From Fibrobacter sp. (GTDB lineage: Bacteria > Fibrobacterota > Fibrobacteria > Fibrobacterales > Fibrobacteraceae): a stretch of 64,000 nt of DNA. Where the stretch lies: NCBI GenBank assembly GCA_024398965.1, contig JAKSIF010000008.1, positions 1 to 64,000 of the forward strand. The letters are read 5' to 3'. The position numbers and the translations under genes are program-made. Below the pieces are notes generated by a model. That model was given only the letters and a program-made list of their open reading frames with translations. It was not told the DNA's origin and made no database searches. Positions 1-64,000 of this stretch are shown here, one piece after another. The stretch's first letter is position 1. Each line of letters opens with the position of its first letter.

Positions 1-2
1 CC

Positions 3-587
3 GATGGTTGGCAGTTCATGTGGATCATCTTGGTCGTCTTCCTGATCGGCCTTGGCTTCTCCATCGAACGCGTTGTCTACATCATTGTTAAGAGCGGCAA
101 GGGTCGTGCAAAGTTCCTCGCTGACTTCGGTAAGCTCATCTCTTCTCAGCAGTATGACCAGGCTCTGAGCCTCGCCAACGCTACCAAGCTCCCGGTTGCT
201 CGCGTTCTCGCTGCAATCGTTGCTGCTAAGAACGGTGGTCGTGAAACCATGTCTGCTGCTTGCGACGCAGTGTTCCTGACCGAAGCTCCCCGTCTGACTC
301 GTTACATTTCTATCATCCAGGTTATGGCTTCCATCTCTACCTTGCTCGGTCTGATGGGTACTATTTACGGTCTGATCTTCACCTTCGACGCTGTTGCTAA
401 CAAGCCGGCTGCTGAACGTGCTAAGGCTCTTTCCGATGGTATTGCTATCGCTATGGGTACTACCCTCCTCGGCCTTCTCTCTGCAGTGCCTCTTCTGGTC
501 ATCGTTGGCCTCCTCAACATGAACTCCGAACGCCTGATCCAGGAAATGGAAGAAAAGGGCCTCAAGATCATCAACTCCTTGGCATAA
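3..587 (+). CDS. MotA/TolQ/ExbB-family proton channel (5' truncated by window edge)
   Basis: Inner-membrane proton-channel subunit that with ExbD-type partners turns the proton gradient into work on a TonB-like protein. The reading frame is open back to the window edge (DGWQF precedes the first Met at 18), so the start lies outside. Three hydrophobic segments are seen: one at the N-terminus, and two later with family signatures GLMGTIYGLIFTF and TTLLGLLSAVP, as in TolQ/ExbB. Two ExbD-like genes and a TonB/AgmX-like gene follow closely, so this is the first visible gene of an energy-transduction operon. Codon use is strongly biased, suggesting high expression. Which receptor or motor it energises cannot be read from the sequence. 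Confidence 0.88.
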   Translation, partial: DGWQFMWIILVVFLIGLGFSIERVVYIIVKSGKGRAKFLADFGKLISSQQYDQALSLANATKLPVARVLAAIVAAKNGGRETMSAACDAVFLTEAPRLTRYISIIQVMASISTLLGLMGTIYGLIFTFDAVANKPAAERAKALSDGIAIAMGTTLLGLLSAVPLLVIVGLLNMNSERLIQEMEEKGLKIINSLA

Positions 588-625
588 TTGTTTAGGTAAT
601 TACAATTAAACTGGAGTTATAAAAC

Positions 626-1513
626 ATGTCAAGACAACTTAAGAAACCAGCAAAGCCTGAAGAACCGGATCTGTTGCCGGCAATGGGCTTGTTTACCATC
701 CTGATTCCTATGCTGTTGTCTATGGCTGCCTTCTCTAAGCTCGCTATCGTAGAAGTCAACCTGCCTGAACGCAGTATGATGAATATGGATAACGATACTC
801 CTCCGGAACCGGACCAGCAGGCTCTGAACTTGTCTCTGGCTATCACTGGCGATTACCTGGTTATTGGTGCTCGTGGTGGTTTCCAGCCTAACGTCTACTT
901 CAAGGAAATGTGGACGTTCCGTTGCAAGTCTGATGCTCAGTTGGTGACCCATGCTCCGGAAGATGTGAAGTCTGCTGTAGAAAGTGGTCATGGTCCGAAG
1001 TGCAAAGATGGCAGCGAAATGGATAAAGAGAAGTATCTTTACGAAATCGAATCCATCGAACTTTGGGCAATTAACAAGGAATCTGAAGAAGATCCGGGCC
1101 GCATCCTGTGGGCCGTCTACTCTTCTCAGGCAGAAAACGTACCGGATAGCGCATTCGTTGACGGTAACAACAGCTTCTTGATGGCTCCGGGTGAAGGCGC
1201 ACTTGGCCTGACTCCGCCGCCGGCTTTGAAGAAGCCTAGCGCAGGTGCTGTTCTCGCAACTCTCACTCCGAACTCCGCTCGTACGCTGAAGCCGGAAAAT
1301 GCTGCAAAGAACATTATTTACCCGCTGTCTGCCTATGACCTGATTGCTAAGGATCTTATCCAGATCCACACTCAGTTCATTGACCTTGATGACGTTGACA
1401 ATATCATCATCGTTGCAAACGATGATACTCAGTTCGACAAGATCATTCAACTTATGGACCGCGCAAAAGAAGCCGGTTTCAGCAAGATCAACCTTGCTAA
1501 GCTGGGAGGTTAA
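626..1513 (+). CDS. Long ExbD/TolR-like protein lacking the membrane aspartate
   Basis: Single N-terminal membrane segment (about residues 18-40) followed by a periplasmic domain, the ExbD/TolR layout. At 295 aa it is about twice the usual ExbD length; the extra part lies in the middle (about residues 85-200) and contains two Cys. The membrane segment (LPAMGLFTILIPMLLSMAAF) has no Asp, whereas ExbD/TolR proteins normally carry a proton-binding Asp there. The C-terminal stretch (LIQIHTQFID...IIIVANDDTQFDKIIQLMDRA) resembles the ExbD/TolR periplasmic fold. A GGAG at about 611 sits before the ATG. It ends 2 nt before the next ExbD-like gene, which does have the Asp, so the two may act as a mixed pair (inference). 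Confidence 0.75.
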   Translation: MSRQLKKPAKPEEPDLLPAMGLFTILIPMLLSMAAFSKLAIVEVNLPERSMMNMDNDTPPEPDQQALNLSLAITGDYLVIGARGGFQPNVYFKEMWTFRCKSDAQLVTHAPEDVKSAVESGHGPKCKDGSEMDKEKYLYEIESIELWAINKESEEDPGRILWAVYSSQAENVPDSAFVDGNNSFLMAPGEGALGLTPPPALKKPSAGAVLATLTPNSARTLKPENAAKNIIYPLSAYDLIAKDLIQIHTQFIDLDDVDNIIIVANDDTQFDKIIQLMDRAKEAGFSKINLAKLGG

Positions 1514-1515
1514 TC

Positions 1516-2010
1516 ATGGCTAGAAAAAGTCGTAAATACGGTGAAGACGTCCCGTTCTCGATTACGTCCATGATGGACATGATGACCATTATTCTGGTGT
1601 TCATGATTAAGAACATGGACGCAGAAGGTCAGCTTTTGACTCAGGCTGAAAACTTGATCCTGCCGGTGTCCACTTCTCGTGTACAGCCGAAGGAAGTTTC
1701 CCTGGTCGTGGTCGTTGATAATGGTTACGTCGTGGTTGACAACGCTAAGATCGTTCCGACTGAAGATGTTTTGAAGCAGGAAGACCTCCTTGTTGCTAAG
1801 GTTGACTCTGTGCTGAAGGAACGTCGCGCTGTTGAACAGGAACACGCCCTCAAGGCTGGTCTTCCTGCCGACGAAGCCGGTCATATCGTTGTCCAAATCG
1901 ACAAAAACATCCCTTACGATGCAATGTATAAGGTAATGGCTACTTGTGGCTTTGCCGGTTACACCAATATTGCATTCGCCGTAATGGAAAAGAACGGCGG
2001 GGAGGACTAA
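1516..2010 (+). CDS. exbD: ExbD/TolR family biopolymer transport protein
   Basis: 164-aa inner-membrane protein with one N-terminal helix and a periplasmic domain. Asp21 in the segment ITSMMDMMTIILVFMI matches the conserved membrane Asp of ExbD/TolR that takes part in proton transfer. The C-terminal part (VVQIDKNIPYDAMYKVMATC, then GYTNIAFAVM) is the typical TolR/ExbD ending. The start is preceded by GGGAGG from the end of the previous gene. It lies between the long Asp-less paralogue and the TonB-like gene, with 2-3 nt spacing, so the set is one operon. Exact system (Tol, TonB or gliding-type) is not determined. Confidence 0.88.
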   Translation: MARKSRKYGEDVPFSITSMMDMMTIILVFMIKNMDAEGQLLTQAENLILPVSTSRVQPKEVSLVVVVDNGYVVVDNAKIVPTEDVLKQEDLLVAKVDSVLKERRAVEQEHALKAGLPADEAGHIVVQIDKNIPYDAMYKVMATCGFAGYTNIAFAVMEKNGGED

Positions 2011-2013
2011 TAT

Positions 2014-2958
2014 ATGGCAAAGACTAAAAAGCAAGCTCCTGCTATTGATCCGTTAGTAGCGTCCCTTATGCCGGAATCCGACAAGAAGATGGGTGCTATT
2101 GCCGGTATCTCTCTTGTGGTTGCTTTGGCAATCTGCCTTTGGGCTTCCATGTACGAACAGGTTGTGGATGAAGTCGTGTTCGATGACTCCGCAGCTGCTG
2201 ATCTGACTACTTCTATGTCCATCGAAGAAAAGAAGGAAGAGAAGAAGGAAGAAAAGAAGAAGGAAGAACCCAAGAAGCCTCGTAAGAAGGCTGGTGGCGG
2301 TGGTAAGCCCCGTGGTAAGGGTCAGCCCAACGCTCCCCAGACTCGCGGTGTGCTTAAGCTCTTGACCGCTCAGACCAAGAACGCCAGTGCCGGTGCATAT
2401 GACCTTATGAAGAACCAGAAGTTCTCTAAGGACATCGACAAGGTGCTGAAGGACGTGGCTGGCCTCCAGACTACAGGTAAGACTGTTCTCGGTGGTCGTC
2501 GCGGTAAGGCTGACGGTGGCTTTAACGAAGGTTACGCAGAAGGCGGTTCCGGTGGTATCGGTGACGGTCTGGCTGGCCTCCTTGGCGGTGGTGGCGGTGG
2601 TATCGCTACTAAGGCTAAGGGTTCCATCAAGACTCCGTCTGAACGCGATATCGACATGGGTGCAGGTGGCGGCTCTCGTTCCGCTGCAGACATCATGAAG
2701 GTTGTGCGTCAGCGTACTCCGGGTCTGCGTCACATCTATAACAAGTTCCTGAAGAAGAAACCGGGATTCCAGGGTAAGGTTACCTTGAAGTTCACGATCG
2801 CTCCGGGTGGCGAAGTTATCAGCATTAGCATTGCTTCCTCTACCACTGGTTACGGCGAATTTGACGGTGAAGTCAAGACCGCTGTTAGCCGCTGGAAGTT
2901 CAGCAAGGTTAAGTCCGGTAACACTACTGTGACCATTCCGTTCACCTTCTCTGAATAA
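2014..2958 (+). CDS. TonB/AgmX-like energy transducer
   Basis: 314 aa. One membrane helix (about residues 27-46), a charged Lys/Glu-rich repeat (about 70-90), Gly-rich linkers (about 93-105 and 165-215), and a C-terminal domain (about 225-314) like TonB-C / AgmX-PglI: Q-R-x-PGLRHIYNKFLKKKPG followed by GKVTLKFTIAPGGEV and a final beta-strand. TonB-like proteins span the periplasm and pass energy from ExbB/ExbD to the outer membrane. The GGGGAGG Shine-Dalgarno site overlaps the end of exbD. A strong terminator follows, so the operon ends here. The family is known both for TonB-type transport and for myxobacterial-type motility; context does not decide. Confidence 0.8.
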   Translation: MAKTKKQAPAIDPLVASLMPESDKKMGAIAGISLVVALAICLWASMYEQVVDEVVFDDSAAADLTTSMSIEEKKEEKKEEKKKEEPKKPRKKAGGGGKPRGKGQPNAPQTRGVLKLLTAQTKNASAGAYDLMKNQKFSKDIDKVLKDVAGLQTTGKTVLGGRRGKADGGFNEGYAEGGSGGIGDGLAGLLGGGGGGIATKAKGSIKTPSERDIDMGAGGGSRSAADIMKVVRQRTPGLRHIYNKFLKKKPGFQGKVTLKFTIAPGGEVISISIASSTTGYGEFDGEVKTAVSRWKFSKVKSGNTTVTIPFTFSE

Positions 2959-2980
2959 TTTTTCGGAAAAAGTGTAAAAA

Positions 2981-3011
2981 AGACCTGACTGCGAAGTCGG
3001 GTCTTTTTTTT
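2981..3011 (+). terminator. Intrinsic terminator of the ExbB/ExbD operon
   Basis: Ten-base arms AGACCTGACT and AGTCGGGTCT (one G-T pair) around a GCGA loop, followed by a run of T. It lies 22 nt after the TonB-like stop codon. Confidence 0.9.
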
Positions 3012-3044
3012 GTATCAAAAAACGGCGAAAAGTTTAAATTTTTA

Positions 3045-3073
3045 TTGCGTTTTTCCTTTAATAAAGCTAACTT
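3045..3073 (+). promoter_or_regulatory. Candidate promoter of the outer-membrane protein gene
   Basis: TTGCGT (3045-3050), 17-bp spacer, TAACTT (3068-3073). The -35 is good and the -10 weak. The same TAACTT with a 17-bp spacer is seen upstream of the lipoprotein gene at 30316. Start codon at 3104 leaves a leader of about 23 nt with an AGAGGAG ribosome-binding site. Confidence 0.4.
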
Positions 3074-3103
3074 TAAAGCAGAATTTTCAAGAGGAGTTTT
3101 AAA

Positions 3104-4414
3104 ATGAATTTAAGAACTGCTGCTGCAGTCGGTGCCGCCTTCGGTATTCTTGGTGTCGGTTCCGCATTTGCAACTTTTGCACGTGTTGAATCCATGGGTA
3201 AGAACACTACCTATATCATGGATGACGTGAGCATTTTCGACAACCCGGCAAACGCAAGCCTCTATTCCAACTACTTGATCGGTGGTTTCGGTGCCTATAC
3301 CGATAACGATCTCCAGGCTGGTGGCAACCGTGATCCGCAGCACCCGACTTTCGGTGGTATCTTCTCTCTTGGCTTCGGTGACGAAAACAATCCGGATCCC
3401 AAGTTTACCATCGGTGGTTTGTTCGGCCGTATCAACGACGACTTGGCTATGTACCTTCCCCAGAAGGTTCAGACTGGCTCTAGCACCTACGCAAACGTTC
3501 CTGAAACCGTGACCAACTTCGACGGTTTCCTGGGCGGTACTTTCTCCAGCGGTGACGCATGGGGCTTGCACATTTACATCGCTCACCAGGATGGTGGCGA
3601 TCTCGATGAAAGCGGTACTTACCAGGTCGATGACGACGCCTACGCTTCTATCGTGCAGGCAGACGGTGGTCTTAACTTCCAGGTTGGTAGCGGTACCTCT
3701 TACGAACTGTCCTTGGGCCTTGCCCGTATCCAGTATGGTCCGGACCACCACAGCTTCTTCGACGATGGTGACTTTACCTACTTGGCAAAGGCTCGCGCCT
3801 TCTTCACTCTCGACGCTATCGACGGTGAATTGGTTCCGGCAGCATCTATGAAGCTCGCTCAGGCTCCTGGCATCAACGACAAGCACGCTCAGGCTGGTGT
3901 TGGTATCAACGTGGCTATGGACCGTGGCTTCTTCTGGATGGGTCTCGACTTCATTTGGAATCAGATGAAGGCTCACGATTGGTTCTATGACAAGAACGTC
4001 GATGGCGGTGCATGGGTATATGACTCTCGCAACGACGACGAAGACCGTAACTGGGATAAGCGTTCCGACATCGGTGGCAAGATCAGCTTCGGTATCGAAC
4101 GTAACATCTGGTGGGACTGGTTTGTTGTCCGCGTTGGTGGTCAGAAGTCCATTCTCTACACCAGCTGCGATGTGAACTCCAAGAACAGCTACAACAGCTC
4201 TCGCTACGGCATCTGCAAGGATGACGGCAACTTCTTTACCACCAATCCTCTTGCTAACGGCACCAACGACGACCACGTAGGCTTCGGCTTTGGCGTGAAC
4301 ATCGAAGAAAAGCTGAAGATCGATGTGACCGTTGCTGAAGACCTTCTGTTCCGCAACCCGTTCCAGGGTGAAGGCCGTATCTTCTCTCGCTTGGATGCAA
4401 CCTATTCGTTCTAA
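3104..4414 (+). CDS. Outer-membrane beta-barrel-like protein
   Basis: 436 aa with a clear signal peptide (hydrophobic residues 7-21, Ala-rich, cleavage near AFA-TFA). The mature part is rich in Gly, Asp and aromatic residues with alternating polar/hydrophobic strands, few Lys/Arg clusters, and it ends in Phe (DATYSF), as usual for outer-membrane barrels recognised by the BAM complex. Two cysteines lie about 15 residues apart in the loop near residue 350-370. AGAGGAG is placed 7 nt before the ATG. Flanking terminators make it monocistronic. Codon bias is strong, so it is probably abundant. No named family is recognised; porin or adhesin are both possible. Confidence 0.75.
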   Translation: MNLRTAAAVGAAFGILGVGSAFATFARVESMGKNTTYIMDDVSIFDNPANASLYSNYLIGGFGAYTDNDLQAGGNRDPQHPTFGGIFSLGFGDENNPDPKFTIGGLFGRINDDLAMYLPQKVQTGSSTYANVPETVTNFDGFLGGTFSSGDAWGLHIYIAHQDGGDLDESGTYQVDDDAYASIVQADGGLNFQVGSGTSYELSLGLARIQYGPDHHSFFDDGDFTYLAKARAFFTLDAIDGELVPAASMKLAQAPGINDKHAQAGVGINVAMDRGFFWMGLDFIWNQMKAHDWFYDKNVDGGAWVYDSRNDDEDRNWDKRSDIGGKISFGIERNIWWDWFVVRVGGQKSILYTSCDVNSKNSYNSSRYGICKDDGNFFTTNPLANGTNDDHVGFGFGVNIEEKLKIDVTVAEDLLFRNPFQGEGRIFSRLDATYSF

Positions 4415-4436
4415 TTGAGAAGCTACAGGACAACGA

Positions 4437-4470
4437 AAAAGGACTCGCCTAAGGGCAGTCCTTTTTTTTA
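4437..4470 (+). terminator. Intrinsic terminator of the outer-membrane protein gene
   Basis: AAAGGACT pairs with AGTCCTTT around an 11-nt loop that can itself pair GCC with GGC; eight T follow. Located about 24 nt after the stop codon. Confidence 0.85.
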
Positions 4471-4481
4471 TTTTATGATCT

Positions 4482-4895
4482 ATGAAAAGAATGATGTCCC
4501 TTATCTTTAATGGCCGGTCCAGTGTCTGTGGTTCAATAGCTGTTGCTGCTATCGCTTTGTTACTTTGTCTGCAAGGCTGTTCCGAATCTACGGATCGTAT
4601 TGAGGCTAAGCTTTCTCCATACCTTCAGGAGGATTTGAAGTTCATGGTGGCGGAGACTATGCGCGCTTCCCACGATAGGTCTGCCTTGCTTGACACACCC
4701 TACTATCGCGTGAAAGATTTCCGACTTTTTGATGGTGCGGAAGCTCGCATTTATGCTGCCTATGCAGAAGTGGATTTCTTCATTTACAAGGATATTGCCA
4801 TGCACGAGAAAAGGAAATATCGTTACGATGTAAATGCAAGACAATGGGATCGATATTTGAAAGCCTTTAAATTCGGCCGTGATACAATCCAGTAG
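4482..4895 (+). CDS. Small lipoprotein of unknown function
   Basis: 137 aa. The N-terminus has positive charges, a hydrophobic stretch (residues 18-30) and a lipobox LQGC with Cys33, so it is an exported lipoprotein. The mature part is mixed alpha/beta with several aromatic residues (VKDFRLF, AYAEVDFFIY) and no known motif. The start is uncertain: ATGs at 4482, 4491 and 4494 are in frame and none has a good ribosome-binding site. It lies between a terminator and mreB in the same direction (70 nt before mreB), so it may share the transcript with the elongation operon. Confidence 0.7.
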   Translation: MKRMMSLIFNGRSSVCGSIAVAAIALLLCLQGCSESTDRIEAKLSPYLQEDLKFMVAETMRASHDRSALLDTPYYRVKDFRLFDGAEARIYAAYAEVDFFIYKDIAMHEKRKYRYDVNARQWDRYLKAFKFGRDTIQ

Positions 4896-4965
4896 TCCCT
4901 AGGAATTTTTCTTTTTGTCTATATTTGGGTTGGTTAGTTTCATTTTTTAAAAAAGGACACCTCTT

Positions 4966-5988
4966 TTGTTTGGTCTTTTTTCTTGCGATATTGGTATTGA
5001 TCTGGGCACGGCTAATACTTTGGTCCATGTCGCTGGTCAGGGCATTGTAATTAACGAACCGACTGTGATTGCTGTCGATAGCAAGAACAATCGCGTTTCT
5101 GCAATCGGTTTCGAAGCTAAGAAGATGCTTGGTAGAACTCCTGGCGAAAGCCGTGCAGTTCGCCCCATGCGTGACGGTGTGATTGCCGATTTTGAACTGG
5201 TTGAAAATCTCCTCCAGACCTTTATTAAGCGTGTTCAGAAGTATCCTCTTTGGATGGTTAAGCCCCGCGTTGTCGTGGGTGTTCCTTCTGGAATTACTGA
5301 AGTGGAAAAGCGCGCTGTGATTGACGCTGCTAAGCAGGCTGGTGCAAAGGAAGTCCATCTGGTCCATGAACCTATGGCTGCCGCCGTGGGTATGGGTATC
5401 CCTGTTGAAGATCCTGTAGGTAACATGATCGTGGATATCGGTGGTGGTACTTCTGATATTGCCGTAATTGCCTTGAATGGTACCGTATGTAACGCCTCTG
5501 TACGTGTGGGCGGCGACGAAATGGACGAAGCCATTGTTCGCTACCTCCGCACCATGTACAACCTCTGCGTTGGTGAAAGCACTGCAGAACAGATTAAGAT
5601 GCAGATTGGTTCCGCTAGCCCCCTGGAAGAAGAACTGACCATGGAAGTGAAGGGTCACGACTTTATCGCAGGCATGCCTCGCACCATGACCATCAATAGC
5701 GCTGAAATTCGCGAAGCTTTGAATGAACCTGTGACAGCAATCGTAGAAGCTGTAAAGCAGGCTTTGAGCATTACTCCGCCGGAACTTTCCGCAGATATCT
5801 ATGACAAGGGCATCATCATGACTGGTGGTGGTTCTCAGCTCCGTGGGTTTGACGAACGTATCCGCCAGGAAACCGGTCTTTCCGTGAACGTGATTGACGA
5901 AGCTCTTATTTGCGTATGTAAGGGCGCTGCACGTATCCTGGAAGACTTGGACAAGTATCGTCCTGTGTTGATCGCATCTTCTAACTAA
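4966..5988 (+). CDS. mreB: Rod-shape determining actin homologue MreB
   Basis: 340 aa bacterial actin that forms membrane-bound filaments and guides lateral cell-wall synthesis. The N-terminus MFGLFSCDIGIDLGTANTLV, the phosphate loops (DIGGGTSDIAVIALNG) and the C-terminal MTGGGSQLRGFDERI are all typical. The start is TTG at 4966, with AAAAGGAC 8 nt upstream; no ATG fits the expected N-terminus. It opens the mreBCD-mrdA-rodA operon. A TATATT box at 4920 may be its -10, but no matching -35 was found. Confidence 0.97.
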   Translation: MFGLFSCDIGIDLGTANTLVHVAGQGIVINEPTVIAVDSKNNRVSAIGFEAKKMLGRTPGESRAVRPMRDGVIADFELVENLLQTFIKRVQKYPLWMVKPRVVVGVPSGITEVEKRAVIDAAKQAGAKEVHLVHEPMAAAVGMGIPVEDPVGNMIVDIGGGTSDIAVIALNGTVCNASVRVGGDEMDEAIVRYLRTMYNLCVGESTAEQIKMQIGSASPLEEELTMEVKGHDFIAGMPRTMTINSAEIREALNEPVTAIVEAVKQALSITPPELSADIYDKGIIMTGGGSQLRGFDERIRQETGLSVNVIDEALICVCKGAARILEDLDKYRPVLIASSN

Positions 5989-6005
5989 TTACAGATTTCA
6001 AATCG

Positions 6006-6833
6006 ATGTTTAGGGCATTTCGCTTTATTGTCGAGTTGTTTTCCCAAAGGCATGGCATTGTTGCTTTTGCCTTTTTTCTGCTTTTGGGATTGCTGATGCG
6101 ACAAGCTCCGAACACCGTTCGCGAGAGTGTTGTTTCTTCTGCTCTTGGTACTGTGTTCTATCCTGTGCAATTGATTGTCTCCTCAGTGAATGCGTACCGG
6201 GCTGTTGCTGATGAAAATGAACAGCTGAAGGAAGAAAACGCAAGACTGCGTCAGGAAACGTATCATGCCAGGGAAGGATTACAGGAACTGGCCCGACTTC
6301 ACACCTTGGTTCGGTTTGATGACAAGTGGGATTTCCCTATTGTCACATCTCGAGTCGTAGGACATAATCCTGGACGATTCCTTACAACGTTGGTTGTCAA
6401 TCGCGGTACCCATCACGGAGTCAAGGAAGACATGCCTGTATTTTCCATGAATGGGCTTGTTGGAAAGATTTCGAAGGCAACGCTTTCGCATTCCAGAGTT
6501 CAGCTTTTGGTGGATCCTAACCTTAAGTTGTCTGTAATGGAACGCCGTACTCGTGTGGTTGGGTTCCTGGAATCCATGGACGGCAGAACTTTGTCGGCAA
6601 TGGTGCCGACGCATGCTGGCGTTCGTGTGGGAGACACTCTTGTGACTTCCGGCCTTGGGGGCATTTTCCCGAAGGGCATTCCTGTTGGAACCGTTAAGGA
6701 TGTGCGAAAGGCCGACCTAGATGTAATGCGTTTGATGGACGTGGAACCCTTCCAGGATTTCGCCATGTTGGAGGAAGTCTTTGTGATGGAGAAGGAGCCG
6801 GACTGGATTGTAAAGGAGTTGCTGAATGAATAA
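6006..6833 (+). CDS. mreC: Rod-shape determining protein MreC
   Basis: 275 aa. A cytoplasmic N-terminus, one membrane helix (about residues 15-33), a coiled coil (about 62-95, DENEQLKEENARLRQE) and a periplasmic beta-domain with GLVGKISKATLSHSRVQLL and GDTLVTSGLGGIFPKGIPVG, which are MreC hallmarks. MreC links MreB filaments to PBP2-RodA. The gene starts 18 nt after mreB and overlaps mreD by 8 nt; no strong Shine-Dalgarno is present, so translation is probably coupled to mreB. Confidence 0.95.
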   Translation: MFRAFRFIVELFSQRHGIVAFAFFLLLGLLMRQAPNTVRESVVSSALGTVFYPVQLIVSSVNAYRAVADENEQLKEENARLRQETYHAREGLQELARLHTLVRFDDKWDFPIVTSRVVGHNPGRFLTTLVVNRGTHHGVKEDMPVFSMNGLVGKISKATLSHSRVQLLVDPNLKLSVMERRTRVVGFLESMDGRTLSAMVPTHAGVRVGDTLVTSGLGGIFPKGIPVGTVKDVRKADLDVMRLMDVEPFQDFAMLEEVFVMEKEPDWIVKELLNE

Positions 6834-7320
6834 TTTTGGTTGGCTCAAGGTTTTGATCCTTTTTGTGATTTCCTTTGCCTTGCAGGTGACTGTGGCTGAC
6901 TGGTTGCAGATCTTTGGTATTGGTCCTGACATTGTCGTTATTTTTATTGTAGCCGTAGCAATTAAGTACGGTCCTGCAGCAGGTTGCCTTTGGGGCTTTG
7001 TTGCTGGATTCTCCCAGGATGTGTACGCTCCTGTAGAGTGGCTTGGCGCAAATACCATTGCCATGACGGTACTTGGCTTTGCTGTTGGACAACTTGAAGA
7101 AAGATTCCTTACCTTGAATATGCCTGCAAAGGTTGGGGTGCTGGGGCTTGGCTTCTTTGTCTGCGATATGGTTTATTTTGGCGTTACAGGACTTTCCAAG
7201 GAAATTGTCACGAATCTGTTCCTGACCAAGAGTGTTCCCGAATGCATTTACACCATGTTTATTGGTGCCATCGTTTTTTATCTGGACTCGGGATCCGTAA
7301 AAAAGAAGAAGCATGTCTAA
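6826..7320 (+). CDS. mreD: Rod-shape determining protein MreD
   Basis: 164 aa, almost entirely hydrophobic, with about five membrane segments and the MreD-like GPDIVVIFIVAVAIKYGPAAG and GFVAGFSQDVYAP stretch. It overlaps mreC by 8 nt and mrdA by 8 nt, which fits translational coupling inside the elongation complex operon. MreD is a small membrane partner of MreC. Confidence 0.92.
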   Translation: MNNFGWLKVLILFVISFALQVTVADWLQIFGIGPDIVVIFIVAVAIKYGPAAGCLWGFVAGFSQDVYAPVEWLGANTIAMTVLGFAVGQLEERFLTLNMPAKVGVLGLGFFVCDMVYFGVTGLSKEIVTNLFLTKSVPECIYTMFIGAIVFYLDSGSVKKKKHV

Positions 7321-9193
7321 GGGATCTGTAGATAGCGAAATTTTGCAGAATCGAAATTGGAACATCCTCATCTACATGATGGGGGTTGTTGTCTTGTTCG
7401 GCATCCTTTTGTTTAGACTCTTTTCGCTGCAGTACACTCACTACGACGAAAACTTGCAACGTTCCGATAACAACCGTATCCGCAAGGTGGAACTGGTTGC
7501 GGAACGAGGCTACATCTATGATCGCAATGGTGAAGTCCTTGTTCGCAATAGGCCTTCTTACCAGATTGCAATCCGTTCTACCAGCTTGCCTCGAAAAAAG
7601 GAGCTGAGGGATTCCGTTTTCAATAGGCTTCTCGGCATCCGCAACAAGTCCGGTGAGCGAATGTTTGACTCGCTTTCGTTGGATACGGCCTTCCAGCGTT
7701 CCCGTTGGATCAAGACTCGTCCTATCCGATTGATGGAAGATGCTTCTGCAGAGCAGGTTGCCATTATTGAGGAACATTCGTCCGAACTCCCTGGTGTTGA
7801 GACCTTGATTGAATCTCGACGTGAATATCCCTATGGAACACTGGCGTCTCACGTTCTGGGCTACACCAGTGAAATTTCTGAAGAGCAATTGAAGTTGCCG
7901 GAATACGAAGGCTATTCCCAGGGCGACCGCATTGGTCAAAAGGGCTTGGAGCAAGGCTACGACAAGGAGTTCCGTGGTGTTAACGGAATGAAGCTTGTGG
8001 AAGTGAACGCCTCCGGCCGTGAAATGGGGCAGGTGGCTGGAGTGGAGGGTACGCCTCCGGTTCCGGGTCTTCATCTGGTTTCTACACTTGATCTTCGCCT
8101 GCAGAAAGTTGCTGAAGAGGCTATCCCTGATAGTGCCAAGGGCGCCCTCGTAGCTTTGGATCCTCGTACAGGTGAAATCCTGGCGATGGTAAGTTCTCCT
8201 AGACTGGACCCGAACATCTTCTCGCTGAAGCGTCGTGAACGAAATAAGGGCTGGGCGCATGTGGCCCTGGATTCCATGCGTCCTCTTACTAACCGCGCCA
8301 TTTCTGGAACCTATCCGCCGGCATCCGTGTTCAAGCTGGTTACAGCAGGCGCAGGTTTGGAAAATGGAGTCCTGTCTGAAAGCAAGTACTATCCGAAGTC
8401 TTGTACAGGCGGCTACCAGTATGGTGCGCGCTATCAGAAATGCTGGGGTACCCATGGAAATTTGAATGTGGTTCATGCGATTCGACTTTCCTGCGATGTG
8501 TTTTTCTATCAGGCCGGTCTTGATATTGACATGGCTCGTATCAACGAATTTGGCCGTCGTTTTGGTCTTGGTGAGAAGCCTCTTGGTGTTGACATTCCTG
8601 GTGAAAAGGCCGGGTGGCTTCCCGATTCTGTTTCGTTCAATGAAAAGAATAAGCGCCTTGGCTGGCGCTGGGCTCGCGGTTTGATTCTGAACCTTTCCAT
8701 TGGTCAGGGGCAGATTGTAACGCCTTTGCAGCAGGCGGTTCTGGTTGGCTCGCTGGCGACGAACGAAGGCGTGTATAGGCCCCACTTCATGAAGGAACTT
8801 CGCGATGACAGCGGTAAGGTTGTTCGCCGTTATGAACCGGAGATTGTCCGCTCTGGAAAGATGAAGCCTTACACCCACCGCATTATCTTGAGTGCAATGG
8901 ATTCCGTGGTGAACCATCCGGGTGGAACCGGTAAGCGCGGGGCTCTTCCGAATATTCGTGTTGGTGCGAAGACAGGTTCCGGCGAATGGAAGAAGGGAGA
9001 GAAAACCCATGCATGGTATGCAGCTGTGGCTCCTCTGTATGACCCGCAGATTGCGGTGGCTGTGATTATGGAAGCCGCCGGTGGTGGCGGTGCTGTATCA
9101 GGACCTATCGCCAAGAAGGTGATGACTGCCTTCTTCGAGAACAAGGCCGCAGACGAGGAACGCATGAACGCCTCCAAGGAGGAAGAACGATGA
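7313..9193 (+). CDS. mrdA: Penicillin-binding protein 2 (elongation transpeptidase)
   Basis: 626-aa class B PBP that cross-links peptidoglycan during cell elongation. One N-terminal membrane helix (about residues 18-38), a dimerisation/pedestal domain (about 60-270, RGYIYDRNGEVL), and a transpeptidase domain with Ser338-x-x-Lys341, Ser393-Cys-Asp395 (the SxD form usual for PBP2) and Lys553-Thr-Gly-Ser556. Overlaps mreD by 8 nt and rodA by 4 nt (ATGA). Length is normal. Confidence 0.96.
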   Translation: MSKGSVDSEILQNRNWNILIYMMGVVVLFGILLFRLFSLQYTHYDENLQRSDNNRIRKVELVAERGYIYDRNGEVLVRNRPSYQIAIRSTSLPRKKELRDSVFNRLLGIRNKSGERMFDSLSLDTAFQRSRWIKTRPIRLMEDASAEQVAIIEEHSSELPGVETLIESRREYPYGTLASHVLGYTSEISEEQLKLPEYEGYSQGDRIGQKGLEQGYDKEFRGVNGMKLVEVNASGREMGQVAGVEGTPPVPGLHLVSTLDLRLQKVAEEAIPDSAKGALVALDPRTGEILAMVSSPRLDPNIFSLKRRERNKGWAHVALDSMRPLTNRAISGTYPPASVFKLVTAGAGLENGVLSESKYYPKSCTGGYQYGARYQKCWGTHGNLNVVHAIRLSCDVFFYQAGLDIDMARINEFGRRFGLGEKPLGVDIPGEKAGWLPDSVSFNEKNKRLGWRWARGLILNLSIGQGQIVTPLQQAVLVGSLATNEGVYRPHFMKELRDDSGKVVRRYEPEIVRSGKMKPYTHRIILSAMDSVVNHPGGTGKRGALPNIRVGAKTGSGEWKKGEKTHAWYAAVAPLYDPQIAVAVIMEAAGGGGAVSGPIAKKVMTAFFENKAADEERMNASKEEER

Positions 9194-10443
9194 ATTCCGG
9201 GAAACTCCTGAATAATCCGTTGAAGTTTGACTGGTTCTTTATTGTGCTGGTACTCGCCTTGATGTCTTGTGGTATTGCCTTGGTATATTCTGCCACGGTG
9301 GCCGAGGATGTTGCCTTGACGGATAAGTTCTGGTTCAAGCAGATTTCCTATTTCCTGTTTGGATCGTTGCTTGCTGCAGCGCTTGTGTTTGTTCGAATTG
9401 ATTGGTTGAAACGTATTGCGGTGCCGTTTTACGGATTGGCCTTGGTTCTTCTTTTCATTGTGCTGTTCCTGGCAGGAGATGTTGTAAAGGGCGCAGGAAG
9501 ATGGATTGACCTTGGTGTTTTCAAGTTACAGCCGTCGGAGTTTGCGAAGATTGCGTACCTGCTTATTATTTCCTACTGGCTTTCGAAACATCCCGTGAGT
9601 CTTCATAAGGTCAAGACGTTCGTTGTACCGTTCTTGCTGTTCATTGTTCCCTTTGGCCTTGTTTTGAAACAGCCCGACTTGAGTACGGCTCTTGTGTTCA
9701 TCGCTGTGACCATGGTAGGATTCTTTTTTGCTGGACTAACCTTGATGGACATGTTCCTGATTGTGAGTCCGGTTCTTTCGGTATTGCTGTCCCACTCCCA
9801 GGAAGTTGTATTCGAGGCGTTGTGGGGGCTCTTGATTTGTGCAGTTGTTTTTGTACTGATTCGTAGAAAATTACCGAAGATTCTTTCTGGAATTTTCCTC
9901 TTTGCCAACATCCTGGCTGGGTATGCTAGTTCCATGGTCTGGAATATGCTGGAACCTCACCAGCAGAAACGTGTGAATACGTTCCTCGATCCCATGAGCG
10001 ATCCTCTTGGGGATGGATATCAGGTGCTGCAGTCCATGACGGCCATCGGCAGTGGCGGTCTTACAGGGAAGGGCTTTGGTAACGGTACTCAGACGAACCT
10101 GGCTTTCTTGCCTGAAGAACATACGGACTTTATTTTTAGTGTGCTGGGAGAACAGTTTGGCTTTGCCGGTTGTGCGGTGGTACTTGTTCTTTATGCCTTG
10201 TTCCTTTGGCGCGCGACTTCAATTTGCAAGCAGACTTCCGATCCCTTTGTGACAATCATGGTCATGGGGGCATCGACAATCTTCCTTTTCCATATATTGG
10301 TGAATGTGGCGATGACCATTGGGCTTATGCCTGTGACTGGCTTGCCTCTTCCGTTCCTTTCCTATGGTGGTTCCTTTGCACTAACTTGCATGGTGCTTGT
10401 TGGTTTGCTGCTTAGCCTTCGATTCCAGGCGAGCCGTCGATAG
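9190..10443 (+). CDS. rodA: SEDS peptidoglycan polymerase RodA
   Basis: 417 aa with about ten membrane helices. SEDS signatures are GAGRWIDLG followed by LQPSEFAKIAYL, and GDGYQVLQSMTAIGSGGLTG, then PEEHTDFIFSVLGEQFG with Asp313, which matches the catalytic Asp of RodA. RodA polymerises lipid II and works with PBP2. The ATG overlaps the mrdA stop (ATGA). A terminator follows about 60 nt downstream, closing the operon. Confidence 0.96.
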   Translation: MNSGKLLNNPLKFDWFFIVLVLALMSCGIALVYSATVAEDVALTDKFWFKQISYFLFGSLLAAALVFVRIDWLKRIAVPFYGLALVLLFIVLFLAGDVVKGAGRWIDLGVFKLQPSEFAKIAYLLIISYWLSKHPVSLHKVKTFVVPFLLFIVPFGLVLKQPDLSTALVFIAVTMVGFFFAGLTLMDMFLIVSPVLSVLLSHSQEVVFEALWGLLICAVVFVLIRRKLPKILSGIFLFANILAGYASSMVWNMLEPHQQKRVNTFLDPMSDPLGDGYQVLQSMTAIGSGGLTGKGFGNGTQTNLAFLPEEHTDFIFSVLGEQFGFAGCAVVLVLYALFLWRATSICKQTSDPFVTIMVMGASTIFLFHILVNVAMTIGLMPVTGLPLPFLSYGGSFALTCMVLVGLLLSLRFQASRR

Positions 10444-10503
10444 ACGGTTCGCGGACGGTAAACGAAATATTTCAGAAAAAGTAACGACGTTTGTCATGAA
10501 AAA

Positions 10504-10533
10504 AACGTGTCTATAAGTAGGCGCGTTTTTTTT
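10504..10533 (+). terminator. Intrinsic terminator after rodA
   Basis: Arms AACGTGTCTA and TAGGCGCGTT (two G-T pairs) around TAAG, followed by eight T. It ends just before the comF ribosome-binding site, so comF probably needs readthrough or an internal promoter. Confidence 0.8.
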
Positions 10534-10546
10534 GTTGGAGAATTCT

Positions 10547-11296
10547 ATGGAACGTCGAGAAGTTTATCGTGGGTTCACGAAGATGGTTGGACATGTTGGC
10601 GGCTTTGTGTTTGGATCTGAATGTCTTGGGTGCGGTGGTGCATCCGAGGTCCTGGATCCCTGGCTTTGCCCATCATGCGAAAAGGAATTGGGAAATTTGG
10701 CAAAGGCCTGTGTTTTTCCTAAGGATGACGTGATGAGCCTCTTTCCTATGCGCCCGTTGACACGGAGAATGATACATGCCCTTAAGTACGGGCGTATTCC
10801 CGGTATGGCGACCTATCTTGTAAAGCATTCCTCGGCGGGACCTCTAGGGATGGTTGGACGGGAATTGCAAATGCTGCCCGCGCCTCTCTTTTTTGTTCCT
10901 GTTCCTATTCACCGAGCCAGGTTTAGAGAACGAGGCTATAACCAAGCCGAGAAAATTGCCGCTGCGCTGGCGCTGGTATCTGGTGGGAAGGTGTGCCGAT
11001 GGCTTAAGAGGAAAAAATTTGTTGTTTCTCAGACAAAATTGTCCAAGGAGGCCAGAGAGAGCAATGTGGCGGGAGCGTTTGAGGCTAGTCTTCCGAGAAC
11101 GATGCCCAGTCGAGGAACGGTCATTGTGGTAGATGATGTCTACACCACCGGTGCGACCACGTCTGCTTGCCTTGGCGCCTTTGGCCGGGATTTTCCATTG
11201 GCTGTGAAGGTGTGCACCTTGCTTTATGATGAACCTGCTACCGCGGCCGCTGATTTTGCCGCAGATTTACAGGCGGACTGGGATTCCATAAGGTAG
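10547..11296 (+). CDS. comF: ComF-family phosphoribosyltransferase-like protein
   Basis: 249 aa. N-terminal zinc-ribbon-like motif CLGC...CPSC (about residues 22-44), and a C-terminal phosphoribosyltransferase domain with the PRPP-binding motif VIVVDDVYTTGATT (about 200-213). Family members assist DNA uptake or late steps of transformation, though biochemical roles are poorly known. ATG at 10547 is chosen because TTGGAG lies 6 nt upstream; an upstream in-frame TTG at 10532 would fall inside the terminator T-run. No neighbours of the competence pathway are present in the window. Confidence 0.87.
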   Translation: MERREVYRGFTKMVGHVGGFVFGSECLGCGGASEVLDPWLCPSCEKELGNLAKACVFPKDDVMSLFPMRPLTRRMIHALKYGRIPGMATYLVKHSSAGPLGMVGRELQMLPAPLFFVPVPIHRARFRERGYNQAEKIAAALALVSGGKVCRWLKRKKFVVSQTKLSKEARESNVAGAFEASLPRTMPSRGTVIVVDDVYTTGATTSACLGAFGRDFPLAVKVCTLLYDEPATAAADFAADLQADWDSIR

Positions 11297-11302
11297 GTGA
11301 AA

Positions 11303-11330
11303 TAAAAAAACTGCAGCCGGTGGGCTGCAG
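11303..11330 (-). terminator. Terminator of tRNA-Ser
   Basis: Perfect CTGCAGCC / GGCTGCAG stem, 4-nt loop. On the minus strand a run of seven T follows. Begins 10 nt after the tRNA 3' end. Confidence 0.85.
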
Positions 11331-11340
11331 CCTTGCAAGC

Positions 11341-11420
11341 GGAGGAAGAGGGACTCGAACCCCCAAGCCTTACGGCGGCGGTTTTCAAGACCGCTGACTT
11401 ACCAATTAGCCTATTCCTCC
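11341..11420 (-). tRNA. tRNA-Ser (anticodon UGA)
   Basis: 80-nt cloverleaf on the minus strand: acceptor GGAGGAA pairs with TTCCTCC, anticodon loop CTTGAAA gives UGA, a long variable arm is present as expected for tRNA-Ser, and the T-loop is GGTTCGAGTCC. CCA is not encoded. It has its own promoter and terminator. Confidence 0.93.
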
Positions 11421-11433
11421 GGGAGGTTCAACA

Positions 11434-11463
11434 AGGATAGAAAAATTTGCCCTTTTTCGTCAA
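11434..11463 (-). promoter_or_regulatory. Promoter of tRNA-Ser
   Basis: Minus strand TTGACG (11458-11463), 18-bp spacer, TATCCT (11434-11439). The predicted start is a few nt before the tRNA 5' end at 11420. Confidence 0.75.
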
Positions 11464-11507
11464 CTTGAAGAACTGCGGGGATGTCTTTTAACTATAATTT
11501 TCAATGT

Positions 11508-12662
11508 ATGATGGATAATAACACAACCACACAGTCTGAATCCCAAAGAATTCTCGAGCTTCTTTTCACGAAGATGCCGGAAATTGCAGCTGAACGTAAT
11601 ATGGACAGCTTGCTTATACTAATGGCAGACTTGGGACGCTCCATTGTGTCTGCTGACCGTTGCTCCCTTTGGCTATTGGATGAAGATGGCGGCGAACTTT
11701 GGACAAAAGTTGCCCATGGAGTCAAGGAACTCCGTGTTCCCTCCAATGCCGGGTTCGTCGGTTATTCTGCCAAGACCGGCGAGGATCTTCTGATTGAGGA
11801 TGCGTACTTGGATGCTAGGTTTGACCGCCGAAGCGACGAGAAGACCAAGTATAGGACGGCCTCTGTAATGACAGTGCCTCTGATGAATTCCCAGGGCAAG
11901 GTGATGGGTGTGTACCAGGCAATCAACAAGGTCGGTGAAGAAAAGGTGTTCTCCAAGGTTGACTTGGAACGTCTGCACCTGACTGCAGTCTATTCTGCGA
12001 AGACGGTTGAGTCTGCCATGCTTACCTCTGAACTGGAGAAAACCCAGAAGGAAATTATTCACATTCTGGGTGAAGCTTCTGAATGCCGTAGTCCTGAGAC
12101 TGGCGGACACATTCAGCGTGTGGCGGAGATTTCTGCGAAGCTGGCCGAGTTCCTTGGTCTTTCTCCTGAGGAAGTGGACAAGATTCGTCTTGCTGCTCCT
12201 ATGCATGACCTGGGCAAGGTTGGTATTCCTGATTCTGTGTTGAACAAGCCGGGTAAGCTGACTGATGCGGAATATGCCCACATGAAGACCCATTCTGAAC
12301 TTGGCTACAACATGCTGTGCAAGTCTAAGCGCGAACTTCTTCGTTTCGCTGCTAACGTGGCTCGATCCCACCATGAACGTTGGGATGGTCGTGGATATCC
12401 TCTAGGCTTGAAGGGCGCAGAGATTCCCTTGGCAGGCCGTATCTGCGCTGTGGCGGATGTGCTTGACGCTTTGTCCAGCCCTCGTTGCTATAAGGCTCCC
12501 TGGCCCGAGGAGAAGGTTCAGGAAGAGTTTAGGAAAGTTAGAGGAACCCAGTTCGATCCGACCATCGTGGATGTTCTGATTGAACATTGGGACGACATCT
12601 ATGCCTGCTACAGGAATTCGCCTCACGAAGGTGACGATTCCACAGGCGAAAGCAGGCGATAG
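11508..12662 (+). CDS. GAF domain / HD-GYP phosphodiesterase
   Basis: Cytoplasmic signalling protein, 384 aa from this start. A GAF domain (about residues 15-165) is followed by an HD-GYP domain (about 170-365) that in this family hydrolyses cyclic di-GMP. Visible metal and signature residues are His191 (GGHIQRV), His223-Asp224 with Lys227 (HDLGKVGIPD), His278-His279 and Gly286-Tyr-Pro288. No membrane segment or receiver domain, so the GAF domain is probably the sensor. ATG 11508 is preferred: TATAAT at 11493-11498 sits 9 nt upstream, inside a longer frame that could start at 11481. It is transcribed away from tRNA-Ser. Confidence 0.9.
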   Translation: MMDNNTTTQSESQRILELLFTKMPEIAAERNMDSLLILMADLGRSIVSADRCSLWLLDEDGGELWTKVAHGVKELRVPSNAGFVGYSAKTGEDLLIEDAYLDARFDRRSDEKTKYRTASVMTVPLMNSQGKVMGVYQAINKVGEEKVFSKVDLERLHLTAVYSAKTVESAMLTSELEKTQKEIIHILGEASECRSPETGGHIQRVAEISAKLAEFLGLSPEEVDKIRLAAPMHDLGKVGIPDSVLNKPGKLTDAEYAHMKTHSELGYNMLCKSKRELLRFAANVARSHHERWDGRGYPLGLKGAEIPLAGRICAVADVLDALSSPRCYKAPWPEEKVQEEFRKVRGTQFDPTIVDVLIEHWDDIYACYRNSPHEGDDSTGESRR

Positions 12663-12684
12663 TTTGCCGATAGAATTGTTAGGA

Positions 12685-12715
12685 AGAGCGGGGTTCGAGC
12701 CTCGCTCTTTTTTTT
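12685..12715 (+). terminator. Terminator of the HD-GYP gene
   Basis: AGAGCGGGG pairs with CCTCGCTCT (one G-T) around TTCGAG, then eight T. Confidence 0.9.
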
Positions 12716-12772
12716 GCTCAAAGTAAGTTGCCTTGTGAGTTTGTTCCAAACGTGTCGGATGAATTGCAAAAC

Positions 12773-12804
12773 AAAAAACCTCCGATTTTACTCGGAGGTT
12801 TTTT
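12773..12804 (-). terminator. Terminator of tRNA-Phe (bidirectional)
   Basis: AACCTCCGA / TCGGAGGTT with a 6-nt loop, flanked by A6 on one side and T6 on the other. It starts 4 nt beyond the 3' end of tRNA-Phe. Confidence 0.85.
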
Positions 12805-12807
12805 CGT

Positions 12808-12879
<72 letters not shown>

Positions 12880-12893
12880 GAAATGGTAGACCA

Positions 12894-12922
12894 AATATAG
12901 TATGCTATGTGAGGTTTGTCAA
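12894..12922 (-). promoter_or_regulatory. Promoter of tRNA-Phe
   Basis: Consensus TTGACA (12917-12922), exactly 17 bp, TATATT (12894-12899) on the minus strand. The start would lie about 8 nt before the tRNA. This is the cleanest housekeeping promoter in the window. Confidence 0.85.
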
Positions 12923-13048
12923 GGGTAAATAGAATATTACTGATGTTTTTTCCTTTTTCCCGAATAATCTTCTAAATTTAGGAGTAGGGTGATGAAATCG
13001 AATGCCGGAAGTGGGATGCTTTTGGCTTAATTGCATTTAGGAAAAAAC

Positions 13049-15517
13049 ATGGATTTTTCTAGGAATTGTGGTAAAATTGTAGCCCTTGGCTGTTTTGGTG
13101 TGGCTTTGGCCGGGCTTGTTGCATGTTCTGATGAGAGCACATCCTCTAACGAAAGTCGAGAACCGATTATAGTTATTGACCCTGAGACGGGTGATACCAG
13201 CACCGTGATTATCAATCCTGAGACTGGTGATTCCATGAAGGTTGAAAGCGCTGATACCATTCGCGTTATCGATCCTATTACTGGTGATACCATCCGCACA
13301 ATTGATACCGTCTTCGTTCCGGCTGATACGACTATCCATTGGGTTGGTAATTCCTCCTTGATTATTACTGAAATCTCCCCGGTGAATTTGAACTGGATGG
13401 ATGATCAGGGCAGCGACCCGGGTTGGGTTGAAATTTACAATGCTGGTAACGAATCAGCCAACCTTAACGGCTATGCCCTTGTTGAAAACTTGAATAGCGC
13501 CCGTAAGTGGGTCTTTGGAGATGTTCCTCTGCCGCCGAAGACTTTCACTACCGTATTCTGCGATAAGAAGAATTTGGTCAAGGCTCCTGCTGATACGGAA
13601 CTTGGCAAGGGTCGTCCTCATACCAACTGGAAGTTGGAAAAGGATGGTGGTTCCGTTTATCTCGTGGACAAGTACTATGCCATCCGCGACTCGGTGCATT
13701 ACCCGGAACTTTCCTCTGGCATGAGCTGGGGTATTCTTGACGGTGGCGTGTGGAAGTATTTTGATACACCTACTCCGGAAAAGCCCAATACTGATCAGCC
13801 GGCATACGATGGCCTGGTTCCTGAATTCAGTTTCAATGGTGCACAGGGCGGTTTCTATAACAGTGATGTAACCTTGAATCCTCCTCAACTGTCTGACGGT
13901 ATGAAGATCCGTTGTACCCAGAATGGCTCTGCCCCTACCAAGGATTCTCAGGAATTCAACCAGCCTATCGTTATCAGCAACAATACTGTTCTTCGCTGCG
14001 CAGCCTACAAGGATGGACTGCTGACAAAGAAAGTCGTGACCAATACCTATTTCATTGGCGAACAGGTCAACATGCCTGTCGTAGCCGTGTCTGTTGACTC
14101 TGCTTTCTTCAAGAACAACTACTTGACTCACCTGAGCTGCCAGGATCCCAAGACCTGCCCGTCTGGCTTGATGGCCGATGTGGAATATCCTGTTCATGTG
14201 GAATACTTCGCTGAAGGTAGCAAGAGCAAGGAAAAAACTTGGGAAATCGATGCAGGTATTTCCTTGATGGGTAACTGGAGCCGTGTTCAGGATAAGAAGA
14301 CTGTCGCTATCGTTATGCGCGAGGAATACGAAGATGGTTGGCTCCATTATTCCCTCTTCGAAACCCGCAAGAGTGAAAAGGACAAGTACAAGGCTTTCAA
14401 CCTCCGCAACAATGGTAACCGCTTTGTGAGCGACTACATTGAAGATGCTGTGGGTGGCGCTATCCTTGAAGGCAGTGGCGTTGACTATCAGCGTAGCCGT
14501 CAGGTTGTGGTGTTCTATAACGGAAAGTACTACGGCATTCACGATATGCGTGAACGTTACAACAAGAGCTACGTGGAATCCAATTACGGTATTGACGCAA
14601 GCACTGTGAACTTCATCAAGCATCTTGGCCGCGAAGTGTCTGCAAGCAACGGTACCGTGGACAACTACCTGGGCACCTTGGAATTTATCAGCGGTGGCGA
14701 CATGACCAATCCTGATAACTACGCCATGGCCAAGACTCTTATCGACATGGGCAATTATGCTGACTACATGGCTACAGAAATCTTTAGCCACAATGGTGAC
14801 TGGCCTGCTAATAACGTCCGTGCCTGGAGAACTCCGGAACAGCCGTGGAAGTTCATGGTCTACGACCTTGACCATGGTTATGGCTGGCAGTGGGGCACCG
14901 AAGGCTTTAGCGACCATACCAACATGTTTACCTGGATTAAGCAGGGTGGTACAAGCACCGCAAAGTGCCACAACAACAAGGATGTTCTTTGCTTCCACAA
15001 CCTGTACGTAAGTTTGAGCAAGAACAAGGACTTCCAGCGTCTCTTTGTGAACCGTTCTGCAGTGATGCTTCAGAACTACCTGAATGGTTCCATGGTAGAA
15101 AAGGTTGTTGACGCCATGGTTGCCACCATGGATCCTGCGGAAATGGAACGAGATACTGAAAAGTTCCATCAGCCGGATAAGTACTATCCGGATGGCTTCA
15201 GCAAGACCGGTTCTGTGATCAAGGCTTGGGCTAAGGATCGTGATGCTGTGGTGAAGAGCGAATATATCAAGGAATTCGGCCTTTCTGGCGAAATCACCGT
15301 TTCTATCGGATCCTCTGGTAAAGGCGCTGTCTTGATGGAAGGTATGAAGCTTCCTGGCAATCCGTACCAGGGTAAGTTCTTCGGCGGTGTTCAGATGGAA
15401 TTGACTGCTGTTCCTGATGCAGGGTCTGTATTTGCCGGTTGGTCTGACGGCGCTACCGAAAATCCCCATATCATTACTCCTGCGGATGGCATGACCATTA
15501 CCGCAAGCTTCAAGTAA
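13049..15517 (+). CDS. CotH-kinase-like lipoprotein with lamin-tail domain
   Basis: 822-aa exported lipoprotein; lipobox LVAC with Cys26. Order: a Thr/Asp-rich linker with repeated PETGD-type units (about 40-90), a lamin-tail domain (about 100-175, LIITEISPVN...WVEIYNAG), a chitobiase-type beta-domain (about 250-330), a CotH-like kinase domain (about 345-620) with motifs GDWPANN and MVYDLDHGYGW, and an InlB-type beta-repeat at the C-terminus (FAGWSDGATENPH). CotH-type proteins in cellulolytic bacteria are often surface or cellulosome-associated, and some phosphorylate secreted proteins; whether this one does is unknown. ATG 13049 has TAGGA 6 nt upstream. Confidence 0.85.
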   Translation: MDFSRNCGKIVALGCFGVALAGLVACSDESTSSNESREPIIVIDPETGDTSTVIINPETGDSMKVESADTIRVIDPITGDTIRTIDTVFVPADTTIHWVGNSSLIITEISPVNLNWMDDQGSDPGWVEIYNAGNESANLNGYALVENLNSARKWVFGDVPLPPKTFTTVFCDKKNLVKAPADTELGKGRPHTNWKLEKDGGSVYLVDKYYAIRDSVHYPELSSGMSWGILDGGVWKYFDTPTPEKPNTDQPAYDGLVPEFSFNGAQGGFYNSDVTLNPPQLSDGMKIRCTQNGSAPTKDSQEFNQPIVISNNTVLRCAAYKDGLLTKKVVTNTYFIGEQVNMPVVAVSVDSAFFKNNYLTHLSCQDPKTCPSGLMADVEYPVHVEYFAEGSKSKEKTWEIDAGISLMGNWSRVQDKKTVAIVMREEYEDGWLHYSLFETRKSEKDKYKAFNLRNNGNRFVSDYIEDAVGGAILEGSGVDYQRSRQVVVFYNGKYYGIHDMRERYNKSYVESNYGIDASTVNFIKHLGREVSASNGTVDNYLGTLEFISGGDMTNPDNYAMAKTLIDMGNYADYMATEIFSHNGDWPANNVRAWRTPEQPWKFMVYDLDHGYGWQWGTEGFSDHTNMFTWIKQGGTSTAKCHNNKDVLCFHNLYVSLSKNKDFQRLFVNRSAVMLQNYLNGSMVEKVVDAMVATMDPAEMERDTEKFHQPDKYYPDGFSKTGSVIKAWAKDRDAVVKSEYIKEFGLSGEITVSIGSSGKGAVLMEGMKLPGNPYQGKFFGGVQMELTAVPDAGSVFAGWSDGATENPHIITPADGMTITASFK

Positions 15518-15540
15518 TAGAGCTTGAATGTGTTTTAAGA

Positions 15541-15569
15541 AGCGCGGGCGTAAATGCCCGCGCTTTTTT
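15541..15569 (+). terminator. Terminator of the CotH gene
   Basis: Perfect 9-bp stem AGCGCGGGC / GCCCGCGCT, 6-nt loop, then TTTTTT. Confidence 0.92.
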
Positions 15570-15588
15570 CTTTGATGGTGGGACTTGC

Positions 15589-16323
15589 GTGGGCTTAATT
15601 TCTAACTTTGATGGTATGGTAAGTTCTCGAAAGAATCCCGAAGATAAAAGCTATGTCCGAGCCATGTTCGATGAAATTTCCGGCCGGTACGACTTTTTGA
15701 ATCACACCCTCAGCTGTTTTCAGGATATTCGCTGGAGACGGGCCTGCTGCCGCGAGCTGAAGCGCTTGAAACCGGGAAGGCGACTGCTGGACCTGTGTGG
15801 CGGTACGGGAGATTTTGCTGTAACTTACGAGAAGTTTAATGGCGTCCAGGATGTAGCCGTACTGGGAGATTTTTCCTTCGGTATGCTGAAAGGTGCCGAG
15901 GGAAAGAAAACTTCTGCGGTTCCCGTTCAGTTGGATGCTATGAAGATGCCCTTTGGCGATGCCGCCTTTGACGTGGTGCTGAATGGCTTTGGCATGAGGA
16001 ACTTGCCCAACGTCGAAGCTGGCCTTAAGGAATCTGCCAGGGTGTTGAGTAACGGTGGCTACCTGCAGGTGCTGGAATTTTTCTCCCCGAGAAACGTCTT
16101 CAATAAATTTTTCTACAAGGTGTTGGCTCCGATGTTTATTCCTGTAATGGGAGCCTTGTTCAGCAAGCATGATGCCTACGAATACCTTGTGAATTCCGTA
16201 CTGCATTTCTTGCCTGTAGACGAATTTGTGAAGCTTGCCGAGAAGAATGGCTTTGAACTGGTGCATGTAAAGCCTTGCTTTTGGGGCGTAGCTTATCGTG
16301 TGCTTTTAAGGAAGGTGGGCTAG
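15589..16323 (+). CDS. ubiE: UbiE/MenG quinone C-methyltransferase
   Basis: 244-aa SAM-dependent methyltransferase: LDLCGGTGDF SAM-binding motif, MPFGDAAFDVVLNGFGMRN and LKESARVLSNGG are typical of UbiE/MenG. It methylates demethylmenaquinone (or the ubiquinone precursor); in a strict anaerobe menaquinone is the likely product. GTG at 15589 is used, with GGTGGGA upstream; ATG 15616 is an alternative without a ribosome-binding site. The stop overlaps the GTG of ubiX by one base. Confidence 0.93.
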   Translation: MGLISNFDGMVSSRKNPEDKSYVRAMFDEISGRYDFLNHTLSCFQDIRWRRACCRELKRLKPGRRLLDLCGGTGDFAVTYEKFNGVQDVAVLGDFSFGMLKGAEGKKTSAVPVQLDAMKMPFGDAAFDVVLNGFGMRNLPNVEAGLKESARVLSNGGYLQVLEFFSPRNVFNKFFYKVLAPMFIPVMGALFSKHDAYEYLVNSVLHFLPVDEFVKLAEKNGFELVHVKPCFWGVAYRVLLRKVG

Positions 16324-16883
16324 TGGGTCGCTATATCCTGGGAGTGACGGGTGCCAGTGGGGCAGTGTACGCCACACGCACGGCAATGTACCTGAAGCGC
16401 ATGGGACATGGTGTTACCGCTGTTGTTTCTGGGCCCGGTCGCGAGGTTGTCGCCTACGAAGGTCAGGAATCCTTTTACGATTATTGCGATGACCTTCCTA
16501 ACGTAGAAGACTTCTTTGCTGAATGTGCTAGCGGAAGTGCCGACTATGCGGGGATGGCCGTAGTGCCCTGTTCCATGGGAACTCTTGGCAGAATGGCTGC
16601 CGGCACGGCGGACAATCTGTTGATTCGTTCTGCTGATGTGTGTCTTAAGGAACGCCGCCCCCTGGTAATTGTTCCTAGGGAGATGCCATACAATTTGATT
16701 CATCTTGAAAACATGGAACGTTTGACCCGGGCTGGAGCCGTGGTGATTCCTGCGTCGCCTCAGTTCTACAGCAAGCCGGCAACTATCGAAGCGCTTGTGG
16801 ATACCGTAGTGGTAAAAGTCCTGAAGCACTTGGGAGTGCCTGCTGAAAAGTTGAGTGATATAATTAAACCTTGGGGCAAGTGA
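16323..16883 (+). CDS. ubiX: UbiX-type flavin prenyltransferase
   Basis: 186-aa flavoprotein: N-terminal GVTGASGAVYATR, the central VVPCSMGTLGRMAAGTADNL and PREMPYNLIHLENM match UbiX/Pad1. UbiX makes the prenylated FMN cofactor needed by UbiD-type decarboxylases. The GTG start overlaps the ubiE TAG (TAGTG) and is preceded by AAGGAAGG. No ubiD is in the window. Together with ubiE and a ubiA-type gene it points to the late steps of a quinone pathway. Confidence 0.93.
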   Translation: MGRYILGVTGASGAVYATRTAMYLKRMGHGVTAVVSGPGREVVAYEGQESFYDYCDDLPNVEDFFAECASGSADYAGMAVVPCSMGTLGRMAAGTADNLLIRSADVCLKERRPLVIVPREMPYNLIHLENMERLTRAGAVVIPASPQFYSKPATIEALVDTVVVKVLKHLGVPAEKLSDIIKPWGK

Positions 16884-16900
16884 ACAATTAACAGTTAACA

Positions 16901-16986
16901 ATGAAGAATGAAGAATGAAGAATGAAGAATGAAGAATGTTCGTATTTCATCTTTCATCTTTCATCTTTCATCTTTCATCTTTCATA
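16901..16986. repeat. Two opposed 7-bp tandem repeat arrays
   Basis: Five copies of ATGAAGA plus ATG (16901-16938), a 6-nt gap, then five TTTCATC and one TTTCATA (16945-16986). The two arrays are imperfectly complementary (about 5 of 7 positions per unit pair), so a long imperfect hairpin is possible. They fill the ubiX-ubiA gap. Unit length 7 is not a multiple of three, so copy number changes would shift any reading frame running through them. Confidence 0.9.
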
Positions 16987-17002
16987 TTCCATTTTACAAG
17001 TT

Positions 17003-17896
17003 ATGCTTAAGAAGATTTTAGAATTTGGTCACTTGGTGCGATTGAGTCATTCTCTATTCGCCATGCCTTTTGCTTTGGGTTCCATGTGGGTGGCCGCCAA
17101 CGGATTCCGTGATATGAGCTGGCAGGAAACGGCCCGCATTGTGGTGCTGATTGTCCTTTGCATGGTGACTGCCCGCAATAGCGCGATGAGCTTTAACCGC
17201 ATTGCTGACGCGGACATTGACGCCAAGAACCCTCGTACCGCGAAAAGGCATTTGCCTGATGGTCGCCTTGACAAGAAATCAGTTGTTGCTTTTCTTGCTG
17301 TTAACGGAATTCTCTTTGTCTTGTTTGCGGCGTTGCTTCAGCCGTTGGCAGGTTTGCTCGCCTTACCTGTGTGGCTTTTGCTTCTGTCTTATTCCTACTG
17401 GAAACGCTTTAGCTGGCTTTGCCACTGGTTCCTGGGTTTTGCCATCGGGATGAGCCCTCTTGGCGCTTGGATTGCCATTCGCGGGGAATTCGCCTTGTTC
17501 CCGATTTTCCTGTTGGTGATTCTGATGCTCTGGATGGGTGGCTTTGACATTATCTACGCTACCCAGGATGAAGAAATTGACCGCCAGCTAGGGCTCTATT
17601 CAGTTCCTGCCCGCTTTGGTCGTAAGCGTTCTCTGCAGATCGCCTTCTGGAGTCATGTGGCAATGATTGCCTTGTGTGTTGCCTTTGGCCTTGTGTGGTC
17701 CATGGGCGTTGCCTGGTGGGCTGTTACCGCCTTGATGACGGCGGCAATCAGCTATATACACTTGTTTAGAAAGTCCGATGATCTAGATGCCATGAACAGG
17801 GATTTCTTCTTGGCCAATGTGGCTATCAGTGTCCTTGTCATGGTTGGACTTGTGGTTTGGATTCTCATGGGAGGTGATGTCAATGTCCTCTACTAA
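17003..17896 (+). CDS. ubiA: UbiA-family polyprenyltransferase
   Basis: 297-aa integral membrane prenyltransferase with about eight or nine helices. The two Asp-rich motifs are present: NRIADADIDAKN and DIIYATQDEEID, which bind the Mg-prenyl diphosphate. It attaches the isoprenoid tail to an aromatic quinone precursor, either as a UbiA- or a MqnP-type enzyme. ATG 17003 is chosen because the protein homology begins there; the open frame runs 81 nt further up through the 7-bp repeats, and the ribosome-binding site is weak. It overlaps the next small gene by 14 nt. Confidence 0.88.
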   Translation: MLKKILEFGHLVRLSHSLFAMPFALGSMWVAANGFRDMSWQETARIVVLIVLCMVTARNSAMSFNRIADADIDAKNPRTAKRHLPDGRLDKKSVVAFLAVNGILFVLFAALLQPLAGLLALPVWLLLLSYSYWKRFSWLCHWFLGFAIGMSPLGAWIAIRGEFALFPIFLLVILMLWMGGFDIIYATQDEEIDRQLGLYSVPARFGRKRSLQIAFWSHVAMIALCVAFGLVWSMGVAWWAVTALMTAAISYIHLFRKSDDLDAMNRDFFLANVAISVLVMVGLVVWILMGGDVNVLY

Positions 17897-18110
17897 CGGC
17901 CCTAAGAAATTTGATAACGAAGATAAGATCAAGATGTTTGAACGTCTTGGATCCATAGGCGCCATCTTTGCCCTGATTATCATCATGATGATTGAAAGTG
18001 GAAAGTTCCCTGCCTACCAGAGCCTGCTTGACATGGGACTTACCGCCATGATTGTTGTGCTGGCTGTAGCTCTTACAGGAAGTGTATTCTTCAAGACAAA
18101 GAGGAAGTAG
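17883..18110 (+). CDS. Small two-helix membrane protein
   Basis: 75 aa with two hydrophobic segments (about residues 22-37 and 47-68) and a Lys/Arg-rich C-terminus. Not recognised. The start at 17883 is supported by GGGAGGTG ending 7 nt upstream; the gene overlaps the end of ubiA by 14 nt, so it is translated with it and may be a partner in the membrane. No cysteines or catalytic-looking residues. Confidence 0.65.
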   Translation: MSSTNGPKKFDNEDKIKMFERLGSIGAIFALIIIMMIESGKFPAYQSLLDMGLTAMIVVLAVALTGSVFFKTKRK

Positions 18111-18143
18111 GATTTTTTAGTTGCAGTTGATACTGCGCGAAAT

Positions 18144-18989
18144 CTAGATTTCAAGGTCGGCGGAGTAGACGGTTTGAACGTCGCCGTCGTCGGTCTCGAA
18201 AAGAAGGCTTCCGTCGGGTTGCATGTCTAGGATGCGGCCCGATTTTTTTTGCACTCCTTCTCCGCCGTCGCGGTTCTGGTCGGTGCATTTTTTGCTGACG
18301 ATGATGGTGCCGCGGGCGCCGATGAACTGATCCATCTTGCGCCAGGCCTGGACCCAGGGGGAGATGCCGAAAGCCTTGAACTGCCCGAGGGCTCGTTCTA
18401 GATTTCCGACGATGGCCTGCATCAGTCTTTCGCGATTGATTGGCTTGCCCGCGATGGCCTTCAGGGTAGTGACGGCGCGCCCGATGGAACTGTAGTCCGA
18501 CGGGTCGCTGTTGACGTTGATTCCTATGCCGAGATTGAGTGCTGGCCTTGCGCCCGGCATGTACACGATTTCGGCCAATATGCCGCAGAACTTGCTTTTC
18601 CCGCAGAGGATGTCGTTGGGCCACTTGACGGTAACGCGGTCCTGCTGTGGAGTTGTATCGCCCTGCAGGTCCTTGAAGGTTTCGGCAAGAGTTAGGGCAA
18701 CAACTTGGGTAATCTGGGGGGTGGTTGCCAGAGGGATACCTTCAAGCGGAACCAGGATGTTGAAGTAGAGGTTCCTGCCGGCAGGGGATGTCCAGGTTCG
18801 TTCATGACGGCCACGTCCGGCAAGCTGCTTGTCTGCAATGAAGAGGGCGCCCGGGGCGATTTCGCCTGCGGCTGCCATAAGTTTCATTTGGGTGTGGGTG
18901 CTTTCTATGGTCTCGAACAAGTGGGCGGGAGTGCCATTGAAATCCAGGATGTTCCACTGGCTGAAATTCTTTTCGGCGGAAAACATCAT
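18144..18989 (-). CDS. birA: Biotin--protein ligase (monofunctional BirA)
   Basis: 281 aa. Biotinyl-AMP-binding motif GRGRHERTW (residues 58-66) and KWPNDILCGK (from Lys122), then GIGINVN. No N-terminal helix-turn-helix is present, so it is a class I ligase that modifies biotin carriers but does not repress transcription. ATG at 18989 overlaps the stop of the upstream gene (ATGATG). The carboxyltransferase at 27798 lacks its own biotin domain, so its carrier, encoded elsewhere, would be a client. Confidence 0.93.
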   Translation of the reverse strand: MMFSAEKNFSQWNILDFNGTPAHLFETIESTHTQMKLMAAAGEIAPGALFIADKQLAGRGRHERTWTSPAGRNLYFNILVPLEGIPLATTPQITQVVALTLAETFKDLQGDTTPQQDRVTVKWPNDILCGKSKFCGILAEIVYMPGARPALNLGIGINVNSDPSDYSSIGRAVTTLKAIAGKPINRERLMQAIVGNLERALGQFKAFGISPWVQAWRKMDQFIGARGTIIVSKKCTDQNRDGGEGVQKKSGRILDMQPDGSLLFETDDGDVQTVYSADLEI

Positions 18990-19408
18990 TCGTCTTTCTT
19001 CTGGTCTTCAATCATCTTCAGGGCTTCTTCCGGGAAGATGTTGAAGTATTCACGCTTGCGGTCTTCGAATAGCTGCAGAAGACGTTCCTGTTCGAACTGT
19101 TCGCGGTCGATGTTTTGCATGAAGAACTCGTCGCGGGCAAAGTCGCGGGTGGTCATGAGCTTCTTCATTTCTTCGGAAAGATCGACCTGGTCCCATAGAA
19201 TGTAATAGGAGCCCACTATACCGTCGGCAAAGATGTCCACGTTCAAGGTGACTGCGTTGCTCTTGGAAGAGTCTGCCAGTTCCACTTTTGTTTCGCGCTT
19301 CTCAGGGCGGAATACGTCCACGTCGTTGACGGGCTTCGTCAAGTCCTGAGCCGTGGCGCTTATCGCAAGGGCGAAAATAGCGGATGTTAAACAGATTCTA
19401 GTCACCAT
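18986..19408 (-). CDS. Exported protein of unknown function
   Basis: 140 aa. A short signal peptide (residues 1-20, cleavage near ATA-QD) and a mature part ending in a highly charged helical region (about 75-140, Glu/Arg/Lys-rich, FEQERLLQLFEDRKREYF). Not recognised. It overlaps birA by 4 nt. A TATATT box lies 6 nt before the ATG and there is no Shine-Dalgarno site, so the mRNA may be leaderless. Confidence 0.65.
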   Translation of the reverse strand: MVTRICLTSAIFALAISATAQDLTKPVNDVDVFRPEKRETKVELADSSKSNAVTLNVDIFADGIVGSYYILWDQVDLSEEMKKLMTTRDFARDEFFMQNIDREQFEQERLLQLFEDRKREYFNIFPEEALKMIEDQKKDE

Positions 19409-19414
19409 AGGGAT

Positions 19415-19420
19415 AATATA
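19415..19420 (-). promoter_or_regulatory. -10 box (TATATT) of a possible leaderless mRNA
   Basis: TATATT on the minus strand, then six bases, then ATG at 19408. No Shine-Dalgarno site is visible. Confidence 0.5.
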
Positions 19421-19494
19421 GTTTCAAATGGGAGCAAAAACAAATAGACGCAAAACTAAGTGAAAAATCCTACTACAAATTGCAATAGCCTGGG

Positions 19495-20502
19495 TTAGAC
19501 ATCCAGGGGCATCCAGGGCTTGACTACTTCAACAGAGGTAAGCTTGTTCTGCCTTGCCCTGCGGATGGCCGCTGCAGCAATCATGGCGCCGTTGTCGGTA
19601 CTAAGACTGCGTTCTGGAATGCAGAATCGAATGCCGTGTTTACCGCAGTAGTCTTGCAGACGGGTGCGGAGCCAAGCGTTGGCGCTGACGCCACCACCGA
19701 CCACCAGGGTTTTCATCTTTGTTTTTTTCAGGGCGTTGATTGTCTTTGTGACTAGACTGTCTACAATGGCGTCTTCAAGGGACGCACAGATGTCGCCCAG
19801 ATTCTTTTGGATAAATTCAGGATCGTGGGTTTCCGTGTAGCGGAGTACAGCGGTCTTTAAGCCGCTGAAGGAAAACTCGCAATTGTCGTGGGAACGAAGC
19901 GCTCTGGGAAATTCTACGAATTTACGGTTGCCGTTGGCGCCAAGCTTGCTGATGGTTGCGCCTGCGGGGTATTTGAGCCCCAGAAGTTTACCACACTTGT
20001 CGAAGGCTTCGCCTGCGGCGTCGTCGCGGGTGCGTCCGATGCTTGTGTACTTGAAGCCGGGTTCTTCCAGAACCAGTTCCGTGTGGCCGCCGGAGACGGT
20101 AAGGGTCAGGAACGGCGGTTCGATGTCGGGATTGCTGAGCCAGGCCGCAGCAAGGTGCCCTTCCAGATGGTTCATTCCGTAGGCGGGAATTTGCAGATCT
20201 CGGGCCAGCCCCTTTGCAAAGCTTGCGCCAACAAGGAGCGGCCCCATTAGGCCAGGGCCTGTTGTATAGGCGATGGCGTCGATGTCTTCCATCTTGATGC
20301 CCGCTTCCTTGACGGCAGCCTCGGCGATGGGTGCGATTTTCTGCAGGTGCGCACGGGCGGCGATTTCAGGAACTACGCCGCCATAGAGGGCGTGTTCATC
20401 AATCTGACTATACAGCGGATTGGATAAAACCTTGAGAGGGTCGTCCTGCAGTACGGCGCAGGCGGTTTCGTCGCAGCTGGATTCAATGCCGAGCCAAATC
20501 AT
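19495..20502 (-). CDS. tsaD: tRNA N6-threonylcarbamoyladenosine transferase TsaD
   Basis: 335 aa of the Kae1/TsaD ASKHA family, which with TsaB, TsaE makes t6A37 in ANN-decoding tRNAs. N-terminal GIESSCDETA, metal-binding His112 and His116 (NHLEGHLAA), TVSGGHTEL and VVGGGVSAN are diagnostic. ATG overlaps the end of the ybbR-like gene by 4 nt, so the two are coupled. The 86-bp gap on its other side holds a probable promoter for the next gene. Confidence 0.96.
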   Translation of the reverse strand: MIWLGIESSCDETACAVLQDDPLKVLSNPLYSQIDEHALYGGVVPEIAARAHLQKIAPIAEAAVKEAGIKMEDIDAIAYTTGPGLMGPLLVGASFAKGLARDLQIPAYGMNHLEGHLAAAWLSNPDIEPPFLTLTVSGGHTELVLEEPGFKYTSIGRTRDDAAGEAFDKCGKLLGLKYPAGATISKLGANGNRKFVEFPRALRSHDNCEFSFSGLKTAVLRYTETHDPEFIQKNLGDICASLEDAIVDSLVTKTINALKKTKMKTLVVGGGVSANAWLRTRLQDYCGKHGIRFCIPERSLSTDNGAMIAAAAIRRARQNKLTSVEVVKPWMPLDV

Positions 20503-21494
20503 TCTTCTGTTTCCTCATTAGGAGCTTCGGGTTTTGTGACCTTCTGCTGCAATCTTACCTTTTCGGGCTTGACCTGGATTGCCTTGATTGCTTTCTCGCG
20601 GTTGATGCTTGCCGGTAGGCTCAGTTTCACTGTGGGCGGGAGGCTGTCTACGTCTTCGATGGCGAATCGGTTGTACTCAAGGACAAGATCGAGATCTGTT
20701 CTTTCTATGGAATCCAAGGTGGTTTCACCGCCGGTAATTTCGACAGAAACTGTGTTGGGAACAAGCGAGTATTTTTCCTTGTCGAACATGCCGATGAGGC
20801 TAACAGGAATGTTCTTGAATTCCTTGGTGCTCATCTTCTGGATGTTAACAGAAATCTTGATGGTGGAATCGCTTGGGGTTACGAAGGGCGGAAGAGTTGA
20901 GAAGTCCAGGGGGACATTGAATTCTTCGCTCTTGTAAAGAGAGTCAAAATATACAGAGTCTGTATGGATGTCGATGATTCTTGCCAATGCGTTTCGGGCT
21001 CCGGATACATTTAGTTCCTCCGGAGAAATCCTGGGCTCATCTGCAAGGAGGTATCCCTGGACTGCGTTAAACTGGGCGTTGGACTTTAAGGGAATGTTTC
21101 TGGTGATTCGAGTGTCAACGTCAATGTCAACAAAGAGCAACTGGTTTTCGGGCTCTACAAAGTTAATGTCGGGAAAACCTTGGGCAACAAAGTTCTTGCT
21201 GTCAAGATGGATTCTGGAAGAACCGAGCTCGATTTTTTGCAGATCGACAATCATGGAAATGATTCCAGGATTTTTATTGATCTGCTGCTGCATACGGATC
21301 AAGTCCCAGGAATGTCCTTCGACGGTAACCTGTATGGAGTGAGGAGGCTTGTTGGCGATGGCCATGTTTTCGGGTAGCTTGACATAGCTCAGGGGAACTT
21401 CCATTGTCAATTGGAAGTCTTTTTGTGAAATGACAAGAAACCAAAGGGCTATGCCAAAGATCAGTGCTGTTATCTTTAATAAGATGTTTCCCAT
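20499..21494 (-). CDS. YbbR/CdaR-like domain protein
   Basis: 331 aa. One N-terminal membrane helix (about residues 6-22, ITALIFGIALWFLVIS), then several YbbR-type beta repeats (VPLSYVKLPENMAI, VTVEGH, INVQKM-like strands). In Firmicutes the family member CdaR regulates the diadenylate cyclase CdaA; no cdaA is near, so that role is not shown here. It is divergent from ftsX and overlaps tsaD by 4 nt. AAGGGACG before the ATG is the ribosome-binding site. Confidence 0.82.
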   Translation of the reverse strand: MGNILLKITALIFGIALWFLVISQKDFQLTMEVPLSYVKLPENMAIANKPPHSIQVTVEGHSWDLIRMQQQINKNPGIISMIVDLQKIELGSSRIHLDSKNFVAQGFPDINFVEPENQLLFVDIDVDTRITRNIPLKSNAQFNAVQGYLLADEPRISPEELNVSGARNALARIIDIHTDSVYFDSLYKSEEFNVPLDFSTLPPFVTPSDSTIKISVNIQKMSTKEFKNIPVSLIGMFDKEKYSLVPNTVSVEITGGETTLDSIERTDLDLVLEYNRFAIEDVDSLPPTVKLSLPASINREKAIKAIQVKPEKVRLQQKVTKPEAPNEETEE

Positions 21495-21527
21495 AGTCGT
21501 CCCTTAAAGAACACTCTATAATTTAGT

Positions 21528-21533
21528 TATATT
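21528..21533 (+). promoter_or_regulatory. -10 box (TATATT) of ftsX, possible leaderless start
   Basis: TATATT followed by six bases and the GTG of ftsX, with no Shine-Dalgarno site. A second AT-rich box, TATAAT at 21517-21522, could instead give a 10-nt leader. Confidence 0.5.
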
Positions 21534-21539
21534 CTGCTT

Positions 21540-22427
21540 GTGTTCGGACAACTAGGCTATTTAATATCAGAATCTTTTAGAGGAATGAAGCAGCACCGTA
21601 CGGTGATTCTGCCATCCCTTGTGACTATTTTCCTTTGTTCCCTTTTGCTGTCGGCATCTGTTTCCATTTTTGGAGGCGTGACCAAGGTACTTTCCGCAGA
21701 GAAGAACCTTTATGTGGTCGAAGCCTTTTTGCCGGAGACGGTAAGCTCAGACTCCCTTTCGGTAATCCACAAGCGCCTGGTTCATTTTAAGCACATCGAG
21801 TCGGTTTCCTTTGTTAGTGCGGATTCTGCCTTGGCAGACTTCAGGAACCATTTTTCTGGGGAAATGCTGGATCTTGTAGAGGGAAACCCTATTCCCCCGT
21901 TTTTTAGACTGACCCTGGATGAAACGAGCAGGAACCCGGCAGACCTGGTTGATGTAAAGAACGCCCTTGCCCGGGAACCTTTTTTTGAAGAAGTTCAGGC
22001 GCCGGTGGAATGGGTTGAAAAGATTGCCGCCTGGAAGTTCAAGATGCTTTTCTGGCCGATTTGTGTCAGCGTACTTTTGCTTGTGACCTTGTCACTGATT
22101 ATCTGCAATTCTGTCAGGCTTTCTCTGATGTCTCGAAAGCTTCTGGTGGAGAACATGAAGTATGCCGGCGGAAGCCACTTCTTTATCCAGTTCCCCTTTG
22201 TGATGCAGGGCGTTATCCAGGGCCTTGTCGGCAGTGGTCTTGCTGTGGTTCTCATGTTCACCATTGTAAGGTCTGTGGCGGAGATGTTCCCTATTGTGGA
22301 CGCCAATCTTGCTGGATTGGGGCTGATTCTTTTGTCCGTGGTCCTTCTGGTTACGGCTTTGTCTGCTTACTTTAGTTTCCGTACCGTTCGTGGATTCTTG
22401 ACCATTAAGCGTAATGAGCAGGATTAG
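21540..22427 (+). CDS. ftsX: Cell-division protein FtsX
   Basis: 295 aa, FtsX/MacB-type membrane protein with an N-terminal helix (about residues 20-45), an extracytoplasmic domain (about 50-160) and three C-terminal helices (about 178-285). The N-terminus FGQLGYLISESFRGMKQHR is typical. FtsEX regulates peptidoglycan hydrolases at the division site. The start is GTG and lacks a ribosome-binding site. ftsE is not adjacent, which is unusual; an EnvC-like activator follows directly. Confidence 0.93.
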   Translation: MFGQLGYLISESFRGMKQHRTVILPSLVTIFLCSLLLSASVSIFGGVTKVLSAEKNLYVVEAFLPETVSSDSLSVIHKRLVHFKHIESVSFVSADSALADFRNHFSGEMLDLVEGNPIPPFFRLTLDETSRNPADLVDVKNALAREPFFEEVQAPVEWVEKIAAWKFKMLFWPICVSVLLLVTLSLIICNSVRLSLMSRKLLVENMKYAGGSHFFIQFPFVMQGVIQGLVGSGLAVVLMFTIVRSVAEMFPIVDANLAGLGLILLSVVLLVTALSAYFSFRTVRGFLTIKRNEQD

Positions 22428-22430
22428 TTG

Positions 22431-23768
22431 ATGCGCCTGTTTGTCTTGATTGTCTGCCTATTGGTTGGTATTGGTTTTGCTGCTCCCGCAAAAAACCAGG
22501 GGAAGGCTGCGGCAAAGCCCGTGGCTAAGGCAAGTACATCCAAGGCTAGTACAAACAAGTCGGCTACCAAGAAGACCGACGCACAGATTAACGAACAGAA
22601 AAACGCGCTTAAGAAACTGGAGTCAGATCTTGCGAAGAAAAGGCAAGAACTGGCCTTGCTGGAAAGCGAAGAAAAGGGCGTGCTGAACACATTGTCCCTT
22701 TTGGATCAGAATCTGAACCAGACTCGCACTTACATTCATGAGTTGGCCAAAAGTGAAGCGATGCTTGAAAGGGTCATAAATCAGTTGACCATGGATATAG
22801 ACTCTTTGGACAATAAGATTGAACTCCGCAAGGAGGCCATGAAAAAGCGAATTAGAACTTTGTATGTAAATGGCCGTGCCAGTGAAGCCAAGGTTCTTTA
22901 CAGCTTGCTAACCCAGAAGGGAAATCCGGAACGTCAGGTATACTGGGTTCATCACATCTTGTACAAGGATCAGGAAGAAATCGAAACCTTGCAGGCCTTG
23001 ATCCAGGAACGTGACGAAAAGAAGCTGCAGGAAGAATCCCATCTTGAAGACTTGAAGGGCATGCGCTCGAAGAAGGCTGCCGAAGAGAAGGGACTGGTCT
23101 CCCAGATGTCGGGCCAGGAAAAGATGCTTAAGTCCCTGAAGAACGACCAGAACATGCAGCGTAGGGCTTTGCAGGAGTTTGAACAAAACCAGAAGACCAT
23201 GCTTGCCTTGATCAAGAAGCTGGAAGAACGTCGCAAGAAAGAAATCGAGGCCGCCAAGAAGGCTGAAGCCGAACGCAAGGCTCGCGAAAAGGCGCAAAAG
23301 AGTAAGAAGGATTCCAAGAAGGAACCGCCGGCAAAGACAGTAACCAAGCCGAAGATTACCGTGGCAGAGTCGGTAAAGGGCCCCAAGTGTACTCCGCTCA
23401 AAGGTGAAATCATCAGTCAGTACGGTTTGCAGGAACATCCTGTGCTGCATATCATGACACGAAACTTGGGTGTGGAAATTAGAGGAAAACGTGGAGAAAA
23501 GATTCTTGCCGCTTCCGCAGGAACTGTGGTGATGGTATCCGAAATTGACGGCCGTGGCCCATCGGTGATTATCGAACATGCCGGTGGAACCTACTCCGTA
23601 TATGGCCATATGAAGTCAATTAAGGTCCAGGAAGGCAATGAAGTGCGAAATTGCGAAGAAATTGGTGAGGTGGGTGACGTAGGCTCCTTAAATGGAATTA
23701 AATTGTATTTCCAAGTGAGTGAAGGAACACAGACCGTGGATCCTTTACAGTGGTTAAAGCAAAAATGA
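22431..23768 (+). CDS. envC: EnvC-like murein hydrolase activator
   Basis: 445 aa: signal peptide (residues 1-19), a Lys/Ala/Ser-rich linker, a long coiled coil (about 45-270), a second charged helix, and a C-terminal LytM/M23 domain (about 315-445). The M23 zinc residues are mostly missing: the H-x-G-x-D site reads NLGVEI and the final HxH reads KLYFQ; only the YGHM His remains. This is the pattern of EnvC, which activates amidases rather than cutting. ftsX ends 3 nt upstream, so the FtsX-EnvC pair is encoded together. ATG 22431 is taken rather than the TTG at 22428. Confidence 0.85.
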   Translation: MRLFVLIVCLLVGIGFAAPAKNQGKAAAKPVAKASTSKASTNKSATKKTDAQINEQKNALKKLESDLAKKRQELALLESEEKGVLNTLSLLDQNLNQTRTYIHELAKSEAMLERVINQLTMDIDSLDNKIELRKEAMKKRIRTLYVNGRASEAKVLYSLLTQKGNPERQVYWVHHILYKDQEEIETLQALIQERDEKKLQEESHLEDLKGMRSKKAAEEKGLVSQMSGQEKMLKSLKNDQNMQRRALQEFEQNQKTMLALIKKLEERRKKEIEAAKKAEAERKAREKAQKSKKDSKKEPPAKTVTKPKITVAESVKGPKCTPLKGEIISQYGLQEHPVLHIMTRNLGVEIRGKRGEKILAASAGTVVMVSEIDGRGPSVIIEHAGGTYSVYGHMKSIKVQEGNEVRNCEEIGEVGDVGSLNGIKLYFQVSEGTQTVDPLQWLKQK

Positions 23769-24889
23769 TCGAATATACTTTAAATGGCCCAGTCTCCCAG
23801 GAACGTGCCCGCATCCGTTTGATGTCGGCGCTCCGCGAGAATCGATTCCCTCAGTCTATTTTGATTGACGGGCCTGCAGGTATTGGCAAGAAGGCTTTGG
23901 CCATGGAAATTTCCAAGGCGTTGCAGTGCACCAATCCCAATATGCGCCCCTGCGGTCATTGCTTTGGCTGCAAGATGGCTATGGATTCCGGTTCGACGAC
24001 CGACTGGGTGATTCCTCTGGAAGCCAAGGAGGCCGATGCCAAGAGCGCCGACGAGGTGGCCGCCGGAAGTACAGCCAAGACCGTTGAAGACATCAAGCAG
24101 GAATACATCAAGAAGATCCAGGCGAATCCTTACAGCGTCGATCTTTTCAGCGTAGGATCCTTTATCTCTGTCGATTTGATCCGTAGCATGACAAATGGAT
24201 TTGTCATGAAGGGCGACCGCGTTCGCGTTGTAATTATCGCCGAGGCGGACCGGATGAACGAAGCCGCCTCCAACGCCTTTCTCAAGACTCTTGAGGATGT
24301 TCCGCCCGATACCTACTTCATCTTGACCACCTCTTCCCGCGAAAAGATGTTGCAGACCATTCGCTCCCGCTGTTTGGCTTTGCACCTGCTGCCCCTGACA
24401 GACAAGGAAGTTCGTTCCGAGTGCCTTAGGGTGGGTGGCGAAGACTTTGATGAAAACTCCCTGACAGACGATGTGATTGGTCTTGCGGTAGGTTCTCCTG
24501 GTAAGGCCCTGTATTATGCCGATCATAGTGCGGAATGGACCCGTCTTGCTGTGGAGTTTGTGCGTCTTTCTCTGTTGCAGAACTACACCGAGTTGTTCTT
24601 CAAGTTAGACGAGGCTGCCCTGGACAAGGCATACGAAGCCAACCGATTCCTGGAAGTACTGTCCTACCTGATTGCGGACCTGCTTCGCCTGTATGGTGGT
24701 GCACCTCTGCGTCTTCCGGAATCCACTGCCAACGTTGGCATTGAGAATTTCCCCCGCGTAAATGCAACTGCGCTGGAACTGGCGCTTGTTACTGTTGAGG
24801 AGACGATAACCCGCATTGAAAGTCGTCGAATCGGCGCGATTATGGGTCTCCAGTCTCTGTCGCTTAAACTCTTTGACGGATTCAAGTAA
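23765..24889 (+). CDS. holB: DNA polymerase III delta' subunit
   Basis: 374-aa clamp-loader subunit. Walker A GPAGIGK (residues 36-42), zinc ribbon Cys55, Cys63, Cys66, Cys69, IIAEADRMNEAASNAFLKTL as Walker-B/sensor region, and the SRC motif (TIRSRCLAL). It carries a 35-40-residue charged segment after the zinc motif (about 78-120) not typical of short delta' subunits. The ATG overlaps the envC stop (ATGA) and the stop overlaps recJ by one base. Confidence 0.88.
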   Translation: MIEYTLNGPVSQERARIRLMSALRENRFPQSILIDGPAGIGKKALAMEISKALQCTNPNMRPCGHCFGCKMAMDSGSTTDWVIPLEAKEADAKSADEVAAGSTAKTVEDIKQEYIKKIQANPYSVDLFSVGSFISVDLIRSMTNGFVMKGDRVRVVIIAEADRMNEAASNAFLKTLEDVPPDTYFILTTSSREKMLQTIRSRCLALHLLPLTDKEVRSECLRVGGEDFDENSLTDDVIGLAVGSPGKALYYADHSAEWTRLAVEFVRLSLLQNYTELFFKLDEAALDKAYEANRFLEVLSYLIADLLRLYGGAPLRLPESTANVGIENFPRVNATALELALVTVEETITRIESRRIGAIMGLQSLSLKLFDGFK

Positions 24890-26637
24890 TGGTATTAAGC
24901 GAGCTGGATGAACGATTGGCAACCGCCATAGCGCAGAACCTCAAGGTCCCGCACCTTGTGGCCAGGTTCCTTGTATCCCGAGGAATCCGTACGGTTGCTG
25001 ACGCCAGTCGCCTGCTTTGCTGTTCCAAGGAAGATATCCTGGATCCGTTCCTGATTATGGGCATGGAAGATGCCGTCAAGTGGATTCTCGATGTTCGTGA
25101 GAAGGGCGAGAAGGTCTTTATCTTTGGAGACTACGACCTTGACGGCATGACCGCCGTAACCCTTTTGACCAAGGCCTTCGAGGAAATTGGAATTCCCTCT
25201 GACTGGCGCCTGCCGAACCGATTTGGTGACGGGTACGGTCTGTCTATGTCCGCTGTTGATGAAATGTACGAAGCGGGTGCGCGCTACGTAGTTACGGTGG
25301 ATACAGGCATTACCGCCAATGAAGAAATTGCACATGCCAAGGAACTGGGCATGGCTGTAATGGTGATTGACCATCATCAGCCTTCGGGTGTTGGACTGCC
25401 TGTGTGCGATGTCCTGCTTGACCCGCACCAGGAAGGGGATACCTATCCGAATCCGGAATTGTGCGGCTGTGGTGTCTCCTACAAGTTCCTGTGTGCACTG
25501 TATTCCCGCCTTGGACTTCCCGTGCCCGAGAAGTTCCTGGACCTTGTGGCCCTTGGTACCTTGGCTGATCTAGTGCAGATGACTCCGGAGAACCGAGTGT
25601 TTACCCGCACCGGATTGAAACTGCTTGAAAATAGTTGCTGGCCGGGCCTGCAGGAAATGTACTCCTCTTTGATGAAACCCCACAGTAGTGTTGGTGGCAT
25701 TGATGTGATGTACAAGATTGCGCCGCTGCTGAACGCACCAGGAAGAATGGAACGTCCTGACCCGGCGTTAAAGGTTTTGCTTTGCCAGAACAAGGCGGAG
25801 GCGACTGCGCTTCTTTCTGAACTTAAGGACTGGAATACCCGCCGTAAGGAGAAGGAAGCTGAGATTACCAAGATGGCCATGGAACAGGTTGACATTGTCT
25901 ATGGCGACAAGCTACCCAAGGTGATTGTGGTGGCTGGTGACGGTTGGCATGTAGGCGTTATCGGCATTGTCGCGGCAAAGCTTGCCCAGGAATTCCATCG
26001 CCCCTCGGCTGTACTTTCTGTCTGTGATGGTGTGGCCCACGCTAGCGCCCGTGCAGTGCCTGGCTTTAACTGGCACAAGGCCTTGTTTGAATCTCGCGAT
26101 CTGTTTGACCGCTGGGGTGGACACGCCAATGCGGCGGGCTTCTCCCTGTTGGCCGACAAGGTTGACTTGTTGCGTGAACGCCTTGAAGCTTCCGCGGTAG
26201 AACAGAATTATACCGGCGAGGAAGAACTTGTCTCGGAAGCGTATCCCTACGATATCCAGGTTGCTCTCCATGAACTTGTTGTGGAGGCAAATCAGTATAT
26301 GCCTGCCACTTCGCACCCGGAGGGTGCAAACGTTCCGCAGTTTGCGGCAGTGCTAGATTATCTGGATTTGCTGGAACCCTTTGGCGGAAACTTCCCCTAC
26401 CCGGTATTCCGTGCAGATAACATCCGAGTTCATCGCTTGAGAGAACTGAAGGGCGGACATCTGCAGATGGATATTTCCCAGGCGGGAAGCCGTATCTTCC
26501 CTGCAATCGCGTTCGGCCTCCGAAAGAGCAAGGCTCTACTGGGAAAGTCCAAGCCTATATCGGTCGTATTTGAACCGACCTGGAATTATTTCAATGATCG
26601 CAAGTCGCTGCAACTTTGCATCAAGGCTATTGAGTAG
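24889..26637 (+). CDS. recJ: Single-stranded-DNA-specific exonuclease RecJ
   Basis: 582 aa DHH-family 5'-3' exonuclease. Motifs: GDYDLDGMTA (Asp81 onward), VTVDTGIT, DHHQ (161-164), LVALGTLADLV, and the DHHA1 part with GHANAAGFSL. Role in mismatch repair and RecF-type recombination is known for the family. ATG overlaps the holB stop (TAATG). Length is normal. Confidence 0.96.
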   Translation: MVLSELDERLATAIAQNLKVPHLVARFLVSRGIRTVADASRLLCCSKEDILDPFLIMGMEDAVKWILDVREKGEKVFIFGDYDLDGMTAVTLLTKAFEEIGIPSDWRLPNRFGDGYGLSMSAVDEMYEAGARYVVTVDTGITANEEIAHAKELGMAVMVIDHHQPSGVGLPVCDVLLDPHQEGDTYPNPELCGCGVSYKFLCALYSRLGLPVPEKFLDLVALGTLADLVQMTPENRVFTRTGLKLLENSCWPGLQEMYSSLMKPHSSVGGIDVMYKIAPLLNAPGRMERPDPALKVLLCQNKAEATALLSELKDWNTRRKEKEAEITKMAMEQVDIVYGDKLPKVIVVAGDGWHVGVIGIVAAKLAQEFHRPSAVLSVCDGVAHASARAVPGFNWHKALFESRDLFDRWGGHANAAGFSLLADKVDLLRERLEASAVEQNYTGEEELVSEAYPYDIQVALHELVVEANQYMPATSHPEGANVPQFAAVLDYLDLLEPFGGNFPYPVFRADNIRVHRLRELKGGHLQMDISQAGSRIFPAIAFGLRKSKALLGKSKPISVVFEPTWNYFNDRKSLQLCIKAIE

Positions 26638-26648
26638 TTGTCGTTTCC

Positions 26649-27149
26649 ATGCTTAAGCGTAATTTCCTGCTGATCCTTTTGGTGGGTTCTTTTGTTGCCC
26701 TGCTGGCGATTCCCTTTTCCGTCAAGACCTCGAAGGTGCTTCCGCCTTCCATAGAGCCTGTGTCCGAGGAAAACGTCCAGTCTTTTACGGGGCGAATGGT
26801 GATGCCTTCGCTAGATGATTTTTACGTGTTGGAAAACTCCGCAGGCCGCGATCTTGCTCAGCTTGAAAAATATCTCCAGGGTCGTGCGGCCGGTCTCCAC
26901 TGGCTTGCCTCGGAACATTTCAAGAAACAGAAAAAGAGCAAGAACAAGTCTGACGTGTATATGGGCTTGAAACTCACCCTGGACTCTCTGGGTCGTTTCG
27001 TCAATCCGGAGGTCTTGTTCAGCAATTCCGATAGCCAGGAACTAAAAAGCCTGGTGTGCGAACACATCCAGGCTTATTGGCGTTACCCCCGCAGTGCAAA
27101 GGGTAAGCTCGAAGTTTTTGTTCCGATTATTTGGACTTCAAAATATTAA
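26649..27149 (+). CDS. Membrane-anchored TonB-C-like protein
   Basis: 166 aa. One N-terminal hydrophobic helix (about residues 5-22), a polar linker, and a C-terminal region (about 105-164) with LKLTLDSLGRFVNPEVLFS and a final VFVPIIW strand, like a TonB C-terminal domain. It is short for TonB and has no Pro-rich linker. Starts 11 nt after recJ, so it ends that operon; its 3' end overlaps the convergent gene at 27127 by 23 nt. Partner unknown. Confidence 0.65.
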   Translation: MLKRNFLLILLVGSFVALLAIPFSVKTSKVLPPSIEPVSEENVQSFTGRMVMPSLDDFYVLENSAGRDLAQLEKYLQGRAAGLHWLASEHFKKQKKSKNKSDVYMGLKLTLDSLGRFVNPEVLFSNSDSQELKSLVCEHIQAYWRYPRSAKGKLEVFVPIIWTSKY

Positions 27150-27555
27150 GGAGCATTTCGGAGCGCTTCTCGATAAGGATGAAGGCTTCGAACATGCGGG
27201 CTTCGCGCCACTTGATTAGGTACTTGGCGCGCCATTCGTCTGCAACTTCCTCAGCCTCTTCGTGCTTCTCTTCGTTGCGGTACCATTCTTCCTTTTTGAT
27301 TTCCTTGATCATGTCGCCCATTTCAGCGGCAGGCTGCAAGGAACCCTTGCAAAGGAGCAGGGCGCGGAGATTGTCAAGCAAAATTTCGTCTGTGGGGTTT
27401 TCTGCGTCGTCGCGTGCACAGTCCCAGATTTCGCCACGGTGGCGTTCGGTCCAGCCAATGAGGTGCTTTTCCGTTTTCTGCAGCTCGCCCTTGGCCAGCT
27501 TGTCTTCGACGGCTTCACGAGGGTAGTAAATGCTGTTCGGATAGAATTCGATCAT
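27127..27555 (-). CDS. Conserved-looking soluble protein of unknown function
   Basis: 142 aa, no signal peptide, strongly acidic/basic helical composition (ENPTDEILLDNLRALLLC, then EEWYRNEEKHEEAEEVADEW). Not recognised. The frame is open further upstream through the tRNA-Leu gene, so the ATG at 27555 is chosen. It begins 33 nt after the tRNA-Leu 3' end with no terminator between, so it is probably made from the tRNA transcript. Confidence 0.65.
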   Translation of the reverse strand: MIEFYPNSIYYPREAVEDKLAKGELQKTEKHLIGWTERHRGEIWDCARDDAENPTDEILLDNLRALLLCKGSLQPAAEMGDMIKEIKKEEWYRNEEKHEEAEEVADEWRAKYLIKWREARMFEAFILIEKRSEMLLNILKSK

Positions 27556-27588
27556 AGGATACCTGACTTTTGCCTGAGTAGCCGTTAG

Positions 27589-27672
<84 letters not shown>

Positions 27673-27686
27673 TCGGGCGTGGCCAT

Positions 27687-27715
27687 AATATACAAAAAAC
27701 CATAGGTTGTTTAAA
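27687..27715 (-). promoter_or_regulatory. Promoter of tRNA-Leu
   Basis: Minus strand TTTAAA (27710-27715), 17-bp spacer, TATATT (27687-27692). Divergent from the carboxyltransferase gene at 27798, whose own promoter must lie in 27715-27770 (TATATATT at 27735-27742 is a candidate -10). Confidence 0.7.
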
Positions 27716-27772
27716 TCCATTTACCCTTTATTTTTATATATTCTTCACGTATTTTAAGGAACATTAATACAC

Positions 27773-27791
27773 GGGGTTTTACCCCATAGGA
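27773..27791 (+). promoter_or_regulatory. Hairpin next to the ribosome-binding site of the carboxyltransferase gene
   Basis: GGGGT-TTT-ACCCC (27773-27785) lies 2 nt before the AGGA Shine-Dalgarno (27788-27791). A small stem here could tune initiation or protect the message; function is inferred only from position. Confidence 0.4.
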
Positions 27792-27797
27792 TGACAC

Positions 27798-29366
27798 ATG
27801 AAAAAGATCAAATTCCAGGATACCTCCTTCCGTGATGGTTTCCAGTCTATTTTCGGTGCCCGCGTGTTCGCTAAGGACTTTATGCCGGCTGTTGAAGCAG
27901 CTTGCCACGCAGGTATCACCCACTTTGAAGCAGGTGGCGGCGCCCGTTTCCAGGCCCTCTACCAGAACTGCGGCGAAGACGCATTCGACATGATGGACGA
28001 ATTCCGCCGCGTTGTTGGCCCCAAGGCTCGTCTGCAGACCCTGGCCCGCGGTATTAACGTGGTGGCTCTGGCTCCCCAGCCCCGCGACATGATCAAGCTC
28101 CACGCTGACATGTTCAAGAAGCACGGCATGACCCGTATCCGTAACTTCGACGCTCTGAACGACGTGAACAACCTGATCTACTCCGGTAAGTGCATTACCG
28201 ACGCCGGTCTGGAACACGAAGTCGTCGTTACCATGATGGAACTTCCTCCGGGATGCTCTGGTGCACACGACCCCGAATTCTACGAACGCATCCTCAAGAA
28301 CATTCTTGACGCAGGTGTTCCCTTCGCATCCGTTTGCTTCAAGGACGCATCCGGTACCGCAAATCCCCGCAAGGTTTTCGAAACCTTCAAGCGCGCTCGT
28401 AAGCTTCTCGGCGACGACGTTGAACTGCGCATCCACAGCCATGATACCTGCGGTACTGGTGTGGCTCAGTACACCGCCGCTATCGAAGGTGGCGCTGATG
28501 GCGTTGACCTGGCTCGCAAGCCCCTTTCTGGTGGTACTTCCCAGCCGGACCTCTTCTCCATGTTCCACGCTCTCAAGGGCACCGACTACAAGCTGGCTCT
28601 CGGCGAAGACGGTATCGTAGACGATCACATCAAGGAATTGATGGACGCCAACAACGTTGCAGTTGAATGCCTCAAGGACTACAACTTCCCGCCCGAAGCT
28701 CGTCAGATCTCTCCGGACGTGATCTTCAGCCCCATGCCGGGTGGCGCACTTACCGCCAACACCCTCATGATGCGCGAAACCAAGACCTTCCACCTGTACG
28801 ACAAGGTGATCAAGAACATGAGCGAATGCGTGGCTCGCGGTGGCTTTGCCTCTTCCGTGACCCCGGTTTCCCAGTTCTACTTCCAGCAGGCCTACATGAA
28901 CACCATCAACGAAAACGCTGGTCGTGATCGTTGGTTCAAGATGACCGAAGGCTACGGCAAGATGCTCCTGGGCTACCAGGGCAAGACCCCGTGCGAACCG
29001 GATCCTGAACTGGTGAAGATCGCAGCAGACCAGTTCAAGATGGAACCGTTCTCTGTGGCTCATCCGGGCGTTCAGTGCGCAGAAGAAATTCTGGAACCGG
29101 GTATTCCGGCTGCAAAGAAGCAGCTTGAAGAAAACGGTCTTCCGGTTAACGATGAAAACATCTTCATCGTCGGCTGCTTGCAGACCAAGGCTGGCAACAA
29201 GGGTATCGAATTCCTCAAGGGTAACCGTCACATTGGCGTTCCCAAGAAGGACCCGAATGCAGCTCCTGCAGTAGACACCAAGAACATGAAGGCTGGTCAG
29301 GCTTCTACTTACCGTATCGCCCTCGGCAACCAGAGCTGGGACGTTCAGGTAAGCACCCTGAAGTAA
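27798..29366 (+). CDS. Oxaloacetate decarboxylase alpha / pyruvate carboxylase subunit B-type carboxyltransferase
   Basis: 522 aa. DRE-TIM carboxyltransferase domain (about residues 1-290): FQDTSFRDGFQS with Asp8, Arg12, Asp13; Lys182 in CFKDASGT is the carboxylated lysine position; His213-Ser-His215 are the metal ligands. The conserved PYC_OADA region follows (about 300-480). The C-terminal biotinyl domain is absent (no MKM; the protein ends shortly after residue 505), so carboxybiotin must come from a separate carrier. It moves CO2 between oxaloacetate/pyruvate and biotin and may feed the succinate pathway. Very strong codon bias indicates high expression. AGGA before the ATG; strong terminator after. 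Confidence 0.88.
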   Translation: MKKIKFQDTSFRDGFQSIFGARVFAKDFMPAVEAACHAGITHFEAGGGARFQALYQNCGEDAFDMMDEFRRVVGPKARLQTLARGINVVALAPQPRDMIKLHADMFKKHGMTRIRNFDALNDVNNLIYSGKCITDAGLEHEVVVTMMELPPGCSGAHDPEFYERILKNILDAGVPFASVCFKDASGTANPRKVFETFKRARKLLGDDVELRIHSHDTCGTGVAQYTAAIEGGADGVDLARKPLSGGTSQPDLFSMFHALKGTDYKLALGEDGIVDDHIKELMDANNVAVECLKDYNFPPEARQISPDVIFSPMPGGALTANTLMMRETKTFHLYDKVIKNMSECVARGGFASSVTPVSQFYFQQAYMNTINENAGRDRWFKMTEGYGKMLLGYQGKTPCEPDPELVKIAADQFKMEPFSVAHPGVQCAEEILEPGIPAAKKQLEENGLPVNDENIFIVGCLQTKAGNKGIEFLKGNRHIGVPKKDPNAAPAVDTKNMKAGQASTYRIALGNQSWDVQVSTLK

Positions 29367-29410
29367 TGTCATCCTGGAGTGCCGTAGGCACGATAGGAAC
29401 CATGAACAAA

Positions 29411-29446
29411 GAAACCCTGTGGATCAAACCGCAGGGTTTCTTTTTT
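29411..29446 (+). terminator. Terminator of the carboxyltransferase gene
   Basis: 12-bp stem GAAACCCTGTGG / CCGCAGGGTTTC (one G-T), 6-nt loop, then T6. Confidence 0.93.
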
Positions 29447-29450
29447 GTAG

Positions 29451-29483
29451 AAAAAGGAAGTGCCACGGATTAACCGCGGCACT
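29451..29483 (-). terminator. Terminator of the outer-membrane lipoprotein gene
   Basis: Minus-strand stem AGTGCCGCGG / CCGTGGCACT (one G-T), 5-nt loop, then TCCTTTTT. It faces the preceding plus-strand terminator. Confidence 0.8.
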
Positions 29484-29512
29484 GTTTAAATTAATGAGGG
29501 AATGTCCGCAGA

Positions 29513-30316
29513 CTAGAATACGAACTGTTTTCCGACAAAAGCCGTGAAGGACATTAGGTTGCCTTCAGATACACCGCCAAAGAACCCAGTAGGATGCGTG
29601 TAGGTGTATTTCATGGAGTGTGTCCAGTCATCGGCGGCGCCCTTGAATAACAGGCTGTATTCCACAACAAACTGGCCGTATTCACCGTGGCGACCGAAAT
29701 GGCTGCCGATCCATGCGGATGCGGTAGGCGCGTATCCGCTGGACCCGTCGACGTCATTCACGATGTTCTGCTGATCCAGTTCGTCGCGCATGTCGTCGTA
29801 ATCACCGCCGCCCTGGTAAAGCTGGATGCCACCGGCGGCGCCGACAATCAAGAAGGGGCCGGCATTGAAATCCAGTCCTGCCAGAATGCGTTCCTGCAGA
29901 TTCCAGAATCCGTAATCGTCCTTGCCTTCCTCGGTCTTGAGCCAATTGGAGTAATCGGATTTTTCACGGGAAGATTCGCAATTGCTGTCGGTGCAAGCAA
30001 AGTTTAGCTTGCCGCCAAATGCACCTGCGGATCCGTTGATAAACAGGGGCGAGGCAAAGCCACCTAGACGATAGGTGACAGATAAGTTTCCGCCCCCTGC
30101 GTCTACGGATTTTACGTTGTCGGATTTTTGGGTATGCCCCCAGAAACCGCTTGCTGCAAGGTCGATTTGCTGATCGTTATTGCTGGCGTCAGCTCGGTGC
30201 TGCAAAGGAGCAGGCATTAGAGTTGCTCCCATGGAATGGGCGGTTGGCTGCAAACAGCCGGTAAGCGCTGCAGATATTCCCAGGAGAGGAATCACGTATT
30301 TGATTTTCTTGGACAT
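29513..30316 (-). CDS. Outer-membrane lipoprotein, beta-barrel-like
   Basis: 267 aa. Lipobox LTGC with Cys21 after a short signal. The mature chain is Gly/aromatic-rich with alternating strands and ends FVGKQFVF, typical for an outer-membrane barrel; two Cys (FACTDSNC) may form a loop disulphide. Having both a lipid anchor and a barrel-like end is uncommon. The ATG at 30316 is preferred over one 36 nt upstream because TTAGGAGGAC lies just before it. No family is recognised. Confidence 0.7.
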   Translation of the reverse strand: MSKKIKYVIPLLGISAALTGCLQPTAHSMGATLMPAPLQHRADASNNDQQIDLAASGFWGHTQKSDNVKSVDAGGGNLSVTYRLGGFASPLFINGSAGAFGGKLNFACTDSNCESSREKSDYSNWLKTEEGKDDYGFWNLQERILAGLDFNAGPFLIVGAAGGIQLYQGGGDYDDMRDELDQQNIVNDVDGSSGYAPTASAWIGSHFGRHGEYGQFVVEYSLLFKGAADDWTHSMKYTYTHPTGFFGGVSEGNLMSFTAFVGKQFVF

Positions 30317-30370
30317 TCCTTGTCCTCCTAATATGCAGCAGAAAACTCCCATAATCTTGACTGCATACTA

Positions 30371-30399
30371 AAGTTAAATTATCCTGATATTTTTTACAA
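30371..30399 (-). promoter_or_regulatory. Candidate promoter of the outer-membrane lipoprotein gene
   Basis: Minus strand TTGTAA (30394-30399), 17-bp spacer, TAACTT (30371-30376), the same -10 as at 3068. Confidence 0.4.
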
Positions 30400-30402
30400 T
30401 GT

Positions 30403-32922
30403 CTATTCAAGCATTATGTCATGAATAATGCACCGTTCATCGGGTTTTTGACCTTGTATGGATAAACGGCTTGTAAGCATTGCATTTCCTTGAATGAAGT
30501 TGGGGCTGACAATGTCGGCAATAGGAATCGTCTTGCTAAGGAAGTTTCCCTTTGCGGTTCCGTTTCTCAACAGGGCGATTCCTCTGCTATAGCTGCCAAA
30601 ATAGATGCCCGTGTTTTCACAGGTGCCTGGCCAGAAGGTTACCTTGAGATTCTTGTAGGAACCTGCGTTTGCGAATTCACCAAAGTCTATGAAACCACCG
30701 GCTCCGTAGTTGGCAAACTTGATGCTTAAACCTCTTCCCAATGCGTCCGAGTAATTGCTGAAAATCGCAGACTGTGTCCAGGTGACAAAATCGTAGCGGC
30801 TGCTTGGATATAGATTGCTTTCCACTTTATTGTACTGTTCTTTAGCGAAAGCCTTCTTGACAAGTCGCGGCTTGGACAAGGTTACGTTGGCTCCGTCGGA
30901 ATTCATTACAAGTCGGAACCATCGGTAGAATCGCAGCATGTCATCTGTGCTAGGCATGCTCCATTGGATGGTGTGCTTCTTTCCGTCAACAGGTACGTCA
31001 ATTTCCTTCATCTGGAATTGGCCGGATTCGGACTTTGATTTAAAGAGGAGTAATTCTGCCTTGAACCAGCTGCCCTTGGAATTATTGACGGTAATGTCTA
31101 TTTCAAAGTCGCTGTTTGCAGGGATTTGCGTTCCGTTATCATAGGTGGCAACCTTGTGCCATCCCGCGGGAACATCAAAAGTGACACTGCTTGTTTTTTC
31201 TGTTGCCTTCTTGTTGTAATCGTAGCGGGCATAGGCCAGGTTCCTTGTATTTTTCAGCCCGCTATTTTTGATGACGTCTGGCATGCTGCCTATATCCATG
31301 CAGTTCACATTGGGTGCAAAGACTCCGTTAAGGTACTCGTTGCGGAAAGCCTTCGCAGAAGCGTTGTAATCGTAGTGCGAGACTTCGCAAAGAACTCTCC
31401 ACATGTCTACCTGCATTCCTCGAAGAACAGTTGTGTCTATATGTCCCTTTTCGTCGACAGGCATTTCGATGTGACGGCCACTGATGGACTCGCTATAGCG
31501 GGGATGCGTCGGGTCCACGGCGTAAACGGCGTTGGCGGAACTACGTGTTCCCGGGCTGGCGAATGGAAACCCTGAGGCGGATTGAGTAAATGCACAATTA
31601 TCCTTGATGGAAAGGGCTCCATTGCATTTAAGATCCATGGCGCTAGTGGTGGGAATAAAGGTACTGCTCTTCTGGTATAGGGAATCCTTATCCCAGCTGG
31701 TTGAGATGGAAATGTCCGCTGTCATGCCCAGTGCGGAGAAGAGTTCAATCTTCATGTTGTTGGGCATTTCTTCGTAGAAGCCTTCCTTGAGACTTTCGTA
31801 CAAAGTCTGCGCGAAGGGATAGGTGCTACCTTGTACGAAATCAAAAGGTGTAGAGTTGCTGAGCTGCTCACGAACATCGTCTTTGATTTTCTGGTACATT
31901 CTATTGTAGACGAATTCATCCTTGTCGCTATTGGAATTGCTGAGGTAGCTTTCGGCTCGACCCATCACCATGCCAAACTTTGTTGCCTTGCGGTTTAGCT
32001 CAAAGTACTTGCGTGAATGGGAGGGCGACTTGCCCTTGAATTGTCCCTGGGAAATCAGGACGGAGGGAAATCCCTTGTACTCGGCAGCTTTTCGATACTC
32101 CCCGAACAGGAACCTGCTTTCATCTGTATTAATCACGTACTTGTGAGCGCAACGGGACTGACCGCAGCTGGGATTCACATTGTGCAAAAGAAGACCGCTG
32201 GCGCCTGGGGCGTGGATCATGTCTCGGAATGCCTCTGCCGCAGCGGATCCACCTGCAGTTGCCCAAAAGTTGATTGTGTAAAGAAGGCTTTGGGGCATAA
32301 CGGCTCCCTGGTGTGGGGAATCCATTGAGGCGTAGAGTCGAACCGGCGCATCGGAGGAATTTCTGCTGGTGTCATAAAGATAGGCTCCGTAACGTCCAAG
32401 AATTCCTCCTTGACTGATGCCAAGGATGATCATGCCGTCTTCAGATTTGTCCTTGAATTCAAAGAACTTGTTCTTGTTGAAGAATTTTAGCAGCTGCGCA
32501 AAGTAGCTTGCGTTCACGTCGAGGGATTGCCTTACGGTGGCATCGAACTGGACCAGAATGGGCGTGTATCCAAGTTCCAGAAGGACGTCTGAAATACCGA
32601 ATTGAATGACTTCAGACTCGAATTCGTTTAGCGTCCTTACTCCATCGGTGCTTAGGTAAATTCCATCCAGTATAAAGAACGGTCTCTTAACGTCGAATCC
32701 CCAAGGTGAGCGGGAACTTTTGGGCGGATCGATGAGACGGGTCCTAATGTGGTTGGTTAACATGGACGGACATCGGAATCCGTTTGCGTCGGTCTTGCCC
32801 CTTACCAAGTTCTGACTGGCGCAAAGATATTCGCCGATCTTTGTAAAGTATACGTCGTAGTTGTTTGCAAAAGCCGCTGTCGCCAAAGAAATAAGGCACA
32901 GTAATTTTTTTAGCAATTTCAT
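30403..32922 (-). CDS. Secreted alpha/beta-hydrolase (lipase/esterase-like) with C-terminal beta modules
   Basis: 839 aa. Signal peptide (residues 1-19, ending AFA-NN). An alpha/beta-hydrolase domain follows (about 75-420): RPFFILDGIYL strand, LLELGYTPILVQFD, nucleophile elbow GISQGG with Ser170, then YASMDSPHQGAV. The C-terminal half (about 560-839) has beta-rich segments resembling carbohydrate-binding or adhesion modules (FWPGTCENTGIYFGS). The catalytic Asp/His were not assigned. Substrate unknown; an esterase on plant polymer side chains or lipids is plausible. Its ATG overlaps the stop of the upstream secreted gene (TAATG), so the two are coupled. A lipase-like paralogue lacking the Ser lies at 40529. 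Confidence 0.72.
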   Translation of the reverse strand: MKLLKKLLCLISLATAAFANNYDVYFTKIGEYLCASQNLVRGKTDANGFRCPSMLTNHIRTRLIDPPKSSRSPWGFDVKRPFFILDGIYLSTDGVRTLNEFESEVIQFGISDVLLELGYTPILVQFDATVRQSLDVNASYFAQLLKFFNKNKFFEFKDKSEDGMIILGISQGGILGRYGAYLYDTSRNSSDAPVRLYASMDSPHQGAVMPQSLLYTINFWATAGGSAAAEAFRDMIHAPGASGLLLHNVNPSCGQSRCAHKYVINTDESRFLFGEYRKAAEYKGFPSVLISQGQFKGKSPSHSRKYFELNRKATKFGMVMGRAESYLSNSNSDKDEFVYNRMYQKIKDDVREQLSNSTPFDFVQGSTYPFAQTLYESLKEGFYEEMPNNMKIELFSALGMTADISISTSWDKDSLYQKSSTFIPTTSAMDLKCNGALSIKDNCAFTQSASGFPFASPGTRSSANAVYAVDPTHPRYSESISGRHIEMPVDEKGHIDTTVLRGMQVDMWRVLCEVSHYDYNASAKAFRNEYLNGVFAPNVNCMDIGSMPDVIKNSGLKNTRNLAYARYDYNKKATEKTSSVTFDVPAGWHKVATYDNGTQIPANSDFEIDITVNNSKGSWFKAELLLFKSKSESGQFQMKEIDVPVDGKKHTIQWSMPSTDDMLRFYRWFRLVMNSDGANVTLSKPRLVKKAFAKEQYNKVESNLYPSSRYDFVTWTQSAIFSNYSDALGRGLSIKFANYGAGGFIDFGEFANAGSYKNLKVTFWPGTCENTGIYFGSYSRGIALLRNGTAKGNFLSKTIPIADIVSPNFIQGNAMLTSRLSIQGQKPDERCIIHDIMLE

Positions 32923-34190
32923 TACTTAACCTCCACAAAAAGATTTTGGTTGACTGTTAATCCGCCTTCTGTTAATCGTATCTGTAATTTTTGAATGCCT
33001 GCAGATTCAAACTCGATATCGAGTTTTGTGTTAGGCTCGAGAACCTTCCAGGTTCGGTCTGTAAATATTTCCACAACGGGAAGATTTTTTCTGTTGGTAG
33101 AAACAAAATAAGGGTCGTAATGGATTGTGATGATGGAGCCGCTTACAGATGCGGTCGGAAGACTCGCCTGCAGCAGCCTGGAATTCTGAATGCTCGTACT
33201 GGAACAGGAACTGTCCCTGCATGCTCTGTAACCATAGTCAACGTTTCCGATAAGAATCGGCATGGCCTGGTTTCCTGTTGCTGCCGCATATGTTTCGGCC
33301 TCATAGAAAAGCCCCTTGGGATTTGCGATAACGCTGTCGCGGAGGCGGTTTCGATCCATGAAGTACATGTTTCTAAACCATCTGTCTCTAGACTGTTTGG
33401 GCGTTACAGATGTTGCCTTGGCATGACGGATGATCTGCTGATGTTCCTGTTCGCTGACAACGATTTGCTGACTAGTGGAATCTGCGATTCTTCTTCGTTC
33501 CTCCTGTGTATAGGCAGGAGACGTTTCCGGTGCGGGTTCATCTAGGAATTTTCCTGGACGTTTGGGATTAGATGGCTGCAAATTGTCGTAGATATACTCG
33601 GGGGAGGTTTCAGTTACGGCATCGGTTGCGGCCAGTTCATTATTGCGGTTGCTTGCGCAGCTAAGGGCAATGTCGTCCAGGAACAAGGTCGTGTACTGGT
33701 AGGAGGGAACGTCGAAAATCCCGAAGCCAATCTTGTTTACTAGAACGTTCTTGTTGCCGATCAAGTTTGCGATGGATACATTGATGGCTGTTGTCGTATT
33801 TGCTTCTACGTTTTGGAACGAGATGGGACTAGTTCCAAAATCTCCGTAGAGCCAAACGCCAAATTTTCCTTTTTGCGTGGAACGAACTTTCAAAGAGAGT
33901 GTTCCGCCTTGAATGCTTGTCGGCAGAGTCTGAAAGGATAGAGTTCCTGTCCAGTCGCCTTGAGTCTGCTTCATGCCGGAAAGTCTGATGTAAGGCGGCT
34001 GCATACCGTCCATCTCGCCCCAGTTGGCGCTCCATTCCGGCGGTTCCGGGAATGTGTTGCCTGCGGTTTCCATTTTTCCAGATTCGCTGCCGTTCTTATA
34101 CAGCGAAAGTTCTTGACAATCCTGTGCAAAACTTGAAAGAGACAATACGGTCCCTATCAAGGCTGCGCACCTTGACATCCTATTGTTCAT
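32922..34190 (-). CDS. Secreted beta-rich protein, partner of the hydrolase
   Basis: 422 aa. Signal peptide (residues 1-22, SFA-QDC). An N-terminal beta-sandwich (about 30-185; GTLSLKVRSTQKGKFGVWLYG, TTLFLDDIALSC) looks like a galactose-binding/carbohydrate-binding fold. Then a low-complexity linker rich in Pro, Glu, Thr, a helical region with many Arg/Gln, and a C-terminal beta domain (about 350-422). Not a named family. It has GGAGG before the ATG and overlaps the hydrolase gene by one base, so the two probably work together outside the inner membrane. Confidence 0.65.
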   Translation of the reverse strand: MNNRMSRCAALIGTVLSLSSFAQDCQELSLYKNGSESGKMETAGNTFPEPPEWSANWGEMDGMQPPYIRLSGMKQTQGDWTGTLSFQTLPTSIQGGTLSLKVRSTQKGKFGVWLYGDFGTSPISFQNVEANTTTAINVSIANLIGNKNVLVNKIGFGIFDVPSYQYTTLFLDDIALSCASNRNNELAATDAVTETSPEYIYDNLQPSNPKRPGKFLDEPAPETSPAYTQEERRRIADSTSQQIVVSEQEHQQIIRHAKATSVTPKQSRDRWFRNMYFMDRNRLRDSVIANPKGLFYEAETYAAATGNQAMPILIGNVDYGYRACRDSSCSSTSIQNSRLLQASLPTASVSGSIITIHYDPYFVSTNRKNLPVVEIFTDRTWKVLEPNTKLDIEFESAGIQKLQIRLTEGGLTVNQNLFVEVK

Positions 34191-34228
34191 AGGACCTCCA
34201 ATTAGAATGATGTTGATGTATCAAAAAC

Positions 34229-34257
34229 GCTAACGTTCGTTAGCAAAGTCGCATATA
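34229..34257 (-). promoter_or_regulatory. Palindrome at the predicted transcription start of the secreted-hydrolase operon
   Basis: Perfect 7-bp arms GCTAACG-TT-CGTTAGC (34229-34244). A TATATG box on the minus strand at 34252-34257 places the start next to it. It could be an operator or a 5' stabilising hairpin. Confidence 0.5.
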
Positions 34258-34270
34258 AAAACAGGGACTA

Positions 34271-34307
34271 AATAAAAATGCACTTCCGCTATTCACGGCA
34301 AGTGCAT
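34271..34307 (-). terminator. Orphan minus-strand terminator
   Basis: ATGCACTT / AAGTGCAT arms with inner CCG/CGG pairing; on the minus strand TTTTTATTT follows. The nearest upstream minus-strand gene (gpmI) already has a terminator at 34417-34446, so this one either backs it up or ends a short RNA. The rest of 34197-34490 has no gene that I can support; 34311-34416 is A+T-rich with TTTACA (34362-34367) and TAACTT 17 bp further as a possible promoter for such an RNA. Confidence 0.65.
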
Positions 34308-34416
34308 CTAAAAACTTAATCTCTGCGAACAAAGTTATATAAAGGTATTTCCTTTGTAAAGGGATTGAACAGAAATTTGAGAAAATTTTTGAAAGAAAAA
34401 AGGATTAGAAGCCTGC

Positions 34417-34446
34417 AAAAAAGGATGCCTCAGTGGCATCCTTTTT
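34417..34446 (-). terminator. Terminator of gpmI
   Basis: 12-bp stem AAAAAGGATGCC / GGCATCCTTTTT with a 5-nt loop; works in both directions by its A and T runs. Confidence 0.88.
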
Positions 34447-34490
34447 GGATTCTATCGGATGCAGCGCATCCTCCAGAATGACGAATGTCG

Positions 34491-36125
34491 TTACTTGACG
34501 ATCAACATAGAATCATCCCAGGCTTCGTGCTTTTCAAAGCCCATGAGGTTAGCAGTGGTTGCTGCCAAGTTGGACAGACCCCAGTTGCCTTCCTTAAGAC
34601 CAAGCTTGCCGCCGGTAACGTTATCGTACAGGATGCAGGGAACCTTGTTCAAGGTGTGGCTGGTCTTTGCCTTGAAGGAACCATCCTTGTTCACCTTGGG
34701 CATGCCGGTCTTCTTGTCGATTTCGTACATTTCGTCGGCGTTACCGTGGTCAGCGGTAATGAGAGCAACACCGCCGGCTGCGTCAATCACCGGGAGGAGA
34801 CGGGCGAGGCCGATGTCCACAGCTTCGATAGCCATGGTAGCAGCACGGAAGGAACCAGTGTGGCCCACCATGTCGCCGTTGGGGTAGTTGCAGCGCAGCG
34901 TCTGGTACTTGCCGCTCTTGATTGCTTCGATCATAGCGTCGGTCACTTCTGCAGCCTTCATCCAGGGGCGCTGTTCGAACGGAACGACGTCGGATTCGAT
35001 TTCGAGATAAGTTTCGCCGTCGAACTTGCTGGAACGGTTACCATTCCAGAAGTAAGTCACGTGACCGTACTTCTGAGTTTCAGAGCAAGCGAACTGCTTA
35101 ACGCCAGTTTCTGCGAACCATTCGCCAGAGGTTTCCTTGATTGCCGGAGGAGGAACCAGGAAGCGGTTGGGGAGCTTCAGGTCGCCATCGTACTGGAGCA
35201 TGCCGGCGTAGCAAACCTTGGGGAAGCGGACGCGGTCAAATTCATTGAAGGATTCTTCTTCGAAGGCGCGGGTGATTTCGATAGCGCGGTCGCCACGGAA
35301 GTTGAAGAACACCACGGAGTCGCCGTCGTTGATGGTGCCAACAGGCTGGCCGTTAGCAGCGATTACGAACGGAGGAAGATCCTGGTCGATTGCCTTGGTT
35401 TCGCCGCGGAGGGTCTCGATAGCTTCGGTAGCAGAAGCGAACATGCGGCCTTCGCCCAGAACGTGGGTCTTCCAGCCAAGTTCAACCATCTTCCAGTTGG
35501 CGTTGTAACGGTCCATGGTGATCTGCATACGGCCACCGCCAGAAGCGATGCAAACGTCGAATTCCGGAGAGCGGAGTTCTGCGAGGAACTGTTCGAACGG
35601 GCCGACATAATCGAGAGCGGAGGTTTCAGGAACGTCACGGCCATCCAGGAGGATGTGAACGCGAACGGTCTTTACGGATTCCTTCTTGGCCTGGGCCACC
35701 ATGGCCTTCAGGTGAGAAATGTTAGAGTGAACGTTACCGTCGGAGAAGAGGCCGATGAAGTGAAGAACGGAGTTCTTTTCACGAACGTTGGCGGAGATTT
35801 CCTTCCATGCGTCGCGGCCGAAGATGTCGCCGGAAACGATAGCGTCCTGAACGAGGGCTGCACCCTGGTTGTAAACCTGGCCAGCACCGATAGCGTTATG
35901 ACCGACTTCGGAGTTACCCATGTCTTCGTTGGTGGGCATACCCACGGCGCGGCCGTGAGCGTTCAGAAGAACGTTGGGGTACTTGGCGAACAAGGCGTCC
36001 AGAGTGGGCTTACGAGCAGCGGCAATAGCGTTGCCCTGTTCGTTGGGGTTGAAACCATAACCGTCCATCACGATAGTGACAACGGGACCCTTGATACCAG
36101 GGAAGTTGGAAAGCTTCTTAAGCAT
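34491..36125 (-). CDS. gpmI: 2,3-bisphosphoglycerate-independent phosphoglycerate mutase
   Basis: 544 aa, somewhat longer than the usual 510. Glycolytic interconversion of 3- and 2-phosphoglycerate through a phosphoserine intermediate: Asp21 (VMDGYG) and Ser72 (GNSEVGH) bind the two Mn ions and phosphate; HILLDGRDVP and ITADHGNADEM are further motifs. GGAG precedes the ATG. The leader contains a perfect 7-bp hairpin. Strong codon bias. Confidence 0.97.
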   Translation of the reverse strand: MLKKLSNFPGIKGPVVTIVMDGYGFNPNEQGNAIAAARKPTLDALFAKYPNVLLNAHGRAVGMPTNEDMGNSEVGHNAIGAGQVYNQGAALVQDAIVSGDIFGRDAWKEISANVREKNSVLHFIGLFSDGNVHSNISHLKAMVAQAKKESVKTVRVHILLDGRDVPETSALDYVGPFEQFLAELRSPEFDVCIASGGGRMQITMDRYNANWKMVELGWKTHVLGEGRMFASATEAIETLRGETKAIDQDLPPFVIAANGQPVGTINDGDSVVFFNFRGDRAIEITRAFEEESFNEFDRVRFPKVCYAGMLQYDGDLKLPNRFLVPPPAIKETSGEWFAETGVKQFACSETQKYGHVTYFWNGNRSSKFDGETYLEIESDVVPFEQRPWMKAAEVTDAMIEAIKSGKYQTLRCNYPNGDMVGHTGSFRAATMAIEAVDIGLARLLPVIDAAGGVALITADHGNADEMYEIDKKTGMPKVNKDGSFKAKTSHTLNKVPCILYDNVTGGKLGLKEGNWGLSNLAATTANLMGFEKHEAWDDSMLIVK

Positions 36126-36141
36126 AGTTTACTCCAGTTAT

Positions 36142-36158
36142 GCCCGGACCTTCCGGGC
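36142..36158 (-). promoter_or_regulatory. Hairpin in the gpmI leader
   Basis: GCCCGGA-AGG-TCCGGGC, ending about 5 nt before the ribosome-binding site of gpmI. Without a U-run, so not a terminator; could influence translation or mRNA stability. Confidence 0.5.
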
Positions 36159-36196
36159 GTGTTAAATTACGGATTAAAAATAGAAAATTGTATGTA

Positions 36197-36231
36197 TAAA
36201 AAAGGCCTCCCGCCTAAGCGAGAAGCCTTTT
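36197..36231 (-). terminator. Terminator of the lipoprotein gene at 37270
   Basis: 14 continuous pairs (with G-T) AAAAGGCTTCTCGC / GCGGGAGGCCTTTT around TTAG, then TTTTTT on the minus strand. Confidence 0.92.
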
Positions 36232-36253
36232 AAAAGGTTAATTCAGCTAGGAA

Positions 36254-37270
36254 TTACTTGGCCTTGTAGACCTTGAGGACCAGGGTGTAGTCCTTGTTGT
36301 TGCCTTCCTGGTAGCTGTCAACACCGAATGCGTAGAAACCTGCACCGGTGGTGGCGTCAAAGGCTGCAGTCTTTGCAACATAGATCTGAGAGCTGTTGGA
36401 GATGATGTTTTCGAGGGTGGTACCTTCGATTGCCTTGTAAAGGAAGTCGCTCATGTAGGCGGTACGCTGTTCCACTTCTTCGGGCCAAATGCCAACTTCG
36501 TAGAAGCTGTTGGCGAGAATGGGGGAGAACAAGGTTCCGTTACCGCTGGAAATGGTGATTTCGCCACCGGCAGCCTTGGAAACGATAAGGTCGCTAGTCA
36601 GGTCAGCACTTGCAACGCCAGTAGCAAAGTTCAGGCCCGGAGCCAGGTTGGTAGAAACGGTTGCGGTGTAGGGAACCATTTCCACTTCTGCCTTGACAAC
36701 AGGTTCGGTCGGGGTCGGATCAACGGTCTTGCAATAAGAATCCGGACGGCTGAAAGCAATCTGGTCGGAAGAAACGAAATCCTTGGTGCCGTCATTTGCC
36801 TTTACGGTTACGACCAGGTTGAAGTCACCACATTCAGTGAAGTTGGGGTCGGTCAGGCTGACGGAAACGCCCATTTCGTTCAGGTTCATGCGGGTGACGT
36901 TGCTGGTTTCGAAAGAAGGCGGAATGGTGATTGCAACGTTTGCAGTAGACGGCTTAAGAGAGCCTGCTTCAACACGACCAACCTGGAAGGTGATCTCGGT
37001 GAACTTGACGTTATCCAGGTTCTGCTGGGTGGTGGTATCATAAAGATCCAGGGCGACAGAGCCAAGGAACTTCACCATGGAGCCGGCGTCAACCTTGCTC
37101 ATGTTGGTAAAGATGATGTTTGCGTCCTTCTGGGTCGGGACAACGATTTCACCCGGATTATCTTGATTGCTGGGACCGCTGCTGGAGTCGTCACCGCATG
37201 CAACGAGGCCGAATGCGCCCATGGAGATTACAGAGCCCATCAAAAGGGTCTTTGCGAACTTGAAATTCAT
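36254..37270 (-). CDS. Lipoprotein of unknown function
   Basis: 338 aa. Lipobox LVAC with Cys25, followed by a Ser/Asp-rich linker. The rest is beta-rich, with an early domain (about 45-190) and a Pro/Thr linker near 195-210, then a second domain. Two Cys (FTECGDFN, DSYCKTV) may pair. GAGAGGAC before ATG 37270 fixes the start; an upstream open frame is not needed. Probably a surface-exposed or periplasmic lipoprotein; no named family. Strong codon bias suggests it is abundant. Confidence 0.7.
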   Translation of the reverse strand: MNFKFAKTLLMGSVISMGAFGLVACGDDSSSGPSNQDNPGEIVVPTQKDANIIFTNMSKVDAGSMVKFLGSVALDLYDTTTQQNLDNVKFTEITFQVGRVEAGSLKPSTANVAITIPPSFETSNVTRMNLNEMGVSVSLTDPNFTECGDFNLVVTVKANDGTKDFVSSDQIAFSRPDSYCKTVDPTPTEPVVKAEVEMVPYTATVSTNLAPGLNFATGVASADLTSDLIVSKAAGGEITISSGNGTLFSPILANSFYEVGIWPEEVEQRTAYMSDFLYKAIEGTTLENIISNSSQIYVAKTAAFDATTGAGFYAFGVDSYQEGNNKDYTLVLKVYKAK

Positions 37271-37384
37271 AGTGTAGTCCTCTCTAAATGTTTTTGCCAA
37301 ATGAAAATAAACAAAAAAGGGGCAAAAAGGACGCCTAGGTATGGTAAAAATCAATAAATAGTGATGAAAATAGGGAAAAACACG

Positions 37385-37405
37385 CAAAAAAGCCACTTTG
37401 GGGCT
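37385..37405 (-). terminator. Candidate terminator of uvrB
   Basis: Short AGCC/GGCT stem followed on the minus strand by six T, 10 nt past the uvrB stop. The stem is weak. Confidence 0.45.
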
Positions 37406-37414
37406 GATTTTGGG

Positions 37415-39613
37415 CTATTTTCCCATGTCCCTGATGAGGTCGCGGAGTCGTGCGGCCTCTTCGAAGTCCAACTTGGCGGCGGCGGCCTTCATCTGGGCCT
37501 CCAGTTCCTCGATGGAAAGCTTTGCGGACTTGGCAGAACTCTTTCGGCCAGGAGTCTTCTTGGGCTTGCCCAGGGGGGCACCCTTGAACAGGGGAACATC
37601 CCCATTTTCGTCGTTGTCGGCGAAACCGTAATCGGCGTCGAAATCCGGGTCCTCGGCGGCCTTGGGAGTCCTGTCGCCGCGCCACAGGTCCATCAGCGGA
37701 TCGTTGATGACCAGGTCCCCTTCCAGCTTGCGGCTGACGGACTTTGGCGTAATGCCATGTTCCTTGTTGAATTCCTCCTGCAGGGTGCGGCGACGGACGG
37801 TTTCATCGATGGCCTTCTGGAGGCTGTCGGTCATGTTGTCGGCGAACAGCAATACGGTGCCGTTTACGTTTCGGCTTGCGCGGCCCATGGTCTGGATCAG
37901 GCTGCGGTAGTTGCGGAGGAAGCCTTCCTTGTCGGCGTCCAAAATGGCCACCATGCTGACTTCCGGCAAATCCAGGCCTTCGCGCAAGAGGTTGATGCCC
38001 ACCAGCACGTCGAACTCTCCGGTGCGCAGTCCTTTAATGAGGTCGTGACGTTCCAAGGTCTTAATGTCACTGTGTAAATACTTGGCCTTGATACCTGCTT
38101 CCACAAAATAGTCCGTAAGGTCCTGGGCCATCTTCTTGGTAAGGGTGGTGACCAGCACACGGTCGCCATTCTTGATGGTCTCCTCGATGCGGTAGAGCAG
38201 TACGTCCATCTGTCCCTGGATGGGGAACATCTCGATCTTCGGGTCCAGAAGGCCGGTGGGGCGGTTAATCTGTTCTGCTACCACACCGCCGGTCTTTTCA
38301 AGTTCGTATTCGCCGGGAGTGGCGCTGACGAACAGTACCTGCTTGGGATACATGAACTCGAATTCCTTGAAGTTCATGGGGCGGTTGTCCAGGGCGCAGG
38401 GCAAGCGGAAACCGTAGTTTACAAGTGTAGTCTTTCGGCTCTTGTCCCCTTCGGCCATGCCGCCTACCTGGGGAATGCTCACGTGGGATTCGTCCACCAT
38501 CAGGAGCCAGTCGTCACCGAAGTAGTCGATGAGGGTAAAGGGTCGGGTACCGGGGCCGCGGTTTTCGATAAGGGCGGAATAGTTTTCGATGCCGGAACAC
38601 ATGCCGGTCTCGCGGATCATTTCCATGTCGTAGCGGGTGCGGCTGGAGAGTCGGGCGGATTCCAGGACCTTGCCTTCCTTGTCCAGTTCGGCAAGGCGGT
38701 CCGTCAATTGCAACTGCATACGCTGCAGGATTCCGGCTCGGCCTTCTTCTTTCGTGACGAAGTGCTTGGCGGGAGCGATGGTCATTTCTTCCAGCTCCTG
38801 GATGACCTCGCCGGTAATGATGTTGAAGCGCACCAGACGATCCACCTCGTCGCCGAACAGCTCGATGCGCATGCCGTCTTCGTCGTAGCTGGGGTGGATT
38901 TCGATGACGTCGCCGTGGCAGCGGAAGGTGCCGCGTTCCAGGCTGAAGTCGTTACGGGTGTACTGGATGCGGACCAGTTCATGAAGCAAGTCGTCGCGGT
39001 CCTTGATGTCGCCTTTTTTCACGCGGACCATCAGGTCGAAGTATTCCGCGGGGCTTCCCAAACCGTAAATGCAGCTGACGGAAGCGATGATGATGACATC
39101 GCGACGGGTCAGCAGGTTAGCCGTTGCACGCAGACGCAGCTTGTCGATTTCGTCGTTGATGCTGGCGTCTTTTTCGATAAAGGTATCGGTGTGGGGAATG
39201 TAGGCTTCGGGCTGGAAATAGTCGTAATAGCTGACAAAATATTCCACCGCATTCTTGGGGAAGAATGCCTTGAATTCCTGGTAGAGCTGGGCGGCCAAGG
39301 TCTTGTTGTGGGTGAGGATGAGGGTTGGCTTACCCACGTTCTTGATGACGTTTGCCATGGTGAACGTCTTGCCGGAACCGGTTACGCCAAGGAGCGTCTG
39401 GAATTGATCGCCCTGCTTGAAACCCTCGGTAATCTGCTCGATGGCCTTGGGCTGGTCGCCGGCGGCGCCATACTGGCTTACCAGTTCGAAGTTGGCGCGG
39501 GTTGGCGCCTGGAACTGACGCAATCTTCCCGGAAGGCTCTGCTCGGGGGAGAGAACCTTTGCTATCGGTTTTGCATACGGATCCGGGGTAATTGTCTTGC
39601 GCGCTCTAGCCAT
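37415..39613 (-). CDS. uvrB: Excinuclease ABC subunit B
   Basis: 732-aa DNA-damage recognition helicase of nucleotide excision repair. Walker A GVTGSGKT (residues 76-83), [19 protein letters not shown], the helicase C-terminal motifs [12 protein letters not shown], and a C-terminal UVR motif ([20 protein letters not shown]). It is longer than E. coli UvrB by about 37 N-terminal residues and a Gly/Lys/Asp-rich linker before the UVR motif (about 640-690). The ribosome-binding site is poor. The first 332 nt are repeated at 53354-53685, so the promoter region seen here may not be the ancestral one. Confidence 0.96.
39282..39613. repeat. Left copy of a 332-bp direct repeat (uvrB 5' end)
   Basis: Identical in length and 97% identical (9 mismatches, no gaps) to 53354-53685, same orientation. 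The similarity stops exactly at the uvrB ATG on one side and inside codon 111 on the other. The two copies enclose a 13.7-kb segment. Confidence 0.92.
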
Positions 39614-39686
39614 GAGGAAGTGATTAGTAGTTAGTGGTTTGTAAGCAGAGGGGGTGATGGAATGATTTGAATTGGTATGTTGGATT

Positions 39687-40376
39687 CTAGTCTTTTACGC
39701 AACGGATGGACAGATAATCATTTTTGTAATATCTAATTATTGCTGCGGAGTTTTTTTGTGTTTCGAAAAATACACCGTATGTGGAATTATCATCTTCTAA
39801 AGGTTTACCTGTCCACACTAAGGCAATGTAGCCATCAATTGCTTTGTCTGGTGTATATTTGAAATTGTTTACACCTATGCCTGTTGTAGGGATTGGGTAC
39901 AGGGCGAAGCCGCAATCGTCCGTTCCGTTTGAGGTTTGCCCTGGGTTCAATGGAGTCCACCCCTCGGTTGCCTTTAAACGGGCTGCTGCGGTATCTATCC
40001 CACCAACGTTATCAAAAAGCAGTCTCCATTCAGTTTCTGTCGGCAGATGCCAGCCGTTGGGACATGCGTTTTGTGCGTCCACCGAGCTATATTCTCGACC
40101 TTTTTCTGAACAGGATTCCTTGGCGCAGGGAGAACCATTGTCAAAATTAAGGTTCTCGGCCATCCACACTTGGTTGCCGATGGTGGTGTACTTGTACACC
40201 TGTCCATCACGTTCATCAGTGAATGAACCTCGGTTCGGTTCGCCATATGCGTTCATCCCGTCGGCGGGGCAGACGACGCTTGCGTCAAAAGAGTCTTTAG
40301 GCTCCGAAGGGCTATCTTCGGAACATGCGCAAAGCAAGGAAACAAAAGCGGTAAAAAGAATGAACTTTGATTTCAT
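39687..40376 (-). CDS. FISUCC (TIGR02145) lipoprotein, left copy
   Basis: 229 aa. Signal with Cys18 in LLCACSEDS, then a TIGR02145-type domain: [52 protein letters not shown], ending IRCVKD. The family is expanded in Fibrobacter; its motifs (LPTE-EW, RCVKD) recall the FGE-sulfatase / C-type-lectin-like fold. Function unknown, probably surface binding. No ribosome-binding site; TATATT lies 7 nt before the ATG. Its 5' half is nearly the same as the gene at 51989 but the 3' half differs. Confidence 0.85.
40152..40343. repeat. Left arm of inverted FISUCC gene repeat
   Basis: Matches 52046-52213 in inverted orientation, with blocks of 23 to 27 identical bases separated by a 9-codon length difference. 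Contains three short palindromes (CCGAAG/CTTCGG, GACGC/GCGTC, GGTGTAC/GTACACC). Confidence 0.8.
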
Positions 40377-40383
40377 GTGAACA

Positions 40384-40389
40384 AATATA
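40384..40389 (-). promoter_or_regulatory. -10 box (TATATT), possible leaderless start of the left FISUCC gene
   Basis: TATATT, seven bases, ATG at 40376; no Shine-Dalgarno site. Confidence 0.45.
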
Positions 40390-40528
40390 GGTGATGCAGA
40401 ATAGAATTTTTGCAGATAAAGTGAAAAAACGGGTGCTTTCGGAATCATTCGTGAAAATGTAAGAAAAAACACAAAAACGTAAGATTTGCAATTTCTAAAT
40501 TTTTATGGGTGTTTTTCTCGGAGAAAAA

Positions 40529-42760
40529 ATGAACAAAGTAATATCCCTCCTGTTGTTCTTTGCGGCGTTTGCCTTAGGTGCCGTAGTTAATCCATCTCAA
40601 TCCACTTTGGCTATTTTGTTGGATGCTTCAGGCCTGTGTGATTCCTCTTCTTCTACATCTTGGAAGAATATGCAAATGACCAGCTTCCTGAAGGATTTCG
40701 CCTTCTATGGGGAGTCTGGTTCTATTTATTGCCATTCTTATGATGGTTCCTTGGACCCTTCCGAAGCGGTAGATGTGCTTTTTAAGGGGGCAAATTCTGT
40801 TTTTAGTAAGGCCCTGAATCAGTGGTCCCAGAATAGGAAAAATTCAACTTCTAAGAAAGTTCCCAATAAATTTGTAATCATTGCCGAAGGTGTTGCGGGT
40901 CTTGCTGCACGCGAGTATATCCAAAGTAAGGAATATCAAGGAGAAATCGATAACGTATTGTTCTTCAATACTCCACATGAGGGGTCCGGGTTTGCGGACC
41001 AAACTTTATTGAATGGCTCTAGTGTCTTGAATAAGGCAAAGTCTGTATCCGATTATAGTGATGTTATTCCGCTTGCGTTGGCTGTGTATCTGGTTGGCGG
41101 CAGTGATGCTCTAGAAAATTTGATGATGTCGCTTTTAAAGGAAGCTGTTCTTGGAATGGCCCAGAATGCAGGTGATATAAAGAAAAACTTTTTAAGTTAT
41201 TTTGAAGATGCCGACAAAACCTACAAGTCCATGCTTTATTTGGCTCAGGATTTGGACCTGAATGATGATGCCTATAATGAGGTGAAACAGAAGGCTCAGG
41301 AAAAGAGACTTGAGTTGAAAAATTATGTTGGCAGTACTCAGTTATTGAATTCCTATTCTAAAATGAATGTTTTTGATCACCCCGCATATAACAATATTTA
41401 TTCCTATGGCCTTCCTACAATTGGAAATGGACGACGTACTTTAGCGGATTTTGCTGATCAGGCAAAGAATCACGTAAGCAAAGAGAAAATACAGAAAGTC
41501 TTGACGGAAGCTGTGGCTGCTAAGGTGGACAATATTAAGGACGAGGCTAAAGCAGAAATTGAAAATATAATCTCCGAAGCCATGAAAAGTGACCTTGCTG
41601 CAAGTGCATTGCAGACTGCGAGTGATATAGCAAACAAGTATAAAGTACCTGCTGGTGAAATAGCGGAATGTATTCAGGATGTTTCAACCTTGAGTAAGTT
41701 GAAGTTCAATAAAGAAAACTTGTCAAGTTCTGTAATGAAGGTTATTAGCATTGCTAATAAATATTTGCCCGAAAAATACAAGTCAGAGCTGTTCTCTACC
41801 TTTATTGATGAATATTCGGAAAAAATAGCGGAACTTAATGACAAACTTAAGTCTGTAAAAGAAGATATGAAGAAGGGCATGGAGGTTGTTTCAAATAATC
41901 TTTCCAATTATGCAATAAATTTTTTCGAAGAAGGGACATTTGATGTCTCTGCCATAAGTGCTATTGGAAAAAATGTTCAGGCTTTTAAGGAATCTAGTGT
42001 ATCGCGTATAGGATATTCCCTGAGTGATTTTGTTCAATCCAATAAAAGCAAATTCACGGATTTAAATAGTTATATGGACCGTGTTTCGGAAGTCGGTAAG
42101 TTAGAAGAACTTAGGGGAAATATTGACGATGGCTTGAAAATTGCTTGTGTAATTGCAGAAACGGCTAATCCTGGAGCGGGAAAGGCTTGCCGTGCCGGAC
42201 AGTTTATGGCGAATGTAGCTCTTATAGCGAAGGTTTCCTCGGATATTGAGAATGCTATGAAGATGATTGGTTCGTTAAAAAATGCCAAGTATATTGCCGT
42301 AGAACAGTCTATAAACCGAAAAAATAAATATAGCTCCTGGCGTGATCATAATGGAACGTCAAAAGATATAGAATCTTCTGATATGGAAAGTATGCTGTTT
42401 GGAACGCCCATTGTTTCTTTGCAAACGGTTCGCAAAAGCAGTGGCTCTGCTGATTCTATTGTCCCTCTTGCTTTGTATAAAACTTTTGGTGATGTTAGTA
42501 ATTACTTAGACATTTCGAAGGATGGATCTTCTTATGATTACCTGTTCCCGGCATCGGAATTTTCTGAAATAAGCCGAAATTCTTTGACTAATAGTAATGC
42601 CGTGATGATAAAGGATGCGGAAAGGTATGCTGCGTTAGATGGGTTTATTGTTAGAGATTTTATTCAGGAATATCGTTTTATAGTAGACGATTTTCAGCCG
42701 GATGAATTGCGCTTGATTAAGTTTGACTTTAATGCGAGAATGCAGATTGCTTATGAATGA
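40529..42760 (+). CDS. Lipase-like N-terminal part of a giant surface protein (ends at in-frame TGA)
   Basis: 743 aa to the TGA. Signal peptide (residues 1-18, ALG-AVV). A PGAP1/lipase-like alpha/beta-hydrolase region (about 25-300): KFVIIAEGVAGLAAREYI and FFNTPHEGSGF align with IILGISQGGILGR and DSPHQGA of the secreted hydrolase at 30403, but the nucleophile Ser is Gly121. A long helical region follows (about 300-620) and a beta-rich end. GGAG lies 5 nt before ATG 40529, so an in-frame ATG at 40505 is not needed. The frame continues after the TGA without another stop for 9.2 kb: ...MQIAYE-stop-DGNLWNIYRG reads as one sequence. Codon choice is A+T-rich compared with the flanks. Confidence 0.75.
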   Translation: MNKVISLLLFFAAFALGAVVNPSQSTLAILLDASGLCDSSSSTSWKNMQMTSFLKDFAFYGESGSIYCHSYDGSLDPSEAVDVLFKGANSVFSKALNQWSQNRKNSTSKKVPNKFVIIAEGVAGLAAREYIQSKEYQGEIDNVLFFNTPHEGSGFADQTLLNGSSVLNKAKSVSDYSDVIPLALAVYLVGGSDALENLMMSLLKEAVLGMAQNAGDIKKNFLSYFEDADKTYKSMLYLAQDLDLNDDAYNEVKQKAQEKRLELKNYVGSTQLLNSYSKMNVFDHPAYNNIYSYGLPTIGNGRRTLADFADQAKNHVSKEKIQKVLTEAVAAKVDNIKDEAKAEIENIISEAMKSDLAASALQTASDIANKYKVPAGEIAECIQDVSTLSKLKFNKENLSSSVMKVISIANKYLPEKYKSELFSTFIDEYSEKIAELNDKLKSVKEDMKKGMEVVSNNLSNYAINFFEEGTFDVSAISAIGKNVQAFKESSVSRIGYSLSDFVQSNKSKFTDLNSYMDRVSEVGKLEELRGNIDDGLKIACVIAETANPGAGKACRAGQFMANVALIAKVSSDIENAMKMIGSLKNAKYIAVEQSINRKNKYSSWRDHNGTSKDIESSDMESMLFGTPIVSLQTVRKSSGSADSIVPLALYKTFGDVSNYLDISKDGSSYDYLFPASEFSEISRNSLTNSNAVMIKDAERYAALDGFIVRDFIQEYRFIVDDFQPDELRLIKFDFNARMQIAYE

Positions 42761-42769
42761 GATGGTAAT

Positions 42770-45700
42770 TTGTGGAATATTTACCGTGGAGTCGACAATA
42801 AATGGGAAACGAAGCCTATAGGGACGTTGTCCAAATCCCCAGTAACAAAAGATGGCTTTTTTGTATTTCGCCCGAAGGAGATTTTAAATAAGGACAAGAC
42901 TACGGGGAAAGATAGTATATTGCTTAGTGCAATTCAAGAAGATGGCGCTAATAACATTAGCATTTATGTTGTGAACAAGGTTGGTTACGCCAATAATCAA
43001 CGCATTACGTTCCTTTTCCAAGCAGTTGATTATTTATTGGAGGAGGGGTGGCCAAAATCCTTTGAAAAGGTGTCTAGAATGGATACCGTTGATTTTTATG
43101 CTAATGATTTGGGATATGGAGCAGATACGCGGGAACATCGGATAACGGTCGTTGGCCCTGATTTTGTTGATTCTACAATTAATGTCCAAGTAGATCGTGT
43201 GCCTGGTTCGGGGCACCGTTACAGATATTGGGCGGATTTGACCTCGATATGGAAACAACATCCCTTGCAAAATAGTACATACACGCTTAAGTGGAATCTT
43301 GCGTATAGCGTAAAGACTTTGAAGGCGGATAATTCCATAGGAAGCCAAGAGGTGAAATACACGCCGCAAACTATTGTGTGGGGAGATACCTCTAAGCCTA
43401 TTTTGGAATTTGATCCCACTCTTTCTCCGTATGTGGTTTCTTCGAAAAAGGAAAATAGCATAGCTTATGTAGTTGCAAAAGATTCTGTTGATGAACGCGC
43501 TCTTCGTAACATTCGTGGATTTATCGTGCGAAAAAATGCAAAAGATGCGATAATGCTATTGCAAAAAGAGAATGTAAATGAACGATTCTATGAAATTGGA
43601 TGGAACGGAAAGAACGTTTCTTGGAGTGGCATTGCTGATTTATATGTGCAGGCGTATGATTTTTCGAATCCAAGCAAAGCGATGAAGAATGCTATTGCAA
43701 AAATTTCCGGTGATTCCGCCTGGCGGGAGGTTCTGACGGGTGATTCTTTTGTGGATGGAATTAATGGCACTGTAATACATAAACAAATTCTTGTGGATAA
43801 CGCTGCTCCGCAGATTTTAAATGATTCTGTTTCGGTATTGAGCTTTCACGATGCGGCTCTTCCGGCTTTCACAAAACAAAATGACGGTGCGGATTATGTT
43901 CTGAACGCCTTGGATACGCTAAGAATTTTGTTTGATGTAGATGAGATTTTATTTGGCAGGACCTCTGAAAATATTGTAGCGGAATTGACTTTTGCGGATT
44001 CTATTGACAATGGCAATGTTAAAAAGATTCGTTATTTGTTAAATGATTCAATGACGCAAAATAATAGACGCTTTGTATTTGTAGAACCTGAAGTTAATAG
44101 ATTAGGGAATGGTGTTTATAGCTTGACAGTGGCCGTTACCGATGAAGCCGGCAATAGTTCTTCTAAAAAGTTGATTTCAAAATTACGCGTAGATCGTAGC
44201 GCTCCGCAAATTCGTGGAGTTACATTAGGCGATGTCGCTTATGGAAGTGTTGCTGAATTAAAGAAAGGTACAGGCTATTTGAGTCAATCCCTGGATGATG
44301 CTAGAAATCGTTCTGACTTAAGTTGCTTTGTAAAAGTGAATACGGATAAAGCGGAAGGGCCGTGGACTGGACCATTCGCCGAAACGAATACAAAGGTTAA
44401 AGCGGACGTGAATTTCATTTTTGACATCAAGTCTGCTGTTATTGATACAAGTCATGGTTTTTGGTATGTCTATTTGGGTTGTTATGACCATGCGGGTAAT
44501 TTTGGCAAGAATATGAATTTTATGGGCGTCGGAAATCGCTATCCAGAAATAACTTTACCAGATAGTACTCCTACACCCCATAGTGGACGAATTTTGGTTA
44601 GGGGCATTGCACCAAATCCAGATGTGAATGGAAATGATAATGTAGGTGAATTCCGTTTATCTTGGCGAAATAAAAAAGACTCCATGTGGTATGAAGATGG
44701 ATTGAGTTATCTTGTTTTTGACAAAAGTCTTTCTGTTTCTGAACGAGATTTGGCTGTATGGAATACTGCAGATGCTAAACTTTCTAAAGATGACTATGTG
44801 TTGAAACTCTCTGTAAGAAGTTGCGATACATGCGCATGGATTTCGAATGAGCGAAATGTAATTGTAGACGATTATGTTGTTCCTAGTTCAATTGGTGAGC
44901 CGAAGTTGGTGGTAAATTTACCTACCCAGAAACACGTTGCGGGCAATGAGCAGAGCGTGTCTATAGAACTTATGAATGTTGCTGATACCTCAAAATGGTT
45001 TGTTTATGCAACCATAGAGGCTCCCTCGCCAAGAGATTCCTCTGTTTATATAAAAGCAGTGGAGAAGTCTTTTGATTCCATGATTTTGTCTCCGTTTAGA
45101 ACGCCTGCCGTAGCGTCAGATACGGGACTTTCTATATGGCAGGAAAGTGATGACAGTACCTGGCACGTAAGATACGCAGGAAATGCAAGTGGCATTATGA
45201 ATAGGGGCGATTCAACAAGTATGAATCCTTTTTTGGTTGTTCGATTTGTTGATGGGAAAATAGATTTTGGAACTTCGCCAAACGCAGATTCTACAGAGAC
45301 TCTTGGCTTTGTGATGGATAGTATAAAGGTTCATGTTGATAGTGTTCCCGATTTTACGGTTCCTGCTTACAATACGACCAAGAAGTGGCTTCTTGGAAAA
45401 GATAGTGTTCATCTGGTATTCAAAACGGCATCGTCCTTTACTGTTGATGTTTCTTCTGTGGATGGGGCCTTGTATAAGGATTCCCTGTCGCCAGTGGTTT
45501 ATGTTCATCCAGAAGAATACAAAGCCCATGTAGTGTGGAATGGCTTGGTGAACAAGATGTATTCTAGCGGATCTCTTGTAAAAATGCATGTGCTTGCGTA
45601 CGAAAAAGGCAATGAACAGAATATTATTAGTGAAGATGCGAAATGGTATTTGGAATATCAAGAACCCAAAATTGAAATTTCTAGCAATAACCTTGAAAAG

Positions 45701-48700
45701 TATTACATAGACTTTTTAAAGAATATGAAAGATTCTTCTAAAGTAAAAACGGCTGATTTTGGATTCCAGTTTAAGTTGACGGGTCGCTCAGCGTACGTAA
45801 CTGCTGATATTATAGATTCTGATAAAAAATCTGTCTATTCCCTATTGGATAGTGAACTTGTCTTGGCGACAAATTCAAATCAATGGAATACACTACAATG
45901 GAATGGTGTGAAAGATGATAAGCTTATGAAACCCGGCTCGTACAATGTACGCCTTGTTGTTACGGATGCGAAAGGAAAAGTGATTGATTCGCTGTACTAT
46001 CCGTTTAGTTTGAGCTTGGGAGCGAATTTGGTTGAGGCTCCAAAGGATTCTTCAAAGGGAATTGTGGCTGACTTGAAAATGGAAGAAGCTTTCTTGGATG
46101 AATTCGGTGATTATCGTTATGTGGGCAAGGCTGATTATTTGCTTCGTTCTGACCTTGTTGCTACGGTTTTACCCGAGAAGGAACGTACTTTTTATTATAC
46201 ATGGGATGTTTATGGTGGAACTCAGAGGCCTACCATGTATAAGAAAACAAGGCCCAGTCTTGGTATTCGAAGATCCCGTGACGAATTTGAGGCGACTGTC
46301 GTGACGCTTGTGATGACGGAATCCCGAGTGTATGAGATACAGGATAGTAAAGATTGGTATGAATTTGACTTAAATGGCTGTTATGAAGCGAAACATTCAA
46401 AAAGCCGCCATTATTACTATAGAATGAATGTGCAGAGAGAAACTTTCAAGAAGAATGAAACTGCTAAGGAAATTTTGTTAGACCTTGATTCTTTGAGGCA
46501 TTTAGGTGAGAGTACAGCCTATGGATATAAGTCAAATACAAAAGAAGTTTTGCATAACTTGGCTGCCATAAAAATTTTGCCTGCGAGTTCATTTTATGAA
46601 GTTTTTACCCGATTAGGAAACAGTACAACATATTTTGGAGATGCTGTTGCGGATGTCGGTAAAACATCTGCGGATGAATTTAAGTGGGAGAATGTGTATA
46701 AGAATGAAACGTACACAGGAGATGTTTTGCGTGAAACAAAGATGGCGTATTGGTTTGGCAATTGGGGTGGTCAAGCTCTGTATTACGAAGCGGTAAATAC
46801 GGATTTTGCCATCATGACGAATTCGGACAATTTGACGAATGCTTTTGGTTTATCGTCAAGGACTGAAACTGTTTGCAAAGCAGATGATATTGCTGCATCC
46901 GTTTTAGCGAATGTCGATGACTCTTTTGTTTGTGGAGCGAGAAATGCAAAGGAAGAAGTTGATAAGGACGTTGTTGCGAAGTTTAATCCTCATGCTTATA
47001 TGATGGATGTGAAATTGAAGCCTTTTACGGGTGAAGAGTCTTTTGTCATAAAAAAATTTGACAAGCACGATTGTGTTGAAATGGATGGATCAGGTTCTGA
47101 TATAAAAGTCAAATTTGTTCTTGAAATGAATCCTGAGTATTGGGATCCTAAGCCAGAAAATTGGGGCACGAACAACTTGGCGAACCGCTATGTTCGCTTT
47201 GACCCGATAAACAAAACGCTTTATGGGGGTGATGGCTATGTTACAAAACTTGCTAATCAGAGGGACTCAAATTTTTACAATTTCTATAATGGCAATCAGT
47301 GGGTCTCGGATGGTACTTTTGATAATGGCCCGACTGTATTTGAAGCCCAACGCTTGCCAATGAAATTGGAACCGGAAAATCCGCTGTTGTTCAATGATGA
47401 AATTAACGGCGCGATCAATTCTTCGAATCTGAGTTGGCGATTCTATTTGGGTAGCGGAGACGTCGCTTATAAAGCAGAGGCCAAAGGCCCCAATGATTCG
47501 CAGTTGGCAGTATTTACAAGTAATGATGAGGATGCCGTGAATGGACATGACAAGGATATCGGCAGTGTGGCGAATATCTTGAATTGTAAATTTGATGTGG
47601 CTCCCATGATGACAACGATGTCTGCTAAATCGGCGGGAATTGTCTATACGGATAATTCTTTTGCTGTGGCTTATCCCTATGATAACGGAACATGCGCTTT
47701 ACCAAGTGACAAGAATAAGGATTATCGTTTTTATGGTTGTGACAAATGGGTTTCTAGAGTCCATTATAAACAAAATGACTGGACTGAACAAGAATGGAAT
47801 GCAAAGTATCTAGAAAATGATTACTATCGTAATCCCTTGACCGATGCCAGCGTAAATAAATATTTCCTGGTAAACTCCACTTCTCCGACAAATGCTGGTG
47901 TGGCACAAAAGATTGATTCGGTAAAGGTTGATTCTGTTACTTGGAGTGCTGAACTACAAGAACCCAATTTTGACATAGATAATTTATTGAGCGGAAAATA
48001 CGTTCTTAAATCTAATAGTCGGAATTCGGACAATTGGGATACTGTTTCTTCAAAATCAGGTAATGGTATACGTTATACTATATCTAATAAGGGACAGTCC
48101 TATTTGGCTAAGTTGGATTTCTACCGATCAAAGGATTCGATTTTTGTTGCTGATACAAGTTTGAACAATAGTATTTCTTTGAAAAGTGTTGTTAATCAAA
48201 ATCAAAAGGATTCCATACTTTCTACAAATTGGGCGAAAAATATCTCTGTAGGCAATGTTGCTGTATATAAGAGAAATATGGAGGGCGATACAAACCTCAT
48301 CGAACATCCTTACTTTAAAGCGTCCTATGATTCCCTAGGTAAACAATTTAATGTGAATCGAACTTCTTTGGACGTTTATGCATCAAGAGAAGATGAAATC
48401 ATTTCATTGCTTGGCCGAGTTCCTTACGCAGTATGTGATTGGAATGTCTCGTATATTCAAGATGGTATGCGATTCAACGTGACTGGGAAAAATTCGGATA
48501 CTTTGGACACAACTGTACCTTATCCGATTAAGGTGTCAAAGAATGTTAATGAACTTCAGGGGAACACCTCGTTTTTCTTGACTTATAGTGGTCTTAACAA
48601 TATAACCTATTATCGTCAATTGGATGTCCGCATAGGAAAACTTGTAAAACCTGAAGACTCTATAACGGTATATTCTTCATATCACAATGTGTCTGTACAT

Positions 48701-51700
48701 TTTAATAAAGGTTCCTGGGAAAAAAATACAGATGTGACTGTGCGTACCATGGATCCGAGCGAGTGCTACGATTGTGAACTGTTTAGGAATATGGTACCGG
48801 TAGGCCCTGTAATAGAGGTTCTCCCTTCTCACAAATTTGCTGCAGGTAAAGAGCCTCTTGTTACGATGGATATTTCTAGAACTTCATTGGAAAAAGATAA
48901 TGTTGATCCGCGTAACTTGAAAATTTACAAGCCCGATGTTCAAAATAAGAAACTTGTTCCTTTGGAAACGTTTGGCCTTGTCTATCTTGATTCCAATCTT
49001 GTCGTTTGTAAAGATACGAGTGCGTCTGCCTGGTCTTTTGTAAGAATAACTGCAAAAACATCAACATTCTCCAAGTTTGTAGCACTTGATTCTTTGATGG
49101 CCGATAGTGTTGAAATTGCAGATTCTATTCCAGAGGAAATAGGGATATTCTCCTGCAGTCAAATGGACTCTTTGTGGGGAGATACACTATGGATGGGAAC
49201 GGCCAACGGTTGGCTAGAGTATCCTTATTTGTGCGATGGAAAGAGTAATTATCTTCTTCAGTTGAAGAATTCAAGCAATGTGGCAGCAGAGCATCATGGT
49301 GCTTCTGAACGTCCGATTATTTGGCGTGCAAAAAATACAGATTTGAATCAAATTGATTCCCTGTATCAATCGTTTATCGTGTTCTATGGGCTTGATGGTA
49401 ATACAGAGCAAAAGCTGGGTCCTGTTGTGAAATTGGATTCTACAGCTCCGGTGATTGAAAATGTTGACATCTCGGTTTCCGATAATGGCGATGGACGTAT
49501 TGTTCATGTGGCTGCAGATGTCTATGAAGCCGAAAGTAAATTGAAAGGGACTACAATGGAACTTTTCCTTGGTGGTAGTCTTGTGGAAAGCATTACCATT
49601 CCCGAAAATGGTATTTTGCAACATGACTTTAATCTAAAGAAAAAAGACCTTTATGAATGTATCGCCTGTATGGCGACCATTACGGTTATTGCAGAGGATT
49701 ACGGTCATAATACGGATAAAGTTGTAAAACAAACGGAAAAACTGTATCCATATCCGTCTTCTTTGATTTTGTGGTATCCGCTTGCAGAGGGGGCTGGAAA
49801 TATTGCGTATGAAATCATGACGAAAGATAAATCTAGGCGATTGCACATGGATCTTTCTTCCGTTAACAAGCCATGGGGTGCTAAATATGGTGTTAATCTA
49901 ACAGCGAAAGATTCCGCAAGTAGCAGATATATATTACCTGCTTTAGATACCCTTCGTCCCTTCTCTTTTGAATTTAATTTTAATTCCAATAATACTCAAA
50001 GGGAAGATTGGTCTATTCTAAGTTTTGTCGGGAAAAATGAGTGGACATTTGGCCTTGGAACGTACAATCGTTATTTCTTGAAGGTTGGCTCTGAACAATT
50101 CTACTTCAATACAAAACGTGAAGCGAATATCCCTACGCACCTTGTGGTTGTGGTGGATGGAACGAAGGCTAGCCTTTATAAGAATGGCAAATATGAGGAA
50201 ACCATAAAATTGAGTAAAGAACTGCTTTATGGAGGTTATGGAAAGCTTTCTATTGGCGCTCGTAATGGTGTGCGTAGTGCTGGCGGTAGCATTTCTAACT
50301 TGCGGTTCTATTCTTCGGCACTTACCGAAGAACAGATCCAAAGTATATTCGAAGGGGTCCTAAGTGTGGATGAGGTGAATTTTGCCGCAGTTCGCGCAGT
50401 AGATTTGGAGGATAGGGACGGCCTTGTGGTTGATCAGTCCTGTTCAGCTCCGGGCAAGGCTTATCTACGTCAAAAGTCTATTGGCAATGACGGTGTGATG
50501 ACTTGGAATGTTGACTTGAATGCCGATAATTATTCCCTCTATCTTCTTCATAGGAATTATGTTTCTGAGGACTCCAGGGTCGAGATTCTTGTTAATGGAA
50601 ATAGCGTAGGAATATTTAAGTTGACTTCTACGGGTCTGTGGAAGAGCGAGAAAATTGTAAATCTTGGACTTAGTCTAAACTCCGGTGTCAACGAGATTGG
50701 CGTTCGTCCATTGGGAAGCCTTGGTGTGGCTGCAATAGCTTTAGCAAGCAGTAGCGCCAATATTGAAGATAATCAAATCAGTTATAATGAATCTTCTTGG
50801 GTTGACCCAGATCCAAAGGTGAGGGTGCTTATGAAGTACGAAGCCATGGACGATAAAAAATGGACTCAGGTTCGCTTTGATTTGCGCAACATGACTGACG
50901 AGTCCCTTGAAAATGCAAGAATTCGCTACTATTACAAGGGAGAAGGCGAAAATGTAAGTGCAACATCGTTCTTCCCTGATGCTCCAATGAGTGTTGTTAA
51001 TGATGCCGGTTCTGTTTTCTATGCTGAATTTGCGTTGACTGAGGCGATTGCTGCCTATGGTACGGCTTACTTTGGTCAGGGACCATTAATTGGCCTGCAT
51101 CGAATCACTTCTCCAACCAATTATTTCCCATATTGGGACAAAACCGATGACCCAAGTTATCTTAAGGACGCTGAATTTGGCTATGCCAATGCAACGGGTG
51201 TAGCCCTGCTAGATGGAGACGGAAACTTGCTTAACGAGTTTGCTTGCTACGATGAAGATGGACCTGTGCAAAAGGCCAAAATCAAGGTTCGCGCAATGGC
51301 AATGGATTATGAATACGGTTCCGCAAGTGCTAGCAATCTTGCTGTGTATGTTGAAAATACTGGCAGTGCTCCTATTGATGGTTTTGAAATGCGTTACTAT
51401 TTCAGGGATTCTGCAAAAACGGAATTCGATGTGAACTGGAGTGCCTTTGCGACTAGCCAAATGGTTAATGCCGGTGGAGATTTGTACTATATTTCGTTTG
51501 TGTACGATGTTCTTTTAAATCCGGGAGATAAGTCTGATTATGGTAGCGGCGTGCAGTTCGCGGTGCATCATCCAAATAGGACAATCGATTTTAACGCGAA
51601 GGATGACCCCTCCCATTATAATTTGAATAATTACGGAATGGTTGAGGCCGATTCTGTCGTGGTGCTGGATAAATTGGGTAATTTGCTCTGGGGTAATGCT

Positions 51701-51976
51701 CCTCAGCCAAAATTTAGTGAAGGTTATGTTCCCAATGAAAAATATGCAGACCTTGTGCATAGGGAAGGTGACGTAATTTACGTGAATATTGAGGAAAACG
51801 GTTATTACATCCTTGAAATGGTGAATGCCATGGGTGCCCCGTTGAAAACGCTTTATAAGGGTTCGTGGGACATTGGTGAACATTCGGTGGCAATTGACGT
51901 TAAGTCTATTCAGCCTTCGAGTTATATTGTACTCCGAAGAGGAACAGATATATTGTCGTGGAGTCTTCTGAATTAA
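42770..51976 (+). CDS. Giant surface adhesin-like protein, continuation in the same frame
   Basis: 3068 codons from a TTG at 42770; the frame is open from the TGA at 42758. No signal peptide of its own and no clear ribosome-binding site, so as a separate gene it could not be exported in the usual way. Many FlgD/Ig-like beta domains (VDNAAPQI, VDRSAPQI, LDSTAPVI, LQWNGVKDDKL) over residues 100-2330; a LamG-like domain (about 2330-2525); a carbohydrate-binding module like CBM6/35 (about 2540-2670); two tandem CBM3-like modules (about 2680-2820 and 2830-2980, both with IRYYY/MRYYF strands); and an 80-residue tail (YILEMVNAMGAPLKTLYKG) like a T9SS/FlgD-type sorting domain. Role inferred: binding to plant fibre at the cell surface. 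Confidence 0.75.
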   Translation: MWNIYRGVDNKWETKPIGTLSKSPVTKDGFFVFRPKEILNKDKTTGKDSILLSAIQEDGANNISIYVVNKVGYANNQRITFLFQAVDYLLEEGWPKSFEKVSRMDTVDFYANDLGYGADTREHRITVVGPDFVDSTINVQVDRVPGSGHRYRYWADLTSIWKQHPLQNSTYTLKWNLAYSVKTLKADNSIGSQEVKYTPQTIVWGDTSKPILEFDPTLSPYVVSSKKENSIAYVVAKDSVDERALRNIRGFIVRKNAKDAIMLLQKENVNERFYEIGWNGKNVSWSGIADLYVQAYDFSNPSKAMKNAIAKISGDSAWREVLTGDSFVDGINGTVIHKQILVDNAAPQILNDSVSVLSFHDAALPAFTKQNDGADYVLNALDTLRILFDVDEILFGRTSENIVAELTFADSIDNGNVKKIRYLLNDSMTQNNRRFVFVEPEVNRLGNGVYSLTVAVTDEAGNSSSKKLISKLRVDRSAPQIRGVTLGDVAYGSVAELKKGTGYLSQSLDDARNRSDLSCFVKVNTDKAEGPWTGPFAETNTKVKADVNFIFDIKSAVIDTSHGFWYVYLGCYDHAGNFGKNMNFMGVGNRYPEITLPDSTPTPHSGRILVRGIAPNPDVNGNDNVGEFRLSWRNKKDSMWYEDGLSYLVFDKSLSVSERDLAVWNTADAKLSKDDYVLKLSVRSCDTCAWISNERNVIVDDYVVPSSIGEPKLVVNLPTQKHVAGNEQSVSIELMNVADTSKWFVYATIEAPSPRDSSVYIKAVEKSFDSMILSPFRTPAVASDTGLSIWQESDDSTWHVRYAGNASGIMNRGDSTSMNPFLVVRFVDGKIDFGTSPNADSTETLGFVMDSIKVHVDSVPDFTVPAYNTTKKWLLGKDSVHLVFKTASSFTVDVSSVDGALYKDSLSPVVYVHPEEYKAHVVWNGLVNKMYSSGSLVKMHVLAYEKGNEQNIISEDAKWYLEYQEPKIEISSNNLEKYYIDFLKNMKDSSKVKTADFGFQFKLTGRSAYVTADIIDSDKKSVYSLLDSELVLATNSNQWNTLQWNGVKDDKLMKPGSYNVRLVVTDAKGKVIDSLYYPFSLSLGANLVEAPKDSSKGIVADLKMEEAFLDEFGDYRYVGKADYLLRSDLVATVLPEKERTFYYTWDVYGGTQRPTMYKKTRPSLGIRRSRDEFEATVVTLVMTESRVYEIQDSKDWYEFDLNGCYEAKHSKSRHYYYRMNVQRETFKKNETAKEILLDLDSLRHLGESTAYGYKSNTKEVLHNLAAIKILPASSFYEVFTRLGNSTTYFGDAVADVGKTSADEFKWENVYKNETYTGDVLRETKMAYWFGNWGGQALYYEAVNTDFAIMTNSDNLTNAFGLSSRTETVCKADDIAASVLANVDDSFVCGARNAKEEVDKDVVAKFNPHAYMMDVKLKPFTGEESFVIKKFDKHDCVEMDGSGSDIKVKFVLEMNPEYWDPKPENWGTNNLANRYVRFDPINKTLYGGDGYVTKLANQRDSNFYNFYNGNQWVSDGTFDNGPTVFEAQRLPMKLEPENPLLFNDEINGAINSSNLSWRFYLGSGDVAYKAEAKGPNDSQLAVFTSNDEDAVNGHDKDIGSVANILNCKFDVAPMMTTMSAKSAGIVYTDNSFAVAYPYDNGTCALPSDKNKDYRFYGCDKWVSRVHYKQNDWTEQEWNAKYLENDYYRNPLTDASVNKYFLVNSTSPTNAGVAQKIDSVKVDSVTWSAELQEPNFDIDNLLSGKYVLKSNSRNSDNWDTVSSKSGNGIRYTISNKGQSYLAKLDFYRSKDSIFVADTSLNNSISLKSVVNQNQKDSILSTNWAKNISVGNVAVYKRNMEGDTNLIEHPYFKASYDSLGKQFNVNRTSLDVYASREDEIISLLGRVPYAVCDWNVSYIQDGMRFNVTGKNSDTLDTTVPYPIKVSKNVNELQGNTSFFLTYSGLNNITYYRQLDVRIGKLVKPEDSITVYSSYHNVSVHFNKGSWEKNTDVTVRTMDPSECYDCELFRNMVPVGPVIEVLPSHKFAAGKEPLVTMDISRTSLEKDNVDPRNLKIYKPDVQNKKLVPLETFGLVYLDSNLVVCKDTSASAWSFVRITAKTSTFSKFVALDSLMADSVEIADSIPEEIGIFSCSQMDSLWGDTLWMGTANGWLEYPYLCDGKSNYLLQLKNSSNVAAEHHGASERPIIWRAKNTDLNQIDSLYQSFIVFYGLDGNTEQKLGPVVKLDSTAPVIENVDISVSDNGDGRIVHVAADVYEAESKLKGTTMELFLGGSLVESITIPENGILQHDFNLKKKDLYECIACMATITVIAEDYGHNTDKVVKQTEKLYPYPSSLILWYPLAEGAGNIAYEIMTKDKSRRLHMDLSSVNKPWGAKYGVNLTAKDSASSRYILPALDTLRPFSFEFNFNSNNTQREDWSILSFVGKNEWTFGLGTYNRYFLKVGSEQFYFNTKREANIPTHLVVVVDGTKASLYKNGKYEETIKLSKELLYGGYGKLSIGARNGVRSAGGSISNLRFYSSALTEEQIQSIFEGVLSVDEVNFAAVRAVDLEDRDGLVVDQSCSAPGKAYLRQKSIGNDGVMTWNVDLNADNYSLYLLHRNYVSEDSRVEILVNGNSVGIFKLTSTGLWKSEKIVNLGLSLNSGVNEIGVRPLGSLGVAAIALASSSANIEDNQISYNESSWVDPDPKVRVLMKYEAMDDKKWTQVRFDLRNMTDESLENARIRYYYKGEGENVSATSFFPDAPMSVVNDAGSVFYAEFALTEAIAAYGTAYFGQGPLIGLHRITSPTNYFPYWDKTDDPSYLKDAEFGYANATGVALLDGDGNLLNEFACYDEDGPVQKAKIKVRAMAMDYEYGSASASNLAVYVENTGSAPIDGFEMRYYFRDSAKTEFDVNWSAFATSQMVNAGGDLYYISFVYDVLLNPGDKSDYGSGVQFAVHHPNRTIDFNAKDDPSHYNLNNYGMVEADSVVVLDKLGNLLWGNAPQPKFSEGYVPNEKYADLVHREGDVIYVNIEENGYYILEMVNAMGAPLKTLYKGSWDIGEHSVAIDVKSIQPSSYIVLRRGTDILSWSLLN

Positions 51977-51988
51977 GGAAATGTTTGT

Positions 51989-52669
51989 ATGAGGAATTAT
52001 AAAATGAGGTATCAAAAACTACTAGGTGTTAGCTTTAGCTTGATTGTTTCCTTGCTTTGCGCGTGTTCCGAAGATAGCCCTTCGGAGCCAAAGGATACTT
52101 TTGACGCAAGCGTCGTCTGCCCGGAAAATCAAAGGGGGACGTTCACCGACGAACGCGACGGACAGGTGTACAAGTACACCACAATAGGCAACCAAGTGTG
52201 GATGGCCGAGAACTTGAAATTCGACGCACCGTTCAGCCTGTGCTATGACAAAATCGAAGGCTTCTGCGATACGTTCGGCAGGTTCTATTCGCTACATATT
52301 GATGGTGAGGATTTGGGACTCTTTGACCGGGCTTTGCTAGACACCATTTGCCCTGCCGGGTGGCATGTGCCCTCTGTGGACGAATGGAATGTATTAGCTG
52401 AAAATATGGGGGGGGCGGAGTTTGCAGGTCCTAGGTTGATGAGCTCCTCTGATTTTGGGGAACGGTATACTCCAGGAACTGATGATTGCGGATTTGATTC
52501 TAAACCAGCAGGAGAATGGCTGTTAGACGGGACCATATCTGGCAACTATGCTGTATATTGGACATCAACCGCTAAAGACTTTGATTTGTCGTATGTGGTG
52601 GCTATGGGAGTTGGTTTTACAATAGGACAAAACTATCCCAAGCATTCATTACGTTGCATAAAGGATTAA
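51989..52669 (+). CDS. FISUCC (TIGR02145) lipoprotein, right copy
   Basis: 226 aa. Lipoprotein signal with Cys26 ([10 protein letters not shown]), then [52 protein letters not shown], and HSLRCIKD. Follows the giant gene by 12 nt, so it is in the same operon. ATG 51989 has AAGGA 9 nt upstream; ATG 52004 with GAGGA is equally possible and gives a more usual signal peptide. The 5' half is a near copy, in inverted orientation, of 40152-40343. Confidence 0.85.
   Translation: MRNYKMRYQKLLGVSFSLIVSLLCACSEDSPSEPKDTFDASVVCPENQRGTFTDERDGQVYKYTTIGNQVWMAENLKFDAPFSLCYDKIEGFCDTFGRFYSLHIDGEDLGLFDRALLDTICPAGWHVPSVDEWNVLAENMGGAEFAGPRLMSSSDFGERYTPGTDDCGFDSKPAGEWLLDGTISGNYAVYWTSTAKDFDLSYVVAMGVGFTIGQNYPKHSLRCIKD
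52046..52213. repeat. Right arm of inverted FISUCC gene repeat
   Basis: Inverted match to 40152-40343. The arms lie about 11.7 kb apart and bracket the giant adhesin gene, so recombination between them would flip it. Confidence 0.8.
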
Positions 52670-52672
52670 GCT

Positions 52673-53311
52673 ATGAAAAAAACAACATTTCTTCTTTTTT
52701 TGTTTTTGGTTTCTCAATCATTTGCCCTCTCGTTAGAGCAGGTAAAGGCGGCGCTCAAGGAAAAAACAATTCCTCGAGATTCCATTGAAATGAACCTTCG
52801 TACGTCTGTTCGCGCTGCGGGTGTGTATCAGCAAACTGATGTTTACTTTGTGAGCAAAGGAGAAAACAAAAGCTACACTGAAATAAAAAGTAATTTTTTA
52901 AACCAGCGAAGCATTGTGAATGGAAATAAAATGAAGGTTGTGGATTTAAAGACGAATAAGTCGCAAATCCTAGATTACAATGCCGAAGCATTGAAATCGT
53001 CATCCTATGGAAATTTCAATCCGTTAGATTCGGGTGAATGGAAAGAGCCGAAGTTTTTTTCAGATGATACATATATTATACAGGGATCCGCTGGAACGTT
53101 GTATTACAATAGTAAATTGAAGCGTATCGAAAAATTGGAGTCTGTGAAGGACAATGCCGATGTTCTTACCACGTTCACTTATGATGCGAACAACAATATG
53201 AAAAAAATGGTTGTGTCGGTGTTGGTCAAAGGTGTGGAAAGTATTGTGACAACCGAGATCCTTCGTATGCAGAAATCAGATAAGGTTCCAGACAGAATGT
53301 TTGAATTCTGA
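52673..53311 (+). CDS. Periplasmic LolA-like protein
   Basis: 212 aa. Signal peptide (residues 1-18, SFA-LSL). The mature part has the strand order of the LolA/LppX-like fold: SYTEIKSNFLNQRSIVNGNKMKVVDLKTNKS, then TYIIQGSAG and a C-terminal sheet. Such proteins carry lipoproteins or lipids across the periplasm. It starts 3 nt after the FISUCC lipoprotein gene, so a role with that lipoprotein or the giant protein is plausible but unproved. Last gene before the uvrB fragment. Confidence 0.65.
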   Translation: MKKTTFLLFLFLVSQSFALSLEQVKAALKEKTIPRDSIEMNLRTSVRAAGVYQQTDVYFVSKGENKSYTEIKSNFLNQRSIVNGNKMKVVDLKTNKSQILDYNAEALKSSSYGNFNPLDSGEWKEPKFFSDDTYIIQGSAGTLYYNSKLKRIEKLESVKDNADVLTTFTYDANNNMKKMVVSVLVKGVESIVTTEILRMQKSDKVPDRMFEF

Positions 53312-53328
53312 TGCAAATTCCAACCCAT

Positions 53329-53685
53329 TCAAGGATTGTGGTGCAAAAATTCATAGAGCTGGGCGGCCAAGGTCTTGTTGTGGGTGAGGATGAGGGTAGG
53401 CTTACCCACGTTCTTGATGACGTTTGCCATGGTGAACGTCTTGCCGGAACCGGTTACGCCAAGGAGCGTCTGGAATTGATCGCCCTGCTTGAAACCCTCG
53501 GTAATCTGCTCGATGGCCTTGGGCTGGTCGCCGGCGGCGGCGTACTGGGAAACCAGTTCGAAGTTGGCGCGGGTGGGCGCCTGGAACTGACGCAATCTGC
53601 CCGGAAGGCTCTGCTCGGGGGAGAGAACCTTTGCTATTGGTTTTGCATACGGATCCGGGGTAATTGTCTTGCGCGCTCTAGCCAT
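53329..53685 (-). pseudogene. Truncated uvrB 5' copy
   Basis: Encodes the first 110 residues of UvrB, with the Walker A site, then a short foreign tail and a stop. Compared with the intact gene (39613 downward) it has 9 nucleotide changes in 332: CCG/CCA, GGA/GGC, CCA/CCC, GTA/GTT, AGC/TCC, TAT/TAC, CCA/CCT are silent and GGC/GCC (Gly49/Ala) is not. It is too short to act as UvrB. An A/T-rich promoter-like stretch (CTATAAA) and a small palindrome lie upstream. Confidence 0.92.
53354..53685. repeat. Right copy of the 332-bp direct repeat
   Basis: Direct repeat of 39282-39613. Beyond the repeat the two copies are unrelated on both sides. Confidence 0.92.
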
Positions 53686-53700
53686 GTATCAAAGATACAT
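53684..53700. promoter_or_regulatory. Palindrome overlapping the start codon of the uvrB fragment
   Basis: ATGTATC-AAA-GATACAT; its left arm includes two bases of the start codon. Could be an operator of the ancestral uvrB promoter. It does not match the LexA-type boxes I know for this group. Confidence 0.4.
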
Positions 53701-53708
53701 TTATAGAA

Positions 53709-54290
53709 CTAGAAGGGCTCGCGACTGTCCCAGATTTCCTTAATAGTTTCGCAAATATCTTTTTTAGATTCAACGGATCTGCCGGTTAACATGTAAATGG
53801 AACCATTTACAATGGAAGCCATTACGCAGCGTTGGTACTGGTCGTTTGTGGATTTGATGTAACCGAATTTCTGTTCGTTGTTGTAGACAGGTCCGGTGGT
53901 TTCTGCCTGGCTGATGACCTCATGGCGGGAAGTGGCGTAGTCAAAGTCCCACTTGAGATAATACTTCACGAACTCCTCATCGCTAGCATTTTCTTCGATG
54001 GTGAAGGTGGAATCCTTGTAGAGAAAATTCTTTTTCCCGCCTCTTAGAGAGACTTCCTCGTTGCCTTTTACGAAGGTAAATGCCATGAGCTTTTCTTCAA
54101 GTGAAAAAGCATCTTGTCTGAACTTCCAATCAGTTATTATGAAGGTATATGCTTCAGGGACAGGAATGTTAAGTTTCCATCCGGAGCTTATTCCAAAAAC
54201 AGAAAATTTCGATACGGACGGTGCAACTTTGCTTGGCCCAGAACAGGCGCAAAAAATGAGTCCGAGGAAGAGCGTGAAAAATTTTTTCAT
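53709..54290 (-). CDS. Lipoprotein of unknown function
   Basis: 193 aa with a short signal and Cys16 (IFCACSGP). Beta-rich mature part (WKLNIPVPEAYTFIITDWKF) with two further Cys near residues 155 and 178. AAGGAG lies before the ATG and TATATT about 30 nt further up. No recognised domain. It is the first gene outside the island on this side, and would have been the gene upstream of uvrB before the insertion if the right copy is the old promoter end. Confidence 0.65.
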   Translation of the reverse strand: MKKFFTLFLGLIFCACSGPSKVAPSVSKFSVFGISSGWKLNIPVPEAYTFIITDWKFRQDAFSLEEKLMAFTFVKGNEEVSLRGGKKNFLYKDSTFTIEENASDEEFVKYYLKWDFDYATSRHEVISQAETTGPVYNNEQKFGYIKSTNDQYQRCVMASIVNGSIYMLTGRSVESKKDICETIKEIWDSREPF

Positions 54291-54372
54291 AGATAATCTC
54301 CTTGTCCTAAATCCAGAATTGAATATAAAAAAAACGATACATCTGTAAAGGGAAGGGAGACCATGTACGAGG

Positions 54373-55524
54373 TTACTTTATACTCAGGCTTTCTTTGGCA
54401 GAAATTTTTTCCTTGCCGATAAGCTTGTACAGCTTGTTTCGGAAAAGAGGAATGGTGGCGACAACGCCTGCGACGACGACTAAAACGCTTAGGTAGGCGA
54501 TACCCGGTTTATCCAGTTCCGCCTTGAACACGATTCGCAGCACCAGCAGAATCCACCAGTGAACAGCAAGAATGATAAGGGCGTTTCGTGAAATGTTCCG
54601 CAGGATTCCCTTGAAGATTGCGATGGGCGCGACGTTAGGCAATTTGGATAAAAGCTGAAAAATTCCAATGAGGCCTGCAATTCCCAAAATGGAACTTCCC
54701 ACAAATCGGAAAATGTTTTTCCCAAGGGTGTTGTTCATGATGCTGAACCAGGGCGTGGCTTCGTCGATGATGGCGTATAGCACGAATGCTACGATGGTTC
54801 CAATTAGCAGAGTTACGTTCCCGACCCTGGAATTGATGTTGCCCAGTTTTTTGATGGGCTCCTTGCAAAGCCAGCCCAGCGCAAAAAAGGCTAGGCAAGT
54901 GCAATCGCGCTCGATGCCCAGAGGCAAGCGGATGTGGCTTTTAAAAAGCAGCCAACCGGCGATTAAACTGCTTGCGGCAATCACCGCTATAATTATTTTC
55001 TGCAGGACTGGATTCTTCGCGTTGCTCAGAATGGCGCTGGTTTTTTGCACTCCAAAGAACATCAGGCTGATGGAATACAGCGTGAATACGAACCAAAGCG
55101 GGCCCGACCCGATGCTGGATTTTCCAGCTACGAAAATTTTTGCGAAATTCCAACCGATATACTGACTGACATTCTCGATATTCGGCACCGTATTCATGAT
55201 TGTCATTTTGGGGGCTCGGGGGAACCACTCAAAATTCCATACTACAGGATCCAAGGCTAGGAATAGCAGTGAAAGCCAAATGTAGGGGAGGAGCAGAACC
55301 TTGGTCTTATGCAGAGCGTAGCTCTTGAAATCAGCGAATCGTCGGGTGCTGAAAAGTACGCCCGAGATAAAGAAGAATGTGGACATGCGCATGGCGCTGA
55401 GCGCTTCCATTCCCAGGCTCACATTCTTGAAGGATTGCTCCACATGGAAAAGGCAGACCAGCAAAAGGACGAATCCCTTGTATTCGTCTATCCACTGGAT
55501 GCGATTTTGCGAAGCCCCTCCCAT
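54373..55524 (-). CDS. Acyltransferase-3 family membrane protein
   Basis: 383 aa, about ten membrane helices. The start region RIQWIDEYKGFVLLLVCLFHVEQSF, with the conserved His, and FFISGVLFS are typical of Acyl_transf_3 enzymes, which O-acylate cell-surface sugars. ATG 55524 with CAGGA 6 nt upstream is preferred over the GTG at 55539. It begins 24 nt after the metallo-hydrolase gene and is probably co-transcribed. Substrate not predictable. Confidence 0.85.
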   Translation of the reverse strand: MGGASQNRIQWIDEYKGFVLLLVCLFHVEQSFKNVSLGMEALSAMRMSTFFFISGVLFSTRRFADFKSYALHKTKVLLLPYIWLSLLFLALDPVVWNFEWFPRAPKMTIMNTVPNIENVSQYIGWNFAKIFVAGKSSIGSGPLWFVFTLYSISLMFFGVQKTSAILSNAKNPVLQKIIIAVIAASSLIAGWLLFKSHIRLPLGIERDCTCLAFFALGWLCKEPIKKLGNINSRVGNVTLLIGTIVAFVLYAIIDEATPWFSIMNNTLGKNIFRFVGSSILGIAGLIGIFQLLSKLPNVAPIAIFKGILRNISRNALIILAVHWWILLVLRIVFKAELDKPGIAYLSVLVVVAGVVATIPLFRNKLYKLIGKEKISAKESLSIK

Positions 55525-55547
55525 TGAAATCCTGCTCACTGGAATTT

Positions 55548-56216
55548 TTAGAAGTTGGAACGTTCATCACCGATGGTGGTGAAGGGACCATGACCGGGCA
55601 GAACAATGGTGTCTTCGGGCAATGTAAGCAATCGAGTCTTTATGCCGCTTACCAGCATGTCGTCGTCACCGCCGAATAAATCGGAACGTCCACGGCCGCC
55701 AGCAAAAAGAATGTCTCCTGCAAAAAGCAGTGGCGGAACTTTTCCTGCTGCAGTTCCGTTGAAGACGACTTCACCTGGATTTTCGCAGTAAAAGGCAATG
55801 CCTCCGGGAGAATGGCCTGCCACATGGATAACCTTCAGTTTTATACCGGGGACATCTACAATGTCGTCGTGGGCCAGATAGTCGCCAAGTGCGGGTGCGG
55901 CCTGTTCGAAGGGCATGCCGTACATGGAACTTTGTTCTTCCTGGAGGTCCAACAAAAATGCGTCTTCTTCGTGGGCTTCTGCCTTTACGTTATAGGTGTT
56001 TTCTATAAAGGCGTTGCCAAGAATGTGGTCCAGGTGAAGGTGTGTATTTAGTAGTCTTTTGATTGTTAATTTGTTTGTAGATATGTAGTCTGCCAGGACC
56101 TTTCTTTCCTGGATGTTTGAAACGCTTGGGTCTATTAAAATGGCGTCTCCGGCATCGTTGTTTAGAATAAATGCGTTTACGCCATAGGAGTTGACTACAT
56201 ATTGCTGAATTTTCAT
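55548..56216 (-). CDS. Metallo-beta-lactamase-fold hydrolase (glyoxalase II-like)
   Basis: 222 aa cytoplasmic MBL-fold protein. Metal motif THLHLDH (His59, His61, Asp63, His64), HSPGG, FAGDILF and LPGHGP are all present. Family members hydrolyse thioesters such as S-lactoylglutathione-type substrates. TATATT lies 7 nt before the ATG with no Shine-Dalgarno site. Confidence 0.88.
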   Translation of the reverse strand: MKIQQYVVNSYGVNAFILNNDAGDAILIDPSVSNIQERKVLADYISTNKLTIKRLLNTHLHLDHILGNAFIENTYNVKAEAHEEDAFLLDLQEEQSSMYGMPFEQAAPALGDYLAHDDIVDVPGIKLKVIHVAGHSPGGIAFYCENPGEVVFNGTAAGKVPPLLFAGDILFAGGRGRSDLFGGDDDMLVSGIKTRLLTLPEDTIVLPGHGPFTTIGDERSNF

Positions 56217-56223
56217 GCTTACG

Positions 56224-56229
56224 AATATA
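56224..56229 (-). promoter_or_regulatory. -10 box (TATATT), possible leaderless start of the MBL gene
   Basis: TATATT, seven bases, ATG at 56216. Confidence 0.45.
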
Positions 56230-56325
56230 AAAATTATTGCTTTTTTAAACTTACAACGGGCGTCTCCTCAGTGAAATTTCTATGTTATGGAGTGTCAATA
56301 AACAAGTCAAAAAAGTGGTAATATT

Positions 56326-57096
56326 ATGGAAATCAATAAGGATATTGCTGACATTCAAGCTGCCGAGGCAAGCCAGCGCAAGAAGAAGAAATTCATCCTG
56401 TGCTACCATAATTTTAACGTAAAGAATTACAAGCGAGCTGCTGCTGAAATTCGCAAGATTTCCGAAGAAGCAGGTTCTCCCATTTCTATCGCCGTGGTTC
56501 CTTCCATTGGCGGTGCTCCTGAATCCGAAGCAGAAGAATTCCGCGAGGAAATTGGCAAGTTCATGGATGAAGGTTACGAAATCATCCTTCATGGCGCACG
56601 TCACCGTGCAGATCTTTTTGTTAAGCGTTCCTTCCAGGGTAAGATTGGACTTTGGCTTTCCAGCAATGGTGCAGAATTTGCCGGCTTGGGCAAGAACCTG
56701 TCCCAGTCTCTTTTGACCCGCGCTCTCGCCCTGTGGAAGGCCCATGGCTTTGGTTTGCCGTCTGGATTTGTTGCTCCGGTATGGTTCGGCAACAAGTTCC
56801 TCAAGAAGCAGGTTCTTAGCCTGTTCGATAACTACGAAGACTTGTTCCATATCTACAAGAAGACCAGCAGGGGCTCCAGGGCAATCAAGTCCCCGCTGTT
56901 CACCTTCTCTATTTTCCCCAAGCCTCTCGCAGGCCTTGCCCAGACAATCGCACTTCTGGGCCTTACGATTAACTCTGGCACTCCCCGTTTGGTTTTCCAC
57001 GCAGGCGACTTCCAGAACATGGGCGAAGATCGCGTACTTGGTTTGGTGCGCTACGCTAAGGTTCAGCGTGAAAAGGTTATGTATCGCGACCTCTAA
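56326..57096 (+). CDS. Polysaccharide deacetylase-like protein (DUF2334 type)
   Basis: 256 aa, no signal peptide. A beta/alpha barrel like carbohydrate-esterase family 4: FILCYHNF near the N-terminus, ISIAVVPSIGG, EIILHGARHRAD (His pair), GFVAPVWFG and RLVFHAGDFQNM. This matches DUF2334-type predicted deacetylases. First of three same-strand genes with an acyl-CoA ligase and fabF (gaps 24 and 10 nt). Confidence 0.75.
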   Translation: MEINKDIADIQAAEASQRKKKKFILCYHNFNVKNYKRAAAEIRKISEEAGSPISIAVVPSIGGAPESEAEEFREEIGKFMDEGYEIILHGARHRADLFVKRSFQGKIGLWLSSNGAEFAGLGKNLSQSLLTRALALWKAHGFGLPSGFVAPVWFGNKFLKKQVLSLFDNYEDLFHIYKKTSRGSRAIKSPLFTFSIFPKPLAGLAQTIALLGLTINSGTPRLVFHAGDFQNMGEDRVLGLVRYAKVQREKVMYRDL

Positions 57097-57120
57097 TGGT
57101 TTTCGCAATCAGAGGATACT

Positions 57121-58863
57121 ATGATTTTAAACAAGTTTCTGTCTCGCGTAGATTACGAATCCTACGAAGACCTGCACCAGAATTTCAAGCTGTCCATTCC
57201 GGACAACTTCAACTTCGCTTATGACGTCGTGGATGAATATGCCAAGAACGAGCCTAAGCGCGAAGCCTTGGTCTGGTGTGATGACAACGACGAAAGTCAC
57301 ATCTTCACCTTTAAGGATTTGTCCATCGCTTCCCAGCGTACGGCCAACTTCCTGGTAGATCAGGGAATCAAGAAGGGCGACCGCGTTATGCTTATCCTGC
57401 GTCGCCATTATGAATTCTGGTTCTTTATTCTTGCCTTGCACCGTATTGGCGCCATTGTTATTCCTGCGACCAATATGCTTTCTGCCCACGATCTGGAATA
57501 CCGTTTCGATGCTGCAGAAATCAAGATGGTGGTTTCCTACGACGATCCTGCCTTGCAGAAGGAAGTTGAAACTGCTGTTTCTAGAACCGATTCTGTGAAG
57601 AAGCTGGTGACTATCGGTCAGCCCCGTCAGGGCTGGATCAGTTTCTACGACGATTACGAAATTATGCCTACGGAGTTTGCCCGTCCTACAGGTGAGGCTG
57701 GAACCCGTAATGATGATATTATGCTGGTCTACTTTACCAGCGGTACTTCTAGCAATCCCAAGATGGTGGCACACACCTTTACTTATCCGTTGGGACACAT
57801 CAATACCGCTCGCTTTTGGCAGCATGTTGTTGATGGCGGCCGTCACCTGAGCATTGCCGAGACCGGTTGGGCAAAGGCCATGTGGGGTAAGATTTACGGC
57901 CAGTGGATTGCAGGTTCTGCCGTATTCGTTTACGACATGAAGGTGTTCATTCCCGGTAAGATGCTGGAAAAGATGGCTCAGTTCAAGATTACCACCTTCT
58001 GCGCACCTCCTACTGCTTACCGCGCCTTGCTGCTGCAGGACCTGAGCAAGTACGACTTGTCTAGCCTTACCTACTGCGTAACTGCAGGTGAAGCTCTTAG
58101 TTCCGACATTTACAACAAGTGGCTGGAAAAGACCGGCCATAAGCTTCGCGAAGGCTACGGCCAGACCGAATCTACCCTTATTACGGGAAACTACGAATGG
58201 ATGGAACCCAGACCGGGTTCCATGGGCATGCCTTCTCCGGGTTACAAGCTGGACATCATTAACGCCGACGGTACATCTTGCGGTGTTGGGGACGTTGGCG
58301 AAATTATCATCCGCATTGACGACGGCAAGCCCTTTGGTCTGTTCGGCGGTTACTACCGTGATCCTGAACGTACCGAAAAGGTTTTTGAAGGCGGCGTGTA
58401 CCACACGGGCGACACTGCCTGGCGCGATAAGGATGGCTACTTCTGGTTCGTTGGCCGTACCGACGACTTGATCAAGACCTCCGGCTATCGTGTAAGCCCC
58501 TTCGAAGTGGAAGAAGTTCTCCATCAGCACCCTGCTGTAATGGAAGTGGCTGTGACTGGTGTTGAAGACGCCACCCGCGGTCAGGCCGTGAAGGCTACTA
58601 TCGTGCTCCACAAGGGCTACGAAGCTTCCAGGGAACTGGCTAAGGAAATCCAGCTGTTCACAAAGAAGGTGGCTGCCTCCTACAAGAGCCCCCGCTTTAT
58701 CGACTTTGTATCTGAGCTTCCCAAGACCATTAGCGGTAAGATCCGTCGTGCCACCATCCGTGACAACGACAAGGCCGAGGCCGAAGCCAAGGCTAACGAA
58801 GCCGCCAGTGCAACTCCAGATAACCAGATCCAGTTCCCGGAAAAGAAAGTTTCTGAAAACTAG
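57121..58863 (+). CDS. AMP-forming acyl-CoA synthetase
   Basis: 580 aa of the ANL superfamily. P-loop YFTSGTSSNPKMV, YGQTEST, TGDTAWRDKDGYFWFVGRTDDLIK, and the catalytic Lys540 in PKTISGKIRR. The central part (WQHVVDGGRHLSIAETGWAKAMWGKIYGQW) is like medium-chain / benzoate-CoA ligases. It makes an acyl-adenylate and then an acyl-CoA. Strong codon bias. Followed by fabF after 10 nt, so it may supply or recycle acyl chains. Confidence 0.93.
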   Translation: MILNKFLSRVDYESYEDLHQNFKLSIPDNFNFAYDVVDEYAKNEPKREALVWCDDNDESHIFTFKDLSIASQRTANFLVDQGIKKGDRVMLILRRHYEFWFFILALHRIGAIVIPATNMLSAHDLEYRFDAAEIKMVVSYDDPALQKEVETAVSRTDSVKKLVTIGQPRQGWISFYDDYEIMPTEFARPTGEAGTRNDDIMLVYFTSGTSSNPKMVAHTFTYPLGHINTARFWQHVVDGGRHLSIAETGWAKAMWGKIYGQWIAGSAVFVYDMKVFIPGKMLEKMAQFKITTFCAPPTAYRALLLQDLSKYDLSSLTYCVTAGEALSSDIYNKWLEKTGHKLREGYGQTESTLITGNYEWMEPRPGSMGMPSPGYKLDIINADGTSCGVGDVGEIIIRIDDGKPFGLFGGYYRDPERTEKVFEGGVYHTGDTAWRDKDGYFWFVGRTDDLIKTSGYRVSPFEVEEVLHQHPAVMEVAVTGVEDATRGQAVKATIVLHKGYEASRELAKEIQLFTKKVAASYKSPRFIDFVSELPKTISGKIRRATIRDNDKAEAEAKANEAASATPDNQIQFPEKKVSEN

Positions 58864-58873
58864 TGAGACATAG

Positions 58874-60124
58874 ATGAACCGTAGAAGAATTGTAATTACC
58901 GGTATGGGTGCGGTGACACCCGTTGGCAAGAATGTTGACGAGTTGTGGGATGCTATCCAGCACGAAAAGTGCGGTGTTGGCCCTATCACCTTGTTTGATG
59001 CTACCGATTGCCCGGTAAAGATTGCTGCCGAAGTGAAGGATTTCAAGCCCGAAGAACACGGAATCGATCCCAAGGAAGCCCGCCGTATGGCCCGCTTCAC
59101 CCAGTTCCTGCTGGCTGCATCCAAGGAAGCTGTTGCCGATGCAAAGCTTACTGAAGATGACCTCCACGGAGACAACATCGGTGTTATCGCAGGCTGCGGC
59201 CTTGGCGGTATCGACGTAGTTGACTCCACTTTCAACCAGTACGTTGCTGGTGGCAAGCGTCGCGTTTCTCCCTTGGCCATGGCCGAGCTTATTCCTAACG
59301 AAGGTGCCGCAAACGTTTCCATCAATCTTGGAATTACGGGCTGCGCCTGGACCGTCGCAACAGCTTGTGCCTCCGGCACTGACGCCATCGGCGTCGCCTT
59401 GGATGCTGTGCGTTCCGGCCGTCTGGATATCTGCCTTGCTGGCGGTTCCGAAAGCGGTATCAACGACTATTCCATCAAGGCCTTTGCCGGCATGCACGCC
59501 CTGACTGACAAGTTCAACGACTGCCCCGAAAAGGCTAGCCGCCCCTTCGACAAGGACCGTTCCGGCTTTATCATGGGTGAAGGCGGTGCCGTTCTCGTTC
59601 TCGAGGAATTGGAACATGCAAAGGCTCGCGGTGCAAAGATCTATGCAGAACTTGCCGGTTACGGTGCAAGCGCTGACGCCTACCATATCACTAGCCCCAA
59701 GCCCGATGGAAGCGGCTGTGCCAAGGCAATGCTTCGTGCCATCAAGGATGCTGGCATTGAACCTACCGACATTGACTACTACAATGCCCACGGTACTTCC
59801 ACTCACCTGAACGACGTGACGGAAACTGCAATGCTGAAGATCGCTCTAGGCGAACACGCTTACAAGATCAAGGTCTCCAGCACCAAGAGCATGACCGGCC
59901 ACTGCGTTGGCGCCGCCGGTGTCTGCGAAGCCATCATCAGTACTCTTGCTGTTCGCGATTCCTTCTTCCCGGCTACCATCAACCTGGAAAATCCGGATCC
60001 AGAATGCGACCTGGACTACGTTCCCAATAAAGGCGTGAAGGGTAACATCGATGTTGCCGCTTCTGCTTCTCTTGGCTTCGGCGGTCACAACGGTGTTGTG
60101 ATTATCAAGAAGTACAACGGCTAA
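58874..60124 (+). CDS. fabF: Beta-ketoacyl-ACP synthase II
   Basis: 416 aa condensing enzyme of fatty-acid elongation. Active-site Cys165 (TACASGTDAIG), the two His motifs NAHGTST and KSMTGHCVGAAG, and the C-terminal GFGGHNGVVIIKK. It is usual in length. No acpP or other fab genes are adjacent; the gene is linked here to an acyl-CoA ligase and a deacetylase-like gene, so a specialised role is possible. Confidence 0.95.
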   Translation: MNRRRIVITGMGAVTPVGKNVDELWDAIQHEKCGVGPITLFDATDCPVKIAAEVKDFKPEEHGIDPKEARRMARFTQFLLAASKEAVADAKLTEDDLHGDNIGVIAGCGLGGIDVVDSTFNQYVAGGKRRVSPLAMAELIPNEGAANVSINLGITGCAWTVATACASGTDAIGVALDAVRSGRLDICLAGGSESGINDYSIKAFAGMHALTDKFNDCPEKASRPFDKDRSGFIMGEGGAVLVLEELEHAKARGAKIYAELAGYGASADAYHITSPKPDGSGCAKAMLRAIKDAGIEPTDIDYYNAHGTSTHLNDVTETAMLKIALGEHAYKIKVSSTKSMTGHCVGAAGVCEAIISTLAVRDSFFPATINLENPDPECDLDYVPNKGVKGNIDVAASASLGFGGHNGVVIIKKYNG

Positions 60125-60161
60125 CTCAGCAGCCACTTTGAAATAAACAAATTGGTTTCAT

Positions 60162-61103
60162 CTATTTTCCAATCTTTTCGGCGGCTATTTTGCATGCCAG
60201 TTCCTGCACCTTTTCGAGAGGCAACTTAAGAACTCGAGCGACTCGTTCCACAGGGTCGTTATCTCGAAGAAACGCTTCTGCAGCACTCAGATTGGCTTCT
60301 TCACGGCCCTCGCGGCGGGCGGTACCGATGCGCGTACTGATTTCAGCTTCTGTGACCATACCTGTTGCAATCTCCGTGATAAAGTTCTTCTCGAGGGCGT
60401 TCACCGCCAGACGGCTGTAAACATCCGCTATGACGGGATCCTTCGTTTTGGGGGCATCCTTCGCAGAGGCCATCTTGGTGAAAAGCTCCAGCCATTCCGT
60501 CTCGGCAGTGTTCAGGTTCAAGACCTTCGCATCCACCTTACTCAAGTCGATTACAATATACCTTTTTTTATCATATACAGGCAAGGCGCCGGGATCACCG
60601 ATGCTAGAAAAGCGGAAGAGGCCCAGTTCCTCGCGGTAGCTTTTGCAAAAGCTAACCGGGAAGTTGCAAATCCACACGCTGTAGGTTGTAGGCATCAGAT
60701 AGGGATGGTCTTCCTTCTCGGCCTCGGTGCGCTGGCTGTCAAAGTGAATCTTCGACTCGATGGAAAGCTGGTCCGCATAAAGTTCCACACGGTCCGTAAA
60801 ATCCTCGTGAGACGCCCGCTGCATCTCCAGGTCCACGAACTCATCGTTGTTGAGCTTGGCGTGTACATCGAAACGGACCTCCTCCACATCGATTGCGGAG
60901 GTCAGCGTCGATGCGGGCTTCTTGCGTTCGATGCTTACGATCTTGCGCTCTTCGGGCAAGTGCAGAATCGCATTCAAAAAGTGAATCAGTGTAACGTCCT
61001 TCGAAAAGATTTCCTTGAAGACCTTGTCCCGGGTCGGATCCAGGAACGCATGCTGTTTAATGATTTCGACTTGCTTTTTGACTTTTTCCTCAAATGTCGC
61101 CAT
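60162..61103 (-). CDS. Rpn-family PD-(D/E)XK nuclease/transposase-like protein
   Basis: 313 aa, PF12784-type (Rpn / recombination-promoting nuclease family). N-terminal HAFLDPTRDKVFKEIFS and an active-site pattern Asp79 ... Glu93-x-Gln95 (FVDLEMQ), where Gln replaces the usual Lys, as in this family. The C-terminal half is helical. These proteins are mobile-element-like and spread in multiple copies. ATG 61103 with GGAA upstream is preferred over a start 30 nt earlier. Confidence 0.85.
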   Translation of the reverse strand: MATFEEKVKKQVEIIKQHAFLDPTRDKVFKEIFSKDVTLIHFLNAILHLPEERKIVSIERKKPASTLTSAIDVEEVRFDVHAKLNNDEFVDLEMQRASHEDFTDRVELYADQLSIESKIHFDSQRTEAEKEDHPYLMPTTYSVWICNFPVSFCKSYREELGLFRFSSIGDPGALPVYDKKRYIVIDLSKVDAKVLNLNTAETEWLELFTKMASAKDAPKTKDPVIADVYSRLAVNALEKNFITEIATGMVTEAEISTRIGTARREGREEANLSAAEAFLRDNDPVERVARVLKLPLEKVQELACKIAAEKIGK

Positions 61104-61240
61104 TGTAATTCCAAAGCGGGAACGCCCCCGCAATAGCGCAAGGCGGATTCGCCCTACATATTATTAACACGCGAAAAATCGAGAAATGTCCTGTATTTTT
61201 AGGTAAAACAAATGTAAAACTGTGATTCTTTGGAAACATT

Positions 61241-61267
61241 ACGCCTGGATTTCTCCGGGCGTTTTTT
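61241..61267 (+). terminator. Orphan plus-strand terminator
   Basis: ACGCCTGGA / TCCGGGCGT stem around TTTC, then six T. No plus-strand gene lies upstream nearer than fabF (1.1 kb), so it may end a small RNA or be left over from a rearrangement. The 61104-61240 interval otherwise shows only two short GC hairpins (near 61118-61135 and 61142-61155). Confidence 0.7.
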
Positions 61268-61427
61268 GTTACAAAGAGATATCAACGATTCCACAGAACG
61301 AACTAATTGGCTTCAGAAAAATTCACTAGGGAAATACCTGGTTAAGAAAAGAATAAATCATGAACCTCTGATTCGAAATGCTTTTCTAAATTCTATTAGA
61401 GGCTTGGATGATTATGTTGAAAAATAG
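61263..61427 (+). pseudogene. Possible C-terminal gene remnant
   Basis: An open frame of 54 residues (from FLLQRDINDSTERTNWLQKN to GLDDYVEK) runs out of the terminator T-run without its own start or ribosome-binding site. It may be the end of a lost gene. Low confidence: it could be chance. Confidence 0.25.
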
Positions 61428-61725
61428 ATGGCTGTTCATTTTGTGCTGGATGTTGTTTTTCGGGACTTGTTTCGCTGCAAATCTTCTGAATGAATTGAGT
61501 GATGAAGAAATGACGGAACTTCAGGAACTTATTAAACAGCCTCCTCCAGGCCCTTGTCATGGCGTTGTTTATGTTGAGGAATGCATTCGCTGGGTTAACG
61601 ATTCCACAAACGTCAAAAAGGAAAAACATCCTGATTACAAGTGGGAGGTGTGGCGTCAATGTTGCGATGATATTCGTGATTCCATTGATGCTACGAAACC
61701 TAAGCGAAAGAAAAAGCGAAAATAG
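61408..61725 (+). CDS. Small exported Cys-containing protein
   Basis: 105 aa. Signal peptide (residues 1-22, CFA-ANLL). Mature part is short, acidic then basic, with four Cys (PCHGVVYVEECIRW, QCCDD) that could form two disulphides, and a C-terminal KPKRKKKRK basic tail. A basic C-terminus is seen in several Fibrobacter secreted proteins. AGAGG is 4-5 nt before ATG 61408; ATG 61414 is an alternative. Function unknown. Confidence 0.6.
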   Translation: MIMLKNRWLFILCWMLFFGTCFAANLLNELSDEEMTELQELIKQPPPGPCHGVVYVEECIRWVNDSTNVKKEKHPDYKWEVWRQCCDDIRDSIDATKPKRKKKRK

Positions 61726-61791
61726 ATTGCTGGCTAAAAATATCCCCCGACTCCCTCACAGTCATCGGAGAATTCTTTTCAGAGTAGAAAA

Positions 61792-61819
61792 TTTCTGAAC
61801 GAAATAAATATTTCAGAAA
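61792..61819 (-). terminator. Weak terminator-like hairpin after the toxin gene
   Basis: TTTCTGAA / TTCAGAAA arms, 12-nt loop, TTTTC on the minus strand; 30 nt after the toxin stop codon. Confidence 0.45.
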
Positions 61820-61848
61820 ATGTTAATTTACTTGCGAAAGGAATACTG

Positions 61849-62189
61849 TTATGGTCTGGCTTTATAGTTTGCTTGCGGTTCGTTCAACAAAGATGGAACA
61901 TCTTGACCGACATAAAATACTCGCAAGACCACGACCTGTATTTTTTGTACTACGTAAAAGATATTGTAATTGCCTTCGTTCATTTTTCGAACGCCACGAC
62001 TTTGCCAAGGCTCTTCCGCATATATTGGGTATCGTTCCGGAAAAACAGATAGTCCCAGAATAGAATCCTGTAACTTTTTCAAAATTTTTTGTGCTGCAAC
62101 AGGAGCATTCAAGGAATTGCATATATAATCTGCGATTCCCTCTAAGTCGTTTTTTTTGCGTTATCGGAGACCAGAACCTGGTAGCTCAT
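61849..62189 (-). pseudogene. ParE/RelE-type toxin, frameshifted at an A8 tract
   Basis: ATG at 62189 overlaps the antitoxin stop (ATGA). Translation gives MSYQVLVSDNAKK, then an A8 run (62150-62157) shifts the frame and a TAG follows at 62144. With one more A the frame joins NDLEGIADYICNSLNAP...FPERYPIY...NYNIFYVV, a complete ParE-like protein of about 113 aa. So a single missing A separates the start from the body. It may be dead, a sequencing error, or expressed by slippage or phase variation at the A-run. Confidence 0.8.
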
Positions 62190-62488
62190 ACATGGTATTT
62201 TTTCTTGATGTCAGAAAAAACGGCGGCAGCGGGAGTCATGCGACCGGCCTTCATGTCTGCATAGCCTTTTTCTAGTTCAGCATCGAATTCCGCCTTGGAC
62301 AATCTGGACTCATCAACAGGTCGTTTGGGTAACTTCACCTCAAAAGGCAGTCCCTGTTGCAAAATAATTTGCTTGTAAAACATGTTGATGGCGTTGGACA
62401 CAGGAATCCCTAAAGCGTCCAAGATGCTTTCGGCTTCTTTCTTGACTTCGGGCTCAATACGAGCATAAAGGTTAGCACTTTTTGTCAT
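62186..62488 (-). CDS. RelB/DinJ-family antitoxin
   Basis: 100 aa. N-terminal ribbon-helix-helix (SANLYARIEPEVKKEAESIL, then DALGIPVSNAINMFYKQII) followed by a toxin-binding tail (SRLSKAEFDAELEKGY). Overlaps the toxin start by 4 nt. A 14-bp perfect palindrome and a TATATT box sit directly upstream, and there is no Shine-Dalgarno site. Confidence 0.88.
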   Translation of the reverse strand: MTKSANLYARIEPEVKKEAESILDALGIPVSNAINMFYKQIILQQGLPFEVKLPKRPVDESRLSKAEFDAELEKGYADMKAGRMTPAAAVFSDIKKKYHV

Positions 62489-62494
62489 ATCTTA

Positions 62495-62518
62495 AATATA
62501 TAAATTTGTGCGCACAAA
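62495..62518 (-). promoter_or_regulatory. Antitoxin promoter with palindromic operator
   Basis: TATATT at 62495-62500 is 6 nt before the ATG. TTTGTGC/GCACAAA, a perfect palindrome at 62505-62518, lies in the spacer between -10 and -35. RelB-type antitoxins bind such sites and repress their own operon; here that is inferred. Confidence 0.6.
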
Positions 62519-62587
62519 CGCAATACATTTGTTTTTGGTTGAAAATTTTCCTTGAACAGCAAAAACCAGCAGCCTAGGTCGACAAAG

Positions 62588-62615
62588 AAACCGCCCGGAT
62601 TTCTCCGAGCGGTTT
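62588..62615 (-). terminator. Terminator between cysS and the toxin-antitoxin operon
   Basis: 12 continuous pairs AAACCGCTCGGA / TCCGGGCGGTTT (one G-T) around a GAAA tetraloop on the minus strand; U-run is short (CTTTG), stronger in the plus direction (TTTTCTTT). Confidence 0.7.
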
Positions 62616-62646
62616 TCTTTAAGCTTTATCCTTTAACCTTTACGCT

Positions 62647-64000
62647 TTATTCCTTCACGCTCCAGGTGGTGCCTTCCTTGCTGTCCTTGATCACGATGTT
62701 CATGGCGGCAAGTTCGTCGCGGATGCGGTCGCTTTCGGCCCAGTTCTTGTTTGCGCGGGCTTCCTTGCGGAGGGCGAGAAGTTCTTCTACCTTGGCGACG
62801 TCAACGCCAGCGGCACCTTCGTCAGCCTTCTTCTTGTAATCCTGACGGGGTTCGTCCAGCTTCAGGCCAAAGACCTTGTCCATGTCCAGAACGAGGGCTG
62901 CCTTTTCGCCGTCGTCGATGTCGGACTTCAGCATGGTATTGAGGATACCGAGAGCGCGGGGCATGTTCAGGTCGTCACCGATGGCGGTCTTGAATTCTTC
63001 CTGGAAGGCCTTGGCGGCTTCGCTTGTAATTGCAGTTGCCTTGCCGATGAGGGCGTCGGTCTTCTTGTGCAGGCTCTTGAGGCCTTCCTTGGCGCCTTCC
63101 AGAGCTTCCCAGGTGAAGTTCAGGTAGTTGCGGTAGTGGCTGCCCACTGCGAAGAAGCGGTAATCCAGCGGATTGAAGCCGCGGTCTACCAACAGGTCAA
63201 CGGTAAGGAATTCGCCGCTGGACTTGCTCATCTTGCCGAATGTTGTGGCGGTGGTGCCGTCTTCCAGCTTTTCTTCGCTGGCGGTACGGAGGAATTCTCC
63301 GTGCATCCAGAAGCGGGAGAACTGAACGCCGTTGGCGCATTCGCTCTGTGCAATTTCGTTAGTGTGGTGGACGCGGATGTGGTCGGTACCGCCGCAGTGA
63401 ATGTCCAAGGTGGGGCCGTTGTACTTCATGGCCATGGCGGAGCATTCCACATGCCAGCCCGGGAAGCCTACGCCCCAGGGGGAATCCCATTCCATGGCGC
63501 GCTTCTTGTCGGTGGGACTGAACTTCCAGAGAGCGAAGTCGGTAGCGGCACGCTTTTCGCCCATGTCGATACGGCTGCCCTTGCGGAGGTTTTCAACGTC
63601 CAGGCGGGCGAAGTCGGCGTAACGGGGGAACTTGAGGCTATCGAAGTAGATGCCGTCGGAAGTGCGGTAGGTAAAGCCCTTTTCTTCCAGGGTCTTCACC
63701 AGGTCAATCTGTTCCTGGATGTGCTGGGTGGCGGGAGTCCAGCGGGTGGGTTCCTGAATGTTCAGACGATGCCAGTCGTTCATGAAGGCGTCGGTGTAGA
63801 ACTTGGCGATATCCCAGACGGACTTGCCTTCGCGGGCGGCGCCCTTTTCCATCTTGTCGTCTCCGGAGTCGCCATCGCTAGTGAGGTGGCCTACGTCGGT
63901 GATGTTCACGATGTGGTTCACCTTGTAGCCGTAGTAGTTCAAGGTGCGGACCAGGAAGTCTTCAAAAATGTAGGTGCGGAGGTTGCCGATGTGGGCGAAG
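62647..64000 (-). CDS. cysS: Cysteinyl-tRNA synthetase (5' part outside window)
   Basis: Frame open to the window edge: HIGNLRTYIFEDFLVRT precedes YYGYKVNHIVNITDVGHLTSDGD. The class-I signature KMSKSSGEF and the zinc-site region GWHVECSAMAM ... GGTDH are present, with the helical anticodon-binding C-terminus. It charges tRNA-Cys. The N-terminal portion, with the CGPTVY-type HIGH region, is partly missing. Confidence 0.95.
   Translation of the reverse strand, partial: FAHIGNLRTYIFEDFLVRTLNYYGYKVNHIVNITDVGHLTSDGDSGDDKMEKGAAREGKSVWDIAKFYTDAFMNDWHRLNIQEPTRWTPATQHIQEQIDLVKTLEEKGFTYRTSDGIYFDSLKFPRYADFARLDVENLRKGSRIDMGEKRAATDFALWKFSPTDKKRAMEWDSPWGVGFPGWHVECSAMAMKYNGPTLDIHCGGTDHIRVHHTNEIAQSECANGVQFSRFWMHGEFLRTASEEKLEDGTTATTFGKMSKSSGEFLTVDLLVDRGFNPLDYRFFAVGSHYRNYLNFTWEALEGAKEGLKSLHKKTDALIGKATAITSEAAKAFQEEFKTAIGDDLNMPRALGILNTMLKSDIDDGEKAALVLDMDKVFGLKLDEPRQDYKKKADEGAAGVDVAKVEELLALRKEARANKNWAESDRIRDELAAMNIVIKDSKEGTTWSVKE

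Follow-up and report, generated by a model that had tools for sequence, protein, structure and literature searches.

The window analysed here, a stretch of 64,000 nucleotides from Fibrobacter sp., contains on its forward strand two long reading frames of identical phase: one of 743 codons, running from an ATG at 40529 to a TGA at 42758-42760, and one of 3068 codons, running from a TTG at 42770 to a stop at 51976. As the earlier note had described, only this TGA separates the two, on which the ORF listing and the sequence agree, and the junction translates as MQIAYE*DGNLWNIYRG (asterisk, stop), just as was read there. A good ribosome-binding site, GGAGAAAAAATG, lies just 5' of the ATG at 40529, and a further in-frame ATG is present upstream at 40505. 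The 5' part (40529..42757) comprises a signal-peptide-like start and a PGAP1-related pseudo-hydrolase domain, as assessed from the ORF, alignment and family searches; the 3' part (42761..51976, same strand) is open, has no start of its own, and consists of β-domains, one Laminin_G_3 module and a β-rich C-terminal tail. Read as a whole, the giant gene is 3815 codons long, and the TGA is its sole internal stop. In-frame start candidates between 42770 and 43400 are TTG and GTG codons and a single ATG at 43079, none of them with a convincing ribosome-binding site, and no signal peptide was found in the 3' part, in keeping with the initial description of it. Re-initiation at the stop was considered and rejected, as the overlapping ATGs are out of frame and the only near in-frame start, TTG 42770, has no ribosome-binding site. 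The genetic code is standard and TGA a normal stop, as had been supposed: of the 41 ORFs in the window judged to be likely genes, 5 terminate at TGA, and prfB (RF2) is encoded in the source genome (3.59 Mb in 151 contigs, 99.92% complete; nearly complete, not closed).

When 61 genomes of the genus were searched with the junction region, 19 contained homologues, and a subsequent search of 80 gave 27 genomes with homologues; both counts include the source genome of the window. Most of these homologues lie in frames of 3,500-4,100 codons, and the sole stop inside any match was the TGA of the window. At 28 homologous places in Fibrobacter genomes the reading frame is open across the TGA position; in the alignment of these 28 homologues the corresponding column holds arginine in most of the nearest branch, cysteine, histidine or arginine elsewhere, and a stop in none. 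Given that homologues across the genus stay open through this position, the two frames represent one gene split by a single stop, as originally proposed, and given that they are open over their whole length, the long frame is real rather than a product of chance. The nearest homologue, in genome G066 (contig C37), is 99.5% identical in DNA to window positions 42577-46315 and reads GAA CGA GAT (Arg) where the window has GAA TGA GAT. The orthologue from Fibrobacter intestinalis ATCC 43854 (NZ_FUWU01000039.1, L097), which is about 58% identical to the window protein over 2972 aligned residues, with the parts in the same order, differs from it in having no stop at the site: it reads GAA CGG CGA, with CGG (Arg), and, from a signal-peptide-like start, stays open for at least 2956 codons, as far as the sequence examined extends. 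Since G066 has CGA and F. intestinalis CGG, the TGA is derived, most simply by one transition in a CGA codon; the codon comparison that the earlier note had called for thus bears out its option of a recent CGA-to-TGA change, every relative compared having a sense codon. The junction was not matched in an exact scan of viral contigs or in a megablast search of phage records, and we found no literature on pseudogenes of F. intestinalis.

A structure model of the intact junction region of F. intestinalis (353 residues, overall pLDDT 61.8) places the site at residue 82, at the end of a strand (76-83) and just before the next (86-93), in a block with a mean pLDDT of about 91. This agrees with the suggestion that one β-hairpin spans the stop. 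A truncated product would accordingly be predicted by the model to end inside a β-domain, without the Laminin_G_3 module and the C-terminal tail. With the junction model as query, Foldseek matched Ig-like or adhesin-like structures only weakly (TM about 0.2).

The N-terminal domain had been described as lipase-like, which holds for the fold family and probably fails for the activity. In related Fibrobacter proteins that align with this part, which match PGAP1 (PF07819, E 2e-12), the motif is GHSMGG or SHSMGG. The window branch, in contrast, has AEGVAG, AEGAVG, ADGAAG, TEGVSG or SEGVAG at the motif position, with the serine motif lost in F. intestinalis too, and scores above cut-off with no hydrolase family, PF07819 included. 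In the window protein itself the GxSxG nucleophile is absent, AEGVAG standing in its place in the region of residues 120-126 (approximately 40889..40906, forward strand, by alignment with the active-looking GHSMGG proteins). With the catalytic serine motif gone throughout, the sequences suggest that this branch is probably without lipase activity. A structure model of the 743-residue part was too poor for use (pLDDT 42).

At the other end of the protein, the β-rich tail is similar by eye to a type IX secretion system (T9SS) sorting domain, and the protein shares a signal-peptide-like N-terminus with Fibrobacter T9SS cargo. Unlike the TIGR04183-type C-terminal domain of such cargo (PMC6851124), the tail is recognised by no Pfam or NCBIfam model, even at E 5; it is possibly a divergent sorting domain. 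Since no model recognises the tail, T9SS export is deduced from the proposal of this route for the genus (PMC6851124).

In light of the above, we propose that, very probably, a single nonsense substitution of very recent date has inactivated a giant surface-protein gene of 3815 codons. In its original state, this gene would have encoded, in one piece, a Sec-targeted giant surface protein, with the intact product probably exported by the type IX system. A C-to-T change in an arginine CGA codon would then have created the TGA at 42758, at which translation starting at 40529 should stop, the product being no more than a pseudo-hydrolase fragment, broken off within a β-domain and without the entire C-terminal part. 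This fragment should remain periplasmic and would probably be degraded, a fate that we infer, as we do the export route; from the 3' 9.2 kb, useful amounts of product would no longer be made. Loss of function is suggested by the missing C-terminal 80% and, in the model, by the cut β-hairpin. Because an ordinary codon occupies the stop position in every relative, the gene is most likely freshly broken and not a new way to make two proteins. It resembles ordinary bacterial nonsense-mutation pseudogenes in that its frame is intact except for one derived stop and its closest relatives have a sense codon, and departs from such pseudogenes in nothing notable beyond its length; the case is one of ordinary recent pseudogenisation. 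The TGA is younger than the split between the window and G066. A comparison of the two over 1240 codons around the site shows 7 synonymous and 11 non-synonymous changes (dS 0.008), too few for dN/dS to inform on selection. The 3' frame, open over 3068 codons, might be held against a recent pseudogene, but this objection is weak: even at the greatest possible age at most about 1.5 further stops are expected in the 9.2-kb 3' part, and the chance of an undamaged 3' frame without any selection is at least 22%.

Several other explanations were weighed against a recent nonsense mutation. A one-base sequencing or assembly error in an intact gene would account for the TGA being the only lesion in 3815 codons and for the sense codon in every relative compared; however, assembled genomes seldom contain consensus errors of this type. 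Two further arguments, both weak, are that frequent errors are not evident in the other likely genes of the window and that a lone C-to-T change is typical of ordinary mutation. On balance we regard such an error as unlikely. Regulated or selected readthrough, by which a short periplasmic form would be accompanied by a rare 3815-residue form, could draw on UGA being the leakiest stop and on the open 3' frame, although the latter is no argument for it, because so few further stops are expected. It could also draw on Belinky et al. 2021 (PMC7918605), who argue that bacteria can tolerate in-frame stops under purifying selection, a proposal for which the changes between the window and G066 are too few to serve as a test. 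Against readthrough, the stop is shared by no relative in the genus searches or the 28-homologue alignment, the RNA 3' of it (42755-42860) does not fold more stably than shuffled sequence (z +0.94), no Rfam element was found in 38000-55000, and RF2 is present. Neither SelB over cut-off nor tRNA-Sec over the gathering score was detected in the nearly complete, unclosed genome. The readthrough option of the earlier note is accordingly very improbable, and a leaky TGA allele under selection in the window strain, providing both a periplasmic pseudo-hydrolase fragment and rare full-length surface protein, is slightly less probable still. Selenocysteine was considered in view of the cysteine in some distant homologues, which together with an in-frame UGA recalls selenoproteins and programmed UGA recoding; it was rejected, as the two nearest relatives have arginine, the stop is not conserved and the Sec machinery was not found.

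Gene fission, with both parts now working as two genes, is the reading to which we give hardly any credence. A 3145-codon 3' frame persists in G066 despite the loss of most of the 5' part, and related genes occur in other genomes as separate short copies of about 800 codons. These copies, however, end about 100 residues past the TGA position and belong to the GHSMGG branch, for which reason they were also rejected as a natural short form; moreover, the 3' part lacks a signal peptide and a good start, and the stop falls within a β-hairpin. The locus should be annotated as one interrupted gene of 3815 codons, and recoding should not be claimed.

The orthologue in G066 is itself damaged at its 5' end, judging from the sequence, with a contig break involved and the exact arrangement not proven. 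Contig C37 starts with 95 bp present at 13 further places in that genome (96-100% identity), which, where fully readable, form the end of a transposase gene that was assigned by eye to an ISL3-like family. Homology to the window begins directly after this repeat, at 42577, and of the upstream part only 151 bp (99% identity) were recovered, next to a FISUMP gene at the end of a different contig. This damaged sister copy fits a dispensable gene. Low-complexity tandem repeats (about 1190-1976 of L082, G066:C10 136500-138873) adjoin the 151-bp remnant. Further members of the family, with long intact frames, are present in G066; no additional matches to the query parts were found in the window's own genome. 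Within the shared 3' part, a module at approximately 46300..47000 (forward strand; residues about 1925-2180) is only 37-49% identical in protein between the window and G066, with flanks at 96-100% just upstream and about 90-99% downstream, and the two versions resemble each other about as much as each resembles that of F. intestinalis. By sequence, it looks like a swapped module.

Five loci in other Fibrobacter genomes (L049-L053) encode full-length GHSMGG proteins of about 4000 codons with truncated N-terminal copies ahead of them. The copies have recurring ends, at about 800 codons with NTVTISTVNKIGLSNTQRFYSIA and at about 250 codons with GALNMQLGLLLF, and each adjoins a diverged lipoprotein of about 300 residues that has no Pfam or NCBIfam match where tested. 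By analogy, these arrangements resemble effector-immunity or cassette arrays. Inside two arrays from different genomes (L049 10472-12728, reverse strand; L052 2571-4900, forward strand) lie two adjacent genes of about 360-400 residues each, one with an HNH-like end (DADHVTAWSKGGATDRANCEMLCKSHNRAKGNR) and the other methyltransferase-like by eye, perhaps a restriction-modification pair. This family of giant secreted proteins, with its GHSMGG and serine-less branches, may merit a study of its own, as may the truncated-copy arrays with partner lipoproteins and the module swapped between near-identical copies.

The giant gene resides in an apparently inserted block of 13.7 kb, along with two FISUMP lipoprotein genes, one on either side of it, and a gene for a small secreted protein. 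The block is flanked by a duplication of the first 333 bp of uvrB (39282-39614 and, at its far edge, 53354..53686 on the reverse strand; 97.3% identical), and the same uvrB fragment is also found downstream in G066. The block looks acquired, given that the giant gene has a G+C content of 40% as against 48% for the window.
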